A stretch of DNA of 58,596 nucleotides from Gammaproteobacteria bacterium (lineage in GTDB: Bacteria; Pseudomonadota; Gammaproteobacteria; Steroidobacterales; Steroidobacteraceae). The stretch covers positions 19,740-78,335 of the forward strand of contig PKXS01000024.1 of assembly GCA_003132425.1 (NCBI GenBank). The letters run 5' to 3'. The notes beneath the pieces are model-generated. The model was not told where the DNA came from, ran no database searches, and worked only from the letters and a program-made list of their open reading frames with translations. The position numbers and the translations under genes are program-made. This document shows positions 1-58,596 of the stretch, piece after piece. The number at the start of each line of letters is the position of its first letter. The first letter of the stretch is position 1.

Positions 1-35
1 GAAAAGCGTGCGGCGGGTCGCCTAAGCTACATTCA

Positions 36-773
36 ATGGCGCGCGGCAATTCGTGGCCGGTCCGGCTCCTGCGCGCGATTGTGTGGGCGCTCGCGCTGTG
101 CGTTGTGCTAAGCGTCGCCTCGGTGATGCTGCTGCGGTGGATCAATCCGCCCTACAGCGCGTTTATGGCCGACGCTCAGATCACCGCCTGGATGAGTCGC
201 GATCGGACCTACGTGTTCCGGCACGATTGGGTCGATTTGACGAGAATCTCTCCCAACTTGCCGCTCGCGGTGGTGGCTGCCGAGGATCAGAAATTTCCCG
301 AGCACTGGGGATTCGATGTTGAAGCCATTGAAAGGGCCTACGAGCTCAATGGGCACAGGCATCGCGTGCACGGCGCCAGCACCATCAGCCAACAGGTCGC
401 CAAGAACTTATTCTTGTGGTCCGGCCGCAGCTATCTTCGCAAGGGCCTGGAAGCCTACTTCACGGTGCTGATCGAAAGCTGCTGGCCCAAGCGGCGAATT
501 CTGGAAGTCTACTTGAACATCGCCGAATTCGGCTACGGCACCTACGGCGCGGAGGCGGCGGCCGAGCGATTCTTTCATAAATCCGCCGCGCGCCTGACAC
601 GCGCCGATGCTGCCGTGCTGGCGGCGGTGTTGCCGAATCCACGGCGATATTCCGCGGCGGCACCGTCCGGTTACGTTCAGCGACGGCGCGAATGGATCCT
701 TCAGCAGATGCAGGCTCTCGGCGGCCCCGAAATGCTCAACGATATCGATGCCTACCCGAATCGGCGGCACTAG
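36..773 (+). CDS. mtgA: Monofunctional biosynthetic peptidoglycan transglycosylase
   Basis: GT51 motifs: [61 protein letters not shown]-terminal TM helix. Confidence 0.95.
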
Positions 774-815
774 AATACGATCGATCGCACACAGAACCCA
801 AGGGGAGGCGTCGTG

Positions 816-1208
816 ATGAATGTCTATGTGCTTTGTTCGGCGATTCTCGTGATTCTTCTCTTTCTACTGTCGTTCAATGTGTCGATGAACCGCCGTAAAT
901 CGAAAGTAGGAGTAGGCACCGATGACCAACCGTCCGGTCCGCTCAACAAGAGCATTCGTGCCCAGGGAAACGCAGCGGAGTACATCCCGATCTTCGTGCT
1001 GCTGTTCCTGTACTTCAATTCCGTGGGCGCGGCCGGCTGGATCGTCGGGGCGGTAATCGCCGTGACGGTCTGCAGAGTCTTGCACCCCCTCGGCATGTTT
1101 CTGTCGACCGATTTGCATAGACCGCAGGTGTTTCGGCTGGTCGGCGCAATCGGTACCTATATTGGCGGAGTGGCGCTCGGTGTCGCATTACTGATGCGTG
1201 CGTGGTGA
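816..1208 (+). CDS. MAPEG family membrane protein
   Basis: RAQGNAAEYIPIFVLLF motif, four hydrophobic helices, RBS aggggagg upstream of the ATG. Confidence 0.85.
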   Translation: MNVYVLCSAILVILLFLLSFNVSMNRRKSKVGVGTDDQPSGPLNKSIRAQGNAAEYIPIFVLLFLYFNSVGAAGWIVGAVIAVTVCRVLHPLGMFLSTDLHRPQVFRLVGAIGTYIGGVALGVALLMRAW

Positions 1209-1314
1209 ACGACTCCGCCGTTGCTGCCTGTCTTGATTCGCCGACACATTCCGCGTTCTGTTGAGTTGCACTAGACTTCGCGACGATTACTCACGTGAGG
1301 ACGAGGGGCACCCA

Positions 1315-1527
1315 ATGAGCCACTGGATCGAGAACACCCTGCAGCACCTGCAAGTCGGCGAAGCGCTGGTCGCAGGCGGAGTCGAAGGATTATTTCACGG
1401 CTGGCAGGCCCCGGCGGACGTCATGGGCAAAATTTGCACCGGAGCAGAGCGCTGGCAGGCGGCGATCCGGCAGATGCACGCAACGGTAAATTTGGTCGAG
1501 ATCCTGCGCGCGCGGACTTTCATTTAG
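1315..1527 (+). CDS. Small hypothetical protein
   Basis: ORF MSHWIENTLQHLQVGEALVAGGVEG... with purine-rich gaggggc upstream; no recognised family. Confidence 0.3.
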   Translation: MSHWIENTLQHLQVGEALVAGGVEGLFHGWQAPADVMGKICTGAERWQAAIRQMHATVNLVEILRARTFI

Positions 1528-1528
1528 A

Positions 1529-1690
1529 TCACGAGCGCTCAGCCGATCGCACGCGCGCCACAACGCGCTTGATGGCGTCGATGACGAGGTCCGGGCGGTC
1601 GCGCATGACATAGTGGCCGCTGCCGGCCGCAAACACCCCTGCACGAGCAGATGAGGCAGCCACGAAGGCAGCATGCACGCGGCTCATCGC
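1529..1690 (-). pseudogene. C-terminal remnant of an alpha/beta hydrolase
   Basis: Frame encodes FAAGSGHYVMRDRPDLVIDAIKRVVARVR, resembling the catalytic-His C-terminus of alpha/beta hydrolases; no N-terminal part present. Confidence 0.5.
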
Positions 1691-1746
1691 CGCCGCCGTA
1701 CAAGGCGTAAGATTAAATGATCGCCATAAGGGGAGTCGGATTAAGA

Positions 1747-3705
1747 ATGCGCCACATCGTCTGCTGTGCGGTGTCCTGTGCCCTTGTTCTGACGGCCGGT
1801 CAAATCGCGAGCGCAAGCGATTCGCCGCCCGAGAGACTCACCCATCGATTCCTGCGCGTAGAGATATCGCCGGACGGAGCATCGGTCGCGTCGGTTGAAG
1901 GTGATTCGCCCGCCAGCGGATTTTATCCGCCGATTCGCCAGCTCCTCATCAGACGCGCGCAAAACGGCGCCCCGACGAAGATCGAACTTCCCTGCGGACA
2001 GGTACCGCAGTGCTGGCCCGGATCTCCTGCCTGGAGTCCCGACGGCCGCCATCTCAGTTTCACTTTGCGCACTCCGGGCAGTCATGCGCGTTCGCTCTAC
2101 ACGGTCGCATCCGACGGCAGCGGGCTGACCAAGCTGCTGGACTTCGACGGGACGATCGAGAACCTGCGGTACGGGCCCGATGGCCGGCTTGCGATGCTGG
2201 CGACTCAAGGCGCCAACAAGGAAGTGGGAGCAACGGAAGCAGGCGCTCCGATTTCAGGCGATCTTGCCGGGCCGATGCCGGAGCAAAGAATTGCGATTCT
2301 TGAGAAGGGCTCCCTGCAGTTCAGCTCTCCGCCCGAGCTCTTTGTCTACGAATACGATTGGCGGCCGGATGGCAAGGGCTTCGTGGGCACGGCCTCGCCC
2401 GGCAACGGAGACGATAATTGGTGGACCGCCAAGCTGTATGCCTTCTCCGAAAACGCAGCCGCCGCACAAGTCATCTATAGTCCGGCGGACATTCGCCAGC
2501 AAATCGCCATGCCGAAGGTGTCGCGCGATGGTAAAACAGTCGCGTTCATCGCCGGTCTCATGAGCGATTTCGGCTCAACGGGCGGGGACGTGTACACGCT
2601 CCCGCTCGACGGCGGGCCGGCCGTCAATGTGACGCCGGCCATCCGCGCATCGGCAACTGCGCTTGTGTGGCGCTGCGACGGGGACCTACAGGCCGAGCTG
2701 CTTACCGGCGACCAAACTCAGTTTGTCGATCTCGGGTCGGGGCGTACTCCCGCAAAGGCGCGCCTCTTGTGGAGCGATGCGCAATCCGTGGGCCGTCGCG
2801 CCGGGGGGGTCACATTCGCCTGCCCATCCGGAATGATCGCCGCGGCGCATGAATCGTTCACCTCGCCGCCGGAGATTGAGGCCGGGACGATGGGACACTG
2901 GCGAAATTTGACGGCCTCGAACGCAGGAATGACTACGCCTGCGCGCGTACAAAACGTTTGGTGGAAGAGCGACGGATTTGACGTCCAGGGGTGGCTGCTG
3001 GTCCCCGAGCATGCGAATGCAAAGATGCCGATGGTGTCCATCGTCCATGGCGGCCCCGCGTCAGCCTCCGAGGCCGCCTTCCTCGGTCCGGGATTGGCAA
3101 CTACGCTGCTTGCGCATCGCTACGCGCTATTTTTGCCGAACCCCCGCGGCAGCTTCGGCCAGGGTGAACGCTTTACTTTGGCCAATGTACGAGATTTTGG
3201 CTACGGCGACTTGCGCGACATCCTGGCCGGAATTGACGCCGCCGAGAAGCTCGCTTCAATTGATGAGGCACGGCTCGGGATAATCGGCGGTAGTTACGGC
3301 GGCTTCATGACGATGTGGGCGGTAACGCAGACGAATCGCTTCAAGGCGGCGGTCGCAGCCGCCGGCATCAGCGACTGGCAATCGTACTACGGCGAAAACG
3401 GCATCGACGCCTGGATGCTACCCTACTTTGGCGCTTCCGTTTATGAGGACCCGGCGATTTACGCGCGCTCATCGCCCATCAATTTCATCCGCAATGTGCG
3501 CACGCCTACATTTTCGTATGTGGGCGAGCGCGACATCGAGTGTCCCGCTCCGCAGACGCAGGAATTCTGGCATGCGCTCAATGCGCTCGGCGTTCCGGCT
3601 GCCATCATGATCTATCCCGGTGAAGGGCACGCGCTGCGCGATCCGGACCACATCGCCGACGCATTGAAGCGAACGCTGCAGTGGTTCGATCGGTATCTGA
3701 AGTAA
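1747..3705 (+). CDS. S9 family peptidase (prolyl oligopeptidase / DPP-like), secreted
   Basis: Signal peptide from MRHIVCC; WD40/Tol-like propeller then GIIGGSYGGFMTMWAVTQ nucleophile motif and C-terminal GEGHALRDPDH. Confidence 0.92.
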   Translation: MRHIVCCAVSCALVLTAGQIASASDSPPERLTHRFLRVEISPDGASVASVEGDSPASGFYPPIRQLLIRRAQNGAPTKIELPCGQVPQCWPGSPAWSPDGRHLSFTLRTPGSHARSLYTVASDGSGLTKLLDFDGTIENLRYGPDGRLAMLATQGANKEVGATEAGAPISGDLAGPMPEQRIAILEKGSLQFSSPPELFVYEYDWRPDGKGFVGTASPGNGDDNWWTAKLYAFSENAAAAQVIYSPADIRQQIAMPKVSRDGKTVAFIAGLMSDFGSTGGDVYTLPLDGGPAVNVTPAIRASATALVWRCDGDLQAELLTGDQTQFVDLGSGRTPAKARLLWSDAQSVGRRAGGVTFACPSGMIAAAHESFTSPPEIEAGTMGHWRNLTASNAGMTTPARVQNVWWKSDGFDVQGWLLVPEHANAKMPMVSIVHGGPASASEAAFLGPGLATTLLAHRYALFLPNPRGSFGQGERFTLANVRDFGYGDLRDILAGIDAAEKLASIDEARLGIIGGSYGGFMTMWAVTQTNRFKAAVAAAGISDWQSYYGENGIDAWMLPYFGASVYEDPAIYARSSPINFIRNVRTPTFSYVGERDIECPAPQTQEFWHALNALGVPAAIMIYPGEGHALRDPDHIADALKRTLQWFDRYLK

Positions 3706-3755
3706 AGCGGTATGCCAGCCTACTGATTCACCCGACGCAGGCGGCGCGCTCAATC

Positions 3756-6700
3756 TCACGCTAAATCGGCAAGCGCTGCGGGCACGTGGCGGCGTAGCAG
3801 CAGGGTCTGCGCGTCCCACTCGTCCTTCGGTGCAAGCTTCTCGAGAAAATGCACTTGCCCCGCCGCGTATGTCGCGATCGGCAACCCGTCGCAATAAAGC
3901 AAGCGATTGCCGGTGAGGGACACTAGCCTGGCGCCGGGTGTGATGATGCCGATCAAATTGAGCGGATCAGCGGCTGACAGCGCTACCTGTTGCTGCGAGT
4001 GCGGCTTACGGCGCACGTCGCGCAGTAGTCCAACGGCTTCGGGAGTCGCGTATTGCTCGCCCGAGAACCCGGCGATGAACCTGCCGCCGCGAATCTCGCC
4101 GCGGGCTTCCAGTCGACGGCAGCACATCAAAATGTCGCGCCAGGGCGGCAACCAATCTGCTTCGCGCGCGAGCAGCTTCCAGAAGATTACGCCCCAGCGG
4201 CGCAGCAGCGTGCGCACGACCTGCTCAATCGCATCGTGGTCCGCCGGGCCGGGTGATGCGCGCATCGGTCGCCGCAGCAGTGTCCAGCGGCCCGCGTCCG
4301 CCATTGCGAACAACGCCAGCCGCCGCTTGCGTCGGCCGCTCGGCAACAGCAATGCGCGCAGACCGCCGAAACTGTCGGAGTTGACGACGCCAAGCGCCGC
4401 CAACTCGGCGAGCGCCTCCTCCACCTCCACCGGCAATAGAGCGGCACTGTCTGCGATTTCATCGAAGAACGATGCGCCATGCTCCCTGAGAATCTCCGTG
4501 ACAGCGCGCGCCTTCGCAGTGAGTTGCACGGGATCCGCCTGATCTGCGTATGCCGACCAGACCTTGACGTTGCGCCTCGCCAGCAGCGTAACGGGAGTCG
4601 AGCGAATCGGGCAGGCGCCGCGTTCGCGTTCGGCAGCGCGCGCGGCGAGGCGAGTCCAGGTAAAGCGCCCGGACCGGCACTGTTCGTCAAGCCACTCCGG
4701 CTGGTAGTCGGCGATGCGCGACGGCAGGACCTCCGTCTCCCATGCGCCGGCGGGCGCCTCGAAAGCTTCGAGTTGCGCGAGCACCGCGGCAACCGCATCG
4801 GAACCCCGCATGCGCGAATTTGGCGCTACACGATGCCATTCGAATAGGAACCGCAGATAGTTCCGTGCGCTCACGGGCTCGATCTCGGCGCGCAGACGCT
4901 TGACGGTGTATCGATGAATGCGCGCGAGCAGGCGCCGTTCGCACCACTCCTCCTCCGCGGCATTCGGCGTAAACCGGCCGCGCATCGCGAATCCCTCGGA
5001 CTGGAGCACCGCCAGAGCGATGTTGACCCGGGATGCGGCGATGGCCAGGGATTCGGCAATGGCGGACGCTGCTACGGGACCTAAGCCCTCAAGTCGCCCG
5101 CGTACGATCTCGACCAACGCCTCGTCGGAGGCAGGCACCGAGGGCTCGAACAAGGTGCGCCGTTCGGCGGCCACCCACAGCGCGGCACTCGCCTCGGCAA
5201 TCGAAACGCAGGCTACCCGCCCTTGCGCCGCAAGCTCCTCCATCAGCCGCGGCCAAGTTGGACTGCGCCGCCGCTCCTCGTCCGTCAGGAATGTCAGCCA
5301 CAGCAACGCATCGTGAAGCTCATCGGGCGTCGCGGCGTCCGGCCACGCCTCGGCGCGAACACGCTCGACCGCTTCCCGATCGAGCTTGCCGATGTCGGCG
5401 GCGGATGCGGGGTCGATCCAGCGGCGACTCATGACGGCCTGAGTGCGCCGCTCTTCCAACGGAGCGTCGTCCAGGTATGCATAGGGGCGCGCCGACAGCG
5501 CTTCAAGCGCCAGGGGCGACGGTTCGGTCAGATCGCGGGCAACGACTTGAATACTGCCGTTTTCGAGCCCGCGCAGCAAATTCTCGAAACCATCGATATC
5601 CATCGCATCTTCCAGACAGTCGCGAACGGTCTGTCCCACGAGCGGATGATCCGGCACCTCGATCTCGCCCGACAGGTTCTCCGCGCATGCAACCTGATCC
5701 GGAAATATCGACGCCAGAAGATCTTCCGCATTCATGCGCGTGATCTGTGGCGGGATCTTCTTTCCGCCGCGAAAACGCGGAAGCGCAAGCGCTATGCCCG
5801 CGGTCCAGCGCCACCGCACACCGAACATCGGCGCCGCGCACAGCGCTTGCACGAGCACTTGACGGACAGAGTTCGAATTCAAGTAGCGCGCCGCCTCCGC
5901 CAACTCAAAGCTATGCGAATGGGTCAGCGAGAGAACAATGTGATCTTCCGTGGCCGCCGCCTGCAGTTCGAAGTTGAATGCGCGGCAGAACCGCTTGCGC
6001 AGGGAAAGTCCCCATGCGCGATTCACGCGGCTGCCGAACGGTGAATGGATGACCAGCTGCATGCCGCCGGATTCGTCGAAGAACCGTTCGAAGATAATCA
6101 TCTCGCGCGTCGGCAGGGCGCCCAGGGCGGCCCGTCCGGCGCTGAGATATTGAACGATCTGAAATGCGGCCGCTGGGTCGATACCGACGGTTTCCGTCAG
6201 CCATTGTGCTGCCGTGCCGCCTGCAGGCTCAAGTCGCCGCTCGATCTGTTGCTTAAGCCTCGAGACGGCTGAGGATAGCTCATCGCTTCGCCCAGGCGCT
6301 TCCCCGAGCCAAAATGGAATCGATGGCGGCTGTCCGTGCGCATCCTCGACGCGCACCGTGCCGCGCTCGACCCGCAATATCCGGTATGACGCGTTGCCCA
6401 GCTGAAACACATCGCCCTGCAGGCTCTCGACTGCAAAGTCCTCGTTGACCGTTCCGACAAGATGACTCTCCGGTTCGAGCATCACCTTGTAGTCCGCGTT
6501 GTCCGGAATGGCGCCACCGGAGGTGATCGCCGTCAATCGGCCGCCCTTTCGAGGGCGCAGCACCTGGTTGACGGCGTCGTGATGAATCAAAGCTCCGTGA
6601 CGGCCGCGGCGGGTGCTGAAGCCATCCGCCAGCATGCGCACGCACTGGTCGAACGATTCGCGCGGCAAATTGCGATAAGGATGGGCGCCCCGCAGAACTT

Positions 6701-8006
6701 CGAACAGTTCGTCCGCGCGCCATTCGCGCGAGGAGACCTCGGCGACGATTTGCTGAGCCAGCACGTCGAGCGCATTTTCCGGCACTATGAGCCGATCCAG
6801 CTCGCCGCGCCGGACCGAATCCAACAAGGCTGCGCATTCCACCAGCTCGTCGCGCGACAGAGGGAATAATCTGCCCTTGGAGGTGCCCCCAACCGAGTGT
6901 CCGGCTCGACCGGATCGCTGCAGGAACACATTGATGGAGCGTGTCGAACCGATCTGACACACCAGATCCACCTCGCCGATATCAATGCCGAGCTCGAGCG
7001 AAGCGGTCGCGACGAGCGCCTTGAGCTCGCCGCGCTTCAATCGCTGTTCCGCCCTCAATCGCAGATCCTTGGACAGGCTGCCATGATGCGCGGCGATATT
7101 TTCCTCACCCACTCGCTCGGACAGATGGCGTGCCAGGCGTTCCGCGAGCCGGCGCGTATTGACGAACACTAAAGTTGTACGGTGCTCGCCAATGAGCTCG
7201 GCCAGCCGATCGTAGACCTGCGTCCAGGCCTCGCCCGACATCACCGCTTCGAGCGGCCCGGCGGGAAGCTCCAAAGCCAGGTCGCGGCTGCGCGCGTGGC
7301 CGATGTCGACGATCGTGCAATCGCCGGCGTTCGAGCAGCCGGCGCCTACCAAGAACCGTGCAATCTCCGCGATCGGCTTTTGCGTCGCGGACAAACCGAT
7401 GCGCGTCAGACCGCGGCCCGTGAGCACCTGAAGCCGTTCGAGCGAGAGCGCCAAGTGGGCCCCGCGCTTGTCGCCCGCAATTGCGTGAATCTCATCGACG
7501 ATCACACTGCGGGTCGTCGACAGCATCTGCCTGCCGGACTGCGAGGTGAGCAGAATGTACAGCGACTCCGGAGTCGTTACGACGATGTGCGGCGCCCGAC
7601 GTCTCATGCCGGCGCGTTCGGACTGCGACGTATCGCCGGTACGCACCGCGGTGCGAATCGCCACATCGGGCAATTTCAGGGCGGCGAGTTCTTCGCAAAT
7701 GCCTTTGAGCGGCGCTTCGAGATTGCGCTGAATGTCATTCGACAGCGCCTTGAGCGGCGACACGTACAGCACGCGAGTCTCATCCGGCAGCCCGCCGGAC
7801 AACCCTTCCTTGACCAGCAGATCGATGGCCGCGAGAAACGCCGCGAAGGTCTTGCCGGATCCCGTGGGCGCGGCCACCAAAACATGCCGCCCCGCTTGAA
7901 TCGCCGGCCACGCCTGCGCCTGTGCGGGCGTCGGCGCATCGAACGTCCGGGCGAACCATGCGGCCACGGCAGGATGGAATGAGTGCAGGTTGCTCATAGT
8001 TGTCAA
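3756..8006 (-). CDS. lhr: Lhr-type large ATP-dependent helicase (DEIH box)
   Basis: 1416 aa; Walker [63 protein letters not shown]. Confidence 0.92.
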
Positions 8007-8060
8007 CGGGAATGAGGGCGTAGCATACGCCGCAACTTTCCCGTTGGGGAAGCGCTTAGT

Positions 8061-9080
8061 TCAAGCGAAGCGAAGGGTCTGGCCTAGGCCCATGACCTGG
8101 GCTTTCTTCAATAGCGCATCACCTAGCGCGATGTCGCTCAAACTCAAGCCGCGATGCCAGAACAGGATGCTTTCCTCATCGCTTTCGCGGCCCGTTCTGA
8201 GGCCGGCGACGATTTGTCCCAATTCCGCATGCAAAGTCTGCTCGGTGATTTTGTCAAGATCGACGTGGCGGCGCAGCGCCCCGTACGGTAGGCCTTTGCG
8301 GCACTGACTCCAATCGTCGACGACGACCTTACTCATGATGTCGGTGAGCGACAGTTCCACGGCGCTCATTGTTCCGTACGGCACTACGAGCGCCCCTGGC
8401 TTGATCCATTCAGTCTTCAGCATCGGTTGCGGCTCCGCAAGACGCGAGGCCTCCACGACGATATCGGCATCGCGTATGCAGCGCTCCCAGCTGTCGACCG
8501 CGAGCACCGGTTTGCCAAGATCATTGGACAGCCGCTTGGCGAATTCGCGCCGGCTCTCCGGGCGCCGCGAATGCACCCGGATTTCATCGAAATCGAAGAA
8601 ATGATTCAGCAGCCTGATATTCCAGTAAGCCGTGCCGCGGGAACCGATGTGCCCAAGCACCTTGCTGGTCTTTTTGGCCAAGTACTTGCCGCCAATCGCC
8701 GTCATGGCGCCGGTACGCATATGGGTGATCGAAGTCGCGTCGAGTATCGCCTTGGGCGCACCGGTCGACGGATCGAATAGATTGAGAATCGCAAGCTCGG
8801 AGGGCAGTCCGAGTTTGTAATTGTTCACGAAATCGCCCACGACCTTGATACCCGCAAGCCCGAGAGGATGAACGACGCCGCGCAGCACATTGAAGTGACC
8901 CAGCGATGAATCCTGCGGCACAAGGTGCACCCGCGGCTCAATGACGACTGCTTTTCTGCCTTGCGCGCCCAGCGCCTGCTCGACGGCCCTGAGGATTTGC
9001 GCGTCGGTCAGCGCAAGGCGATCGATATCCGGACCATTCAGATACGTAAGATGAATTGGCTGCACTTCATCGACCGGCAT
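8061..9080 (-). CDS. Ornithine cyclodeaminase / mu-crystallin family NAD(P)-dependent enzyme
   Basis: ATSITHMRTGAMTAIGGKYLA and KVLGHIGSRGTAYWNIRLL motifs. Confidence 0.8.
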   Translation of the reverse strand: MPVDEVQPIHLTYLNGPDIDRLALTDAQILRAVEQALGAQGRKAVVIEPRVHLVPQDSSLGHFNVLRGVVHPLGLAGIKVVGDFVNNYKLGLPSELAILNLFDPSTGAPKAILDATSITHMRTGAMTAIGGKYLAKKTSKVLGHIGSRGTAYWNIRLLNHFFDFDEIRVHSRRPESRREFAKRLSNDLGKPVLAVDSWERCIRDADIVVEASRLAEPQPMLKTEWIKPGALVVPYGTMSAVELSLTDIMSKVVVDDWSQCRKGLPYGALRRHVDLDKITEQTLHAELGQIVAGLRTGRESDEESILFWHRGLSLSDIALGDALLKKAQVMGLGQTLRFA

Positions 9081-9262
9081 AGCTGGCAGTGCGGCATTCT
9101 ACCAACTCATCGCGGCCGAATCCGCATTGCCGTCACGTCTGCCCGGAGACTCGGTCCAGGCGCGTGATCCTACGTAACGTACCGCTGCGCCAGGAGGGGC
9201 GCGCGGAAGCCTTAAGATCCTCAAAGCGTCCGCGCGCCGCATTATCGAAGGGACTTATCGCA

Positions 9263-9586
9263 CTACGGCTGTATCGCGATGCCGTTGTGGACCGACTTAA
9301 CGCCGTCAGTGTCTTTGGCAATCGCGGCGGCAAGATCGCTCGCATCTTGAGTGGGTGCTTTCCCGCTGAGCCAGACCGCGCCATTTTCATCGGTGTCCAC
9401 CTTGATTCTGGTCAATGTGGTCAGATGCTTGGCGGCCAATTTCGACTTCACTTTCGTCGTGATCACTGAGTCCTTGACGTAGTGATGGGACGAGTCTGAG
9501 GCCATGCCGGCTTCATCCGCGAGAGCCAACGGTATGCAAGCGGCGCTCACCGCGAGCATGCTGGCTATTACAAGGTGTTTCATCAT
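9263..9586 (-). CDS. BON domain periplasmic protein
   Basis: Signal peptide MMKHLVIASMLAVSAACIPLALA then a single BON domain (VITTKVKSKLAA...VWLSGKAPTQDAS...VKSVHNGI); AGGAG RBS before the ATG at 9586. Confidence 0.85.
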   Translation of the reverse strand: MMKHLVIASMLAVSAACIPLALADEAGMASDSSHHYVKDSVITTKVKSKLAAKHLTTLTRIKVDTDENGAVWLSGKAPTQDASDLAAAIAKDTDGVKSVHNGIAIQP

Positions 9587-9767
9587 TTCTCCTCCTGCAA
9601 ACAGTTTTGCAAGCTCTCTCGGCTTGCGAATTTCTCCGCTGTAGAGTGATCCACTGCGCGGGATCAATCTGTAGGCGCTCGGCGGCACCCCCTGACGGTC
9701 ATATCCCACAGGCGCAAGCTTCGCCAGATTCGCCGCGGCCGGCCGCCGCCGCGACGCGAAACGCGCC

Positions 9768-11402
9768 TCAGCGCGGCGCTAGGACCTTCGGCACGCGCAC
9801 CACGACGGTGCCGGCGATCTTGTCATGCCACGCCTGCCTGGCGCCATCAAAGGCAATCCAGAAAAATCCAAGCCCGGCCACCGCCAGCGACAAAAAGCAG
9901 CTGAGCGCGCGGATGATCGCCGTCTCCCAATCGATTTCCCGCCCATCGAGGCGCACGACTCGCAGATCGAACACGATGCCGCCGATGGTCGAACCGCGCA
10001 GTTTCCACATCACGGCGCCGTACACGGCCAGCACCGGCAGCTCCAAGTGAGATCTGTGGTAAATCGCTCCCATCAGAATTCCGACCAACAACGCATCGAG
10101 CAGCAGCGCCGCGATGCGGATCCAAAAACCCGCGCGCGGGGACGCCGCGGTGACGCCCGGTGCCGCCGAAGCGCTGGGTGCCGGGGCGCCCGGATCAGGC
10201 GCGCTGACCGCCGGTGACACGCTGACCGCCGGTGTAGGTGTCGGTGGCGGCGGCGGTGTCGCGCTGGGTGCGGCGGGTGAATGGGGCGTGTTGCCGTTGG
10301 CAGCTCGATGCGCCCGGGCGGCGAGAATTAGCGTGTAGACAACAACCCCCAGCCCGAGCAGGCCGAGCAGCTTGAAGACCACCAAGCCAAGGATGGGAAC
10401 AAGGTATAGCGCGAGCACGATCGCGCCGCCGATGAGCACGGCGACCGCCGGATGACTGAGCGGGCCCGCCGTGCGCACGCCGGTACAGCGCCGGCCCAGC
10501 CACGCCAGCATGACGGCCTTGCCGAAAAGCCCCATACAGAAGAGTGCAAACACCAAGAAGGGCACCGCCGGAATTCCAATCACGGTGATGCACAACAACA
10601 CCACCAGCACGGGTGTCAGCAGTAGAGTGAGCAGCGCGGCCAGCACCGTCATGCCGGGCTGCATCTCCATCGTTTGCACGCATTGGTTGATGCCTGGACG
10701 AAACAGCAGCGCGAGTCCTACATACAGCGCCAAGAACGCGAATGCCAGGCCCCAGGCCCAATCGATCCCCGGCACCAGCGCTAGGGGGCGTCCGTAGAAT
10801 AGACAATGCTCAATCCACGGTCGCAGCCAGTTGAAGCCACCGGCATGACCGGCAACGCTGTGCACGCTGCCGTGAATGATGGCTGCCGGGTCGCGCGTAA
10901 CCGTGCCCCCAAGGGCAACCACGTTGCCGCCGATGTTCGCACTAGGTCCCAGTTCGACGTTCCCCAACACCGCAACCGCATCGCCGTCAATCGTGCTATC
11001 GACATACGTATTACCCAGAATCGCGACCGCGTTTTCCTTTACCGGTCCGGTGACTCGGGTATTGCCAAGTATCGACACGACGTCGGCAGCGTCGCCCTCG
11101 CTGCTCGAGGAACCGAGGATCGACACCACCGAGTCGGCGTGCTGTCCGCTCGGCAGATCCGTATCTTGACCGAAGTTGACCCAATCGTTTCCGTGATGGC
11201 GGCGCCAACCGAAGTGTCTATGCCACTCGAGGCGCAGCGGCTCGTCATCGGTGAGCGGCGCGTCGGCGGCGCTCGGCGCCTCAGTACTCGACGTATCCGG
11301 GGTTTCTGCGGCCGCCGCAGGCGCCGCGAAGCCGGTGATGGCGAACGCAGGCAGCAACGCCACGAGCAGCGATGTGAATAGGGTTGACCTGAAAGTGTTC
11401 AT
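9768..11402 (-). CDS. Secreted/membrane protein with N-terminal beta-solenoid-like repeats and C-terminal RDD domain
   Basis: Signal peptide; repeats VVSILGN/AVAILGN/AVAVLGN/VVALGG; multiple TM helices; C-terminal RDD-like AGFWIRIAALLLDALLVG...GGIVFDLRVV...RALSCFLS. Confidence 0.8.
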   Translation of the reverse strand: MNTFRSTLFTSLLVALLPAFAITGFAAPAAAAETPDTSSTEAPSAADAPLTDDEPLRLEWHRHFGWRRHHGNDWVNFGQDTDLPSGQHADSVVSILGSSSSEGDAADVVSILGNTRVTGPVKENAVAILGNTYVDSTIDGDAVAVLGNVELGPSANIGGNVVALGGTVTRDPAAIIHGSVHSVAGHAGGFNWLRPWIEHCLFYGRPLALVPGIDWAWGLAFAFLALYVGLALLFRPGINQCVQTMEMQPGMTVLAALLTLLLTPVLVVLLCITVIGIPAVPFLVFALFCMGLFGKAVMLAWLGRRCTGVRTAGPLSHPAVAVLIGGAIVLALYLVPILGLVVFKLLGLLGLGVVVYTLILAARAHRAANGNTPHSPAAPSATPPPPPTPTPAVSVSPAVSAPDPGAPAPSASAAPGVTAASPRAGFWIRIAALLLDALLVGILMGAIYHRSHLELPVLAVYGAVMWKLRGSTIGGIVFDLRVVRLDGREIDWETAIIRALSCFLSLAVAGLGFFWIAFDGARQAWHDKIAGTVVVRVPKVLAPR

Positions 11403-11887
11403 GGTCCGATGTCTCCCACGGTTCCGGAGTCTAGATAAAGAGTGCGGTAGGCCGCGACGCCGAGTCCGAACAATGCCGCGTACAGCAAAGCGCTCACGGC
11501 CACACCGTCATACAGCCAGACGGGCGGAACGGCGATCGCAAGCCACGATGTCAGCTCCCCCGCAAAACCCGCAACGGCCGCTGCCTGGTGAAGCCAAGGC
11601 ATCGACAGCGCCCCGGAATCCTGCAGCAGCCGCAATCCCGCCGTGACCCAAGCACCTCCGAGAAATGCCAGCCCAATGAGGCCGCCGCAAATCGCGACGA
11701 AAACGGCGCGCGCGGCGCGCGGCCAGTACGCAAAGCTGCGGCGCCACCACGCAAGAGCGGCGCGACGGTCGAGCTCGCCGATCACTCGCGACTCCAATGT
11801 CGGCGGCGCACGGCGCGGCGGCAGCTCGTTCAGCGTGCGGTTAAACAGCCGCTCCAGCCCGTCCTGCGTCTCAATCGGTTTGTTCAT
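11399..11887 (-). CDS. Putative anti-sigma-factor-like membrane protein
   Basis: Directly downstream of an ECF sigma gene; short acidic/basic N-terminus then several TM helices; 4-bp ATGA overlap with the next gene. Confidence 0.55.
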   Translation of the reverse strand: MNKPIETQDGLERLFNRTLNELPPRRAPPTLESRVIGELDRRAALAWWRRSFAYWPRAARAVFVAICGGLIGLAFLGGAWVTAGLRLLQDSGALSMPWLHQAAAVAGFAGELTSWLAIAVPPVWLYDGVAVSALLYAALFGLGVAAYRTLYLDSGTVGDIGP

Positions 11888-11894
11888 GGGCAGA

Positions 11895-12524
11895 TCAGTC
11901 TTCAAAGCTGCCGTGGGCGATGCCGCCGGATTGAAGCATGGGCAACAATGCCATGCGCGCACGCCGAATATCGGTTTTCACCTTGGCGAGCGAGGCGCCG
12001 AGGTGTAAAGCGATTTCCTGGTAGGAGAGATCTTCAAAGTGATAGAGCACCAGCGGCAGCCGCTGCTGCTCCGGCAAACGTCGCAAGGCGTCGTCGATCA
12101 GCGCGCGCCGCTGTTCCGCGCCGAGATCGGCCAGCAGCGTGTCCGGCAGAGGCAGATCCGGCGCCGATGAGTCCTCGCCGGATGCATCGGTCCTCATTTC
12201 GGAGAACGAGCGCCAGCGCCTGCGGTGCCGGCTGAGGTGATTGAGCGCCAGATTAGTGGCCACGGTCTTCAGCCAACCGCCTGCCGTTGCGCTGCCGCGC
12301 AAATGGGCGAAATGTTCGTAGGCCCTGGTGAAGACCTCCTGGGCGATATCCTCGGCCTGCGCGTCGTTTCCCGTCAAGCGGGCGGCGGTGGAGAAAACCA
12401 TGTCCTGATACGCGCGCATGAACGTCGTAAACTCGGTTGAGCGGCTAGGCTCAGTGGGTTGCGTTTGCACTGGAATCTGTTCGTTTAGCCCCAGAACACC
12501 GTCGGCCGGAGAAAGTTGCACCAT
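11895..12524 (-). CDS. RNA polymerase sigma factor, sigma-70/ECF family
   Basis: Region 2 AYQDMVFSTAARLTGNDAQAEDIAQEVFTRAYEHF and region 4 LPEQQRLPLVLYHFEDLSYQEIALHLGASLAKVKTDIRRAR. Confidence 0.92.
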   Translation of the reverse strand: MVQLSPADGVLGLNEQIPVQTQPTEPSRSTEFTTFMRAYQDMVFSTAARLTGNDAQAEDIAQEVFTRAYEHFAHLRGSATAGGWLKTVATNLALNHLSRHRRRWRSFSEMRTDASGEDSSAPDLPLPDTLLADLGAEQRRALIDDALRRLPEQQRLPLVLYHFEDLSYQEIALHLGASLAKVKTDIRRARMALLPMLQSGGIAHGSFED

Positions 12525-12540
12525 CGTGCAGGCGGCCGGA

Positions 12541-14244
12541 TCAAACCTTCGGACACTGTCCGGTCGCGGAATAAGCGGCAACCGCTGGATACAGGGCAAT
12601 CAATTTGCGCATCACGCCATTGGTCCAACCAAAGCCATCTTGCGTCGGGTATTCACCGCCGCCGCCGCTGCGCCCGGTGGTGATCACGTCGTATTTCTCA
12701 ACCAGCTTACCGCTTTGACGGTAGACCTCGCCGACATTGATCATCCAGCGGCAGGCAATCGTCTCAGCCAGTGAGGTCTGGCCGTAGTGCCGCAGCCCCG
12801 CGACGGCGATCCACTGAATGGGCGCCCAGCCGTTGGGCGCATCCCACTGTTGACCGGTATCGAGCGGGGTGGTGACGATCCCGCCCGGCTTGAGTAACTC
12901 TCGGGTGATGCTCTTTGCCACGGCTGCCGCTTGCGAGTCGGAAGCCACGGCGAGGAATAACGGATACAGTGTTGCGGCCGAGAGTCGCGCGACCGGCGCC
13001 TGCCGCGTCCAGCGATAGTCAAGATAGGAACCGGTCGATTTGTCCCACAGGTAACGGTCGATGGCCGCATGCCGCGCCGCCGCGCGCCGCGCAAACTTGC
13101 CGGCGCAGCCACTGTCGGCCTGTCGTTGGCAACCGGCGCGAATCGCATTCTCCAGACCGAATAACAGGCTATTGAGATCGATCGGCACGATTTCGGTGGT
13201 ATCGATCGTGGCGCGCGTGTGAGGGTCGGCGAACCAGCGCGAACTGAAGTCCCAGCCGCTTTCCGCGGCGGCGCGAATATCGCGGAACACCTGCGGCGCC
13301 GGGCGGGGGCTCGCGCGCGCCAGCTCCGTGTCTTCGCGATACGACTCATCGCGCGGGGTATCGCGATCGTCCCAGTAGCGATTGAGGATCGACCCATCCG
13401 GCATAGCGACCACCCGCCGGTGAGCCGTGCCGCGCCGCAGGCCACTCGCGCCCTGCATCCAGAATGCGTACTCGCGTTTAAGCTGCGGCAGGTACTGTGA
13501 AAATGCGCGGGCGCAGTCGTCATTGGAGAGCAACCCCACCATTTCGAAAAAAAACGGCGGTTGCGAGCGGCTGAGATAATAAGTGCGGGTGCCGTTCGGC
13601 ACATGACCGTAGGTATCGATCAGATACGCGAAATCGCCGACCATATCGGCCACCAAGTCGTGGCGTCCGCTCTGCTCCAGACCCAGCATCGTGAAGTACG
13701 AATCCCAGTAGTAGATCTCGCGAAAGCGCCCGCCCGGAACCACATAGGGTTTCGGCTGCGTCAGCAGCGAGGAATAGCGAGGCGCAGTGGTCGTGCTGCG
13801 CGTCAGTACGTCCCACAGCCGGTCGATATGCGCAACGATGGGCACTTGCTCCGGTGCCGACGGCGCCGAGGCGGCTGCCGCGGGCAGCGCGAAGTGCGCG
13901 TCGGTGAAGCGTTTGAGCGCCTCCGGCGAATCCGGTCGCGCTGCGTGGTATTGCGCCAGGATGTCATTGGGCGCGGCACTCGGTACCGCGTCCGCAAATG
14001 TCTTGCCATCCGCGTAGATCGCCTCGGTTTGGACCGCAACGAACAGATCTTTGAACAGCACCTGCGGCGGGTCCGGATACGGCGCGACTGGGGTCGTGCG
14101 CGGTTGCGCCGCGACGATCGGCAGCAGCGTCAGGAGCAGGGTCGGGAGCAGCGCCACCGCTGGTTCGCGGCGGCGAACTCCAAGGAGCCGGTGCGGCGTG
14201 GGTCGCCGCCGCCGGTTCACATATGCATCGAACATCAACACCAC
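12541..14244 (-). CDS. treA: Alpha,alpha-trehalase (GH37), secreted
   Basis: Trehalase signatures PGGRFREIYYWDSYFTMLGL and QQWDAPNGWAP; C-terminal GGGGEYPTQDGFGWTNGV. Confidence 0.95.
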   Translation of the reverse strand: MVLMFDAYVNRRRRPTPHRLLGVRRREPAVALLPTLLLTLLPIVAAQPRTTPVAPYPDPPQVLFKDLFVAVQTEAIYADGKTFADAVPSAAPNDILAQYHAARPDSPEALKRFTDAHFALPAAAASAPSAPEQVPIVAHIDRLWDVLTRSTTTAPRYSSLLTQPKPYVVPGGRFREIYYWDSYFTMLGLEQSGRHDLVADMVGDFAYLIDTYGHVPNGTRTYYLSRSQPPFFFEMVGLLSNDDCARAFSQYLPQLKREYAFWMQGASGLRRGTAHRRVVAMPDGSILNRYWDDRDTPRDESYREDTELARASPRPAPQVFRDIRAAAESGWDFSSRWFADPHTRATIDTTEIVPIDLNSLLFGLENAIRAGCQRQADSGCAGKFARRAAARHAAIDRYLWDKSTGSYLDYRWTRQAPVARLSAATLYPLFLAVASDSQAAAVAKSITRELLKPGGIVTTPLDTGQQWDAPNGWAPIQWIAVAGLRHYGQTSLAETIACRWMINVGEVYRQSGKLVEKYDVITTGRSGGGGEYPTQDGFGWTNGVMRKLIALYPAVAAYSATGQCPKV

Positions 14245-14271
14245 TCCTTGTCGATCGCGTACCCGAATCCA

Positions 14272-15570
14272 TCACTCTTTGGGACGGCGCGCATACAGCC
14301 CAAAGCTCAAGATTCCGGCATAGCAGATCGCCGGAACGATGAGTGCCGTCTTCAGATCGATCCAGTCCGCGGCGAGGCCGGTCAGTCGCGGCACGACGGC
14401 GCCGCCCACGATCGCGACGCAGATGATCCCCGAACCCTCGGCGGCCCGGGGACCTAAGCCCTCACTGGCCAGAGAGAAGATCGTCGGGAACATGATGGAG
14501 TTGCACAACCCGATGGCCAGCAGCGACCAGCCGGAAACGGCGCCCGTGGTGTGGGCTGATATGAACAAAAGCGCGATCACACCGGCGGCAGCGCAAGCGA
14601 GCACTTTACCCGGCGAGAACACGCGCAGCAGATAGGCGCCGACAAAGCGCCCGAGCATCGCGCCGCCCCAGTAGAACGGCACGTGTTTACCGGCATCCTC
14701 CGGACTTAGCCCCAGCACGTTGCCCTGCATGAGGTAATTGACGATCAGTGAACCGATCGCAACCTCGGCACCTACATAAAGAAAAATGCATAGCGCACCG
14801 AAACCGAAGCGCCGCTGGCGCAGCAAATCCAGAGCGTGCCGAAAGGTGACGGCCTCGAGGGGGGGTTCCACCAGCCGATTGCGACGCAGCCAGACCAGAG
14901 TTGCCACCACAATCAAGACCCCGGCCAGCCCCAGATAGGTGCTGACGACGACGTGCGTCTCCTCGGTCCGAAACGCAGCCAGCGCGGCATCGGTGAGTTG
15001 CGACGGATCCACCTTGGCCAAAGGCCCGAGAATCAGAATCGAGCCCACATAGGGGAATATGGTCGTGCCGAGCGAATTGAACGCTTGCGCAAAGGTCAAT
15101 CGGCTGTGCGCCGTCGCCGGACGGCCCAACATGGAGATCAGTGGATTCGCGACCACCTGAACGACGGTTATGCCGGCTCCAAGCACGAATAGCGCCGCCA
15201 GAAAGGTGACGAAACGTCCGGAGGAGGAAGCCGGAATGAACAGCAGGCATCCAGCCGTCATCAACAGCAGGCCGATCACCGCCGTTCGCAGGTAGCCCAC
15301 GCGCCGGACAATCGCGGCCGCCGGTAGAGAGACGACGAAGTACGCCGCGAAGAATGCGGACTGAACCAGCATTGCATCGGCGTGAGACAGGGTGAACAAG
15401 CCTTTCAGCTTCGGAATGACGACATCGTTCAGGCTGGTGATGCCGCCGAATATGAAGAACAGCCCGAAGACAAACAGGCGCAGATCCGGCAGATCAACCG
15501 GCGAGCTGCCGTCTGCGTGGATGGAAGCGGGATCGGTCGATTTGCCTGCGCTGACCAGCACCATAGTCAC
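14272..15570 (-). CDS. Sugar MFS transporter, FucP/GluP-like
   Basis: 12-TM architecture; FFIFGGITSLNDVVIPKLKGLFTLSHADAMLVQSAFFAAYFV typical of the FucP/glucose-galactose group. Confidence 0.88.
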   Translation of the reverse strand: MTMVLVSAGKSTDPASIHADGSSPVDLPDLRLFVFGLFFIFGGITSLNDVVIPKLKGLFTLSHADAMLVQSAFFAAYFVVSLPAAAIVRRVGYLRTAVIGLLLMTAGCLLFIPASSSGRFVTFLAALFVLGAGITVVQVVANPLISMLGRPATAHSRLTFAQAFNSLGTTIFPYVGSILILGPLAKVDPSQLTDAALAAFRTEETHVVVSTYLGLAGVLIVVATLVWLRRNRLVEPPLEAVTFRHALDLLRQRRFGFGALCIFLYVGAEVAIGSLIVNYLMQGNVLGLSPEDAGKHVPFYWGGAMLGRFVGAYLLRVFSPGKVLACAAAGVIALLFISAHTTGAVSGWSLLAIGLCNSIMFPTIFSLASEGLGPRAAEGSGIICVAIVGGAVVPRLTGLAADWIDLKTALIVPAICYAGILSFGLYARRPKE

Positions 15571-15831
15571 CTCTTAAGAATGCAACGCTGTTTTCGCGAT
15601 CACTTGCCGCACTACGCGCCCCGATGACGACCGTGAAATGATGACGTCAAACGTCCCGCCGCGAACCTTGATATTCACTAGCTTAAGATAAGACAGTTCT
15701 CGAGGAAGCGTCGCCTCAAATTCCGGAATCAAGCCGCGCTGATGAGGACAGCGGCTTTCGATGGTGCCAGGACTGTATCGGCATGGCCGGATACGGAGCT
15801 GTGGCTGTCGCAGGCCGAATAGCGCGGCCGC

Positions 15832-16692
15832 TTAGATCATCGGCAGTTCGCGGGGCAGCTTGCCGCGCGGGAATGCCGCATCGATTCGCGCCAAATCGGC
15901 GGCGCTCAAGACAAGAGCGCCGGCGCCGGCATTCTCTGCGACATGTTCGATATTCGACGCTTTGGGAATCACAAAGGCATTTGGGTGGCGCAATAGAAAT
16001 GCCAACGCAACTTGCCTTGCCGTGGCGCGATGCGCCGATGCGATTTCCAGCAATAACCGGCCTTGCTTGGTCGTTGGATCAAATGTACGCGATGACTGAC
16101 CAAACGGAGTGTACGCAACCACCGCCGTTCCGTGCTCTTGGCACCAGGGCAGCACCGCATGTTCGATCGCCCGTTCCTGCAGGTGATACAGCACTTGATT
16201 GCAAGCGGGATGTCCTGGGCCGGCGATCGCGGCTATTTCATCGAGATCGGCGGCATCGAAATTACTCACGCCCCAGGAGAGTATTTTCCCGTCGCGGACC
16301 AGAGTTTGGAACGCCGCAACCGTTTCTTCCAGCGGATGCGCGCCGCGCCAGTGCAGCAAGTAGCAATCCAGCCGGTCGGTTCGCAGGCGCGCGAGCGACT
16401 TCTCGCAAGCTTTGAGCGTACCGCCTTTGGTCGCATTGCTCGGCAATACTTTGGAAACCAGAAACACCTCGTCGCGCCGGCCCGCGATTGCCTCGCCGAT
16501 GATGTGTTCCGCAGCGCCGGAACCGTACATTTCCGCGGTGTCGATGTGCGTCATTCCGAGATCCAGACCGCTGCGCAACGCCAGAATGGCCGCTTCGCCG
16601 CTGGACTCATCCGCGCGCCAGGTTCCTTGGCCGACCGTCGCGACGCGGCGCCGGGTCGAACCGAATGCACGTAAGGTGCTTTTGATTGGCAT
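15832..16692 (-). CDS. Aldo/keto reductase
   Basis: GMTHIDTAEMYGSGAAEHIIGEAI, LVSKVLPSNA, LDCYLLHWRG, SWGVSNF motifs. Confidence 0.92.
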   Translation of the reverse strand: MPIKSTLRAFGSTRRRVATVGQGTWRADESSGEAAILALRSGLDLGMTHIDTAEMYGSGAAEHIIGEAIAGRRDEVFLVSKVLPSNATKGGTLKACEKSLARLRTDRLDCYLLHWRGAHPLEETVAAFQTLVRDGKILSWGVSNFDAADLDEIAAIAGPGHPACNQVLYHLQERAIEHAVLPWCQEHGTAVVAYTPFGQSSRTFDPTTKQGRLLLEIASAHRATARQVALAFLLRHPNAFVIPKASNIEHVAENAGAGALVLSAADLARIDAAFPRGKLPRELPMI

Positions 16693-16811
16693 CAACTGCT
16701 CACCGTAAATCCGTAATGGACGTACGGACCGCTCGCAGCGATCATCGTTCCGAAGGCCGGTAAAAGAGTGAGATGTGCGGCCGACGCGCCGCACATCTCA
16801 CCCGCCGAGAG

Positions 16812-19130
16812 CTAGTGGCCCATCCGGTAGCTCAAGTCAATGCCAATCGTCAGCGGCTGCGAGACAGCGGTACGATTGAAGGTACCAACGTTGACGTTTA
16901 TGGCCGGCGAATTGGTCAAGAGCGCCACCTTATTGGCCACGTTATTCACGAACAGCGAGGCCGTCCAGTGACTGGTTCCGACACCTGCGCGGATGTTAGT
17001 CAGGTCATAGCTCGGCAGATAGTTGGCCTGGGCGGTAGTGTCGATTCGCGAACCCACATAGTCGGTATCGACGCGCCCAATGAAATCGAGCGTGTCTGAG
17101 ATGCCGTGCCGGTAGGCGAGCGATGCCGCCCAGGTCACGTCCGGAACGTCCTGCACGCGTTCGTCTATGGTCGTGCCCGGCACTGCGTTGGCGACGTACC
17201 TCGCGTGCGACCAGCTGCCGTTCACCGCAAACACCAAGCCGGGCGCAAGTACCGCATTGAGCTCGAGCTCCGCGCCGTAGATATGCGCGTCGCCCGCGTT
17301 TCCGGTATAGGGAAAGCCGCAGGGCAGCGGGATGTTCTGCTGTATGTGCTCCCAGTTCTCGAAGTACCCGGCAGAATTGATCGTCACCCGGCCGTCGGCG
17401 CTTCTGAATTTCTCGCCGAGTTCGGAGCTCCATACACTGTCCGGAGCGAAGCCCAGGGGCGCCGAGTTCAGGCCGAGCTTTTGGAGATTCTGCAAGCACT
17501 GCGTGCCGAGCGCCCCGGCGGTCGGAATTGGCTGGTTGCCACCTCCGGGACGGAAGCCCTGGGCGGCGGTTCCGTAGATGAGCAGATCCTTGTCCACCGC
17601 GTAGGAAAGGTCGAATTTGGGAGTGATACCCTGATTGCGCTCGCCCGTGGAAAAATAATCGATTCCATTGCCGCCCGACGAACTGAGCCAGCCCGAAACG
17701 GCGGTATTAACGGACCCGTTGTACTCGTAGCGGCGCAGGCCGGCCGTCGCCGTGAGCTGCGGCAAGATAAGGTAAGACACTTCGCCGAAAAACGAGTTTT
17801 GATCGATCTTGGTCGGTTGATACTGCGTGAACGCATTCCCCACAGTGCCTGGAATGGCCGTGAAGGGAGTGTCGACGAACAGGTCCCAATCCGACTCGAA
17901 GTCTTGGTAGAAGTAGCCGACCAGCCACTTGAATGCGGTGTCGCCTACTGAAGTCAGGCGAATTTCCTCACTTGTCTGCTTGGACTTGTCATCCTCAAGG
18001 GAAGTGGGGAAATTCTGGCCCGCTCCACCGTCGGCGGGATAAATGGGCGCCCCCAGCACGGTCGCGATTTCCTCGGTCCCATCCTGGCGCAAGTTCAAGT
18101 CACGCTGCCAATAAGACGTCGTCGAAGTCAGATCGGCTATGTCGAAATGGTACTGAACGTTGAGGCTCGAGATATCGATCCGATCCTCAAACGGTTCCGG
18201 GGCATTATAGGGCTGATACTGCGTATTCGTTCCCGGCTGACTGTCGATGAGGCTGAGCCCGTCCTGCGTGATTTCCTGGTACATGAAAGAGGGCGTGATC
18301 GACAGCCGGTCGGTCGGCTTCCATAACAGCGAAACCCGAATGCTCGTCAGGTCTTCATCGTTCACATCCTTGTAGTCGGCCGCAACCGGCGCCGCCGCGA
18401 CATTGCCTCGTGTCGTGCCGTTGATTGGAGCGGGAAAGTCCGGCTGGGCGATCACGACCCGATCGATCCACCCGCTCAAGTGCTCCTGCGAGCCGACGAT
18501 GCGCAGCGCCATGGTGTCCGAAACCAGCGGAAGGTTGACCATGGCATTCTCACCATGATTGAAGCCGCCGCCGTCCGTGCCGCCGAGGATCACCTGTCCG
18601 GAAGCATCGAACGCACTCGGATTCGGGGCGTTGGGCACCAGCTTGATCGTGCCGCCCATGGAACCGGACCCGTAGAGCGTGCCTTGCGGGCCGCGCAATA
18701 CCTCAATTCGATTCAGGTCATAAAGATTAGGGTCGATGACCACCTTGCCGTTTTGCGCCGACGCCGGCGCGGTCAGCGGTATGTCGTCGAGATAGAAGCC
18801 AACCGTAGAGGAGTTTCCGCCGGATGAGGTCATCCCCCGCATCTCGAGCTCTGTCTGGCCGGGCCCACTCGTTCTCATGGACACCCCCGGAACCGATTGC
18901 ACGACCGAAGTGATGTCGGTTATGCCGCGATCCTCGAGGTCCCGTCCGGTGAGCGCCGTAATGCTGATGGGGGTGTCTTGTACGGTCGAGACGCGTTTTT
19001 GGGCCGTGACGACGATCTCCTCGAGCTGATCGCCTTTGGTCGCCTGTTGTGCGGGAGCATCACCGGCGAAGACGCTGAGCGCCAACGAAGACACCAATAG
19101 GATCGACCCGCCGGGGGTAGTCCGAGTCAT
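16812..19130 (-). CDS. TonB-dependent receptor
   Basis: Signal peptide; TonB box/plug LEEIVVTAQKRVSTVQDTPISITAL...; C-terminal beta strand ending ...TIGIDLSYRMGH. Confidence 0.93.
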   Translation of the reverse strand: MTRTTPGGSILLVSSLALSVFAGDAPAQQATKGDQLEEIVVTAQKRVSTVQDTPISITALTGRDLEDRGITDITSVVQSVPGVSMRTSGPGQTELEMRGMTSSGGNSSTVGFYLDDIPLTAPASAQNGKVVIDPNLYDLNRIEVLRGPQGTLYGSGSMGGTIKLVPNAPNPSAFDASGQVILGGTDGGGFNHGENAMVNLPLVSDTMALRIVGSQEHLSGWIDRVVIAQPDFPAPINGTTRGNVAAAPVAADYKDVNDEDLTSIRVSLLWKPTDRLSITPSFMYQEITQDGLSLIDSQPGTNTQYQPYNAPEPFEDRIDISSLNVQYHFDIADLTSTTSYWQRDLNLRQDGTEEIATVLGAPIYPADGGAGQNFPTSLEDDKSKQTSEEIRLTSVGDTAFKWLVGYFYQDFESDWDLFVDTPFTAIPGTVGNAFTQYQPTKIDQNSFFGEVSYLILPQLTATAGLRRYEYNGSVNTAVSGWLSSSGGNGIDYFSTGERNQGITPKFDLSYAVDKDLLIYGTAAQGFRPGGGNQPIPTAGALGTQCLQNLQKLGLNSAPLGFAPDSVWSSELGEKFRSADGRVTINSAGYFENWEHIQQNIPLPCGFPYTGNAGDAHIYGAELELNAVLAPGLVFAVNGSWSHARYVANAVPGTTIDERVQDVPDVTWAASLAYRHGISDTLDFIGRVDTDYVGSRIDTTAQANYLPSYDLTNIRAGVGTSHWTASLFVNNVANKVALLTNSPAINVNVGTFNRTAVSQPLTIGIDLSYRMGH

Positions 19131-19260
19131 GATATTTCTCCCGAATGATTGCCCAATTTTTTCTACTTGCTAGCACCGCCGGCCAGTCTCCCGAACCTTA
19201 GCCGCACTTAATCCGATGAATCAGCTTCTCATGGGCAGTTTCCACGGTCAATACGGCGCT

Positions 19261-20283
19261 TCACGCACCGGTCGCCGACAGATCCTTCGGCTCAATGCTC
19301 GGCACGCCTTGCCGAATGTCCACCGCGAAGCTTTCGCTGAGATCCGCCTTCTTAGCGCGCTCGCCGATACGCCCGCGCGTGCGCAATTCCGCGAGCGAAT
19401 AACGCGAGTCAAGGCCACCCACACCGTAGACGTATTCCGGCATGTAGCCCGATAGCAACAGACGATAGCTCAATGGAAGATAGCCCACGATGCGCTTCAA
19501 CATGTGGTAGACCAGCGTGGTGCAGTTGACGGTGATGGTGTTATAGAAGCGCGGTGCATGCACGAGACTGTTTGCCTCCTCGATATAGCCGAGGAACAAC
19601 GAGCGCATTGCCGGCAACGGTATCCGCAGGCGGTAAAGGTACGCGTCCTCGCCGCGCACATTGGTGCGAACCCGGATCACGTCGCGTTCGTCCGCAGCGA
19701 TGACGCTGAGCTCGAACTGCTTGAAGAATCCCCCGAACTCCGAAAAGCTCTCGCTTCGTTCGCGGCGAATTTCGACCGAGAACACGACGTGGCGGCCGTC
19801 ACTGAAGCCGAACGAGATCAGCATGTGCGCGATCATCCGGCCGGACCAGTACGACATGATCATGTCGACCGAATCCAGGCGATCCAGCTCGTAGCTGCGC
19901 GTTTCCCAGCGCTGCGTGTAGTCGGTGTCGCTGCGCCAGTCGAAATTGCGCACGTTGTGCAACGTGACCCGATTGCCGTCGACCCTCCCCGTCGTCATTT
20001 GCGCTACATCGTCGGCCCAGAGACGATCGTTCGACGGCAGCAATCTACGCCACCAGATAAGCACGCCAATGAACGCAACGGCAAATAGGACTAGGCCGAG
20101 CGTCGCCCTGCCCTGCCACAGCGCCGTGAGCATCGCGAGGCTGAAGACGACCCATAGCGCCACCCCCAGCCTCTTCAACACGATTCTGCCGGGTGCTTGG
20201 TACCAAAGCGCGTACGCGCCCCAGATCGCGGTAAGCAACACAAAAAGCGTTGCCACGATGCGCAAGATGCTTTCGCTGCTCAT
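19261..20283 (-). CDS. DUF4105 (Lnb-N-like) membrane protein
   Basis: N-terminal TM helices; HNVRNFDWRSDTDYTQRWETRSYELDRLDSVDMIMSYW and NTITVNCTTLVYHM typical of DUF4105. Confidence 0.8.
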   Translation of the reverse strand: MSSESILRIVATLFVLLTAIWGAYALWYQAPGRIVLKRLGVALWVVFSLAMLTALWQGRATLGLVLFAVAFIGVLIWWRRLLPSNDRLWADDVAQMTTGRVDGNRVTLHNVRNFDWRSDTDYTQRWETRSYELDRLDSVDMIMSYWSGRMIAHMLISFGFSDGRHVVFSVEIRRERSESFSEFGGFFKQFELSVIAADERDVIRVRTNVRGEDAYLYRLRIPLPAMRSLFLGYIEEANSLVHAPRFYNTITVNCTTLVYHMLKRIVGYLPLSYRLLLSGYMPEYVYGVGGLDSRYSLAELRTRGRIGERAKKADLSESFAVDIRQGVPSIEPKDLSATGA

Positions 20284-20299
20284 GTGCGTGCGCCGAGAC

Positions 20300-21187
20300 T
20301 CACCGTTTGCCCGCCGCGGCGCCGGTGTCGTGCTTTTTCGGTGGACTCTTCGCACGTAGTCCTTCGTCCTCGATCAAGCGCTTGTGCACGTAGAGAAACC
20401 GAATCGTTTCGTACTCGAACGGCGAGCCGGTCGAGTAGTAGCGGAAGCTGATGTTGGCGCGCTGATCGACGGCATCGGCGATGCCAAGCGCCCATGTCTT
20501 GTTACCCCGATACAAGTGCGCGACGTCAACTGCGTACGATGCCCCGAAATCGCCGAGCCAGCCGGCGCCGTCACGCAAAGTCGACGGGCCGAGAAACGGC
20601 AGGACCAGATACGGGCCCAGATGAACGCCCCACTTCGAGAGCGTCGTGCTGAAGCCGGTCGGCGCGCTTGCGAGCTTGAGCTTTCCGGCGGCGTCGAATA
20701 GGCCGCCGATGCCGACGGTGCTGTTGATCAGGAATCGCCCGAGGCTGCGCAAACCAAGTCCGAGGCGCCATTGCAGGAGGTAATTGATCACGCTGTCGAC
20801 TTCCGCAAGATTGCCGAAGAAGTTGTGCACTCCGAAGCGCACGGGCGACGGCAGGCGGCGATAGCCGTTGGAGACAGGCAGGAAAACCGCTTCATCGAAC
20901 CGCGCATTGAAGCGATACGTGAAGCGATTTAGCCGCTCCCACGGATCATAGGTTTGCATGGGGGGCGCTTCGGCCGCTGTTATCGGCGGCGGCAAATTCT
21001 GGGCGGTCTGGACCGAAGTATTCGCGGACTCGGCGGTCACGGCCGCGGCAAGAGCCGCAGCATTTGCGACGACTGCCGCGTTGTCCGCCGCCGGTGTTTC
21101 TGGAGGCAGGCTGCGGATACTCATGTTCTGCGAAGCGCAGCCGCCGAGCGCGATGGCGGCCAAGCCGACCCAGTGGCCCGTTCTCAT
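20300..21187 (-). CDS. mlaA: MlaA/VacJ family outer-membrane lipoprotein
   Basis: Lipobox LAAIALGGCAS; YDPWERLNRFTYRFNARFDEAVFLPV...VRFGVHNFFGNLAEVDSVINYLLQ. Confidence 0.93.
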   Translation of the reverse strand: MRTGHWVGLAAIALGGCASQNMSIRSLPPETPAADNAAVVANAAALAAAVTAESANTSVQTAQNLPPPITAAEAPPMQTYDPWERLNRFTYRFNARFDEAVFLPVSNGYRRLPSPVRFGVHNFFGNLAEVDSVINYLLQWRLGLGLRSLGRFLINSTVGIGGLFDAAGKLKLASAPTGFSTTLSKWGVHLGPYLVLPFLGPSTLRDGAGWLGDFGASYAVDVAHLYRGNKTWALGIADAVDQRANISFRYYSTGSPFEYETIRFLYVHKRLIEDEGLRAKSPPKKHDTGAAAGKR

Positions 21188-22551
21188 CGCGCGGTTCCCG
21201 TCCAGCGTCCCGCCAGCATGTCGAGCATGTCCGCAATTTGTTTGCGATCGCCGAGATTTCCCAAATGGCCGCCATGATCGTAGACGGCAATTCTCGAGCC
21301 GAGCGTGCTTTCCAGCCACGCCAGTTCCGATTTGTCGAGAATCAGGTCATCGCTGTTGGTCTGCGCGTAATAGTCGGCGTTGCCTCGCAACTCCTCGCCG
21401 ATAATGTTGAGGCGATTGTCGGCGATCAACGATGCGTTGGTGGAACCGGGCCGGAACTTCAGATAGTAGGGTACGAACACTCGCGCGAAATACTCCGAGA
21501 ATGGCTTTGCGCGCAGAATGCGTGCGGTGTTCTCGAGAGAATCGCCGACCTTTGGCGGATGTTGCGGATCGACTACAACACCGGTGTCGGCGTAAAGATC
21601 GCCGGCAAAAAATGTGTCCATCAGGTCGAGGCGGAAAGTCAGTGCAATTGCCGCGGAAAATTCCGCATCCGTCTTCAGCACGGCGGCTGCGGCGCGGAAC
21701 AGAAAGTCCTCGTCGATCTCGACTTTGTCCGAAGCTCGGTACAGGTTCGCGAGCTGTGCGTACAATTGCTGATACAGACGCTCGATACCCGCGTCCCCCG
21801 AACCGATGCTGATGGCGAAGAGCTTGTCGAGCTGAGACATCGACGTAAACAGGCTGACCGGAGGATTGATCATGACAGCCCGATGGATCTTCAGCTTACC
21901 CTCGGTCGAGTCGATCGATTTCACCATGGCCGCATTCGCACCGCCAAGGCTGTAACCGAGCACGTCGATATCGGTGATCTGAACGCGCCGCCGCAGATGC
22001 GCGACGATCTGCTGCATCGCTGCGTACAGATCGCGGCCGTCCTGCCTAAGATCGCCCGCGATGCCGGTGCTCGACGCCGACACGATGAAGCCGGGGAACG
22101 TCGGCGACGGCATCGTCAGCACGTGATAGCCGGCGCCATAGAGCGCGGCGCGCAGGATCGAGAGCTTGGCTGTGTTGCCGCCGCTGCCGGTGCCCGATAT
22201 GACGATCGCCAGCGGCGCGGGCTTCCTTTGCGCCGAAAACCATACACGCAGCCTGCGGTCGAACCAAAACACGTCCGGTACCGGCAGCGCCCAGGGTAGC
22301 GCGATGTCGATCTCCTCGAGCGGCACCGTCTCGGGCAATGGCGCCATATCCTGCGGCGGCGTGCCGAACACCGTCGCGCGAAGCGCCGCCGAGTCGGCAA
22401 GTCCTATGGCCGGTCCGGATGGCGGGAGCGAATTATCGGGCGGTGCGCCATACGCAAGGGCAGAACTTAGCAGCAACGCGCTTACTGCGAGATACAGGGG
22501 GATCCGCTTCGCACCGGCCGGCGACTGGCGAGGCCCGACCGGATTTTCCAT
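21184..22551 (-). CDS. Alpha/beta hydrolase-fold secreted protein
   Basis: Signal peptide; VISGTGSGGNTAK and nucleophile elbow DVLGYSLGGANAAM; ATGA overlap with mlaA. Confidence 0.75.
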   Translation of the reverse strand: MENPVGPRQSPAGAKRIPLYLAVSALLLSSALAYGAPPDNSLPPSGPAIGLADSAALRATVFGTPPQDMAPLPETVPLEEIDIALPWALPVPDVFWFDRRLRVWFSAQRKPAPLAIVISGTGSGGNTAKLSILRAALYGAGYHVLTMPSPTFPGFIVSASSTGIAGDLRQDGRDLYAAMQQIVAHLRRRVQITDIDVLGYSLGGANAAMVKSIDSTEGKLKIHRAVMINPPVSLFTSMSQLDKLFAISIGSGDAGIERLYQQLYAQLANLYRASDKVEIDEDFLFRAAAAVLKTDAEFSAAIALTFRLDLMDTFFAGDLYADTGVVVDPQHPPKVGDSLENTARILRAKPFSEYFARVFVPYYLKFRPGSTNASLIADNRLNIIGEELRGNADYYAQTNSDDLILDKSELAWLESTLGSRIAVYDHGGHLGNLGDRKQIADMLDMLAGRWTGTAR

Positions 22552-22622
22552 ACCCTAGCTCCTGCCCTTACAACGAGCATCATTGTAAGCAGGAAAACTC
22601 GGAAGTCGATGCCGCCGTGGGG

Positions 22623-23246
22623 CTAGGCCAACTCTAGGTTCTCTGCGGCGAATTGCCAATTGGCAAGTTTATCGATGAGAGCATTCACGTAATCGCCGCG
22701 CCGATTCTGGTAGTCAAGGTAGTAGGCGTGCTCCCATACGTCGATTGTCAGCAAAGGCTTAAAGGCCTGCGTCAGCGGTGTGTCCGCGTTGGCCGTCTTC
22801 ACGATGCGCAGCTTCTCTCCATCCTGCACCAGCCAAGTCCAGCCGCTGGCAAATTCCGCAATGGCGACTTTGGCCAACTCCTTCTTGCACGCCTCGACGC
22901 CGCCGAAAGATGACTCCATCTTGCGCTTGAGGGTCTCCGGCGGTTCCCCGCCCCCCTTGGGCCGCATGCTGTTCCAGTAGAACGTGTGATTCCACGTTTG
23001 TGCGGCGTTGTTGAAGATTCCGACGTGCTCGGGCTTACCAGCGGTCGCGCCGATGATTGTCTCCAGCGGCATGTCCGCAAACGCGGTTCCCGCAATCAGC
23101 TTGTTCAAATTGTCGACATAGGCTCTGTGATGCTTGCCGTAATGGAAGCCAAGCGTGTTGGCGGAAATTACCGGCTGCAGCGCGCTCTGCGAATATGGCA
23201 GCGCCGGAAGAATGATGGAATCAGGGGTGTGTCTTTCGCTAAGCAT
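22623..23246 (-). CDS. sodB: Superoxide dismutase [Fe]
   Basis: [34 protein letters not shown], and [19 protein letters not shown] metal-ligand motif. Confidence 0.95.
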
Positions 23247-23294
23247 GATCGTTCCTAATAGTGTCGAGGTCAAATAGGGTCGGTGCCGGGCCGG

Positions 23295-23876
23295 CTAGGC
23301 TGCGTCGCGCGGTTTATAGGAGAAGCGCTGGCCGGCGATCGAGGCTTCGTACATGAGACCGCCTTTCGCGATCGTGAACACCGCCATGCCCTTCTGATAG
23401 ACGCCGGTCGTCCTGGCGTCTCTCATTCCCCCGCTCGCTCCGGCTTCGACTCCGCTCGTGCCGGCACTCGCCCCTGCGGCTGCCGTGATCGCCACCACGC
23501 TGGCGCCCGCGTCGAATTCGAACGTACCGGACTCAAATTCGTCCAGCGCACGCTTGTCCTCCAAGAAGATGATCTGGCTGTAGGCCTTGCCGCCGGCCTG
23601 AAAACCGACGCTGACTTGCGCCATGGTGGTGTAGCCTACGAATTGTTCGTGCACGTAGACACGACCCTTGCCGAGCGCTCCGCCGATACCGAGGCCGCCC
23701 TCGCCTACCGTGGGAAACACCGCGTAGGCATAACTCTTGCCGAAGAAAACGGAGCTCTCGCCGGCGTTCTTGAAAAGCCCAATGGTGTCTGCGTAAGTGC
23801 CTGCATGGGCTACACCCATCGTCAGACAGAGGGCCGGCACGATTGCCAGTGCCCGCCATATCTTGTGCGTGAACAT
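23295..23876 (-). CDS. SYLF/YSC84 domain lipid-binding secreted protein
   Basis: Signal peptide; AYAVFPTVGEGGLGIGGALGKGRVYVHEQFVGYTTMAQVSVGFQAGGKAYSQIIF; YQKGMAVFTIAKGGLMYEASIAGQRFSYKP. Confidence 0.85.
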   Translation of the reverse strand: MFTHKIWRALAIVPALCLTMGVAHAGTYADTIGLFKNAGESSVFFGKSYAYAVFPTVGEGGLGIGGALGKGRVYVHEQFVGYTTMAQVSVGFQAGGKAYSQIIFLEDKRALDEFESGTFEFDAGASVVAITAAAGASAGTSGVEAGASGGMRDARTTGVYQKGMAVFTIAKGGLMYEASIAGQRFSYKPRDAA

Positions 23877-24059
23877 TGTAAATTCCTCCGGATTATCCGT
23901 GCCTGAACAGTAGAGCCGAGCATTGCGAGGGTCTGTAGGCGAACACGCCAAAGCTATGGAGGAGTGCTCCGACAATGGGGATCTGCGGCGCCAGGTGACG
24001 CCCGAGCGCTGAATTTGCGATACTGAGCTTACCGCCCAACGATTCAAGGTACCCCTCCC

Positions 24060-24884
24060 ATGCAAACTTACCTCCGTATCCGTGGCTTGCTAATCACGAC
24101 ACTGCTTACTCTTGCTGCCTGCGCAGCAGCAGCCGCGCCGGCGCACGTTGATCCGGCGCTCACCGCCGCCGTGGCAAGCCCGGCACGCACCGCCTCTTTC
24201 GTTGCCAGAGATTCAGCTCGCCACCCCGTCGAGGAGCTGGAGTTCTTTGGAATCGCTCCTACGCAGACCGTGGTGGAACTGTGGCCCGGCGGCGGCTACT
24301 GGACCGAGATTTTGGGGGCGTACCTCGCGGCGGACGGTCACTACTACGTCGCTCTTAACGCGCCCGGCAGCGCCGAGGAAGATGCGAATGTGGCGCGCTG
24401 GCGCGCGCGTATCGCCGCTCAGGGAAATCGCCTCGGCAAGGTCCAGGAGACGACTCTCGGAAAAGGTCACTTCGATATTGCCCCGGCGGGCTCCGCTGAT
24501 CTGGTGCTGACGTTCCGCAATCTGCACAACTGGATGGATGGTGGCTATGCGGAGGAAGCATTGGCAGCCTGTTTCAGAGCGCTCAAGCCGGGCGGAATCC
24601 TCGGCATCGAAGAGCATCGGGGCCGCACTGACCGGCCGCAGGATCCAAAGGCCCAGGATGGGTACGTGCGCGAGGATTATGCGATCGCGTTGGCGAAGAA
24701 GACAGGGTTCGTGCTGGCGGGCTCATCCGAGATCAATGCGAACCCACGCGACACGAAGGATTGGGTCGGCGGCGTCTGGACGCTGCCGCCAACGCTGTCG
24801 CAGGGCGACAAGGACCGAGCCCGTTATCTCGCGATCGGCGAGGCCGACAACTTCGTGATGAAGTTCCGCAAACCAGCGCGCTGA
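24060..24884 (+). CDS. Secreted SAM-dependent methyltransferase-like protein
   Basis: Signal/lipobox-like N-terminus; VVELWPGGGYWTEILGAYLA, LVLTFRNLHNWM, ALKPGGILGIEEHR. Confidence 0.85.
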   Translation: MQTYLRIRGLLITTLLTLAACAAAAAPAHVDPALTAAVASPARTASFVARDSARHPVEELEFFGIAPTQTVVELWPGGGYWTEILGAYLAADGHYYVALNAPGSAEEDANVARWRARIAAQGNRLGKVQETTLGKGHFDIAPAGSADLVLTFRNLHNWMDGGYAEEALAACFRALKPGGILGIEEHRGRTDRPQDPKAQDGYVREDYAIALAKKTGFVLAGSSEINANPRDTKDWVGGVWTLPPTLSQGDKDRARYLAIGEADNFVMKFRKPAR

Positions 24885-24926
24885 GGCCTGAGGTGGGGTC
24901 GCGCGGGCGGCGCCGCATGCGCGACG

Positions 24927-27900
24927 TCAATACTCAAATTGATACGACAGTCCGATGCTGCTCCCAGGGTCGTTCTCCGGCGTCGTGCCCTGGGTGATCG
25001 CAGTGCCGTTCCCTAGGCGTGTCTGCAGCTTAAGGTGCTTGGTCAAATCCACATCCACCTGCACCTGACTCGAGCCTGTGGAACTCTGCTTGGCTTCGAC
25101 GTAGACGCGTTTGGAAACATAGCGCCCGGCTTCGATGGTCGCACCCGAGTTGGTGGCGCCGGTGGGGGTGGCGACTGTGTTCGCGCCGACGGTCAACCGG
25201 TCGAGCCCCAAGCTTTTCTGCAGCTTGACCAATGGATTAAGCGCGCTGTCGCCCCCGACCCCGCTTAAGACCGCGAGCGCCGCGCCGATCTGCGCCACCT
25301 GCAGCGCGGTTAGCTGCGCCCCGGGCACCCCGAACAGCAGACGCGCCATGATATCGTCTTGATCCAGTCCTGAGTCGCTGCTGAAATCGAATTTCGGCGA
25401 GTCGGCGTGACCCGTGATGTGCAAGGTTACGGTAGCATCCGTCACGTTGGCCGTGGCCGTGAAATCCAATGTCGGGTCGATCTTGTGGTCGAGTCCCGCG
25501 CCGTCGAAACTTACGTGTCCATCGGTGAAACTGAGCTTGTTGCCGGCAATCGTAAAGCTCCCCCGCTGCAGATCGAAGCTACCGCTCACCAGCGGCGTGT
25601 CGGTCGTTCCACCCAGATGAAGGTCACCGGCGAGCTCGGCGTTGAGACCGCGGCCTTCCACCAGCATTTGCTGCGGAGCGTGAATTTCCACGTCAAGTCC
25701 GATGACGAGCTGCTTGGCAGCGGGCGGCGGTGCTTTCTGTCCTCGTCGGCGCACCTCGAGCACCGCGACATTGGGCGGCAAGGTGTTCGGAATTCCAATG
25801 TTGGTGCGATTCAAGTGGACCGTGCCGGCGACATCGATCCGTTCGCGCGCCTTGCCGCTCACGTGTAGATTCGCATCGAGATTGGCGGTGACGATGTTGC
25901 TCTGTATCGGCTGGGCATTCTTCGCGATTAGCTTCAGGTCCACAGGCAAGCCTGGCTGCAGCACGCCGATGGTGCCGGTCATCGTGACGCTGCCGGAGGA
26001 TGCCGCCGCAGTAAAGCTTTTGATCTGCAGCGTTCCTTCGCTGCCGACGACATCCGCAGTGATATTCGATAGGTTCGCGCCGCGACCGTAGTCGCGGAAA
26101 CTGCCTTTAGCGAGGTGAATCGTGCCCCCGATCTGCGGCGCCGACGTGGTGCCCGCCAGTGTCGCGTCGATGCTCAGTTCGCCCGCCGCATGTTGGCCGC
26201 GCGCCTCGAGCAAGGGGTTGATCAATCCGATATCCAGTTTGCCGGTCATCTTCAAATCCAGCACGCCCGAGTCGTTGAGCGGCGCGCTGCCCGACACCGT
26301 CAGCAGCGATGCGGTGCCGGCGATGAGATGGCCATCGATAATTGCTTTATCGCCCGTGAGTTGCGCCGTTGCGCGCAGATCGAGCACCGGCAGGCCAGTC
26401 GCGGCTTCGTCCGCCATGCGGATGCCGTTCGCGTCCAATCGGATGCGCCCCGTCGGCGCTGCGACGCTCCCCTGCAGACGCGCCGTGCCCTCTATTGTCC
26501 CCTCTGCGAGTAGGTCCGGAAAGAACGCGTTGATCAGTGCGGGATTAAGATGGCGCAGCGATGCGCGTAAATCCAGAGTCGGAGCTACGCGTCCGCCGAT
26601 CTGGAATACCGCCGCTTGCGCGCCGAGCGCAAGCGGCTTGATGAGCACTGTGTCGGCGAAGGAAATCTCCGCCGGCGCGAGCAGTCGCAATTCTTGACCG
26701 CGATACTGGAGCGCAGCGCTCGCCACCTCGATCCGGCTGGATGCAAAATTCAGCAGCGCGGCCGAGGACAGGCTCGCGGGAAATCCGTGCAGGTTCGGCA
26801 TTTGCGCGGTCAACTGCAAATTCAAAGCATTCCATGTGCCCTCGCCCGATAACTGGGCATTGCCGGCGAACGGCCCCACCGACAAATCGTGGGCATCAAG
26901 GTGAAACTGTGTGTGTGTGTGGCCCGCGGCGGGATTGAAGTCGGCCTGTCCCTCCACGCGACCTCGGACGCTTAGACCGAGAAATGGATCCAGATCGCCC
27001 AGCTGACCCAGCTTCAAATGGAGTTGCCCGCGAGTGATTGCCATGTCGGCCCCGATCGACACGTCACCGTCGATGCGGGCGCTTTTCCAATCCGCCTCAC
27101 GAATGAGGGCCCGAAAGCTCGCCCCCGCGCCACTCTCAATTGCGATATCGACCGTCATCGGCGCGCCGTCCGCCGTGCCATGAAGCTGAAGCGTGCCGTT
27201 CGGCGCCCCCGGCAGTCCGCGTGCATGCAGAGTGCCGGATATCCCGCCGCTCGGCGAGCCACCCACCGAGAGCGTCGCTGTAAGCTGCGCGTCACTTGCC
27301 AACGCCGTCGGGCGCCCATACAGACTCCCGGAAGCGTCCATGCGGCCGGCAAGTACCGAGGACAGCGTGCCGAGATCCGCGACTTTGAGCTCCCACCGCG
27401 CGCGCATATCTGAAATCAAATCGCCTATGCCACGCGTCGCCCCTGAATTGGCGGTGCTTGCACCCGGTGCCGGCCGCGATGCCCGGCCGCTGGCCGACAG
27501 AGTCAGCTTGCGGCCGGTCAGTTGCAGTCGTTCGATAGTGACGGAGGCGTCGCTCAACACAGCCGCCGCCTGAAGCGCCGCGCGGTTGCCCACTACGTCG
27601 ATCCAGCTTGCCGTTCCGCCCGCGATATTGGCGTCGGCATTGAGCGCGAGACGAATTTCGGTCGGGCTGCGGGTGAACTGTGCTTTGATCGCCGCGCTGC
27701 CGCTCACATCCTGGCCGCCAAGTGCCGCAAATGGCGTTAGGTCAATGAGGCGCAGATCGAGAGACGCGCTTTGTTGACCTGCGGTGACAGCCTGGGCGCG
27801 CAGCGAGAATAGACGATGTGCCGCGACGAGTTGTATCGGCCGCGTGGGATCGTTCAGGTGCATCGCTGCATCGATCTTTAAAGGACCCCGCTGAAGAAGC

Positions 27901-28922
27901 CGCGGGTTTGGTCCAGGTATCGCCAATCCGTCGACGACGGCACTGACGGTGAGCAGCCCTGCGTTGGCCGCCAGAGTTGCCTTCAGCGCGGCGAGCGCTG
28001 TTCCACCGGCGAGGCTTAGCTTATCGATCTCCAAGTGCCCATCGGCCACCGGCGTCGAGATATTGCCGTGCCAGCGGCCGCGCAAGTCGAGGCGCTGCCA
28101 GGCAAGGTCCGGGCGCGGCCGCATTGCGGTTGCCGCCGCCGAATAGTCCAGGTCCGCCGAGCGCTTGTCCAAATCAATGGTTCCCTGCGCGCGGGCCTGC
28201 AGCCCGCCCGCATCGACCTTTAAGTCGATACGTTCGGCATGACGCGGTCCGCTCAAAGTCATCGCGGCCGATAGGGCGCCCAGACCCGGCAACTGCAAGA
28301 CATTCTCCAGCGGGCCGCCGGCCGGCTCGTGTAGCGTCAGCGTCCCATCCATGCGCTTCGGATCAAACCGAAAATGCAGCGCGTACTCACCGTCGCCGCC
28401 GATCCGGCGCGCAACGACATCGGCCATCGCATCCTGCAGCGAGCGCAACTGCACGCTGCCGGTGACCGAAACTGATGCAGCCGTGCCCGCGAGTGCGGGC
28501 CCAAGTTCCAGCACGTCAATCGACAAACGCGCGATGTCGATATGGGGTATCGATGTGCTGCCGCTTTGCTGTTCGGCGACGGGCGCCCTCTCGATGAACA
28601 GCCGCGCCACTTTGAGGGAATCGACTTGTACTTGGCGCCCCAGTAACTTAAGCGGCGCCCAATGCAGCGAGACGCGGTCGGCAGTCAGCCAAACGCCGCG
28701 GTCGTCGCTGAGCTGTAATCGATTCAGAGTCAATTGAGCCGGAAAGGACCCCCCCAAACCCGATAACTTCACGTGAGTCGAGGAGAGGCGGTAGGTCAGA
28801 TGCTCAATCAGCGCGCGGCCCGAGTCGCAGTTGCCCGCCACGAACAGAGTGGCGCTCAATAGCGCGACCAGCAGCAACACCGAGCCCGTCACCCATGCAG
28901 AGATTTTCAATGCGCGGCGCAT
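24927..28922 (-). CDS. tamB: Translocation and assembly module TamB
   Basis: 1331 aa, N-terminal TM, repetitive beta-rich body, C-terminal LDFTATANVTDATVTLHITG...DDIMARLLFG...YVSKRVYVEAKQSSTGSSQVQVDVDLTKHLKLQTRLG; follows tamA. Confidence 0.92.
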   Translation of the reverse strand: MRRALKISAWVTGSVLLLVALLSATLFVAGNCDSGRALIEHLTYRLSSTHVKLSGLGGSFPAQLTLNRLQLSDDRGVWLTADRVSLHWAPLKLLGRQVQVDSLKVARLFIERAPVAEQQSGSTSIPHIDIARLSIDVLELGPALAGTAASVSVTGSVQLRSLQDAMADVVARRIGGDGEYALHFRFDPKRMDGTLTLHEPAGGPLENVLQLPGLGALSAAMTLSGPRHAERIDLKVDAGGLQARAQGTIDLDKRSADLDYSAAATAMRPRPDLAWQRLDLRGRWHGNISTPVADGHLEIDKLSLAGGTALAALKATLAANAGLLTVSAVVDGLAIPGPNPRLLQRGPLKIDAAMHLNDPTRPIQLVAAHRLFSLRAQAVTAGQQSASLDLRLIDLTPFAALGGQDVSGSAAIKAQFTRSPTEIRLALNADANIAGGTASWIDVVGNRAALQAAAVLSDASVTIERLQLTGRKLTLSASGRASRPAPGASTANSGATRGIGDLISDMRARWELKVADLGTLSSVLAGRMDASGSLYGRPTALASDAQLTATLSVGGSPSGGISGTLHARGLPGAPNGTLQLHGTADGAPMTVDIAIESGAGASFRALIREADWKSARIDGDVSIGADMAITRGQLHLKLGQLGDLDPFLGLSVRGRVEGQADFNPAAGHTHTQFHLDAHDLSVGPFAGNAQLSGEGTWNALNLQLTAQMPNLHGFPASLSSAALLNFASSRIEVASAALQYRGQELRLLAPAEISFADTVLIKPLALGAQAAVFQIGGRVAPTLDLRASLRHLNPALINAFFPDLLAEGTIEGTARLQGSVAAPTGRIRLDANGIRMADEAATGLPVLDLRATAQLTGDKAIIDGHLIAGTASLLTVSGSAPLNDSGVLDLKMTGKLDIGLINPLLEARGQHAAGELSIDATLAGTTSAPQIGGTIHLAKGSFRDYGRGANLSNITADVVGSEGTLQIKSFTAAASSGSVTMTGTIGVLQPGLPVDLKLIAKNAQPIQSNIVTANLDANLHVSGKARERIDVAGTVHLNRTNIGIPNTLPPNVAVLEVRRRGQKAPPPAAKQLVIGLDVEIHAPQQMLVEGRGLNAELAGDLHLGGTTDTPLVSGSFDLQRGSFTIAGNKLSFTDGHVSFDGAGLDHKIDPTLDFTATANVTDATVTLHITGHADSPKFDFSSDSGLDQDDIMARLLFGVPGAQLTALQVAQIGAALAVLSGVGGDSALNPLVKLQKSLGLDRLTVGANTVATPTGATNSGATIEAGRYVSKRVYVEAKQSSTGSSQVQVDVDLTKHLKLQTRLGNGTAITQGTTPENDPGSSIGLSYQFEY

Positions 28923-30778
28923 CAGAATGCCTGCCCAAGACCGATGTAGACCACGAAGGGCGAGTAATTTGCCGGGTAGTATCGAGTCGGGACCGCGATA
29001 TCCAATCGAATCGGACCAATCGGCGTGTAGTAGCGAATGCCGGCACCGACGCCAACTCGGCTCACGTCGGGGAGCGGTTTCAAGCTGGCGCTGACCTGTC
29101 CGGCATCGACGAAAACGGCAGCGCCGAAATTTGTACCGAAGCGTTGACGGAATTCCAGGCCCCCCGCGACGATCGCGGTACCGCCCTTCGGAGTGTCGTC
29201 CGGGAACACCGGGCCGACGGTCTGATAGTTGTATCCGCGAATCGTGCCGCTGCCGCCGCCGTAGAACCGCTGATCGGGCGGCAGGCTAAATTCGCTGGCG
29301 CCCTGCGCAACCCCCGCCAAGGCGCGCGCGGCAAGCACGCTGCGCCCCGGCTCGGTGAGCCCCAGAGCATGCAGATCTAGGTACCCCGCGACCTTGACTT
29401 GAGTGATGATGAAAGTGGCGTTGGGAGGACCGATCGAGCGCGTGGGCGTGACGCTCAGCGACGCGCGCATGCCGTGAAGCGGATCATCGAGCGGGGAGAT
29501 CAGATGGGTGGAATCCAAGCTGACGCTCAGCGGCAACGAGTACAGCAGGTAATCGTACCTCTTGCTTTCTTGAATGATTTGTTCGACCGCGGTCGATACG
29601 CCGACGCTGGCGGTCCAGATACTCGACAGCTTGCGATTGAGCGTAACGCCGGTCATGACCGCAGTCTGATCGTAGGCCTCCAATGACTGCTTGATCGCGG
29701 TCACCGCCAGCTGCAGCGATTGATCGCGGCGGCCGAAATCCGGCATGATGTATTTTGCACTCGTGTCATATCCGAGGCCGGTGGTTGCGCTTCCGCCGAG
29801 ATTGAGCACGCTGGCCGACAGGCTCAATTGTTGAGCGCCGCCGAAGACATCGCGGTCGGTCCACGTGACGCCGCCGCTGCCGCCCAAATCGCTGGAGTAC
29901 GCCGCATTGATGGAGACGCCGTGGCGCGGGCGCTCGCGAATGTCGAAAGTGATCGGCACGCCCCCGGAACTGTCGGCCGCCGTGCCGACCTGTACGCTGA
30001 CCGTGGCGAACACGCCCAAGGTCAGCAGGTCGTGACGCGCCTGCTCGATTGCTTTTGGACTGAATTGCTCGCCGGTATGCAGGAGGAGTCTCGCACGCAC
30101 CAGTTTCTCATGGACCCGTTTCAAGCCTACGATGCGTATCTCGCCGATGTTCACGCGCGCGCCGGCTACTGCATGAAAGCTCACATCGAGTACCGGTTGG
30201 GTCTGGTCCTCGTAAGCAACCGGCGCATCCACCTTGGCGAAGGCATATCCTCGCTCCTGCAGCGCAGTCAGCAGCCGTGCGCCTCCGGCGAGGACGGCCG
30301 CCGCCGCCGCCGTAGACCCCTCGGCTAGCCTAACAGCGGAACGCGTCGATTCGGGTATATCGCCGTCAATGGTGACGTGGCGCAAATGATAGAGCGGACC
30401 GAGATTAAAACTGATCGCCACCCGCGCGTCGCTGCCTTTCGGCAGCGCGCTCAGGACACTGCCAAGTCCGGCATTGCTGAGCGCGGTGCCGTTGATCTTG
30501 ATCGTCACGCTGGATTGGTAATAACCATAACTTTCCAGGACCGTTTTCAAGCGCTCCGCATCGCTGCGCGCCCGGGCGATCAATCCAAACGGGCTGACCG
30601 GCGCCGATGATCGCAGCGCCTGCAGGTCGGATGTGGCCTGGAGCGTCGCGTCCATCGCACTGTCGCCGGCCGAGGCCATAACAACGCGGTAGGATTGTGG
30701 GTCTGCGGCATGGGCTGCTAGCGCGCAGCACAGCGCGACGCCGACTAGAGGTGAAATTCTTGGTAAACTGGGGCGCAT
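28922..30778 (-). CDS. tamA: TamA-type Omp85 outer-membrane protein
   Basis: Signal peptide; POTRA-like repeats; FYGGGSGTIRGYNYQTVGP and VGVGAGIRYYTPIGPIRLDIAVPTR. Confidence 0.93.
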   Translation of the reverse strand: MRPSLPRISPLVGVALCCALAAHAADPQSYRVVMASAGDSAMDATLQATSDLQALRSSAPVSPFGLIARARSDAERLKTVLESYGYYQSSVTIKINGTALSNAGLGSVLSALPKGSDARVAISFNLGPLYHLRHVTIDGDIPESTRSAVRLAEGSTAAAAAVLAGGARLLTALQERGYAFAKVDAPVAYEDQTQPVLDVSFHAVAGARVNIGEIRIVGLKRVHEKLVRARLLLHTGEQFSPKAIEQARHDLLTLGVFATVSVQVGTAADSSGGVPITFDIRERPRHGVSINAAYSSDLGGSGGVTWTDRDVFGGAQQLSLSASVLNLGGSATTGLGYDTSAKYIMPDFGRRDQSLQLAVTAIKQSLEAYDQTAVMTGVTLNRKLSSIWTASVGVSTAVEQIIQESKRYDYLLYSLPLSVSLDSTHLISPLDDPLHGMRASLSVTPTRSIGPPNATFIITQVKVAGYLDLHALGLTEPGRSVLAARALAGVAQGASEFSLPPDQRFYGGGSGTIRGYNYQTVGPVFPDDTPKGGTAIVAGGLEFRQRFGTNFGAAVFVDAGQVSASLKPLPDVSRVGVGAGIRYYTPIGPIRLDIAVPTRYYPANYSPFVVYIGLGQAF

Positions 30779-30875
30779 CGCACCATGAATGCTAAACCAT
30801 TTCGTCGGCGGTACCCGCCCGCCGATTTGATATTGATGGAACTTAAGGGTGCAAAGGCTTTATCGAGGAGGGCCC

Positions 30876-31610
30876 ATGCGCAAAGAAATAGCCGGCCAAC
30901 GCCGCGCCATATCCGGCGACCGTACGCAATGCCGGATCGGCCGCCTGAGAGACAGTGTCTCCGTCGCCGTCATTGTCGTTCTCGCGATGATGTCCGGTTG
31001 TGGCTATTCGGACGACAATGCCTCGCAGAAGATTAATGGCTCCATTCATGTCTTGGCCGGTAAGCCGGGCGATGCCGTCGCAACGGTCAACGGCGAGATT
31101 AAAGTGGACGACAACGGCGCGGTCACGACGGCCGCTACGGTGAATGGCGCTGTGCATCTGGGCGCGCACGCCACAGCCGTGTCGTTGAAGACCGTCAACG
31201 GCTCCATCACCCTCGATGCGGGCGCGCATGTCGCAGCGGACACGACCTCGGTCAACGGCGCCCTGGCGTTGCGAGACGGCTCGGAAGTTTCCGGGCGGCT
31301 CTCCAACGTGAATGGCGAAATCGAGCTTGAGACTGCGCACGTCGCCGGCGGCATCAAGACGGTCAACGGCAGCATCAGCATCAACGGTAATTCCCGAGTA
31401 GAAGGCGGAATTGTGGTCGAGAAGCCATCCAACGGATTCTTTCACGCCGGCAATGACACTCCGCGCATCGTAATCGGCCCCGGCGCGGTCGTGCAGGGCG
31501 AGTTGCGCTTCGAACGCGAAGTGAAGCTCTATGTCAGCGATAAGGCGAGCATCGGTCCAGTGAGCGGCGCAACGCCGATCCAGTATTCCGGAGACAAGCC
31601 GCCGGCATAA
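30876..31610 (+). CDS. Putative lipoprotein with seven VNGxIxL repeats (beta-solenoid-like)
   Basis: Lipobox AMMSGCGY; repeats INGSIHV, VNGEIKV, VNGAVHL, VNGSITL, VNGALAL, VNGEIEL, VNGSISI at a spacing of about 20 aa. Confidence 0.75.
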   Translation: MRKEIAGQRRAISGDRTQCRIGRLRDSVSVAVIVVLAMMSGCGYSDDNASQKINGSIHVLAGKPGDAVATVNGEIKVDDNGAVTTAATVNGAVHLGAHATAVSLKTVNGSITLDAGAHVAADTTSVNGALALRDGSEVSGRLSNVNGEIELETAHVAGGIKTVNGSISINGNSRVEGGIVVEKPSNGFFHAGNDTPRIVIGPGAVVQGELRFEREVKLYVSDKASIGPVSGATPIQYSGDKPPA

Positions 31611-31632
31611 ATGCGCAGCGCCGCCCGCCGTC

Positions 31633-32961
31633 TTATAACTCCGGGCCGATGACTATCGGGGACCCGTCGCTAAATCGAGAGGCGCGAAACGGTGCGGGAT
31701 CGACGAACGGCGTCTGTCCCAGCGCAAGTTCAGCCGCTAGCCGTCCGGCGGCCGGACCAATACCGAAGCCGTGTCCCGAAAAACCGGTGGCGACGATCAT
31801 GCCCGGCAGTGTGCCCAGCGGACTGATATAGGGCACCACATCCGGTGTGACATCGATGTATCCGGCCCACTCCTGCACGATGTGCGCGTCTTTGAACTTT
31901 GGGTATAGCCCGATCATCGCGTCTTGCGCTTCGCGGTTCGACGCCTTATTGGGCCGCGGGTCCAATACGCGAGTCGCTTCAAAGGGGCTGGGCCGATCGA
32001 GTGCCCAGCGGCGGGGTGCGCAACACTCCTGTAGCGACTGGGCATTGAAACGCGGCCTCAAGGATTGCGCATCCTTGCGTATCGCCGGCAGGTATTCGCG
32101 CAGAAAGCGCAGTGAATCCGGCACCAGCGGAACCACGTGGTCAGCGCCTTTGGCGATGGTGTAGCCTCCGTCACCACGCTTGCGGTAACCCACCTCGCTC
32201 ATCCAGGTGCAGGTATCGGGTCCGCCCGCAAACGGCGCCGTGCGCATCACGGACAATAAGACTTTCAATTGCGGCAGGCGAACACTTAAGCTCGCGCAAA
32301 ATAGGCTTGTCCAGGCACCGCCGGCAAGAATCACTGCGTCGCACACGATGCGGCCCCGCTCGGTGACCACCGCACCGACTCGGCCCCCGCTGCGGTCGAT
32401 ACCGCGAACGGCACAGTGCACCACAATCGTGGCGCCCTTGCGCTGTGCGGCCCGCGCGATGGCCGGAGCCGCCATCTGCGGCTCCGCACAGCCATCGGTG
32501 GGCACATACAGACCGCAGCGAAACGCGCGGCTCGCTCCGGGCATCAGAGCCTTGAGTTCATTGCCGCGCACGATGCGAGTGCCGATGTCGTAGGGCTTGG
32601 CCATGTTCAGCCAATCGCAGTAACGCTCCTCGTCGGCTTCGTTCTCGCCGGCATACATGACACCGCACTCGCGAAATCCGGTCTCGGCGTCGCACTGCCG
32701 GTTCATATCGCGCCACAGCCGCAAACTCTCAACGATCAACGGCATTTCCCGCGCGTCACGCCCTGCTTGCCGGCACCAGCCCCAGTTGCGGCTGGACTGC
32801 TCACAGGCGATATAGCCTTTCTCGAACAGCACTACCGGAGTTCCACGGGAGGCCAGAGCAAGCGCTGCGGAGGTTCCGATGATTCCGCCGCCGATGATGA
32901 CGACACCCGTTGATGCGGGTATCACCTCATCCGGTGTAATGGAATCGACGTACGGGCCCAT
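31633..32961 (-). CDS. FAD-dependent oxidoreductase (DAO family)
   Basis: [66 protein letters not shown]. Confidence 0.9.
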
Positions 32962-33033
32962 CGCGTTCACCTTCTTGTAAAATCGCAGAGTATCAAGGCT
33001 CGGGCCGCATCGTCTGCCCTTCAACTCCGAACA

Positions 33034-34119
33034 GTGGTAAAAGTCCGTGTGGCCCTGATCGACGGAGCGAGTTCAGTGAACGGTGCGATACCTTTGATGG
33101 ACATCGACGCACTGTTCGGCGGCGCCTCGCTGCGGCGTGACCGGACCGACCAGGCAATCATGGGCGCGGCGGCCACACCCGGCTTCTTGGTGGTAAGGGG
33201 ATTTCCCTCCGATGTACCGATTCAGCGCGAGGCCAGGGCCGATCTGCTGCGCCTGTTCCAACTGCCGCAACCGCAGGTTCGCCAACTGTGGCGCCAGAAG
33301 TTCGACGCCTCGCGGCCCAACGTCTATCGCGGCTGGTTTCCGTTGCAGGCGGGTTTCCTGACCAGCAAGGAAGGCATGGATCTCGGTGCTGACGTGGCCT
33401 ATGGAGCGTCCGTCGTCCGTCGCGATGATCCGCTGTGCGAGGCAACGCCGCTGCCGCCCATCGGCGCGCTTCCGGGCTGGCGTGAGTCCATCGCCGCCTA
33501 CTACCGCGGCATGGAAAAGGTCAGTCAGGCCCTGATGCGCGCGATCGCCCGCGGCCTGGCTTTGGACGAACGATTCTTCGATCAGGCATTCGACAAGGGG
33601 CTGTCGACGCTGCGGTTGATTCGCTACCCGGTGAGAATCGACACGGATCGCGCGGCCGCACGGGACCCGAGCGTGTGGGTCATGCACAACGGCGGGCGGT
33701 ACTATGTGACCGGAGCGCCGCACGTGGACTCCGGATTTCTCACCCTGCTGGCTCAGGACGGCGTCGCGGGCTTGCAGGCGCGCCATCTGAACGGAGAATG
33801 GATCGACGTGCCGCCGATCGAAGGCGGCCTCGCGGTCAATTTCGGGAAGGTCCTCGAGCGTTGGTGCGGGGGCCGCATCAAGGCGACCGAACACCGCGTC
33901 ATCGGCACGGGCGTTGAGCGCATGTCCATACCGTTCTTCTATGAGGCGCGTGCCGATGCCGAGATTAGTCCTCTACCGCTAGACGGTGCGGCACCGTTCG
34001 AGCCGTTCTACTACGGCGACCATCTATGGGCGACCACGACGCAGTTCGTCGAATTCAAGGGCATGGAGTCACTACGCACGCCGCGGCGGCATCGAGATCC
34101 TCCCCCGAGGCGCTCATAA
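33034..34119 (+). CDS. Isopenicillin N synthase-like 2OG/Fe(II) oxygenase
   Basis: [22 protein letters not shown] and [21 protein letters not shown] (HxD...H triad); GTG start; a start at 33097 is an alternative. Confidence 0.85.
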
Positions 34120-34191
34120 GTGTAGCGAATCCCTTGAACATGCATGACGATGGCCCAATAACCCTTTTTCAGGGTCAATCGGCCTTCTCCT

Positions 34192-35340
34192 ATGACTGTT
34201 CGTCGTCCATTTTTAAATCCACTCTGGCTCATCGCATCGCTGCCTGGTTATATCGGCCTGCGACTGTTGCCTGCTTTGTCGATCGGCCCCTTGGGAGTGT
34301 GCGCCGGGATCGTCCTGTTGGCCGCCGCCTGCGTGCTGGTCCCGCAATCGATACGGGCCCGCTCGATGCGGAATCAGGCGATTGCGGACCGCGTCGCCTG
34401 GATCGGCTTCGTGACAATGGGGTTTCTCTCGACATTATTCGTGATGACCGTGCTGCGGGACCTCCTGCTGTTGTGCGTTCATCTCGTGCTCACGGCTCAG
34501 AAGGCCGCGTCCCTGACCACACCTTCCGCGCGATGGGCGTTGGCTCTCGCGGTGTTCTGCACGCTGGCAGGTCTGATCATTGCGCGGCGTCGACCGCGGG
34601 TGGTCCGGATCGACATCCCTGTCGTGGATCTCCCTGGCGCCCTGCACGGGTTTTCGATCGCTCAGATCAGCGACGTACATGTCGGTCCCACCATCAAGCG
34701 CGGCTTTGTCGAGCGGATCGTCGCCCGCGTCAACGGATTGAACGCGGATTTGATCGCCGTGACCGGTGATCTGGTCGACGGATCGGTGCAGCAATTGTCA
34801 TCCCACACAGCGCCCTTGGCCGGCCTCATCGCGCGCCATGGCGCCTATTTCGTGACCGGAAATCATGAATATTATTCGGGCGAACGCGCATGGACCCGGG
34901 AAATCAGGCGCCTCGGCCTGACGGTTCTCAAGAACGAGCATGTGGTATTGGCGCATGACGGCGCGTCGCTGGTCGTGGCGGGAGTCACGGATTACGGCGC
35001 GCACCATTTCGATCCAGCGCAGCAAAGTGATCCGGCCGCGGCCCTTCACGGCGCGCCGGCCGACGCCGGCGCCAGAATATTGCTGGCGCATCAGCCCAGT
35101 TCAGCGGCCGCGGCGGCCAACGCCGGCTTCGACCTCCAGATATCGGGTCATACCCACGGTGGCCAATTCTGGCCATGGAATCTATTCGTGCCGTACTTCC
35201 AGCCCTTCACTGCCGGACTGCATCGTTTGCGGCATTTATGGGTGTACGTGAACCGCGGCACGGGCTACTGGGGCCCGCCGAATCGGTTCGGCGTTCCTTC
35301 GGAGATTACTCATATTCGATTGGTGCCGGCAGCCACATAA
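34192..35340 (+). CDS. Membrane-anchored metallophosphoesterase
   Basis: N-terminal TM helices; QISDVHVGPTI, VTGDLVDG, VTGNHEYY, LLAHQP, ISGHTHGGQFWP. Confidence 0.93.
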   Translation: MTVRRPFLNPLWLIASLPGYIGLRLLPALSIGPLGVCAGIVLLAAACVLVPQSIRARSMRNQAIADRVAWIGFVTMGFLSTLFVMTVLRDLLLLCVHLVLTAQKAASLTTPSARWALALAVFCTLAGLIIARRRPRVVRIDIPVVDLPGALHGFSIAQISDVHVGPTIKRGFVERIVARVNGLNADLIAVTGDLVDGSVQQLSSHTAPLAGLIARHGAYFVTGNHEYYSGERAWTREIRRLGLTVLKNEHVVLAHDGASLVVAGVTDYGAHHFDPAQQSDPAAALHGAPADAGARILLAHQPSSAAAAANAGFDLQISGHTHGGQFWPWNLFVPYFQPFTAGLHRLRHLWVYVNRGTGYWGPPNRFGVPSEITHIRLVPAAT

Positions 35341-35376
35341 ACAGTCTTGTCTCGCCAGTCCTGATATCGTCGCTGC

Positions 35377-36522
35377 ATGAAGATCAATCTGCCGCTGGTT
35401 GCGCTAGCCGCCGGCGCTTTCGGGATCGGCGTGACGGAGTTTGCGCCCATGGGGTTGCTGCCGCTGATTGCCGGCGATCTCGGAGTCTCGATCCCTATTG
35501 CGGGACTGCTGGTCACCGGCTATGCGGTGGGCGTCATGATCGGTGCGCCCTTCATGACGCTCGCGACGGTTCGTGTGCCACGCAAGACACTCCTGATATT
35601 GCTGATGGGCCTATTTACGCTCGGCAATTTGCTGTCGGCGCTCTCGAGCGGCTATGCGATGCTGCTCATATCACGCATCATCACCTCACTTTGCCACGGA
35701 GCCTTCTTCGGAGTCGGCTCGGTCGTCGCCTCGGGTCTGGTGCCGGAGAACAAGCGGGCCGGCGCGGTCGCCGCCATGTTCATGGGGCTGACGATTGCCA
35801 ACGTAGGAGGCGTGCCGCTAGCCTCGTGGGTGGGAGAGGTCGCCGGTTGGCGCATCGCATTTTGGGGGATTACCGCGCTCGGGCTCATTGCAATGGCAGC
35901 GCTGTGGCTGCTACTGCCTGTTGTTCCGCAAAAGCACGCCACCGGCATTCATACGGAATTTCGTGTGCTGCGCAGCCCAGCGGTATTGGCGGCCATGGCG
36001 GTGACAGTGCTTGGCTCGGGTGCGATGTTCACGGTGTTTACTTACATCGCGCCGATCCTGCGCGACGAGACACATACCTCCCAGTCCTTCGTGACGGCAA
36101 TGCTGGTGCTTTACGGCATCGGCCTGACCATCGGCAACTGGGTCGGCGGCCGCTGTGCTGATCGCTCGGTCGATCGCACCGTCATCGGTGTGCTGTCGGC
36201 GTTGACGATACTGCTACTGGTGTTCTCGGTGACGATGCGGTGGCGGGTGCCGGCCGCGCTGTCGATCCTGGCGTGGGGAATCGCCACCTTTGCACTGGTG
36301 CCGCCGCTGCAGATGCGCGTGATGGAAACCGCGGCCGACGCGCCCAACCTCGCGTCCTCGATGAACATTGGCGCGTTCAACCTCGGCAATGCGCTGGGCG
36401 CCGCGCTCGGCGGCGCCGTGATCAGCCTGCAACTGGGGTTTCCGTCAGTGGCGATTGCCGGCGCTGCCTTGGCTGCGGCCGGACTGCTGGTGGTTCTCGT
36501 GACGCGCAAGACGGCGTCATAG
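35377..36522 (+). CDS. MFS transporter, AraJ/YdhP-like
   Basis: AAGAFGIGVTEFAPMGLLPLIAGDLGVSI...GYAVGVMIGAPFMT; multiple TM helices. Confidence 0.88.
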   Translation: MKINLPLVALAAGAFGIGVTEFAPMGLLPLIAGDLGVSIPIAGLLVTGYAVGVMIGAPFMTLATVRVPRKTLLILLMGLFTLGNLLSALSSGYAMLLISRIITSLCHGAFFGVGSVVASGLVPENKRAGAVAAMFMGLTIANVGGVPLASWVGEVAGWRIAFWGITALGLIAMAALWLLLPVVPQKHATGIHTEFRVLRSPAVLAAMAVTVLGSGAMFTVFTYIAPILRDETHTSQSFVTAMLVLYGIGLTIGNWVGGRCADRSVDRTVIGVLSALTILLLVFSVTMRWRVPAALSILAWGIATFALVPPLQMRVMETAADAPNLASSMNIGAFNLGNALGAALGGAVISLQLGFPSVAIAGAALAAAGLLVVLVTRKTAS

Positions 36523-36638
36523 GCCCATCCGGCCGTCGCACCCGACGGATGCGATCTGAATCTCGCGCTTGGCAAGCGTCTCGGTTATCTTAGCGGGGTG
36601 TATCCTCAGTTCAGAATCAACAATAGGGGGCTAAATAC

Positions 36639-37247
36639 ATGCATCCGCTGAATACAGTAAAGGGCGCCATCACCACCGGCGTCGTGATTGCCGTGATCGT
36701 CGGAGTTTGGCTCAACGTTTGGGGCGGATTTGGCATCGACCTCCATCCGGTGCGGATCGACCGATGGCTGCACATCGTCTCCGGCGTCATGTGGATCGGC
36801 CTCTTGTATTACTTCAACGTCGTGCAAACTCCGGGGATGTCGGACGCCGCCGCCGATAAAGGCGGACCCGGCGGCGCCGGCATATCAAAGTACATCGCGC
36901 CGCGCGGGCTATGGTGGTTCCGGTGGGCGGCGGTTGCCACATGGGTAACGGGAACGATCTACTTGATGGTCGGATTTGGCAGCCCATGGCGCATCGTATC
37001 GGCGTTTACGCTGCAACCGGGATTCCGAACGATCGGCGTCGGCGCCTGGCTTGGCACGATCATGTTGTTTAACGTTTGGGTTTACATCTGGCCGAACCAA
37101 AAGAAGATCCTTGGGATCGTGCCGGCAACGGACGAACAAAAAGCGGCGGCACGCAAGATCGCGGGCATGGCGTCTCGCATCAACTTCATCCTGTCGTTGC
37201 CGATGCTGCTCTGTATGGGCGGCCAGTCGCACGGATTGCCGTTCTAG
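36639..37247 (+). CDS. puuD: PuuD-like urate hydroxylase N-terminal-type membrane protein
   Basis: DRWLHIVSGVMWIGLLYYFNVVQTPGM; FNVWVYIWPNQKKILGIVPATDEQKAAARKIAGMASRINFILSLPML. Confidence 0.75.
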   Translation: MHPLNTVKGAITTGVVIAVIVGVWLNVWGGFGIDLHPVRIDRWLHIVSGVMWIGLLYYFNVVQTPGMSDAAADKGGPGGAGISKYIAPRGLWWFRWAAVATWVTGTIYLMVGFGSPWRIVSAFTLQPGFRTIGVGAWLGTIMLFNVWVYIWPNQKKILGIVPATDEQKAAARKIAGMASRINFILSLPMLLCMGGQSHGLPF

Positions 37248-37285
37248 GAGTGCCTTGCGGGAATCTGCGCTCGGCAGTTGATTTA

Positions 37286-37319
37286 GAAAAAGGGGTCCTT
37301 GGAGTGGCCCCTTTTTTTT
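37286..37319. terminator. Intrinsic terminator downstream of puuD-like gene
   Basis: AAAAAGGGG - loop - CCCCTTTTTTTT hairpin with T-run. Confidence 0.85.
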
Positions 37320-37337
37320 GGCGGAGAGGGTGGGATT
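37319..37337 (+). repeat. Distal island junction: 19-bp direct repeat of the tRNA-Ser 3' end (att-like)
   Basis: TGGCGGAGAGGGTGGGATT identical to 40077-40095. Confidence 0.8.
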
Positions 37338-37472
37338 GTTCGCGGCTGCGCCGCGAATCCTCCGCTTCGCTCCGGACCGACGCGTGCGCGTTGTCCAAAA
37401 TCGCTGCGCGCTTTTGTCGAATCCACGGAAACGCAAATAGAAATCAGTAAGTTACCGAAATCTTGAAGTTCG

Positions 37473-37527
37473 CCGTCCCCTGGAATCCCCTCGCCTCCCC
37501 GCTTTTGGCAGTAGATTTGGCACTAGG
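37473..37527 (+). repeat. Imperfect copy of the integrase-distal sequence found at 39986-40030
   Basis: CGTCCCCTGGAATCCCC...TTTGGCAGTAGATTTGGCACTAGG versus CGTCCCCTGAAATCCCC...TTTGGCAGTAGTTTGGCAGTAGG. Confidence 0.7.
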
Positions 37528-37559
37528 AAGGCGCTACCACACGATCTCGGTGCGCTTTC

Positions 37560-37595
37560 TTGACACCTTGTACCTTGAATGGTACAGTGTACCTT
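37560..37595 (+). promoter_or_regulatory. Promoter/operator of the toxin-antitoxin pair
   Basis: TTGACA-17 bp-TACAGT; half-sites GTACC (37570-37574), GGTAC (37581-37585), GTACC (37589-37593); direct repeat TGTACCTT x2. Confidence 0.65.
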
Positions 37596-37611
37596 CCGAG
37601 GTCCGCCACTG

Positions 37612-37992
37612 ATGCCGGATAATACGAAGCGCAAGATTCTGCCCGCGATCTTCTATCGGACGGCCGCAGGATCGGAACCCGTTCGCGACTGGCTCAAAGG
37701 TCTGTCTCGCGACGATAAACGCATCGTCGGTCAGGACATTGCAACCGTGGAATTCGGTTGGCCGGTTGGGATGCCCCACTGCCGGTCGCTCGCCCCCAGG
37801 CGTGGGTTGTGGGAGGTTCGAAGCTCGCTGACAGGCAACCGCATAGGCCGGGTCCTATTCTTCATCCACGAGGGACAGATGGTGCTTCTTCACGGATTCA
37901 TCAAGAAGACTCAGCAGACGCCCGATCAGGAATTGGACCTTGCCGTGAAACGCAAGAAGGAGATCGAGAATGACGGAAAAACGAAAGAATAA
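37612..37992 (+). CDS. RelE/HigB-like toxin (phage Gp49-like family)
   Basis: FYRTAAGSEPVRDWLKGLSRDDKRIVGQDIATVEFGWPVGMPHCRSLAPRRGLWEVRSSL...RVLFFIHEGQMVLLHGFIKKTQQTP. Confidence 0.9.
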   Translation: MPDNTKRKILPAIFYRTAAGSEPVRDWLKGLSRDDKRIVGQDIATVEFGWPVGMPHCRSLAPRRGLWEVRSSLTGNRIGRVLFFIHEGQMVLLHGFIKKTQQTPDQELDLAVKRKKEIENDGKTKE

Positions 37993-38275
37993 GCATTTGG
38001 GCTCTTCGTTCGATGCCTATCTCGTGGAAGAAGGGCTCTATGAGGAAGCAACTTCCGTGGCCTGGAAGCGCGTGCTCTCCTGGGAGGTTTCCGAAGCGAT
38101 GAAGAAGGAAGGCATCAGCAAGAGCGAAATGGCCAAGCGTATGAACACGAGCCGCAGCCAGCTCGAACGCCTGCTCGACCCGGATAACCCCAACGTCCTC
38201 CTAGAGACGGTTCAAAAGGCGGCGGCGGCGGTCGGCAAGCGCATGACCATCAGCCTCGCGGATGCGCCCTCGTAG
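37970..38275 (+). CDS. XRE/HigA-like antitoxin
   Basis: Overlaps the toxin gene; HTH EAMKKEGISKSEMAKRMNTSRSQLERLLDPDNPNVLLETVQKAAAAVGKRM. Confidence 0.9.
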   Translation: MTEKRKNKHLGSSFDAYLVEEGLYEEATSVAWKRVLSWEVSEAMKKEGISKSEMAKRMNTSRSQLERLLDPDNPNVLLETVQKAAAAVGKRMTISLADAPS

Positions 38276-38465
38276 GGCTCCTGAACCGAGCAAGCTGTTC
38301 GAAGCCGAGCGTCGCATTCACCAGGTCTCGAAGAATAACGCGTGCCATTTCAGGTTCATCACTGAGAAACAGAGTTGCAGCCTCATCCAGGAGCGCTTTG
38401 GCGAAGGCAGCGTCTCGTTCGACCCGAGCCATTACGGTTTTCTTGAATTTACGAGTTAGCGCCAT
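38250..38465 (-). pseudogene. Truncated HigA/addiction-module antidote-like antitoxin (N-terminal part only)
   Basis: MALTRKFKKTVMARVERDAAFAKALLDEAATLFLSDEPEMARVILRDLVNATLGFEQLA then unrelated tail; HTH half missing. Confidence 0.65.
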
Positions 38466-38473
38466 CTCAAAAT

Positions 38474-38493
38474 TAGTAACGTAAACGTTACTA
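38474..38493. promoter_or_regulatory. Palindromic operator upstream of truncated antitoxin
   Basis: TAGTAACGT-AA-ACGTTACTA: perfect 9-bp arms, 8 bp upstream of the ATG. Confidence 0.65.
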
Positions 38494-38603
38494 TTTAGCA
38501 TAAGGCTGCGAACTAGCGCTTTTGCCCCAATGCGCCGTTTTTCGTAGGGTCCGACAGGCTCCTAGCGAATACGTGTTGCAAAAGTGATCGGACGAGGTTA
38601 ACG

Positions 38604-38621
38604 TACAACCATATGGTTGTA
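38604..38621. promoter_or_regulatory. Palindromic operator overlapping ArsR-family start codon
   Basis: TACAACCATATGGTTGTA, perfect 18-bp palindrome; the ATG at 38613 lies inside it. Confidence 0.65.
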
Positions 38622-38954
38622 GTTCGAAAAGAGAGCGAAGAATCGCTCAACCAGCTCTTCCGTGCTTTGGCCGATGGCACGCGCCGCGACATCTTGGCGC
38701 GGTCGCTCACGGAAACGCCGTCGGTATCCGATCTTGCTGCGCGGTACGAGATGAGCTTCGCCGCCGTGCAAAAGCACGTCGCCGTGCTCGAGCGCGCGGG
38801 TCTCATTCAGAAGCGTGCAAACGGCCGCGAGCAACTGGTCTCCACCAACCACGCGCGGCTCCAGCGCGCTGGCGAGCTCCTCGAATACTTCGAATCCATT
38901 TGGCGCCAGCGCATGGCGCAGCTCGACGATGTTCTTCTACCGAAAGGAAAATGA
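38613..38954 (+). CDS. ArsR-family HTH transcriptional regulator
   Basis: LNQLFRALADGTRRDILARSLTETPSVSDLAARYEMSFAAVQKHVAVLERAGLIQKRANGREQLVS. Confidence 0.92.
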   Translation: MVVVRKESEESLNQLFRALADGTRRDILARSLTETPSVSDLAARYEMSFAAVQKHVAVLERAGLIQKRANGREQLVSTNHARLQRAGELLEYFESIWRQRMAQLDDVLLPKGK

Positions 38955-39451
38955 TTATGCCGCTTACCTCTGTCACCAAAGACGCCGCAAAGCTCACCCT
39001 CACCGTCGTGGGCGACTATCCCGTTCCGCAAAAGCGCCTTTGGGACGCCTTTGCCGACCCGCGCCAGCTCGAGCGCTTTTGGGGACCATCCGCCTTTCCT
39101 GCCACCTTCACGCGTCATGATTTCAAAGTTGGCGGTCGCGCTGAGTACTTCCTGACTTTGCCGGAGGGAAAAAAGTGGAGCGGCTCCTGGAAGTTCACCG
39201 CAGTGCATCCAATCAGCTCTTTCGAGGCGCACGACGGCGAAGATAACGCCGAGGACCAGAACATGCCGGCGTCGATGACGTTCGCCTTCGAAACCACGCC
39301 GACGGGATCGCGTATGACCATCGTCACGCGGTTTTCAAGCGTTGAGGCAATGGAGCAAACGATTCCGGGCATGGAAGAAGGGCTACGCGCAGCAATGCCC
39401 CAACTCGACGCAGTGCTTGCTGAACCAAGCGCGTCCGCTGCGCACGCCTAG
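38951..39451 (+). CDS. SRPBCC/AHSA1 domain protein
   Basis: DYPVPQKRLWDAFADPRQLERFWGPSAFPATFTRHDFKVGGRAEYFL; ATGA overlap with the ArsR gene. Confidence 0.9.
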   Translation: MIMPLTSVTKDAAKLTLTVVGDYPVPQKRLWDAFADPRQLERFWGPSAFPATFTRHDFKVGGRAEYFLTLPEGKKWSGSWKFTAVHPISSFEAHDGEDNAEDQNMPASMTFAFETTPTGSRMTIVTRFSSVEAMEQTIPGMEEGLRAAMPQLDAVLAEPSASAAHA

Positions 39452-40076
39452 CAAGCTGTCGGATTTCGCGGCGGGCGTGAAGCGAGCTTATGCGAGGAAA
39501 GACCGCACCAAGACACAGGAGGACCGCGACGTGGAGCTTTGCCCGCGTGCGCTCGAGGTTCTAAAGCGCCAATTGGCGCTCCGGCAGGAGTACGTCGCGG
39601 CCGGCAAAATCCGGCATCAGCACCTCTTCTTCCTCGAAGACGGCCGCCCGATCAGCGACCCGGAAATCACTCGCTGGCGCTGGAGCGAGAGCATCAAGGC
39701 GCTCAATATTCGCAGGCGCGGACCCTACCACGCGCGGCATTCCTCGGTGACCTGGCAGCTCATGCTGGGAAAGAATCTGCTGTGGGTCGCGAAGCAGCAC
39801 GGACACAGCGTCGAGGTAATGTTGCGCATGTATGCCGGATGGCTCGACGGCACAACGGAAGCCGGCATTCACGCGATTAAACAAGCGATGGAAAAAAGAC
39901 CCGATGCGCGCGCTGCATTTTTGGATTCTCGAACCGCTATTTCCGCTGTAAATGCAGCGACAAATCGCGTCACGCAAATCGTGATTCGTCCCCTGAAATC
40001 CCCGGAATTTGGCAGTAGTTTGGCAGTAGGGAAAGACCTGAGTGACTCAAGTCTCAGAAACGATTCAAAAATTAAG
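39452..40076 (+). pseudogene. 5'-truncated tyrosine recombinase/integrase (C-terminal catalytic part)
   Basis: KDRTKTQEDRDVELCPRALEVLKRQ...PYHARHSSVTWQLMLGKNLLWVAKQHGHSVEVMLRMYAGWLDG; no N-terminal domains or Arg-I box; frame reads on into the tRNA. Confidence 0.8.
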
Positions 40077-40169
40077 TGGCGGAGAGGGTGGGATTCGAAC
40101 CCACGTGCCGGAATTACCCGACCATCCGATTTCGAGTCGGCGCCGTTATGACCACTTCGGTACCTCTCC
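40077..40169 (-). tRNA. tRNA-Ser(CGA)
   Basis: GGAGAGG/CCTCTCC acceptor, anticodon loop CTCGAAA, long variable arm, GTGGGTTCGAATCCCAC T-arm, G73, encoded CCA. Confidence 0.95.
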
Positions 40170-40359
40170 GGTTAACTTAAGATTTTGGGCCGTTAACTTA
40201 AGTTTTTTCGCATTGTGATGCGATAAACAACAAGACTAGAAATGTATTTGTCAAGGGTCCGTTAAGGCCGCTAAGAGTTTATTCTAGCTTATCGGTACAG
40301 GGCTCGCTTCATTAGTGCAGAACTTGGCCGCCTCACGGAGCTCTAAATAGATCACGACC

Positions 40360-41757
40360 GTGCGTAACTTCAGACTCCCAAAGCCTTGGCTTCAGTGTTC
40401 CAAACTCGCTATTGCGGTGTCCGCGGTAACCTTGCTTGGCACGTGCTCGCCCACACCGCGCTTGATCGACCAGATCAAGACGGTCGGGGAATTGCGGGTG
40501 GTCACGCGCAACGGGCCGCTGGCATTTTATCGCGGCGCGGATGATATGCCCGAGGGCCCGGAGTACGAGTTGGCGCGGCGCTTTGCGGACGAGCTCGGGG
40601 TACGCTTAAAAATCACGCCGGTACGAAGTTATGCGGAAATTTACGCGGCCATCACTTCCGGGCGTGCCCACTTGGCGGCGGCCGGCCTGAAGATACCGCT
40701 GTTGCCGATCGCCGGGGTGGAATTTGGCCCGGCATATCAACGCGTACACGAGCACTTGATCTATCGCCGCGGCGGCAATCGGCCGAGTTCTTTGGCCGAA
40801 ATCGGCAGCGGTGATCTAGAGATTGTGGCCGGCAGCTCGCACGCCAAAACACTGTGCGCGGCCCGCGATTCCGTGCCGGAACTGGTTTGGGTGGAGAACG
40901 CCAGCACGGACACGCAGGCGCTCCTGGATGAGGTGGCCGACGGCAGCATCGACTACACCATCGCCGATTCCACGGAATTCGCGCTGGCGCACGATGCGCA
41001 TCCGGAGCTGCGCATCGCGTTCGATTTCGCCGGCAGCCAATCCTTGGCGTGGGCGGCGAGTACTCGCGATCCGGGATTTCTGCGTGACTTGAATAGTTAT
41101 TTCGCGCGCCTGAACACCGACGGCGAACTCGCCGCGATCGTCAAGCGCTACTACGGTCGCTCGGAGGACTTGGATTTCGTGGGTGCGCGCGGATTCATGC
41201 GACATCTGCAGAGCCGCCTGCCGCTGTACAAGAAATGGTTCGAAGAGGCGGCCGAACAAAGCAACCAAGACTGGCGCTTATTGGCGGCCATCGGTTATCA
41301 GGAATCGAAGTGGGTGCCGACCGCGGCCTCCGCAGCGGGCGCGAAGGGCCTGATGCAGCTGACCGCGGGGACGGCGAGCGCCGCCAAGGTAACCAATACC
41401 TCCGACGCACGGCAGAGCATCTTTGCCGGTGCGCGGTATTTCAGATTGGTCTACGAGAAGATCCCGGCGCATGTGCCGGAGCCGGATAGGACCTGGTTTG
41501 CCTTGGCGGCGTACAATATCGGTTACGGGCATTTGGAAGACGCTCGTGTACTTGCGCAAAAGGCAGGCCGCGATCCGGATTCTTGGCAGGACGTGCGCGA
41601 ATTTCTACCGCTGCTGGCTCAGGAGTACTGGTACACGCAAACTGAGAATGGCTACGCGCGCGGTTGGGAGCCGGTGCATTACGTCGACAACGTGCGCGGC
41701 TATCGGGATCTGTTGGAGTGGGTCTGGGGCGGCGCCGGTGCAGTTTCGCTGAATTAA
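40360..41757 (+). CDS. mltF: Membrane-bound lytic murein transglycosylase F
   Basis: SBP_bac_3-like GELRVVTRNGPLAFYRG...GPEYELARRFADELGV plus SLT domain LLAAIGYQESKWVPTAASAAGAKGLMQLT. Confidence 0.95.
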   Translation: MRNFRLPKPWLQCSKLAIAVSAVTLLGTCSPTPRLIDQIKTVGELRVVTRNGPLAFYRGADDMPEGPEYELARRFADELGVRLKITPVRSYAEIYAAITSGRAHLAAAGLKIPLLPIAGVEFGPAYQRVHEHLIYRRGGNRPSSLAEIGSGDLEIVAGSSHAKTLCAARDSVPELVWVENASTDTQALLDEVADGSIDYTIADSTEFALAHDAHPELRIAFDFAGSQSLAWAASTRDPGFLRDLNSYFARLNTDGELAAIVKRYYGRSEDLDFVGARGFMRHLQSRLPLYKKWFEEAAEQSNQDWRLLAAIGYQESKWVPTAASAAGAKGLMQLTAGTASAAKVTNTSDARQSIFAGARYFRLVYEKIPAHVPEPDRTWFALAAYNIGYGHLEDARVLAQKAGRDPDSWQDVREFLPLLAQEYWYTQTENGYARGWEPVHYVDNVRGYRDLLEWVWGGAGAVSLN

Positions 41758-42218
41758 CGCCGCGTCTCGAAGAAGCGCCGCAGCAGTGCGCTGCTCTCTT
41801 CGCTACACACGCCGCCAAAGACGTCGATCCGATGCGCCATTCGCGGCTCACGCGGCAAATCGAATACGCTGCCGCAGGCTCCCGCCTTTTGGTCCCAGGC
41901 GCCGAAGACGACACGCGACACTCGCGCATTCAACGCGGCGCCGATGCACATCGCACAGGGCTCCAAGGTTGCATACAGCGTTGCCGCGCCGAGCCTGTAA
42001 TTGCCCAATTGAATAGCGGCGGCGCGCATCGCGACAATCTCGGCATGCGCGGTGGGATCATGCGTCGCTATCGGCTGATTCCAGCCTTCGCCGGCCACCG
42101 CTCCTCCGATCACCAGCACGGCGCCGACCGGTACCTCATTGTCCTGTTCTGCGCGGCGCGCCAATTCGAGGGCGCGTCGCATGTAGCCAATGTCATCCGG
42201 CAAATCGGCGGGCGACAC
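41754..42218 (-). CDS. tadA: tRNA-specific adenosine deaminase
   Basis: DPTAHAEIVAMRAA and ATLEPCAMCIGAALNARVSRVVFGAWDQKAGACGS; GTG start at 42218 (supplied ORF over-extends). Confidence 0.93.
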   Translation of the reverse strand: MSPADLPDDIGYMRRALELARRAEQDNEVPVGAVLVIGGAVAGEGWNQPIATHDPTAHAEIVAMRAAAIQLGNYRLGAATLYATLEPCAMCIGAALNARVSRVVFGAWDQKAGACGSVFDLPREPRMAHRIDVFGGVCSEESSALLRRFFETRR

Positions 42219-42229
42219 TTCAGGTCCCC

Positions 42230-43537
42230 TTAAGCCCGGCGCGAGTAACGAGCCAAGAAAATGACGGCATAGATCGTCATGAGCACCGCGGCGCTCAGCG
42301 CCAGCGAATGGTGAATGCCGACGCTGGCGCCGAGCAGGCCGACGCTCAGGCCGCTGAATGTACGCAATCCCAGTGCCGACATCGAGTACACCCCAAGCAC
42401 ACGCCCGCGAATCTCGCCGGGTGCATTCATTTGCACCAAGGTCTGCGCCATTGAATTGAACGCCAGTTCCATGAAGCCCGCCAGGAACAACATAGCGATC
42501 GCCACACCGTAAGCATGCGCGCGCGCAAAGCCCACGAGCGCGCAGCACCAAATCATGGCAAGGATAAATGCGGTCCGTGCCCTGGGAGGCAACAAACCGC
42601 GGCTCTCCAGCAGCAACCCGCCAGCCAGTCCTCCGGCGGCGTCGGCGGCCAGCAATATGCTGTACGAAAAGTCCGCGCGGCCGTGGCCGAGATCGCGAGC
42701 AAACTCCGGCATTTGCGCCTGATAGGAATTGCCTATAAAGAAAGATGCCGCACCGATCAGTACGGTCATGGACAGTAGTACGCGCCTTCCTGCGACCACC
42801 TTCATGGTCGACCAGACGTCGGCGAAGCCGTTGAGGGCCGGGGACGGCCGCTTCCCGCCGACAGCGGCCGCCCCGTAGGGGGCCCGGATCAACCACACGA
42901 ATAGAGGTACATAAATCAGGGCGTTGGCAAAAATCCCGTAAGCGGGCCCTAATGCCAGCAACAGGCCGGCTCCGACCATGGGGCCGACGAGGAAGCCCAT
43001 GTAGCGCCCGGTGGCGCTCGTGCGCACGGCGCTCGGCAACTGCTCGGCGGTGACGATTTGGTGGATCAATACTTGCGCCGCCGGACTCCAAATGACGCCG
43101 GCGACACCGTGGATCACGAGCAGCAACATGGCTTTCCACAGCGCCACGGAATCGCTCAAGAACATCAATCCCCAGCTCACCGAAACGCCGATGTACAGCA
43201 ACATCCCGATTTGAATGAGCCGGCGAATATCGAAGCGGTCGGCTAAGCCGCCACTGAAGCCGGCCAGCAACAAGAACGGCACCCAATGAGAGATGACGGC
43301 AAATCCGCCCAACGCCGGCGAGTGAAATTTCTGAAATATTACCCAGTAGCTGATCACGTGTTCGATGTTGTCGGCCATCATCGCCGCAGTGGCGGCAAAG
43401 AAGTAAATCCGGAAATCACCGTTCTCGAACGAAGTAAAGGCGCGGTGCTTGCGTCCAGGCGCCGGCGCGGAAGTGGTATTTGAATTCAATTTTTCTGAAT
43501 GCCTCAATGGCGATCGAAAACCAAGTCCACGCAGCAT
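42230..43537 (-). CDS. MFS transporter, EntS/DHA3-like
   Basis: MFS_3 layout; GGFAVISHWVPFLLLAGFSGGLADRFDIRRLIQIG. Confidence 0.85.
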   Translation of the reverse strand: MLRGLGFRSPLRHSEKLNSNTTSAPAPGRKHRAFTSFENGDFRIYFFAATAAMMADNIEHVISYWVIFQKFHSPALGGFAVISHWVPFLLLAGFSGGLADRFDIRRLIQIGMLLYIGVSVSWGLMFLSDSVALWKAMLLLVIHGVAGVIWSPAAQVLIHQIVTAEQLPSAVRTSATGRYMGFLVGPMVGAGLLLALGPAYGIFANALIYVPLFVWLIRAPYGAAAVGGKRPSPALNGFADVWSTMKVVAGRRVLLSMTVLIGAASFFIGNSYQAQMPEFARDLGHGRADFSYSILLAADAAGGLAGGLLLESRGLLPPRARTAFILAMIWCCALVGFARAHAYGVAIAMLFLAGFMELAFNSMAQTLVQMNAPGEIRGRVLGVYSMSALGLRTFSGLSVGLLGASVGIHHSLALSAAVLMTIYAVIFLARYSRRA

Positions 43538-43656
43538 AATTCAACCTGCGGAGGTTGCTTCAGGAATTTGCATATTGGCGCCGCGCTGACGCAATCCTTG
43601 TAGAATGCCCTCTTCAGGACCGCTTGCGCGCGAAAATCGTTGAAGCCGGGGGATTC

Positions 43657-45705
43657 ATGCGTATTTGTCTAGTGATGTTGGTGATCGCCGCGTCCCTGCC
43701 TGCGCTTGCCGACGAGGGTCTGTGGACATTCGATGATTTTCCGGCCAGCGCTGTGAAGAAAACGTATGGCGTGGACGTAACGCCCGCATGGCTCGATAAG
43801 ATGCGCCTGTCGACGATTCGAATGACGAACTGCACAGCCTCGTTTGTGTCGCCGGAAGGTCTGATTCTGACCAATCATCACTGCGTGGAATCCTGCCTCT
43901 CGGAACTGTCTACCAAGGAAAAAAGCTTCGTGGAACTTGGTTTCGCGGCGGCGGACCGGGCTCACGAAGAGCGCTGCTTGACGCAGCTTGCGGACGTGTT
44001 GATCGGCACGGAAAACGTGACGGAGGCGGTAATGAAAGCGGTCGCGGGATTGGAAGAGATGGCGGCGAACACCGCGCGCAAGAAAGAGCTGACCGCACTT
44101 GAAACGAACTGTGAGCAGGCGAGTGCGAAATCAAAGTCTGGCAAGCTCAAGTGCCAAGTCGTGACGCTGTACCAAGGCGGCCAGTACTTTCTCTACAAAT
44201 ACAAGCGTTACGATGACGTTCGGATGGTATTCGCGCCCGAAGGCGAAATCGCAGCGTTCGGCGGCGATCCGGACAATTTCCAATTCCCACGCTGGTCGCT
44301 CGATTTCGCGATACTGCGTGCGTATGAGAAGGGCATTCCTGCGAAGACACCCCACTACCTGCAAATCAATTTTGCCGGGCCGACCGCCGGCGAACTCGTG
44401 TTCGTTGCCGGTAATCCGGGCTCGACTTCGCGTCTGCGCACCAAAGCGCAATTGGAATTCGATCGCGATCTGCCGTTGCCGACGCTATTGCTTCGAGCTT
44501 CGGAACTGCGAGGCCGCTACATCCAGTTCGGCGAGACGAATCCCGTCGATGCGCAAATCATCGTAACCCCGCTAAACAGCATCGAGAACGGCATTAAGGT
44601 CCGCCGCAAGCTCCTTGATGCACTGCACGACGATGCTTTCATGACGCGCAAGCTCGACGAAGAAAACCAACTCCGAGCAAGCGCCCACCTCTCCGGTGTC
44701 GATCCATGGCATGAAATCGAAGCCGCGACCGCTCGGGAGCGCGAGATCTATTTGCCGTACACGTTTCTGGAGAATGGTGCGGGAATCAATAGCGCGTTAT
44801 TCCGCGACGCGCGAGTGATCTTGCGCGGCACCGAGGAGCGCGCGAAACCGAATTCGGAAAGACTGCGAGAATATACCGACGCGGCAATCCCGCGGATCGA
44901 GCAACAGCTGTTTGCGCAGGTGCCGGTTTATCCGGAGCTCGAGGTCTTGACTCTGTCACTGTCCCTCGAACGCATGCGCGAATGGCTAGGCCCCGATGAT
45001 CCGGTGGTTCGCAAGCTGCTCGCCAAGGAGTCCCCCGACGCGCTGGCGACACGGCTCGTTGCGGAGACGAAGTTGGACGATGCGGCCGTACGCAAGCGAC
45101 TCTGGCAAGGAGGTAAGGCGGCGGTCGCTGAGTCGCATGATCCCATGATGGAGATCGCGCGTACGATCGACGGAGACTCGCGGGCAATCCGCAAAAAATA
45201 CGAAGATGAGGTCGAGGCTCCGATCGCGTCGGCCTCGGCAAGAATCGCAACGGCGCGCTTCAAGGCATACGGCACGAATGTGTATCCGGACGCCACCTTC
45301 ACGCTGCGCCTGAATTACGGCACGGTGCAGGGGTGGGTGGAAAACGGCGTTCCGATCGACCCCTTCACGCATCTCGGCCGCGCATTCGAACGCGCCACCG
45401 GATCCGTCCCCTTTAAGATTCCTGACCGCTGGCTGAAGGTAAAGGAACAACTCGACATGAGCACGCCGTTTTGCCTATCGACCAACAACGACATCATCGG
45501 CGGAAATTCAGGCAGCCCCTTGATCGATGCCGAAGGGAAGATTGTCGGCCTGATGTTCGACGGGAACATTCACTCCATTGCCGGTGACTACTGGTTCGAT
45601 AAGACCAAGAATCGGGCGATTGCGTTGGATCCGGCCGTCATTCGCGAGGCGCTCAAGAAAGTCTACGGCGCCGATTCGCTTCTCGCGGAACTAGGCGCGA
45701 CCTGA
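43657..45705 (+). CDS. S46 family dipeptidyl peptidase (DPP7/DPP11-like)
   Basis: Signal peptide; NCTASFVSPEGLILTNHHCVES and LSTNNDIIGGNSGSPLIDAEGKIVGLMFDGN. Confidence 0.93.
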   Translation: MRICLVMLVIAASLPALADEGLWTFDDFPASAVKKTYGVDVTPAWLDKMRLSTIRMTNCTASFVSPEGLILTNHHCVESCLSELSTKEKSFVELGFAAADRAHEERCLTQLADVLIGTENVTEAVMKAVAGLEEMAANTARKKELTALETNCEQASAKSKSGKLKCQVVTLYQGGQYFLYKYKRYDDVRMVFAPEGEIAAFGGDPDNFQFPRWSLDFAILRAYEKGIPAKTPHYLQINFAGPTAGELVFVAGNPGSTSRLRTKAQLEFDRDLPLPTLLLRASELRGRYIQFGETNPVDAQIIVTPLNSIENGIKVRRKLLDALHDDAFMTRKLDEENQLRASAHLSGVDPWHEIEAATAREREIYLPYTFLENGAGINSALFRDARVILRGTEERAKPNSERLREYTDAAIPRIEQQLFAQVPVYPELEVLTLSLSLERMREWLGPDDPVVRKLLAKESPDALATRLVAETKLDDAAVRKRLWQGGKAAVAESHDPMMEIARTIDGDSRAIRKKYEDEVEAPIASASARIATARFKAYGTNVYPDATFTLRLNYGTVQGWVENGVPIDPFTHLGRAFERATGSVPFKIPDRWLKVKEQLDMSTPFCLSTNNDIIGGNSGSPLIDAEGKIVGLMFDGNIHSIAGDYWFDKTKNRAIALDPAVIREALKKVYGADSLLAELGAT

Positions 45706-45757
45706 GCCCGGCCGCCTAGATCGGGTCCCCTCGCCGTCTTGCCGTAAGTGTTGACTC

Positions 45758-46717
45758 ATGCAACACTCCCGCGGAAACGTGGCCGCATGGGAGCTTTGGA
45801 TGACGGCAGTTGACGAAGTACGACGCTTCAACCGTTTCTATACCCGCCAAATCGGTCTGCTCGATGAGCATCTATCACACAGCCCCTTTTCGCTCCCCGA
45901 AGCACGGGTCCTGTATGAACTGGCGGCGGGCAACGCGGCAACCGCCGCGCAGCTGTCCCGGGCTCTCGACATGGACAAGTCCCAGCTCAGTCGCATTCTC
46001 GCGCGGTTTCGTTCCCAGAGACTGTTGACCAGTCGCCCCAGCCTTGATCACGCGAAGCATCGTCTGCTGTCCCTGACCAGGGCAGGACGCACGGCCTTTA
46101 CCGCTCTCGAGGATGGTACCGTCTCTCAGATGCAAGGATTGCTCGCGCCGCTCGACTCACGCGCAACGCATCAACTGATAGGAGCGATGCAGGGGATCCA
46201 GGCGATTTTGTCGGATGCCGGTGCGCCTCGGCGCAATACATTCACGCTGCGATCTGCGCATGTGGGAGATCTCGGTTGGGTCGTGCATCGCCAGGCTGTC
46301 CTGTACGGCGAAGAGTACGGTTGGGACTGGACCTACGAGGCGCTGATCGCAGGGATTATGGCGGAGTTCGTCGCGCATTTCGACGCCGCAAGGGAGCAGG
46401 CCTGGATCGCGGAATACGACGGACGAATCGCGGGTTCGATTTTTCTCATGCGCGGCGCCGAACCTACGGCCGCAAGATTACGGCTCCTGTACGTTGAACC
46501 GGGCGCGCGTGGTCTTGGAATCGGTGCTGGCCTGGTTGCCGCGTGCATCGCTCAAGCTCGCATGTTTGGTTATCGCCAACTTTCGCTGTGGACCAATGAC
46601 GTCTTAGTTTCGGCTAGCCGTATCTACGAGGCGGCGGGTTTTCGGCTCATCGCCGAGGAGAGTCATCGATCATTCGGCCACGAGCTCGTGGGGCAGACTT
46701 GGACACTGGAACTGTGA
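45758..46717 (+). CDS. MarR-family HTH regulator fused to GNAT acetyltransferase
   Basis: N-terminal MarR wHTH (AQLSRALDMDKSQLSRILARFRSQRLL) and C-terminal GNAT (RLRLLYVEPGARGLGIGAGLVAACIAQAR). Confidence 0.88.
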   Translation: MQHSRGNVAAWELWMTAVDEVRRFNRFYTRQIGLLDEHLSHSPFSLPEARVLYELAAGNAATAAQLSRALDMDKSQLSRILARFRSQRLLTSRPSLDHAKHRLLSLTRAGRTAFTALEDGTVSQMQGLLAPLDSRATHQLIGAMQGIQAILSDAGAPRRNTFTLRSAHVGDLGWVVHRQAVLYGEEYGWDWTYEALIAGIMAEFVAHFDAAREQAWIAEYDGRIAGSIFLMRGAEPTAARLRLLYVEPGARGLGIGAGLVAACIAQARMFGYRQLSLWTNDVLVSASRIYEAAGFRLIAEESHRSFGHELVGQTWTLEL

Positions 46718-46735
46718 CCTGGTAGCGCCCAATCC

Positions 46736-48691
46736 TCAGATTTCCACGCCGACCTGCAGCCCCTCGTAAACTGCCTCCTCGGCCGTGCGCGGTGCCGCGG
46801 CATCGCCGATAATGCGCACGTCCATCGCAAGATCCTCGATCGCCTCGGCGAGATCACACACCGGTTTGTGACCGGTGCACAGCACCAGAGTATCGACCGA
46901 TTCGAGGACCACCGCATCTTCACTCGCGATGTGTTGCAGGTAAACGCTGTCCGAATCGCTACCGTAAAGGCGCATGTACGGCAAAACCTTGACGCCGAGC
47001 TTATGCAGGGACGCCACGGCAGCGTCTCGAACGTACAACGGCAAACTCTCGCCAACAGCAATACCGTTCACCGCGAGCCGCACCGATCGGCCGCTTTGTG
47101 CCAACTTCTCGGCGATGCCGATGCCGATCCAATCCGCGCGCCAGTCGATGACAACGACGGACGCGCCGGTCTCGACAGATCCGGTCAGCACCTGCCAAGC
47201 ATCCACAATCTGCAAATCGCCGTCGCTCGCAAATTCAGGCCGGTACGGCCTGGCGCCGGTGGCAATCACCACGACCTCAGGTGCCTCGTCCAATATCATC
47301 TGGCGGCTGACGCGACTGTCGGTGCGGATCTGTACATCGGTCATCGTTAATTCGCGCAGTAAATTGGTGAGAAGCCCACCGAATTCGGCACGGCCTGGCA
47401 GCAACTGAGCGAGCAGGGCTTGGCCGCCGAGACGTCGTTCAGCCTCGAACAGGGTGACACGGTGGCCGCGCTGCGCCGCGACGACCGCCGCCTTCATTCC
47501 GGCCGGTCCGCCGCCGACTATCATGACTTTCTTTGCCCTCAAGCTGGACTGCAGGGTGCCATAACGCAATTCGCGCCCGCTCACGGGATTTTGGATACAG
47601 GAGATCGGATATCCCTTGTGGAAATGCCCGATGCAGGCCTGATTGCACGCGATGCAGGCGCGGATATCCTCGGCGGCGCCGGACGCGGCCTTATTCGGCA
47701 TCTCGGGATCGCAGATCAGTGCGCGCGTCATACCGCAAACATCAGCGTGTCCGGCGCTAATTGCAGCCTCGGCGTCCTGCGGCTGATTGATGCGCCCGGC
47801 CACGAAGACCGGTATCGACACCTGTTGCTTTACGTGGGCGGCATAAGGGGTCACATAGGCAGTTTTTGAGGTCATCGGCGGCGCAATATGAATCGCGCCG
47901 CCTAAACTTGCGGAGTTGCCGAGCGTGATGTTGACGTAGTCGATACTGTCCGCGACCCGGATGATCGCTTCGAGACTCTCAGCCTCCGACAGTCCTTTAT
48001 CGTCGGCTTCCGACCCCGAAATGCGCAGCCCAACTACAAACTCATCGCTCACTTTGCCGCGAATATCGGCGATCACGTCGCACAGAAAGCGTAGCCGCCC
48101 ATCGAGATCGCCACCATACGCGTCCTCGCGCAGATTGACGCGTGGGTTTAAAAACTGCGACGGCAGATACCCGTGACTCGCGACAATCTCCACGCCGTCC
48201 AGCCCTGCTTTCTGCATGCGCCGGGCAGCATCGCCGTAGCCGTTCACGATTGCGCGGATCATGGCGACCTTCAGCGCTCGGGGCATGACGTGGAAACGCT
48301 CGTTTGGAACGCAGGACGGTGCGTAGGCCACGGCAAGCAGCCCGCCATCCGCTTCGGCGATTTCGCGGCCAGGATGGAACAATTGGCCGAATAGCACCGT
48401 ACCGAAACAATGTACCGCTTCGGCGACGCGCCGATATCCCGCAATTGATGCATCGTCAGTCGCCATCAGCACGTGATTGGTGTAGCGCGCCGTTTCGTGA
48501 ACGCCCGACACCTGAAGCACGATGAGTCCAACGCCGCCCCGCGCCCGCGCCTCCTGGTAAGCCACCAACGCCTCGTTGACGGTGCCGTCTACCGGCAGCG
48601 TCGTATCGTGCCCCGTGGACATGATCCGGTTTTCAAGCGTGCAGCCTCTGATTCTCAGCGGTTGGAAAAGATGCGGAAAACCCTTGGTCAT
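46736..48691 (-). CDS. OYE/FadH-type NADH:flavin oxidoreductase with Fe-S and FAD/NAD(P) domains
   Basis: TIM barrel LFQPLRIRGCTLENRIMSTGHDT; Fe-S CIACNQACIGHFHKGYPISC; VMIVGGGPAGMKAAVVAAQRGHRVTLFEA. Confidence 0.9.
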   Translation of the reverse strand: MTKGFPHLFQPLRIRGCTLENRIMSTGHDTTLPVDGTVNEALVAYQEARARGGVGLIVLQVSGVHETARYTNHVLMATDDASIAGYRRVAEAVHCFGTVLFGQLFHPGREIAEADGGLLAVAYAPSCVPNERFHVMPRALKVAMIRAIVNGYGDAARRMQKAGLDGVEIVASHGYLPSQFLNPRVNLREDAYGGDLDGRLRFLCDVIADIRGKVSDEFVVGLRISGSEADDKGLSEAESLEAIIRVADSIDYVNITLGNSASLGGAIHIAPPMTSKTAYVTPYAAHVKQQVSIPVFVAGRINQPQDAEAAISAGHADVCGMTRALICDPEMPNKAASGAAEDIRACIACNQACIGHFHKGYPISCIQNPVSGRELRYGTLQSSLRAKKVMIVGGGPAGMKAAVVAAQRGHRVTLFEAERRLGGQALLAQLLPGRAEFGGLLTNLLRELTMTDVQIRTDSRVSRQMILDEAPEVVVIATGARPYRPEFASDGDLQIVDAWQVLTGSVETGASVVVIDWRADWIGIGIAEKLAQSGRSVRLAVNGIAVGESLPLYVRDAAVASLHKLGVKVLPYMRLYGSDSDSVYLQHIASEDAVVLESVDTLVLCTGHKPVCDLAEAIEDLAMDVRIIGDAAAPRTAEEAVYEGLQVGVEI

Positions 48692-50145
48692 GTTCGACCC
48701 TCGACCGACGGCTTCGCGGCGGTGGGCAATCGCGCCGCGACCAGATTGATATTCTGAATGTGGGAAGACAGCATCGCAGTGAGGTCGGCATGGATGCTTT
48801 CGTCGCGAATGCCCGGCAACAGCGCTTCGAGCTTGCGCACGACCCAACTCTGCCCACGGTTGAGAAAGGCCAGCCGCGCGGAAATGTCGGTGATCGCCAT
48901 GGCCTTATCGTAGAACGCACCCATCCTTTTTGACGGGATGCCCTGCAACTGGTGAATGGCTTTGGTCAGCACGCCGCACCACCGTGCCTCGTCCCGATGG
49001 ATGGCCGAGACCAGCGGCTTGAGGTCGGATTCCGCGACTTCCTTGGCCGTGCGCAACGCCACGCGCGCGCCGGCACGCTCCGCCTCCAGCAGTTCGTTCA
49101 ACGCGGGCAGGAGAACATCGTCATTGGCGGCACTCTCGTGGAGATCGTCCATCGCACCCGCCGGGGCCACCGCGCCGGATCCCAGAAGTGCCTCCGCTTC
49201 TGCGATGATCTCACGCACGCGTTGCGCCGCGCCGCTGATCGCGTGCACGCGGCCCACGCCGCTGCCGGCATATAACGCCATTGCCTCGAAGTCGCCGGTC
49301 ATCGAACGCAACGGCGAATCCGTGCTGAATAGATGGATGGGACGGCCCTCCTCTTCGCCGATCACCGTCCGCGGACCGGAGTACGCATCGCCGCGCTCGC
49401 CGCGGGTGACGCTGTTTTTGAGCACGCGCACCTTCGCGCCGCTCGGCCAATTAATGTGGAATACATCGGTCAGAATCGTGTCGTCGACGCCGGCCTCGAC
49501 GAGGCGCCGCTTATGATAGTCATGGGCGAAGGCCTCTTGAGTCGCGATCAGCGCCGTACCGAGAACCGCGCCTTGCGCGCCCAGCGAGAGTACGGTCGCG
49601 AGATCCGCGCCGTCCACGATCCCGCCGGCAGCCAGGACGGGCACTCCCGCCGTCGCCGCGACTTCTGCGACCAGATCATGCAGCGGCCGGTCACCCCGGA
49701 CATGACCGCCCGCCTCGACGCCTTGTGCGATTAGGACCTGCGCGCCCGCATCTTCCGCCGCGCGCGCTTCGATCACAGAGCCCACTTGGCAGACGACTAC
49801 GGTCCCCGCGTTGCGAAGCCGTTGCACGACCGCTGCCGACAGATCCCAGAACAGGCCCACCACGGGCACGCCAAGCTCGATACAGGTTGCGATCTGCGCG
49901 TCGAGCAGCGCAGGTTCGGTGGCCGCCGGGATGACATTGACCCCGAAGCGATGAACCTGGCGCTCGCGTAAGCGCTGCACCTCGGCGCAAATCATCGCGA
50001 CGGGCTCGCGGACCATGCCGAGAAAGCCGAAGGCGCCGGCCTCGGTGACCGCTCCGACAAGCTCCGAGCGCGCAACGCCGCCCATCCCCGCCAACACGAT
50101 CGGATAGGTGCATCCGAGCAGATCGCAGACCGGTCTATGCAGCAT
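48688..50145 (-). CDS. Nitronate monooxygenase with C-terminal DUF6306-like domain
   Basis: PIVLAGMGGVARSELVGAVTEAGAFGFLG, QGVEAGGHVRG, VPVLAAGGIVDGADLATVLSLGAQGAVLGTALIAT; extra ~150 aa LNELLEAERAGARV...GAFYDKAMAITDISARLAFLNRGQSWVVRKLEALLP. Confidence 0.85.
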   Translation of the reverse strand: MLHRPVCDLLGCTYPIVLAGMGGVARSELVGAVTEAGAFGFLGMVREPVAMICAEVQRLRERQVHRFGVNVIPAATEPALLDAQIATCIELGVPVVGLFWDLSAAVVQRLRNAGTVVVCQVGSVIEARAAEDAGAQVLIAQGVEAGGHVRGDRPLHDLVAEVAATAGVPVLAAGGIVDGADLATVLSLGAQGAVLGTALIATQEAFAHDYHKRRLVEAGVDDTILTDVFHINWPSGAKVRVLKNSVTRGERGDAYSGPRTVIGEEEGRPIHLFSTDSPLRSMTGDFEAMALYAGSGVGRVHAISGAAQRVREIIAEAEALLGSGAVAPAGAMDDLHESAANDDVLLPALNELLEAERAGARVALRTAKEVAESDLKPLVSAIHRDEARWCGVLTKAIHQLQGIPSKRMGAFYDKAMAITDISARLAFLNRGQSWVVRKLEALLPGIRDESIHADLTAMLSSHIQNINLVAARLPTAAKPSVEGRT

Positions 50146-50147
50146 GG

Positions 50148-50555
50148 TCAGCTCGCGCCTTTTAAGTGATTGCGAATATACTCTTGCAGGATGAGAGCGT
50201 GATTGTGCGCGGTGTCGCGCGCGGCGTAGAGCAGCGTCAGGCGGCCGAGCGTCAGAAGTTCAGTGAGGCGTGCGACTGTGGCCGCGTTTTGCTCGAGTGC
50301 GGCGCGATAACGCCGGCCGAATTCCTGCCATCGCGCCGGATCATGGCCGAACCATTGGCGCAGCTCCGGGCTTGGCGCGATCTCTTTGAGCCAAAGTGTG
50401 AGTGCGGCCGTCTCCTTGCGCACGCCGCGCGGCCAGAGCCGATCCACCAGCACTCGCGAACCGTCCACTTGCTCCGGCGAATCGTAGATTCGCTTGATAC
50501 GGATATCGGCAGCGCGTTTCGCCACACTCACAGCACGAGCCTCCAGCGTTCTCAC
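50148..50555 (-). CDS. DUF488 family protein
   Basis: IKRIYDSPEQVDGSRVLVDRLWPRGVRKE...LWLKEIAPSPELRQWFGHDPARWQEFGRRYRAAL. Confidence 0.92.
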   Translation of the reverse strand: MRTLEARAVSVAKRAADIRIKRIYDSPEQVDGSRVLVDRLWPRGVRKETAALTLWLKEIAPSPELRQWFGHDPARWQEFGRRYRAALEQNAATVARLTELLTLGRLTLLYAARDTAHNHALILQEYIRNHLKGAS

Positions 50556-50927
50556 TCAGAACGGAACGCCGTCGAGCGTGCCCATCGTGCCGCTGGCAAA
50601 ATCCCGGATCGTTTGGGCAACGCGCTCCGGCGTGTCCATCACGAATGGGCCTGAGAATTGCGCATCGTCGGCCGATAGGCGGTCCGTGAATCCCATGCTG
50701 TCACGGTGCTCGACGCTGCCTTCCAGCAGGCAGCTTAGAACTTCGATCCCCGCATGCGGATGTGGTCTATCGCCGATGCCGCGCCGGCTCCGATGCCGGT
50801 AATGATCAATGAATACGTACGGCCCAAGAGCCGTGTGCCGCGTTGCAGGCAGAGCACGCCTAAGCAGCATGACGCCGTCATCGATAACCCTCTCGGCCAG
50901 CAGCGTAGTTGCAATTGTTCGATTCAT
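50556..50927 (-). pseudogene. Internally deleted pirin-like protein (123 aa, frame maintained)
   Basis: Pirin N-terminal GPYVFIDHYRHR...RPHPHAGIEVLSCLLEGSVEHRDSMG joined directly to a pirin C-terminal-like GPFVMDTPERVAQTIRDFASGTMG. Confidence 0.65.
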
Positions 50928-51041
50928 TGAGACAATCTCGATCGTATTTACGAGAGCATCAACGCCCTTCAGCTTACCACTCGCAACGAGTTGAGTGCGC
51001 TGTGGCAGAGGAGATTTGCGGACGATGGAGCAGGGGCGGGG

Positions 51042-52319
51042 TCAGCGACCGGAGCGCGGCACTGCTCCAAGCACATCATCGATCGAATGAAATTGTTCGG
51101 GATGCGTCAACAACAAGCGCGCCATGGCCAGCGCTCCGGCCTCGCAGTCACCGCGTAGCGGCGCATCTTGAATCCCGTCAAAGTCCGCAACGTGGGCGAA
51201 GCCGACGATACGGCGAATCATTTTGCAAGCGCTAAAGCCGAGCATATCGGCGAAGAGCGAATCCACAAATGCGCTTCGTGCGGACTTGAGCGCCGGCGCA
51301 TCCCCGGGGCTGGAAAACATGGCGGCAGGGAATGCGTCGCCCTGCGCGTGCTCGGACCATAGCGCAAGAAAGCTGCTGCGGAACGTGGTCCAAAAAATCT
51401 TCGCCTGTTCGAGAAGCCACTCTTGATGAGCGGCGCGGTCATCCCTTGGGGTTGCGTGTCCGGGTTGAGAGTACCAATTCAGCATGAGATTACCGAAAAA
51501 CGCGCCCAGATCGAATCCAATCGGCCCGTAGAAAGCGAATTCCGGATCGATCACCCGAGTGTCACTGTCCGTGACCATCACCGAACCGGTATGAAGATCG
51601 CCGTGCAGGAGCGCTTGAGTCTGGCTGAGAAATTTCTGTCCAAACTGTGCCGCGGCGACTTTCAGCGGTCCATCGCAACGAAAATCCGAGACGACGTCGT
51701 CCAGTTGGGGCGAGGTGTGGCGATTGCGTTCGCTAACAAGATACGGATCCGTAAAAATAAGATCTACCGAAATGCGGATCAGCGCCTTGTTTCCGGCGAA
51801 CAGCGATATTCCATCGAATTTGTGTTCGAAGGGTTGTGCGCAATCGGAAGTGAAGAAGCAACTGCGGGCGACAAATTGGCCCATGTCGCGGGCAAGATTT
51901 GGGTAACGGCGTCCTGCGATCAATCCATGACGCAAGATGATGTGCGGGGATAGTCGCTCCATGACGGTGCAATAGAGTTCAGCGTCGTAATGGTAGACCT
52001 TGGGAATCAGTTCTCCGACGTACGGCGCCACTGCACGATAGTAGGAATTTTCGAAGAACGCCCGATCAAGCGCCATTGGCCACGACGGCCCGGCGGCCCG
52101 AACATACGGCAGAGCCTGTTTGACGCATATTGACCCCCTCGGCCCCTCCACGATAAACACGAGATTGAGATTTCCATCGCCGACTTCGCGGACCTGCCAC
52201 TCCTCGGGACGGCCGGCAATCAGCGCGCGAACGTCGTTCAGATCACCGATCAACGCGAGCAGACTCTTGGGATCGAGGATCCGATACCCAGCGGGCACCT
52301 GTGCGGTGGGCACGGTCAA
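51042..52319 (-). CDS. mtnK: S-methyl-5-thioribose kinase
   Basis: DGNLNLVFIVEGPRGSICVKQALPYVR, LLHGDLHTGSVMVTDSDTRVIDPEFAFYGPIGFDLGAFFGN. Confidence 0.93.
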   Translation of the reverse strand: MTVPTAQVPAGYRILDPKSLLALIGDLNDVRALIAGRPEEWQVREVGDGNLNLVFIVEGPRGSICVKQALPYVRAAGPSWPMALDRAFFENSYYRAVAPYVGELIPKVYHYDAELYCTVMERLSPHIILRHGLIAGRRYPNLARDMGQFVARSCFFTSDCAQPFEHKFDGISLFAGNKALIRISVDLIFTDPYLVSERNRHTSPQLDDVVSDFRCDGPLKVAAAQFGQKFLSQTQALLHGDLHTGSVMVTDSDTRVIDPEFAFYGPIGFDLGAFFGNLMLNWYSQPGHATPRDDRAAHQEWLLEQAKIFWTTFRSSFLALWSEHAQGDAFPAAMFSSPGDAPALKSARSAFVDSLFADMLGFSACKMIRRIVGFAHVADFDGIQDAPLRGDCEAGALAMARLLLTHPEQFHSIDDVLGAVPRSGR

Positions 52320-53041
52320 TTTCCGTTGATGACTACGTCTGGAAGACCCGTGCCGCCGAATTCGAGCCCGGCGTCGGTGAGATCTTGCTTGCCATAGGTG
52401 AGGAACTTCTCGATCACGGCCCGCATCGCCTCCTCATTAAGTATGCGGACATCTCCTATAGCCCGCGCGGCGCAGTATTGCGTGGCGAGACTCTCGACCT
52501 CGCCCGCGAGCTTGAGCGCCGCGGGAAGACTTGCGCCAACCGCGATGACACCGTGATTCGCAAGCAAACACGCGCTGCGGCCGTCCAATGCGGCGAGCAC
52601 GGCGTCGGAAAGGTCCTGCGTGCCGAACGTGTGATAGGGCGCACAGCGTATGTCGTGACCACCCGCAACTGCCACCATATAGTGGAAAGCGGGAATTCCC
52701 CGCCCAGTGCACGCGAGCGCAGTGGCATTGCAGGAATGGGTATGAACGATGGCGCGAACCTCTTCCCGGGATTTGAATATATCGCGATGAAACCGCCATT
52801 CGCTCGACGGGCGGCGGCGTCCGAACCAGCGGCCGTCAAAGTCCACCAGCGGGACATCGTCGGGCTCAAGGGCGTCATAGGCCATTCCGGTGGGACTGAC
52901 GAAAAACTGCCGCTCGTCGCGACGCACGCTGATATTGCCGGAGATGCCATAGGTTAAGCCGCTTCGTGTGAGGTCGCGGCACGCGGCGATCACCGCTTTA
53001 CGCAGGTCTTCGTCCGTGATCGTGCCGTCGACTTGAATCAT
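52316..53041 (-). CDS. Class II aldolase, L-fuculose-1-phosphate aldolase-like (Ald2-type candidate)
   Basis: GISGNISVRRDERQFFVSPTGMAYDAL, PSSEWRFHRDIF, IVHTHSCNATALA, IPAFHYMVAVAGGHDIRCAPYHTFGTQDLS, ANHGVIAVG, IEKFLTYGKQ. Confidence 0.88.
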   Translation of the reverse strand: MIQVDGTITDEDLRKAVIAACRDLTRSGLTYGISGNISVRRDERQFFVSPTGMAYDALEPDDVPLVDFDGRWFGRRRPSSEWRFHRDIFKSREEVRAIVHTHSCNATALACTGRGIPAFHYMVAVAGGHDIRCAPYHTFGTQDLSDAVLAALDGRSACLLANHGVIAVGASLPAALKLAGEVESLATQYCAARAIGDVRILNEEAMRAVIEKFLTYGKQDLTDAGLEFGGTGLPDVVINGN

Positions 53042-54126
53042 GCCGCTCCCCGATCGGGATAAAGTTTCCGCAGACCGGATCTGCTTGCGGGACAGACGCC
53101 GCGCTCGGTGATCAACGCCGTTACCAATCTCGACGGCGTCACGTCGAACGCCAGGTTGAGCGCAGGGCTTGCTTCCGGCACCACTCGCACAGTCTCGATG
53201 GCGCCCGCAGAGGTCCGGCCCGTGACATGCGTGAGTTCCACCGCCGACCGCTCCTCGATTGGGATATCTCGACCCTGCTCCAGGGACCAATCGATGGTGC
53301 CCAAGGGAAAAGCCGCATAGAAGGGCACGCCATTGTCCAGGGCTGCAAGCGCCTTGAGGTACGTGCCGACCTTGTTGCACACGTCGCCCCCCGCCGTGGT
53401 TCGATCACTGCCGACGATAACCATATCCACCCGGCCCTGTTGCATGAGATGACCGCCGAGATTGTCGGCAATAACCGTGTGGGGCACTCCATGCGCTCCG
53501 AGCTCGAAGGCAGTCAGCGACGCGCCCTGATTGCGCGGCCGAGTTTCGTCTACCCATATATGGACCCGGTGACCGGCGTCGTGCGCCATGTAAATCGGCG
53601 AAAGCGCCGTTCCCCAATCTACGGTGGCGAGCCAGCCGGCGTTGCAATGGGTAAGGATGTTCAGAGTTCGGCCGGCGGTATTGGCCAAAGCTTGGATGAC
53701 CCCGAGTCCATGCACGCCGATCGAGCGGCATTGCTCGACATCCGTGTCACAGATCGCGGCTGCTTCGCGATACGCCGCATCGACACGCTCCTTTAGCGCC
53801 ACTCCCGCGAGCGCGCCGCGCATTCTCCTTAACGCCCACGCCAGATTATTTGCCGTCGGGCGCGTCGCCTGCAGTATCTGCGCCGCTTCATCGATGTACA
53901 TGTCGGAGGCGTTTGATCGCACGGCCAGCGCCATGCCGTAGGCGGCCGTTGCTCCTATCAGCGGTGCGCCGCGCACTATCATGTTCCGGATCGCGTGCGC
54001 AGCGTCCGCAAAAGTGTCGAGATCGATCGTCGCGAATTCAAAAGGTAGCCGAGACTGGTCGATGACGCGGACGGTTCCGCCGGAGGTGGGCCAGATGGTG
54101 CGGTAGTGCGCGCCCGAGATTTTCAT
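53038..54126 (-). CDS. mtnA: S-methyl-5-thioribose-1-phosphate isomerase
   Basis: RGAPLIGATAAYGMALAV, ILTHCNAGWLATVDWGTALSPIY, WVDETRPRNQGASLTAFEL, IVGSDRTTAGGDVCNKVGTY. Confidence 0.95.
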   Translation of the reverse strand: MKISGAHYRTIWPTSGGTVRVIDQSRLPFEFATIDLDTFADAAHAIRNMIVRGAPLIGATAAYGMALAVRSNASDMYIDEAAQILQATRPTANNLAWALRRMRGALAGVALKERVDAAYREAAAICDTDVEQCRSIGVHGLGVIQALANTAGRTLNILTHCNAGWLATVDWGTALSPIYMAHDAGHRVHIWVDETRPRNQGASLTAFELGAHGVPHTVIADNLGGHLMQQGRVDMVIVGSDRTTAGGDVCNKVGTYLKALAALDNGVPFYAAFPLGTIDWSLEQGRDIPIEERSAVELTHVTGRTSAGAIETVRVVPEASPALNLAFDVTPSRLVTALITERGVCPASRSGLRKLYPDRGAA

Positions 54127-54371
54127 TGCTTTCGCCGCGCGCCGGGGATATGACCCTTTTCAAAAGCGTCACGATCGCGTACGTCGAGAAGGCTTAACTT
54201 CAGTGCGACGAGCGGCATGAACGATACGGTTGCTGCGGCTTCGGAAAGCATCTGGGGCACCGTCTTGCCGCCGCTGGCCACTGCTTCGAAAATCATTTCA
54301 TACGCTCCGTCATCGGGATCGTAGCACGCCCGATCGCCCTCTGAGTCTGACAGAATCGATCCCGACACCAA
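54123..54371 (-). CDS. Small protein with a truncated rhodanese-like C-terminus
   Basis: LLDVRDRDAFEKGHIPGARRKQ (rhodanese CH2A-like motif, no catalytic Cys loop); ATGA overlap with mtnA. Confidence 0.5.
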   Translation of the reverse strand: MVSGSILSDSEGDRACYDPDDGAYEMIFEAVASGGKTVPQMLSEAAATVSFMPLVALKLSLLDVRDRDAFEKGHIPGARRKQ

Positions 54372-54546
54372 TTGGACGTCTTATTCCATTATTCGGGCGC
54401 GCTAAGAAAATAAGCCCTCCCGTGTCCTCCGAATTCAACCGTCATCAAAATTGCGCCGACTTACATTCTGTTGGCGGGTGACAGCGATTGAGCACGGCGA
54501 TTGTATCGGGATACCACGGCGCGATCGTAGCGGATACAATAATCCC

Positions 54547-55137
54547 ATGGTAAATCCTACTGCCGACGGTCCTCCTAAGTCCTACCGCGCACTGTTGAAC
54601 GTCGGGCAAATTGCCCTTGTGACGATCGGATCCATCGGCGTCCTGTTGCTCGGGGTTGCCTACTTCCCCGCGCCCGCTGCAGAAGCCGAAAAATCATCGC
54701 CCGTAAGGATCGCGGTATTCGACTTCGAGCTTGAGGATGTCAGTCCCGCATCGTCGCTACTGGGCGAGACCACCAGTAGTGCCGCCATTATGGAGAAGGT
54801 CAGCAGCGAGGCCCGCCGGGTGCTGGCGCAGTCGGGACACTACAGGCTCATCGATGTGAGCAAAGTCGACGCAAAGCCCGTGAAGGAGAAGTCATTACGA
54901 AACTGCGACGGGTGCGAGACCGGCATCGCATTGCAGCTCGGCGCCGAGCAGTCCCTTATTGGAGTTGTGAAAAGAGTCACACAGACTGACTACTACGTGC
55001 TGATTCAAATTCGCGACGCTCGAACCGGAAAACTTCTCAACCAGCAGGAGGCTAATTTCGCCGGCGGCGATGACGGCTGGGCGAGCGGAGTCCGTATGCT
55101 GATCAAGCACCAAATCTTGGCGAGCGCCAAATTGTAA
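54547..55137 (+). CDS. DUF2380-like membrane-anchored protein
   Basis: N-terminal TM; IAVFDFELEDVSPASSLLGE... and CDGCETGIALQLGAEQSLIGVVKRVTQTDYYVLIQIRDARTGKLL. Confidence 0.7.
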   Translation: MVNPTADGPPKSYRALLNVGQIALVTIGSIGVLLLGVAYFPAPAAEAEKSSPVRIAVFDFELEDVSPASSLLGETTSSAAIMEKVSSEARRVLAQSGHYRLIDVSKVDAKPVKEKSLRNCDGCETGIALQLGAEQSLIGVVKRVTQTDYYVLIQIRDARTGKLLNQQEANFAGGDDGWASGVRMLIKHQILASAKL

Positions 55138-55413
55138 TGATCGAATCGCTCTAACGGCTGCGATAGAAAGGCCACTGGCCGCATTGGACGTTTCCACTCT
55201 TCGATTTCGCCGAATCGAGCACATCAATCATCGGTTACGCTAAAGGCGCGCCAGGTTTTTACCGCCGGATCTACCGTCAAAACGATCGACCCGCGGACGA
55301 TAGGCCCCGAAAGCAACATTCACCGCGCAGCAAATTTACCTGGATAGTGCCGTCTCCTCGAGAACCATGCACATTACATCTGTGGCCGCCATAGAATCGT
55401 GCGTCTTTCAAGG

Positions 55414-56523
55414 TCAAGCCAGCTCGGCCACGCACTGCGCCAGCGACATCACTTCAACCTTAGGCCGTAGCGTATAGCGCGTCGAGCCCGGATAAATCAC
55501 CAACAGTCGGTGTAATTCCAGGTCCTTCAGCGCCGAAACCATCGATGGAGTCATCTTCGGTGCATCAGCCCGTTTAATCTCCACTCCAATACGCCGTCCT
55601 TGCAGAAACAACAGCAGATCGAGCTCTGCCCCGGCCTGCGTTCGCCAGTAATAGGCGCTGGCTTTGGGCAAATGAGCAAGTAGCTGCTCGATGACGAACC
55701 CCTCCCATGATCCACCGACTGCAGGATGCCCCTCGAGTTGCCGGAGTTCGCTGATTCCAAGCAACGTATGCAGCAGGCCTGAATCCCGAATGTAAATTTT
55801 CGGAGATTTGACCAACCGCTTACCGACATTGGCGTACCAAGGCTCGAGTACGCGCACGACGAGCGCGCCGGATAACGCGTCGAGATGGCGCTTGACCGTG
55901 GTATGAGCCTCTCCCAAGGATCGCCCAATCTCCGAGCCGTTCCAGATACCGCCTGAGTAATGCGCCGTCATGGTCCAGAATCTGCGCATTGTTCCCGAGA
56001 GCACCTGCACTCCGAGCTGAGCCAAGTCGCGTTCGAGGAATGTGCGAATAAAATCTTCGCGCCAGGCGGTGCTCGCAGTTTCAGTGCGCGCCAGAAACGA
56101 CCGCGGGAAACCACCGCGCAGCCATAAGCGAGTGAGTTGCGGGCTATCAAGCTCCTCAAGCGTAAAACCGCCCATCTCGACGATCGCGATCCGGCCCGCC
56201 AGCGTTTCGGAGTTCTGCCGCAGAAACTCCGGCGAGGCACTCCCTAGAATGAGAAATCGCGCCCGAGCCCGCTTGCGGTCCAACAATACCCTGAGGATCG
56301 AAAAGAGATCTGGATGGCGCTGGACCTCATCGATCACAATCAAGCCGCGCAATGACTCGAGCGCCGTCATGGGCTCGGATAACCGCGCCAGATCGACGGG
56401 ATTTTCCAGATCAAAATACGTGCTGTTCGTCGGCTCCGCCAGCTGGCGCGCAAGAGTGGTCTTACCACACTGCCGCGGACCCAATAACGCCACTGCGGGA
56501 CCCGTCTTCAAGGCCGCGCGCAA
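55414..56523 (-). CDS. AAA ATPase with DUF4143 domain
   Basis: ALLGPRQCGKTTLARQLAE Walker A, LIVIDEVQRHPDLFSILRVLLD, LGSASPEFL, C-terminal RTQAGAELDLLLFLQGRRIGVEIKRADAPK; TTG start in track, true start uncertain. Confidence 0.92.
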   Translation of the reverse strand: MRAALKTGPAVALLGPRQCGKTTLARQLAEPTNSTYFDLENPVDLARLSEPMTALESLRGLIVIDEVQRHPDLFSILRVLLDRKRARARFLILGSASPEFLRQNSETLAGRIAIVEMGGFTLEELDSPQLTRLWLRGGFPRSFLARTETASTAWREDFIRTFLERDLAQLGVQVLSGTMRRFWTMTAHYSGGIWNGSEIGRSLGEAHTTVKRHLDALSGALVVRVLEPWYANVGKRLVKSPKIYIRDSGLLHTLLGISELRQLEGHPAVGGSWEGFVIEQLLAHLPKASAYYWRTQAGAELDLLLFLQGRRIGVEIKRADAPKMTPSMVSALKDLELHRLLVIYPGSTRYTLRPKVEVMSLAQCVAELA

Positions 56524-56552
56524 TCTCGACAGGAGCTGGGTACGTTTAAGTA

Positions 56553-56593
56553 TACCTTGAATATTGAACTACCTATGCTCAGTATTCAAGGTA
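56553..56593. promoter_or_regulatory. Inverted repeat at the 5' end of the DUF4143 ATPase gene
   Basis: TACCTTGAATA (56553-56563) and TATTCAAGGTA (56583-56593), perfect 11-bp arms; overlapping ACTACCT/AGGTAGT pair inside. Confidence 0.5.
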
Positions 56594-56820
56594 GTATAAG
56601 CGTTGATAACCCGGAGGTCCGTTTAGCTATGAACACGGGCGGACGGGCGAAGCTCTATACAAAGCTCTGTCGGCTGATGGCAATCCAGTCTCGGCCCCCG
56701 GTAGACCTGCTACTCCCACTCAATAATCTCCTGGCCTCGTAACTCGCTGACACAACTAAAGTTTCATAAACTCGTTGCTCACAATACCGTCGACAATACC
56801 GTCAGCAAGTCGTGCGGGAA

Positions 56821-57573
56821 CTACTTACTCAGATCGTCGTCGAGTCCTTTGTCCGGCCTCCCGGATAGATCCTTCGGTTCTGCGTCTCCATCTCCCTCGG
56901 CGGAGCGATCCTGGGGATCCCGAGAACCCTCTCGGGTCTGCTGTTCCCGCAACTTTAGCCAATCTTCGCGGCCCTTCGCTCGAAGCTCCTCAAGAGTTGG
57001 CGACGATCCTTGTTGCTCTAGCTGCCGTAACCAATCCTCGCGCCCTTTTTTCCTGATTTCATCCAGCTCGCTTCGGGCGCTCGTAACGGAAGGAGCGGGA
57101 TGTTGCTGCCGTTCGATCTCTTGGCTCTGGTTGCTTTCGCGCAAAGCATCGACATCAATCAAATCCTGTGCTCGGCCAGCCGAAAGTTTTGCAACCAGCA
57201 AGTCCTCTCGCGAGATAAATGGCACGGACAAATCATCATCTATTCGAACATCTACTCGCCGTCTCCACGCTTCCTCAAATTCAACGCCGCTAATCTTCGG
57301 CATGATATCGACCATCACCGGCGGCGTGCCCATTCGAAAGAAGTTATCGGGCTCGGCAAAATCCTGGGCGCTCAATCCTTCAATCGGTGCTCCGAACTTC
57401 GCAAGCGCGGCAAACACGGCTTTGCTGTTTTCAGCGTCTGCGCCAATCAAAATATCCAGATCTTTTGTCGCACGTGGCTGCGCATGAAACGAAACCGCGT
57501 ATCCGCCAACAATCAGGTATCTAACCTGTCCGGCGTTGAAAGCAGATAACAGTTCTTTGAAGTCTTGGTGCAT
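56821..57573 (-). CDS. Nucleotidyltransferase (DUF6036/AbiEii-like) with repetitive charged C-terminus
   Basis: VRYLIVGGYAVSFHAQPRATKDLDILI NTase motif; tandem KGREDWL-containing repeats. Confidence 0.82.
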   Translation of the reverse strand: MHQDFKELLSAFNAGQVRYLIVGGYAVSFHAQPRATKDLDILIGADAENSKAVFAALAKFGAPIEGLSAQDFAEPDNFFRMGTPPVMVDIMPKISGVEFEEAWRRRVDVRIDDDLSVPFISREDLLVAKLSAGRAQDLIDVDALRESNQSQEIERQQHPAPSVTSARSELDEIRKKGREDWLRQLEQQGSSPTLEELRAKGREDWLKLREQQTREGSRDPQDRSAEGDGDAEPKDLSGRPDKGLDDDLSK

Positions 57574-57721
57574 CCGCGGCTTGTCCTTTCATCGCATAAA
57601 GGTCAAGGTTGAGGTCCATTACAGCGCGAATTCGCTCGCTTCCCGGCAGGCGTTGCCAGGAACGATATTCGTCAGACTTCATCGCCTTCAGGCTGTTGTA
57701 CCGAGTGATTCTTTTGTCCAT
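57521..57721 (-). CDS. Small conserved partner upstream of the nucleotidyltransferase
   Basis: MKSDEYRSWQRLPGSERIRAVMDLNLDLYAMKGQAADAPRLQRTVICFQR; overlaps the NTase start by 53 bp. Confidence 0.7.
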   Translation of the reverse strand: MDKRITRYNSLKAMKSDEYRSWQRLPGSERIRAVMDLNLDLYAMKGQAADAPRLQRTVICFQRRTG

Positions 57722-58065
57722 TTGACAAAACTAGCACAAACTGCCAACGGGCACACTCCGACTGCCTAGCACTCGCCTTGGTATCTTGGAGTGAAAGTGC
57801 GCGATAGTCTCCGATAGTCCCCGTCACTCCCACTCAGTCGTCGAGACTCTGTTTAATCATAGACTTGCATGACCTGGGAATGCTATGGGAATCTTCCGAT
57901 GCCTCGCGCAGGGAATCGGTGCATCAATTCTGACTACAGAGCCCGCGACCACCACACTTGCCGCAAAAACGAACTCCAGATAGCGTGCCTTACATCCGAA
58001 CCGACGCCATGTCTTTTCGAGTGGAAGACCATCAACGAGAGGCGGATACCAATCGATCAGGCTAA

Positions 58066-58596
58066 CTATATCCGCGTGTTCTTTTCCTCAATTACCTTAT
58101 TGAGAATACCGACTCGCTCCGGCTCAAAGATATCGCCCCACTTAGGCACGGCTACTCTATTGAGGAAGTCCGACACGTCGGAGTCGGTCACGATCCATCC
58201 GAACTGATTATTGACGCAGGCTGCTGCGAGTATCCGGTCTACCTCATCCACCGAAAAGTAGGAGAACTCTGCTAGCTTGGCAATCACTGCGTGGCAATGA
58301 GCAAAGCTAGGGGCGCTGTATAGTTGGGCAATTAAGTCCTCCTTCTCTTTGTCGAAGGCGAATTCGATGCCGTTAAAATGCTCTTTCATGAACGCGCCCA
58401 GTGTGCGGTAGACGCGGACCTTGGAATTTTTCTTCGTCTTCCACTCATCCACCAGAAACGGGCTGACCGTATTTTCCTCCAGTATCGAGTAGAAGTCGCC
58501 ATCCTCGCTGATGATGTGAATGTCTTCCTTGTCGGTGACCTTCTCCAGCAGAGTGATCCAATTGATGGCATCGCTGTCGCGCTTCATGTCAACTTG
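58066..58596 (-). CDS. PIN-like domain protein (partial, runs off window)
   Basis: KRDSDAINWITLLEKV...IHIISEDGDFYS resembles PIN/DUF4935 acidic motifs; frame stays open to the window edge. Confidence 0.5.
   Translation of the reverse strand, partial: QVDMKRDSDAINWITLLEKVTDKEDIHIISEDGDFYSILEENTVSPFLVDEWKTKKNSKVRVYRTLGAFMKEHFNGIEFAFDKEKEDLIAQLYSAPSFAHCHAVIAKLAEFSYFSVDEVDRILAAACVNNQFGWIVTDSDVSDFLNRVAVPKWGDIFEPERVGILNKVIEEKNTRI

Follow-up and report, generated by a model that had tools for sequence, protein, structure and literature searches.

The DNA beside tRNA-Ser(CGA) in the window (the whole analyzed stretch of 58,596 nucleotides) is very probably the remnant of an integrated island, with a dead integrase and a displaced att copy that is interrupted by a block of RtT type, most likely acquired later by recombination. 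The earlier note had reported an exact 19-bp copy of the 3' end of this tRNA gene, and a scan of the window bears this out: the 19-mer TGGCGGAGAGGGTGGGATT is found exactly at 37319-37337 and 40077-40095, 2758 bp apart from start to start, and these are still the only two matches in the window when up to three mismatches are allowed (0.02 expected). The duplication is not due to chance. The intact tRNA-Ser(CGA) gene was placed by ARAGORN at 40077-40169 on the minus strand (it is also matched by the Rfam tRNA model), with the right-hand 19-mer as its 3' end, which would hold the integrase-side att copy. The left-hand 19-mer, on the minus strand as well, corresponds to tRNA positions 58-76 and represents a displaced tRNA-Ser 3' end, the probable first part of the distal att copy. 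The repeat had been taken to be limited to 19 bp; it continues beyond an 80-bp block as CGAATCCACG (37418-37427, minus strand; CGAACCCACG in the tRNA), as seen from the sequence and from alignment to complete islands, which brings the att copy to ~23-29 bp.

The 19-mer does not occur at many unrelated positions in the genome, which the earlier note had named as evidence against an island. In the 4.08-Mb genome, a draft of 146 contigs with an estimated contamination of 5.74%, TGGCGGAGAGGGTGGGATT is present exactly at four sites, namely the two island copies and one site each in contigs C113 and C17. The C113 copy lies within a gapped tRNA-Ser gene (L004, 168-290), the body of which contains ~100 N, an assembly gap at shared tRNA sequence. 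The C17 copy (L001, 264-282) is an orphan near the contig start with no tRNA nearby; GCTCCGACGCCGG in antisense precedes it on the tRNA strand, and it is perhaps another displaced tRNA end. A copy with one mismatch elsewhere in the genome is the end of tRNA-Ser(GCT).

What is left of the tyrosine integrase is a C-terminal fragment that aligns over 39498-39902 (plus strand) to a 462-aa relative (residues 261-396, 64% identity), and its open frame extends into the tRNA. The PF00589 profile matched it with an E-value of 1.3e-4 and 22.3 bits, under the cut-off of 27.1, and about 135 aligned residues of the catalytic domain remain. Full-length relatives contain Arm-DNA-bind_2 and Phage_integrase domains. 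The window integrase lacks Arm-DNA-bind_2, the core-binding region and TGLRPSE, the stretch that contains the first catalytic arginine, as known for the family; the ARHS, HGH and tyrosine motifs are still present. As the N-terminal half of the integrase is gone, the island is predicted to be inactive and unable to move itself, and with these parts lost no excision as a circle would be expected. Relatives of the integrase occur in Povalibacter, Peristeroidobacter and Steroidobacter, among others; two genomes with such relatives, G565 (which has a protein identical to that of L063) and G576, probably belong to the family of the window's host. When 22 loci with such relatives were scanned, the 3' end of the integrase gene was directed towards the tRNA 3' end in 17 of the 18 that bear a tRNA, the targets being Ser(GCT), Ser(GGA), Met, Asp and Gln. 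Islands of the three named genera (L062-L066 and L072) share the integrase family, the position at a tRNA 3' end and the type of arm site with the window; unlike it, most of them have a long or full-length integrase, their targets are Ser-GCT and Met, and they carry no known block.

Distal tRNA-end copies could be located for seven islands with full-length integrases, all from the bacterial family of the window's host (probably Steroidobacteraceae-like): three in G003 and one each in G567 (at tRNA-Asp, 11.6 kb), G500 (16.2 kb), G512 (5.95 kb) and G505 (4.9 kb). Their distal ends contain, in order, the tRNA end, CGAA..., AATCARTAASTTACYGA, TCCCCT... and TTTGGCAGTAGATTTGGCAGTAG. When the 80 bp at 37338-37417 are left out, the left end of the window aligns to all seven complete islands with scores of 53-93 (shuffle maximum 34), and its arm sites are then 106 and 118 bp away from where the tRNA end starts, the very distances found in G500 and G505. 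The putative distal island end at 37442-37525 (plus strand) comprises AATCAGTAAGTTACCGA, which has a single occurrence in the genome, CGTCCCCTGGAATCCCC (37474-37490) and the arm-type sites TTTGGCAGTAG/TTTGGCACTAG (37504-37525). The putative integrase-side end at 39987-40030 (plus strand) comprises CGTCCCCTGAAATCCCC and two arm-type sites TTTGGCAGTAG, whose distances to the tRNA are 69 and 58 bp, compared with 68 and 57 bp in G576; the two ends share direct repeats. This alignment identifies 37418-37525 as a distal end of the island family to which the integrase belongs. In contig C83 of G003 (L150-L153), three same-family islands were observed in tandem at one tRNA-Ser(GGA), spanning ~66 kb in total, and every one of them has an integrase and a tRNA-end copy of its own.

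The 80-bp block itself (37338-37417, minus strand) is extra DNA at one exact point. Its removal restores both the island alignment and the arm-site spacing. It interrupts the ~23-29-bp att copy at GGATT^CGAA, a point of the displaced tRNA end that lies in its T-loop. It is a GC-hairpin block with the layout of an RtT unit; its predicted RNA fold is no better than that of shuffled sequences.

The left flank carries a terminator hairpin with a T-run on both strands (37290-37319). The earlier note had placed the left junction at the terminator of a puuD-like gene, a gene name that does not agree with its profile match, Urate_ox_N (PF06181). The tRNA-Ser(CGA) gene adjoining mltF is conserved among relatives, and in the two closest ones, G017 and G007 (77-78% identical over the tRNA and mltF), a terminator is joined straight to the tRNA 3' end and the second copy is absent. 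Since a terminator adjoins the tRNA directly in both genomes, the one at the left of the window's repeat most plausibly belongs to the tRNA itself and was displaced by 2.76 kb by the island; the junction thus lies at a terminator that belongs at least as much to the tRNA as to the neighboring gene. The empty-site check suggested for this locus is answered in part by these two genomes. Genes further left differ in them, so that they are not strict alleles of the window locus, none of the relatives yielded a strictly empty allele that has the puuD-like gene at its left, and the closest puuD-like homologues there have no tRNA within 1.5 kb. With relatives only 70-78% identical, the integration event would be old. 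At this tRNA, G020 retains the right junction of the window beside an integrase in a more advanced state of decay, and integrase remains were also found there in G026.

Besides the integrase fragment, the island encodes a Gp49-like (RelE/HigB-type) toxin candidate (37579-37992, plus strand; PF05973, E-value 1.2e-18), an HTH antitoxin candidate (37970-38275, plus strand) with a borderline PF13443 match of 21.9 bits against a cut-off of 22, an ArsR/SmtB-like regulator (38613-38954, plus strand; NF033788, 54.1 bits against a cut-off of 55) and an AHSA1/SRPBCC protein (38957-39451, plus strand; PF08327, E-value 3.7e-17). The gene content described earlier is largely reproduced, including the toxin-antitoxin candidates and the ArsR/SRPBCC pair; the exception is the supposed antitoxin relic, an 83-aa ORF (38250-38501, minus strand) with zero matches in Pfam, NCBIfam or PADLOC. 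A defence system was considered among the island genes and dismissed, PADLOC having given just weak matches to the HTH and toxin domains.

RtT repeats (Rfam RF00391, covariance-model cut-off 45 bits) provide the closest parallel to the block. According to a passage in PMC4986893, which cites Bosl and Kersten (1991), RtT RNAs are released from tRNA operon transcripts and have been implicated in how cells respond when amino acids are short. The E. coli tyrT locus has four RtT units scoring 133-138 bits, of which three stand at intervals of 178 bp. Their break points equal those of the window block: a tRNA 3' end that reaches to the T-loop is followed by a hairpin block of 70-90 bp and then by CGAAC. 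In the window, too, a tRNA 3' end closes the unit and the hairpin block stands at the T-loop position. Unlike RtT, the window block lies within an island end far from the tRNA and reaches 13.8 bits (E-value 2.6) against the cut-off of 45, so that it is not an RtT member by score; a search of the 4-kb region against Rfam at E-values up to 1 missed RtT. It also has no 5' strand complementary to the T-stem and acceptor 3' strand, because island-end sequence occupies that place. Locus L111, with the same layout, scored 58.4 bits, above the cut-off, and nine other loci were weak. The literature searched held little on the origin of RtT repeats or on T-loop insertions, and no account of RtT origin was found there.

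A pattern search detected Ser-tRNA-end units in 17 of 369 gammaproteobacterial genomes (the window's included) from 16 genera, and the reversed pattern, used as control, gave 0 matches. The second half of the T-arm follows 70-89 bp on in 18 of the 19 distinct units outside the window, even though the pattern is independent of it, and 14 of the 19 have an intact tRNA-Ser no more than 370 bp away. Next to tRNA-Ser(CGA), blocks resembling that of the window occupy the same point in G018 and G009; others were found at tRNA ends of the Ser(GCT), Arg(ACG) and Arg(TCG) types. A dispersed REP-like repeat was rejected as an identity for the block: its core occurs in 1-4 copies per genome in 6 of 60 genomes, in a single genus and nearly always at tRNA ends. 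Searches with the core against named database genomes returned only protein-coding look-alikes.

Several other arrangements were observed at such blocks. In G010 (L087, contig C152, ~220-370), the hairpin block lies in the T-loop of a tRNA-Ser(GGA)-like pseudogene of the same genus, which is of almost full length and precedes an intact tRNA-Ser(GCT). Double blocks are present in L055 (the island end at tRNA-Ser(CGA) of G009) and in L084 (tRNA-Arg(TCG) of G018), and they share one joint, TAGT then GCTCG, as if modular. In the window's own genome (L019/L175, contig C13 at ~63.4 kb), a relic resembling tRNA-Arg(ACG), whose T-loop contains a hairpin block of similar kind, adjoins another integrase gene, which is read towards the relic; contig C13 also carries tRNA-Ser(GCT) and tRNA-Arg(ACG), at a distance of 13.6 kb. 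This is perhaps a second island.

In the reading that we favor, an Arm-DNA-bind_2-type tyrosine integrase would have put the island into tRNA-Ser(CGA) at its 3' end; the tRNA would have been restored on the integrase side, and the original tRNA end, with its terminator, moved 2.76 kb off. The N-terminal half of the integrase would then have been lost, at the place where the ArsR/AHSA1 pair now abuts the fragment, and the displaced tRNA end would separately have gained the 80-bp RtT-type hairpin block in its T-loop. The most likely source is recombination with an RtT unit beside tRNA-Ser, the flanks of such units (tRNA end and CGAAC) matching the att copy. In G009 the block at the island end (attR) differs from that of the resident RtT unit at only one position (84 of 85 identical), whereas blocks of different genomes are ~66-93% identical, which favors copying within the locus. 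The window genome has no resident RtT unit at tRNA-Ser(CGA), and the source of its block is not directly visible. Crossover points in tRNA genes lie in the anticodon loop, the T-loop or at the T/acceptor junction (PMC4383910); if the T-loop is where the window integrase crosses over, the block would break the att site too and would be expected to hinder excision.

It is highly improbable that the repeat is only an RtT unit beside tRNA-Ser, with the intervening DNA having come by some route other than integrase duplication. Units with the same 19-bp end do lie 81-370 bp from an intact tRNA-Ser in many gammaproteobacteria, and at this very tRNA-Ser(CGA) in G018, G004 and G009; 37418-37525, however, matches the distal end of the integrase's island family with exact spacing, and a plain RtT unit differs there. 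We also think it rather unlikely that the block was already in the attP of the island before integration, as part of the end of a sub-family. The island ends of the window and G009 (block plus distal arm) are 84% identical over 179 bp, above the 74% of the host mltF, and G010 has a block at the same place in a tRNA-Ser(GCT)-type end, as this would predict. Against it, the block is missing from all seven complete islands, and that of G009 is closer to the resident RtT unit (99%) than to the window block (80%). An RtT unit with an island behind it, fused by a deletion between two CGAAC stretches that joined the unit's block to the island end, is a doubtful alternative of similar weight. RtT units are common at tRNA-Ser(CGA) in the genus, and the block, the left terminator and the presence of just two 19-mers would all be accounted for in one step; yet the deletion must have used a 5-10-bp match instead of the adjacent 19-bp match, and must have recurred in G009 and G010.

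The claim of a tyrosine-integrase island thus holds through the homologous ends, the arm sites, the integrase-tRNA adjacency and the empty-type sites, while the 19-bp duplication put forward for it is unspecific in view of RtT-type units. As in the tRNA islands recognized by Islander (PMC4383910), the island locus has a tRNA gene, integrase sequence and, at the far end on the downstream side of the tRNA gene, a 3' tRNA fragment in the same orientation; the island's length of 2758 bp falls within 2-200 kb, and the site is unoccupied in G017 and G007, with different left neighbor genes. It departs from those islands in that the integrase is only a C-terminal fragment (22.3 bits for PF00589 against 27.1) and the displaced tRNA fragment is broken inside the T-loop. 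It is an ordinary dead Islander-type tRNA island, and its one unusual feature is the RtT-type block in the displaced tRNA end.

Because RtT-type units with the same 19-bp end stand, in many other gammaproteobacteria, too close to tRNA-Ser to leave room for an island between, a 19-bp tRNA-end repeat alone is no proof of integration, and in genomes with such units it is weak evidence of an island. Searches for islands by duplicated tRNA ends will meet RtT-type units that give an identical signal. The interrupted att copy also ties RtT tRNA-end repeats to integrative islands, features that are usually described apart. As a more speculative and less likely extension, RtT hairpin blocks may be transferable modules that settle at the T-loop of displaced tRNA ends, the att copies of islands among them, spread between tRNA genes and, when they sit in an att copy, lock the island in place. 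If this were true, RtT repeats beside tRNA genes would be partly scars of old islands.
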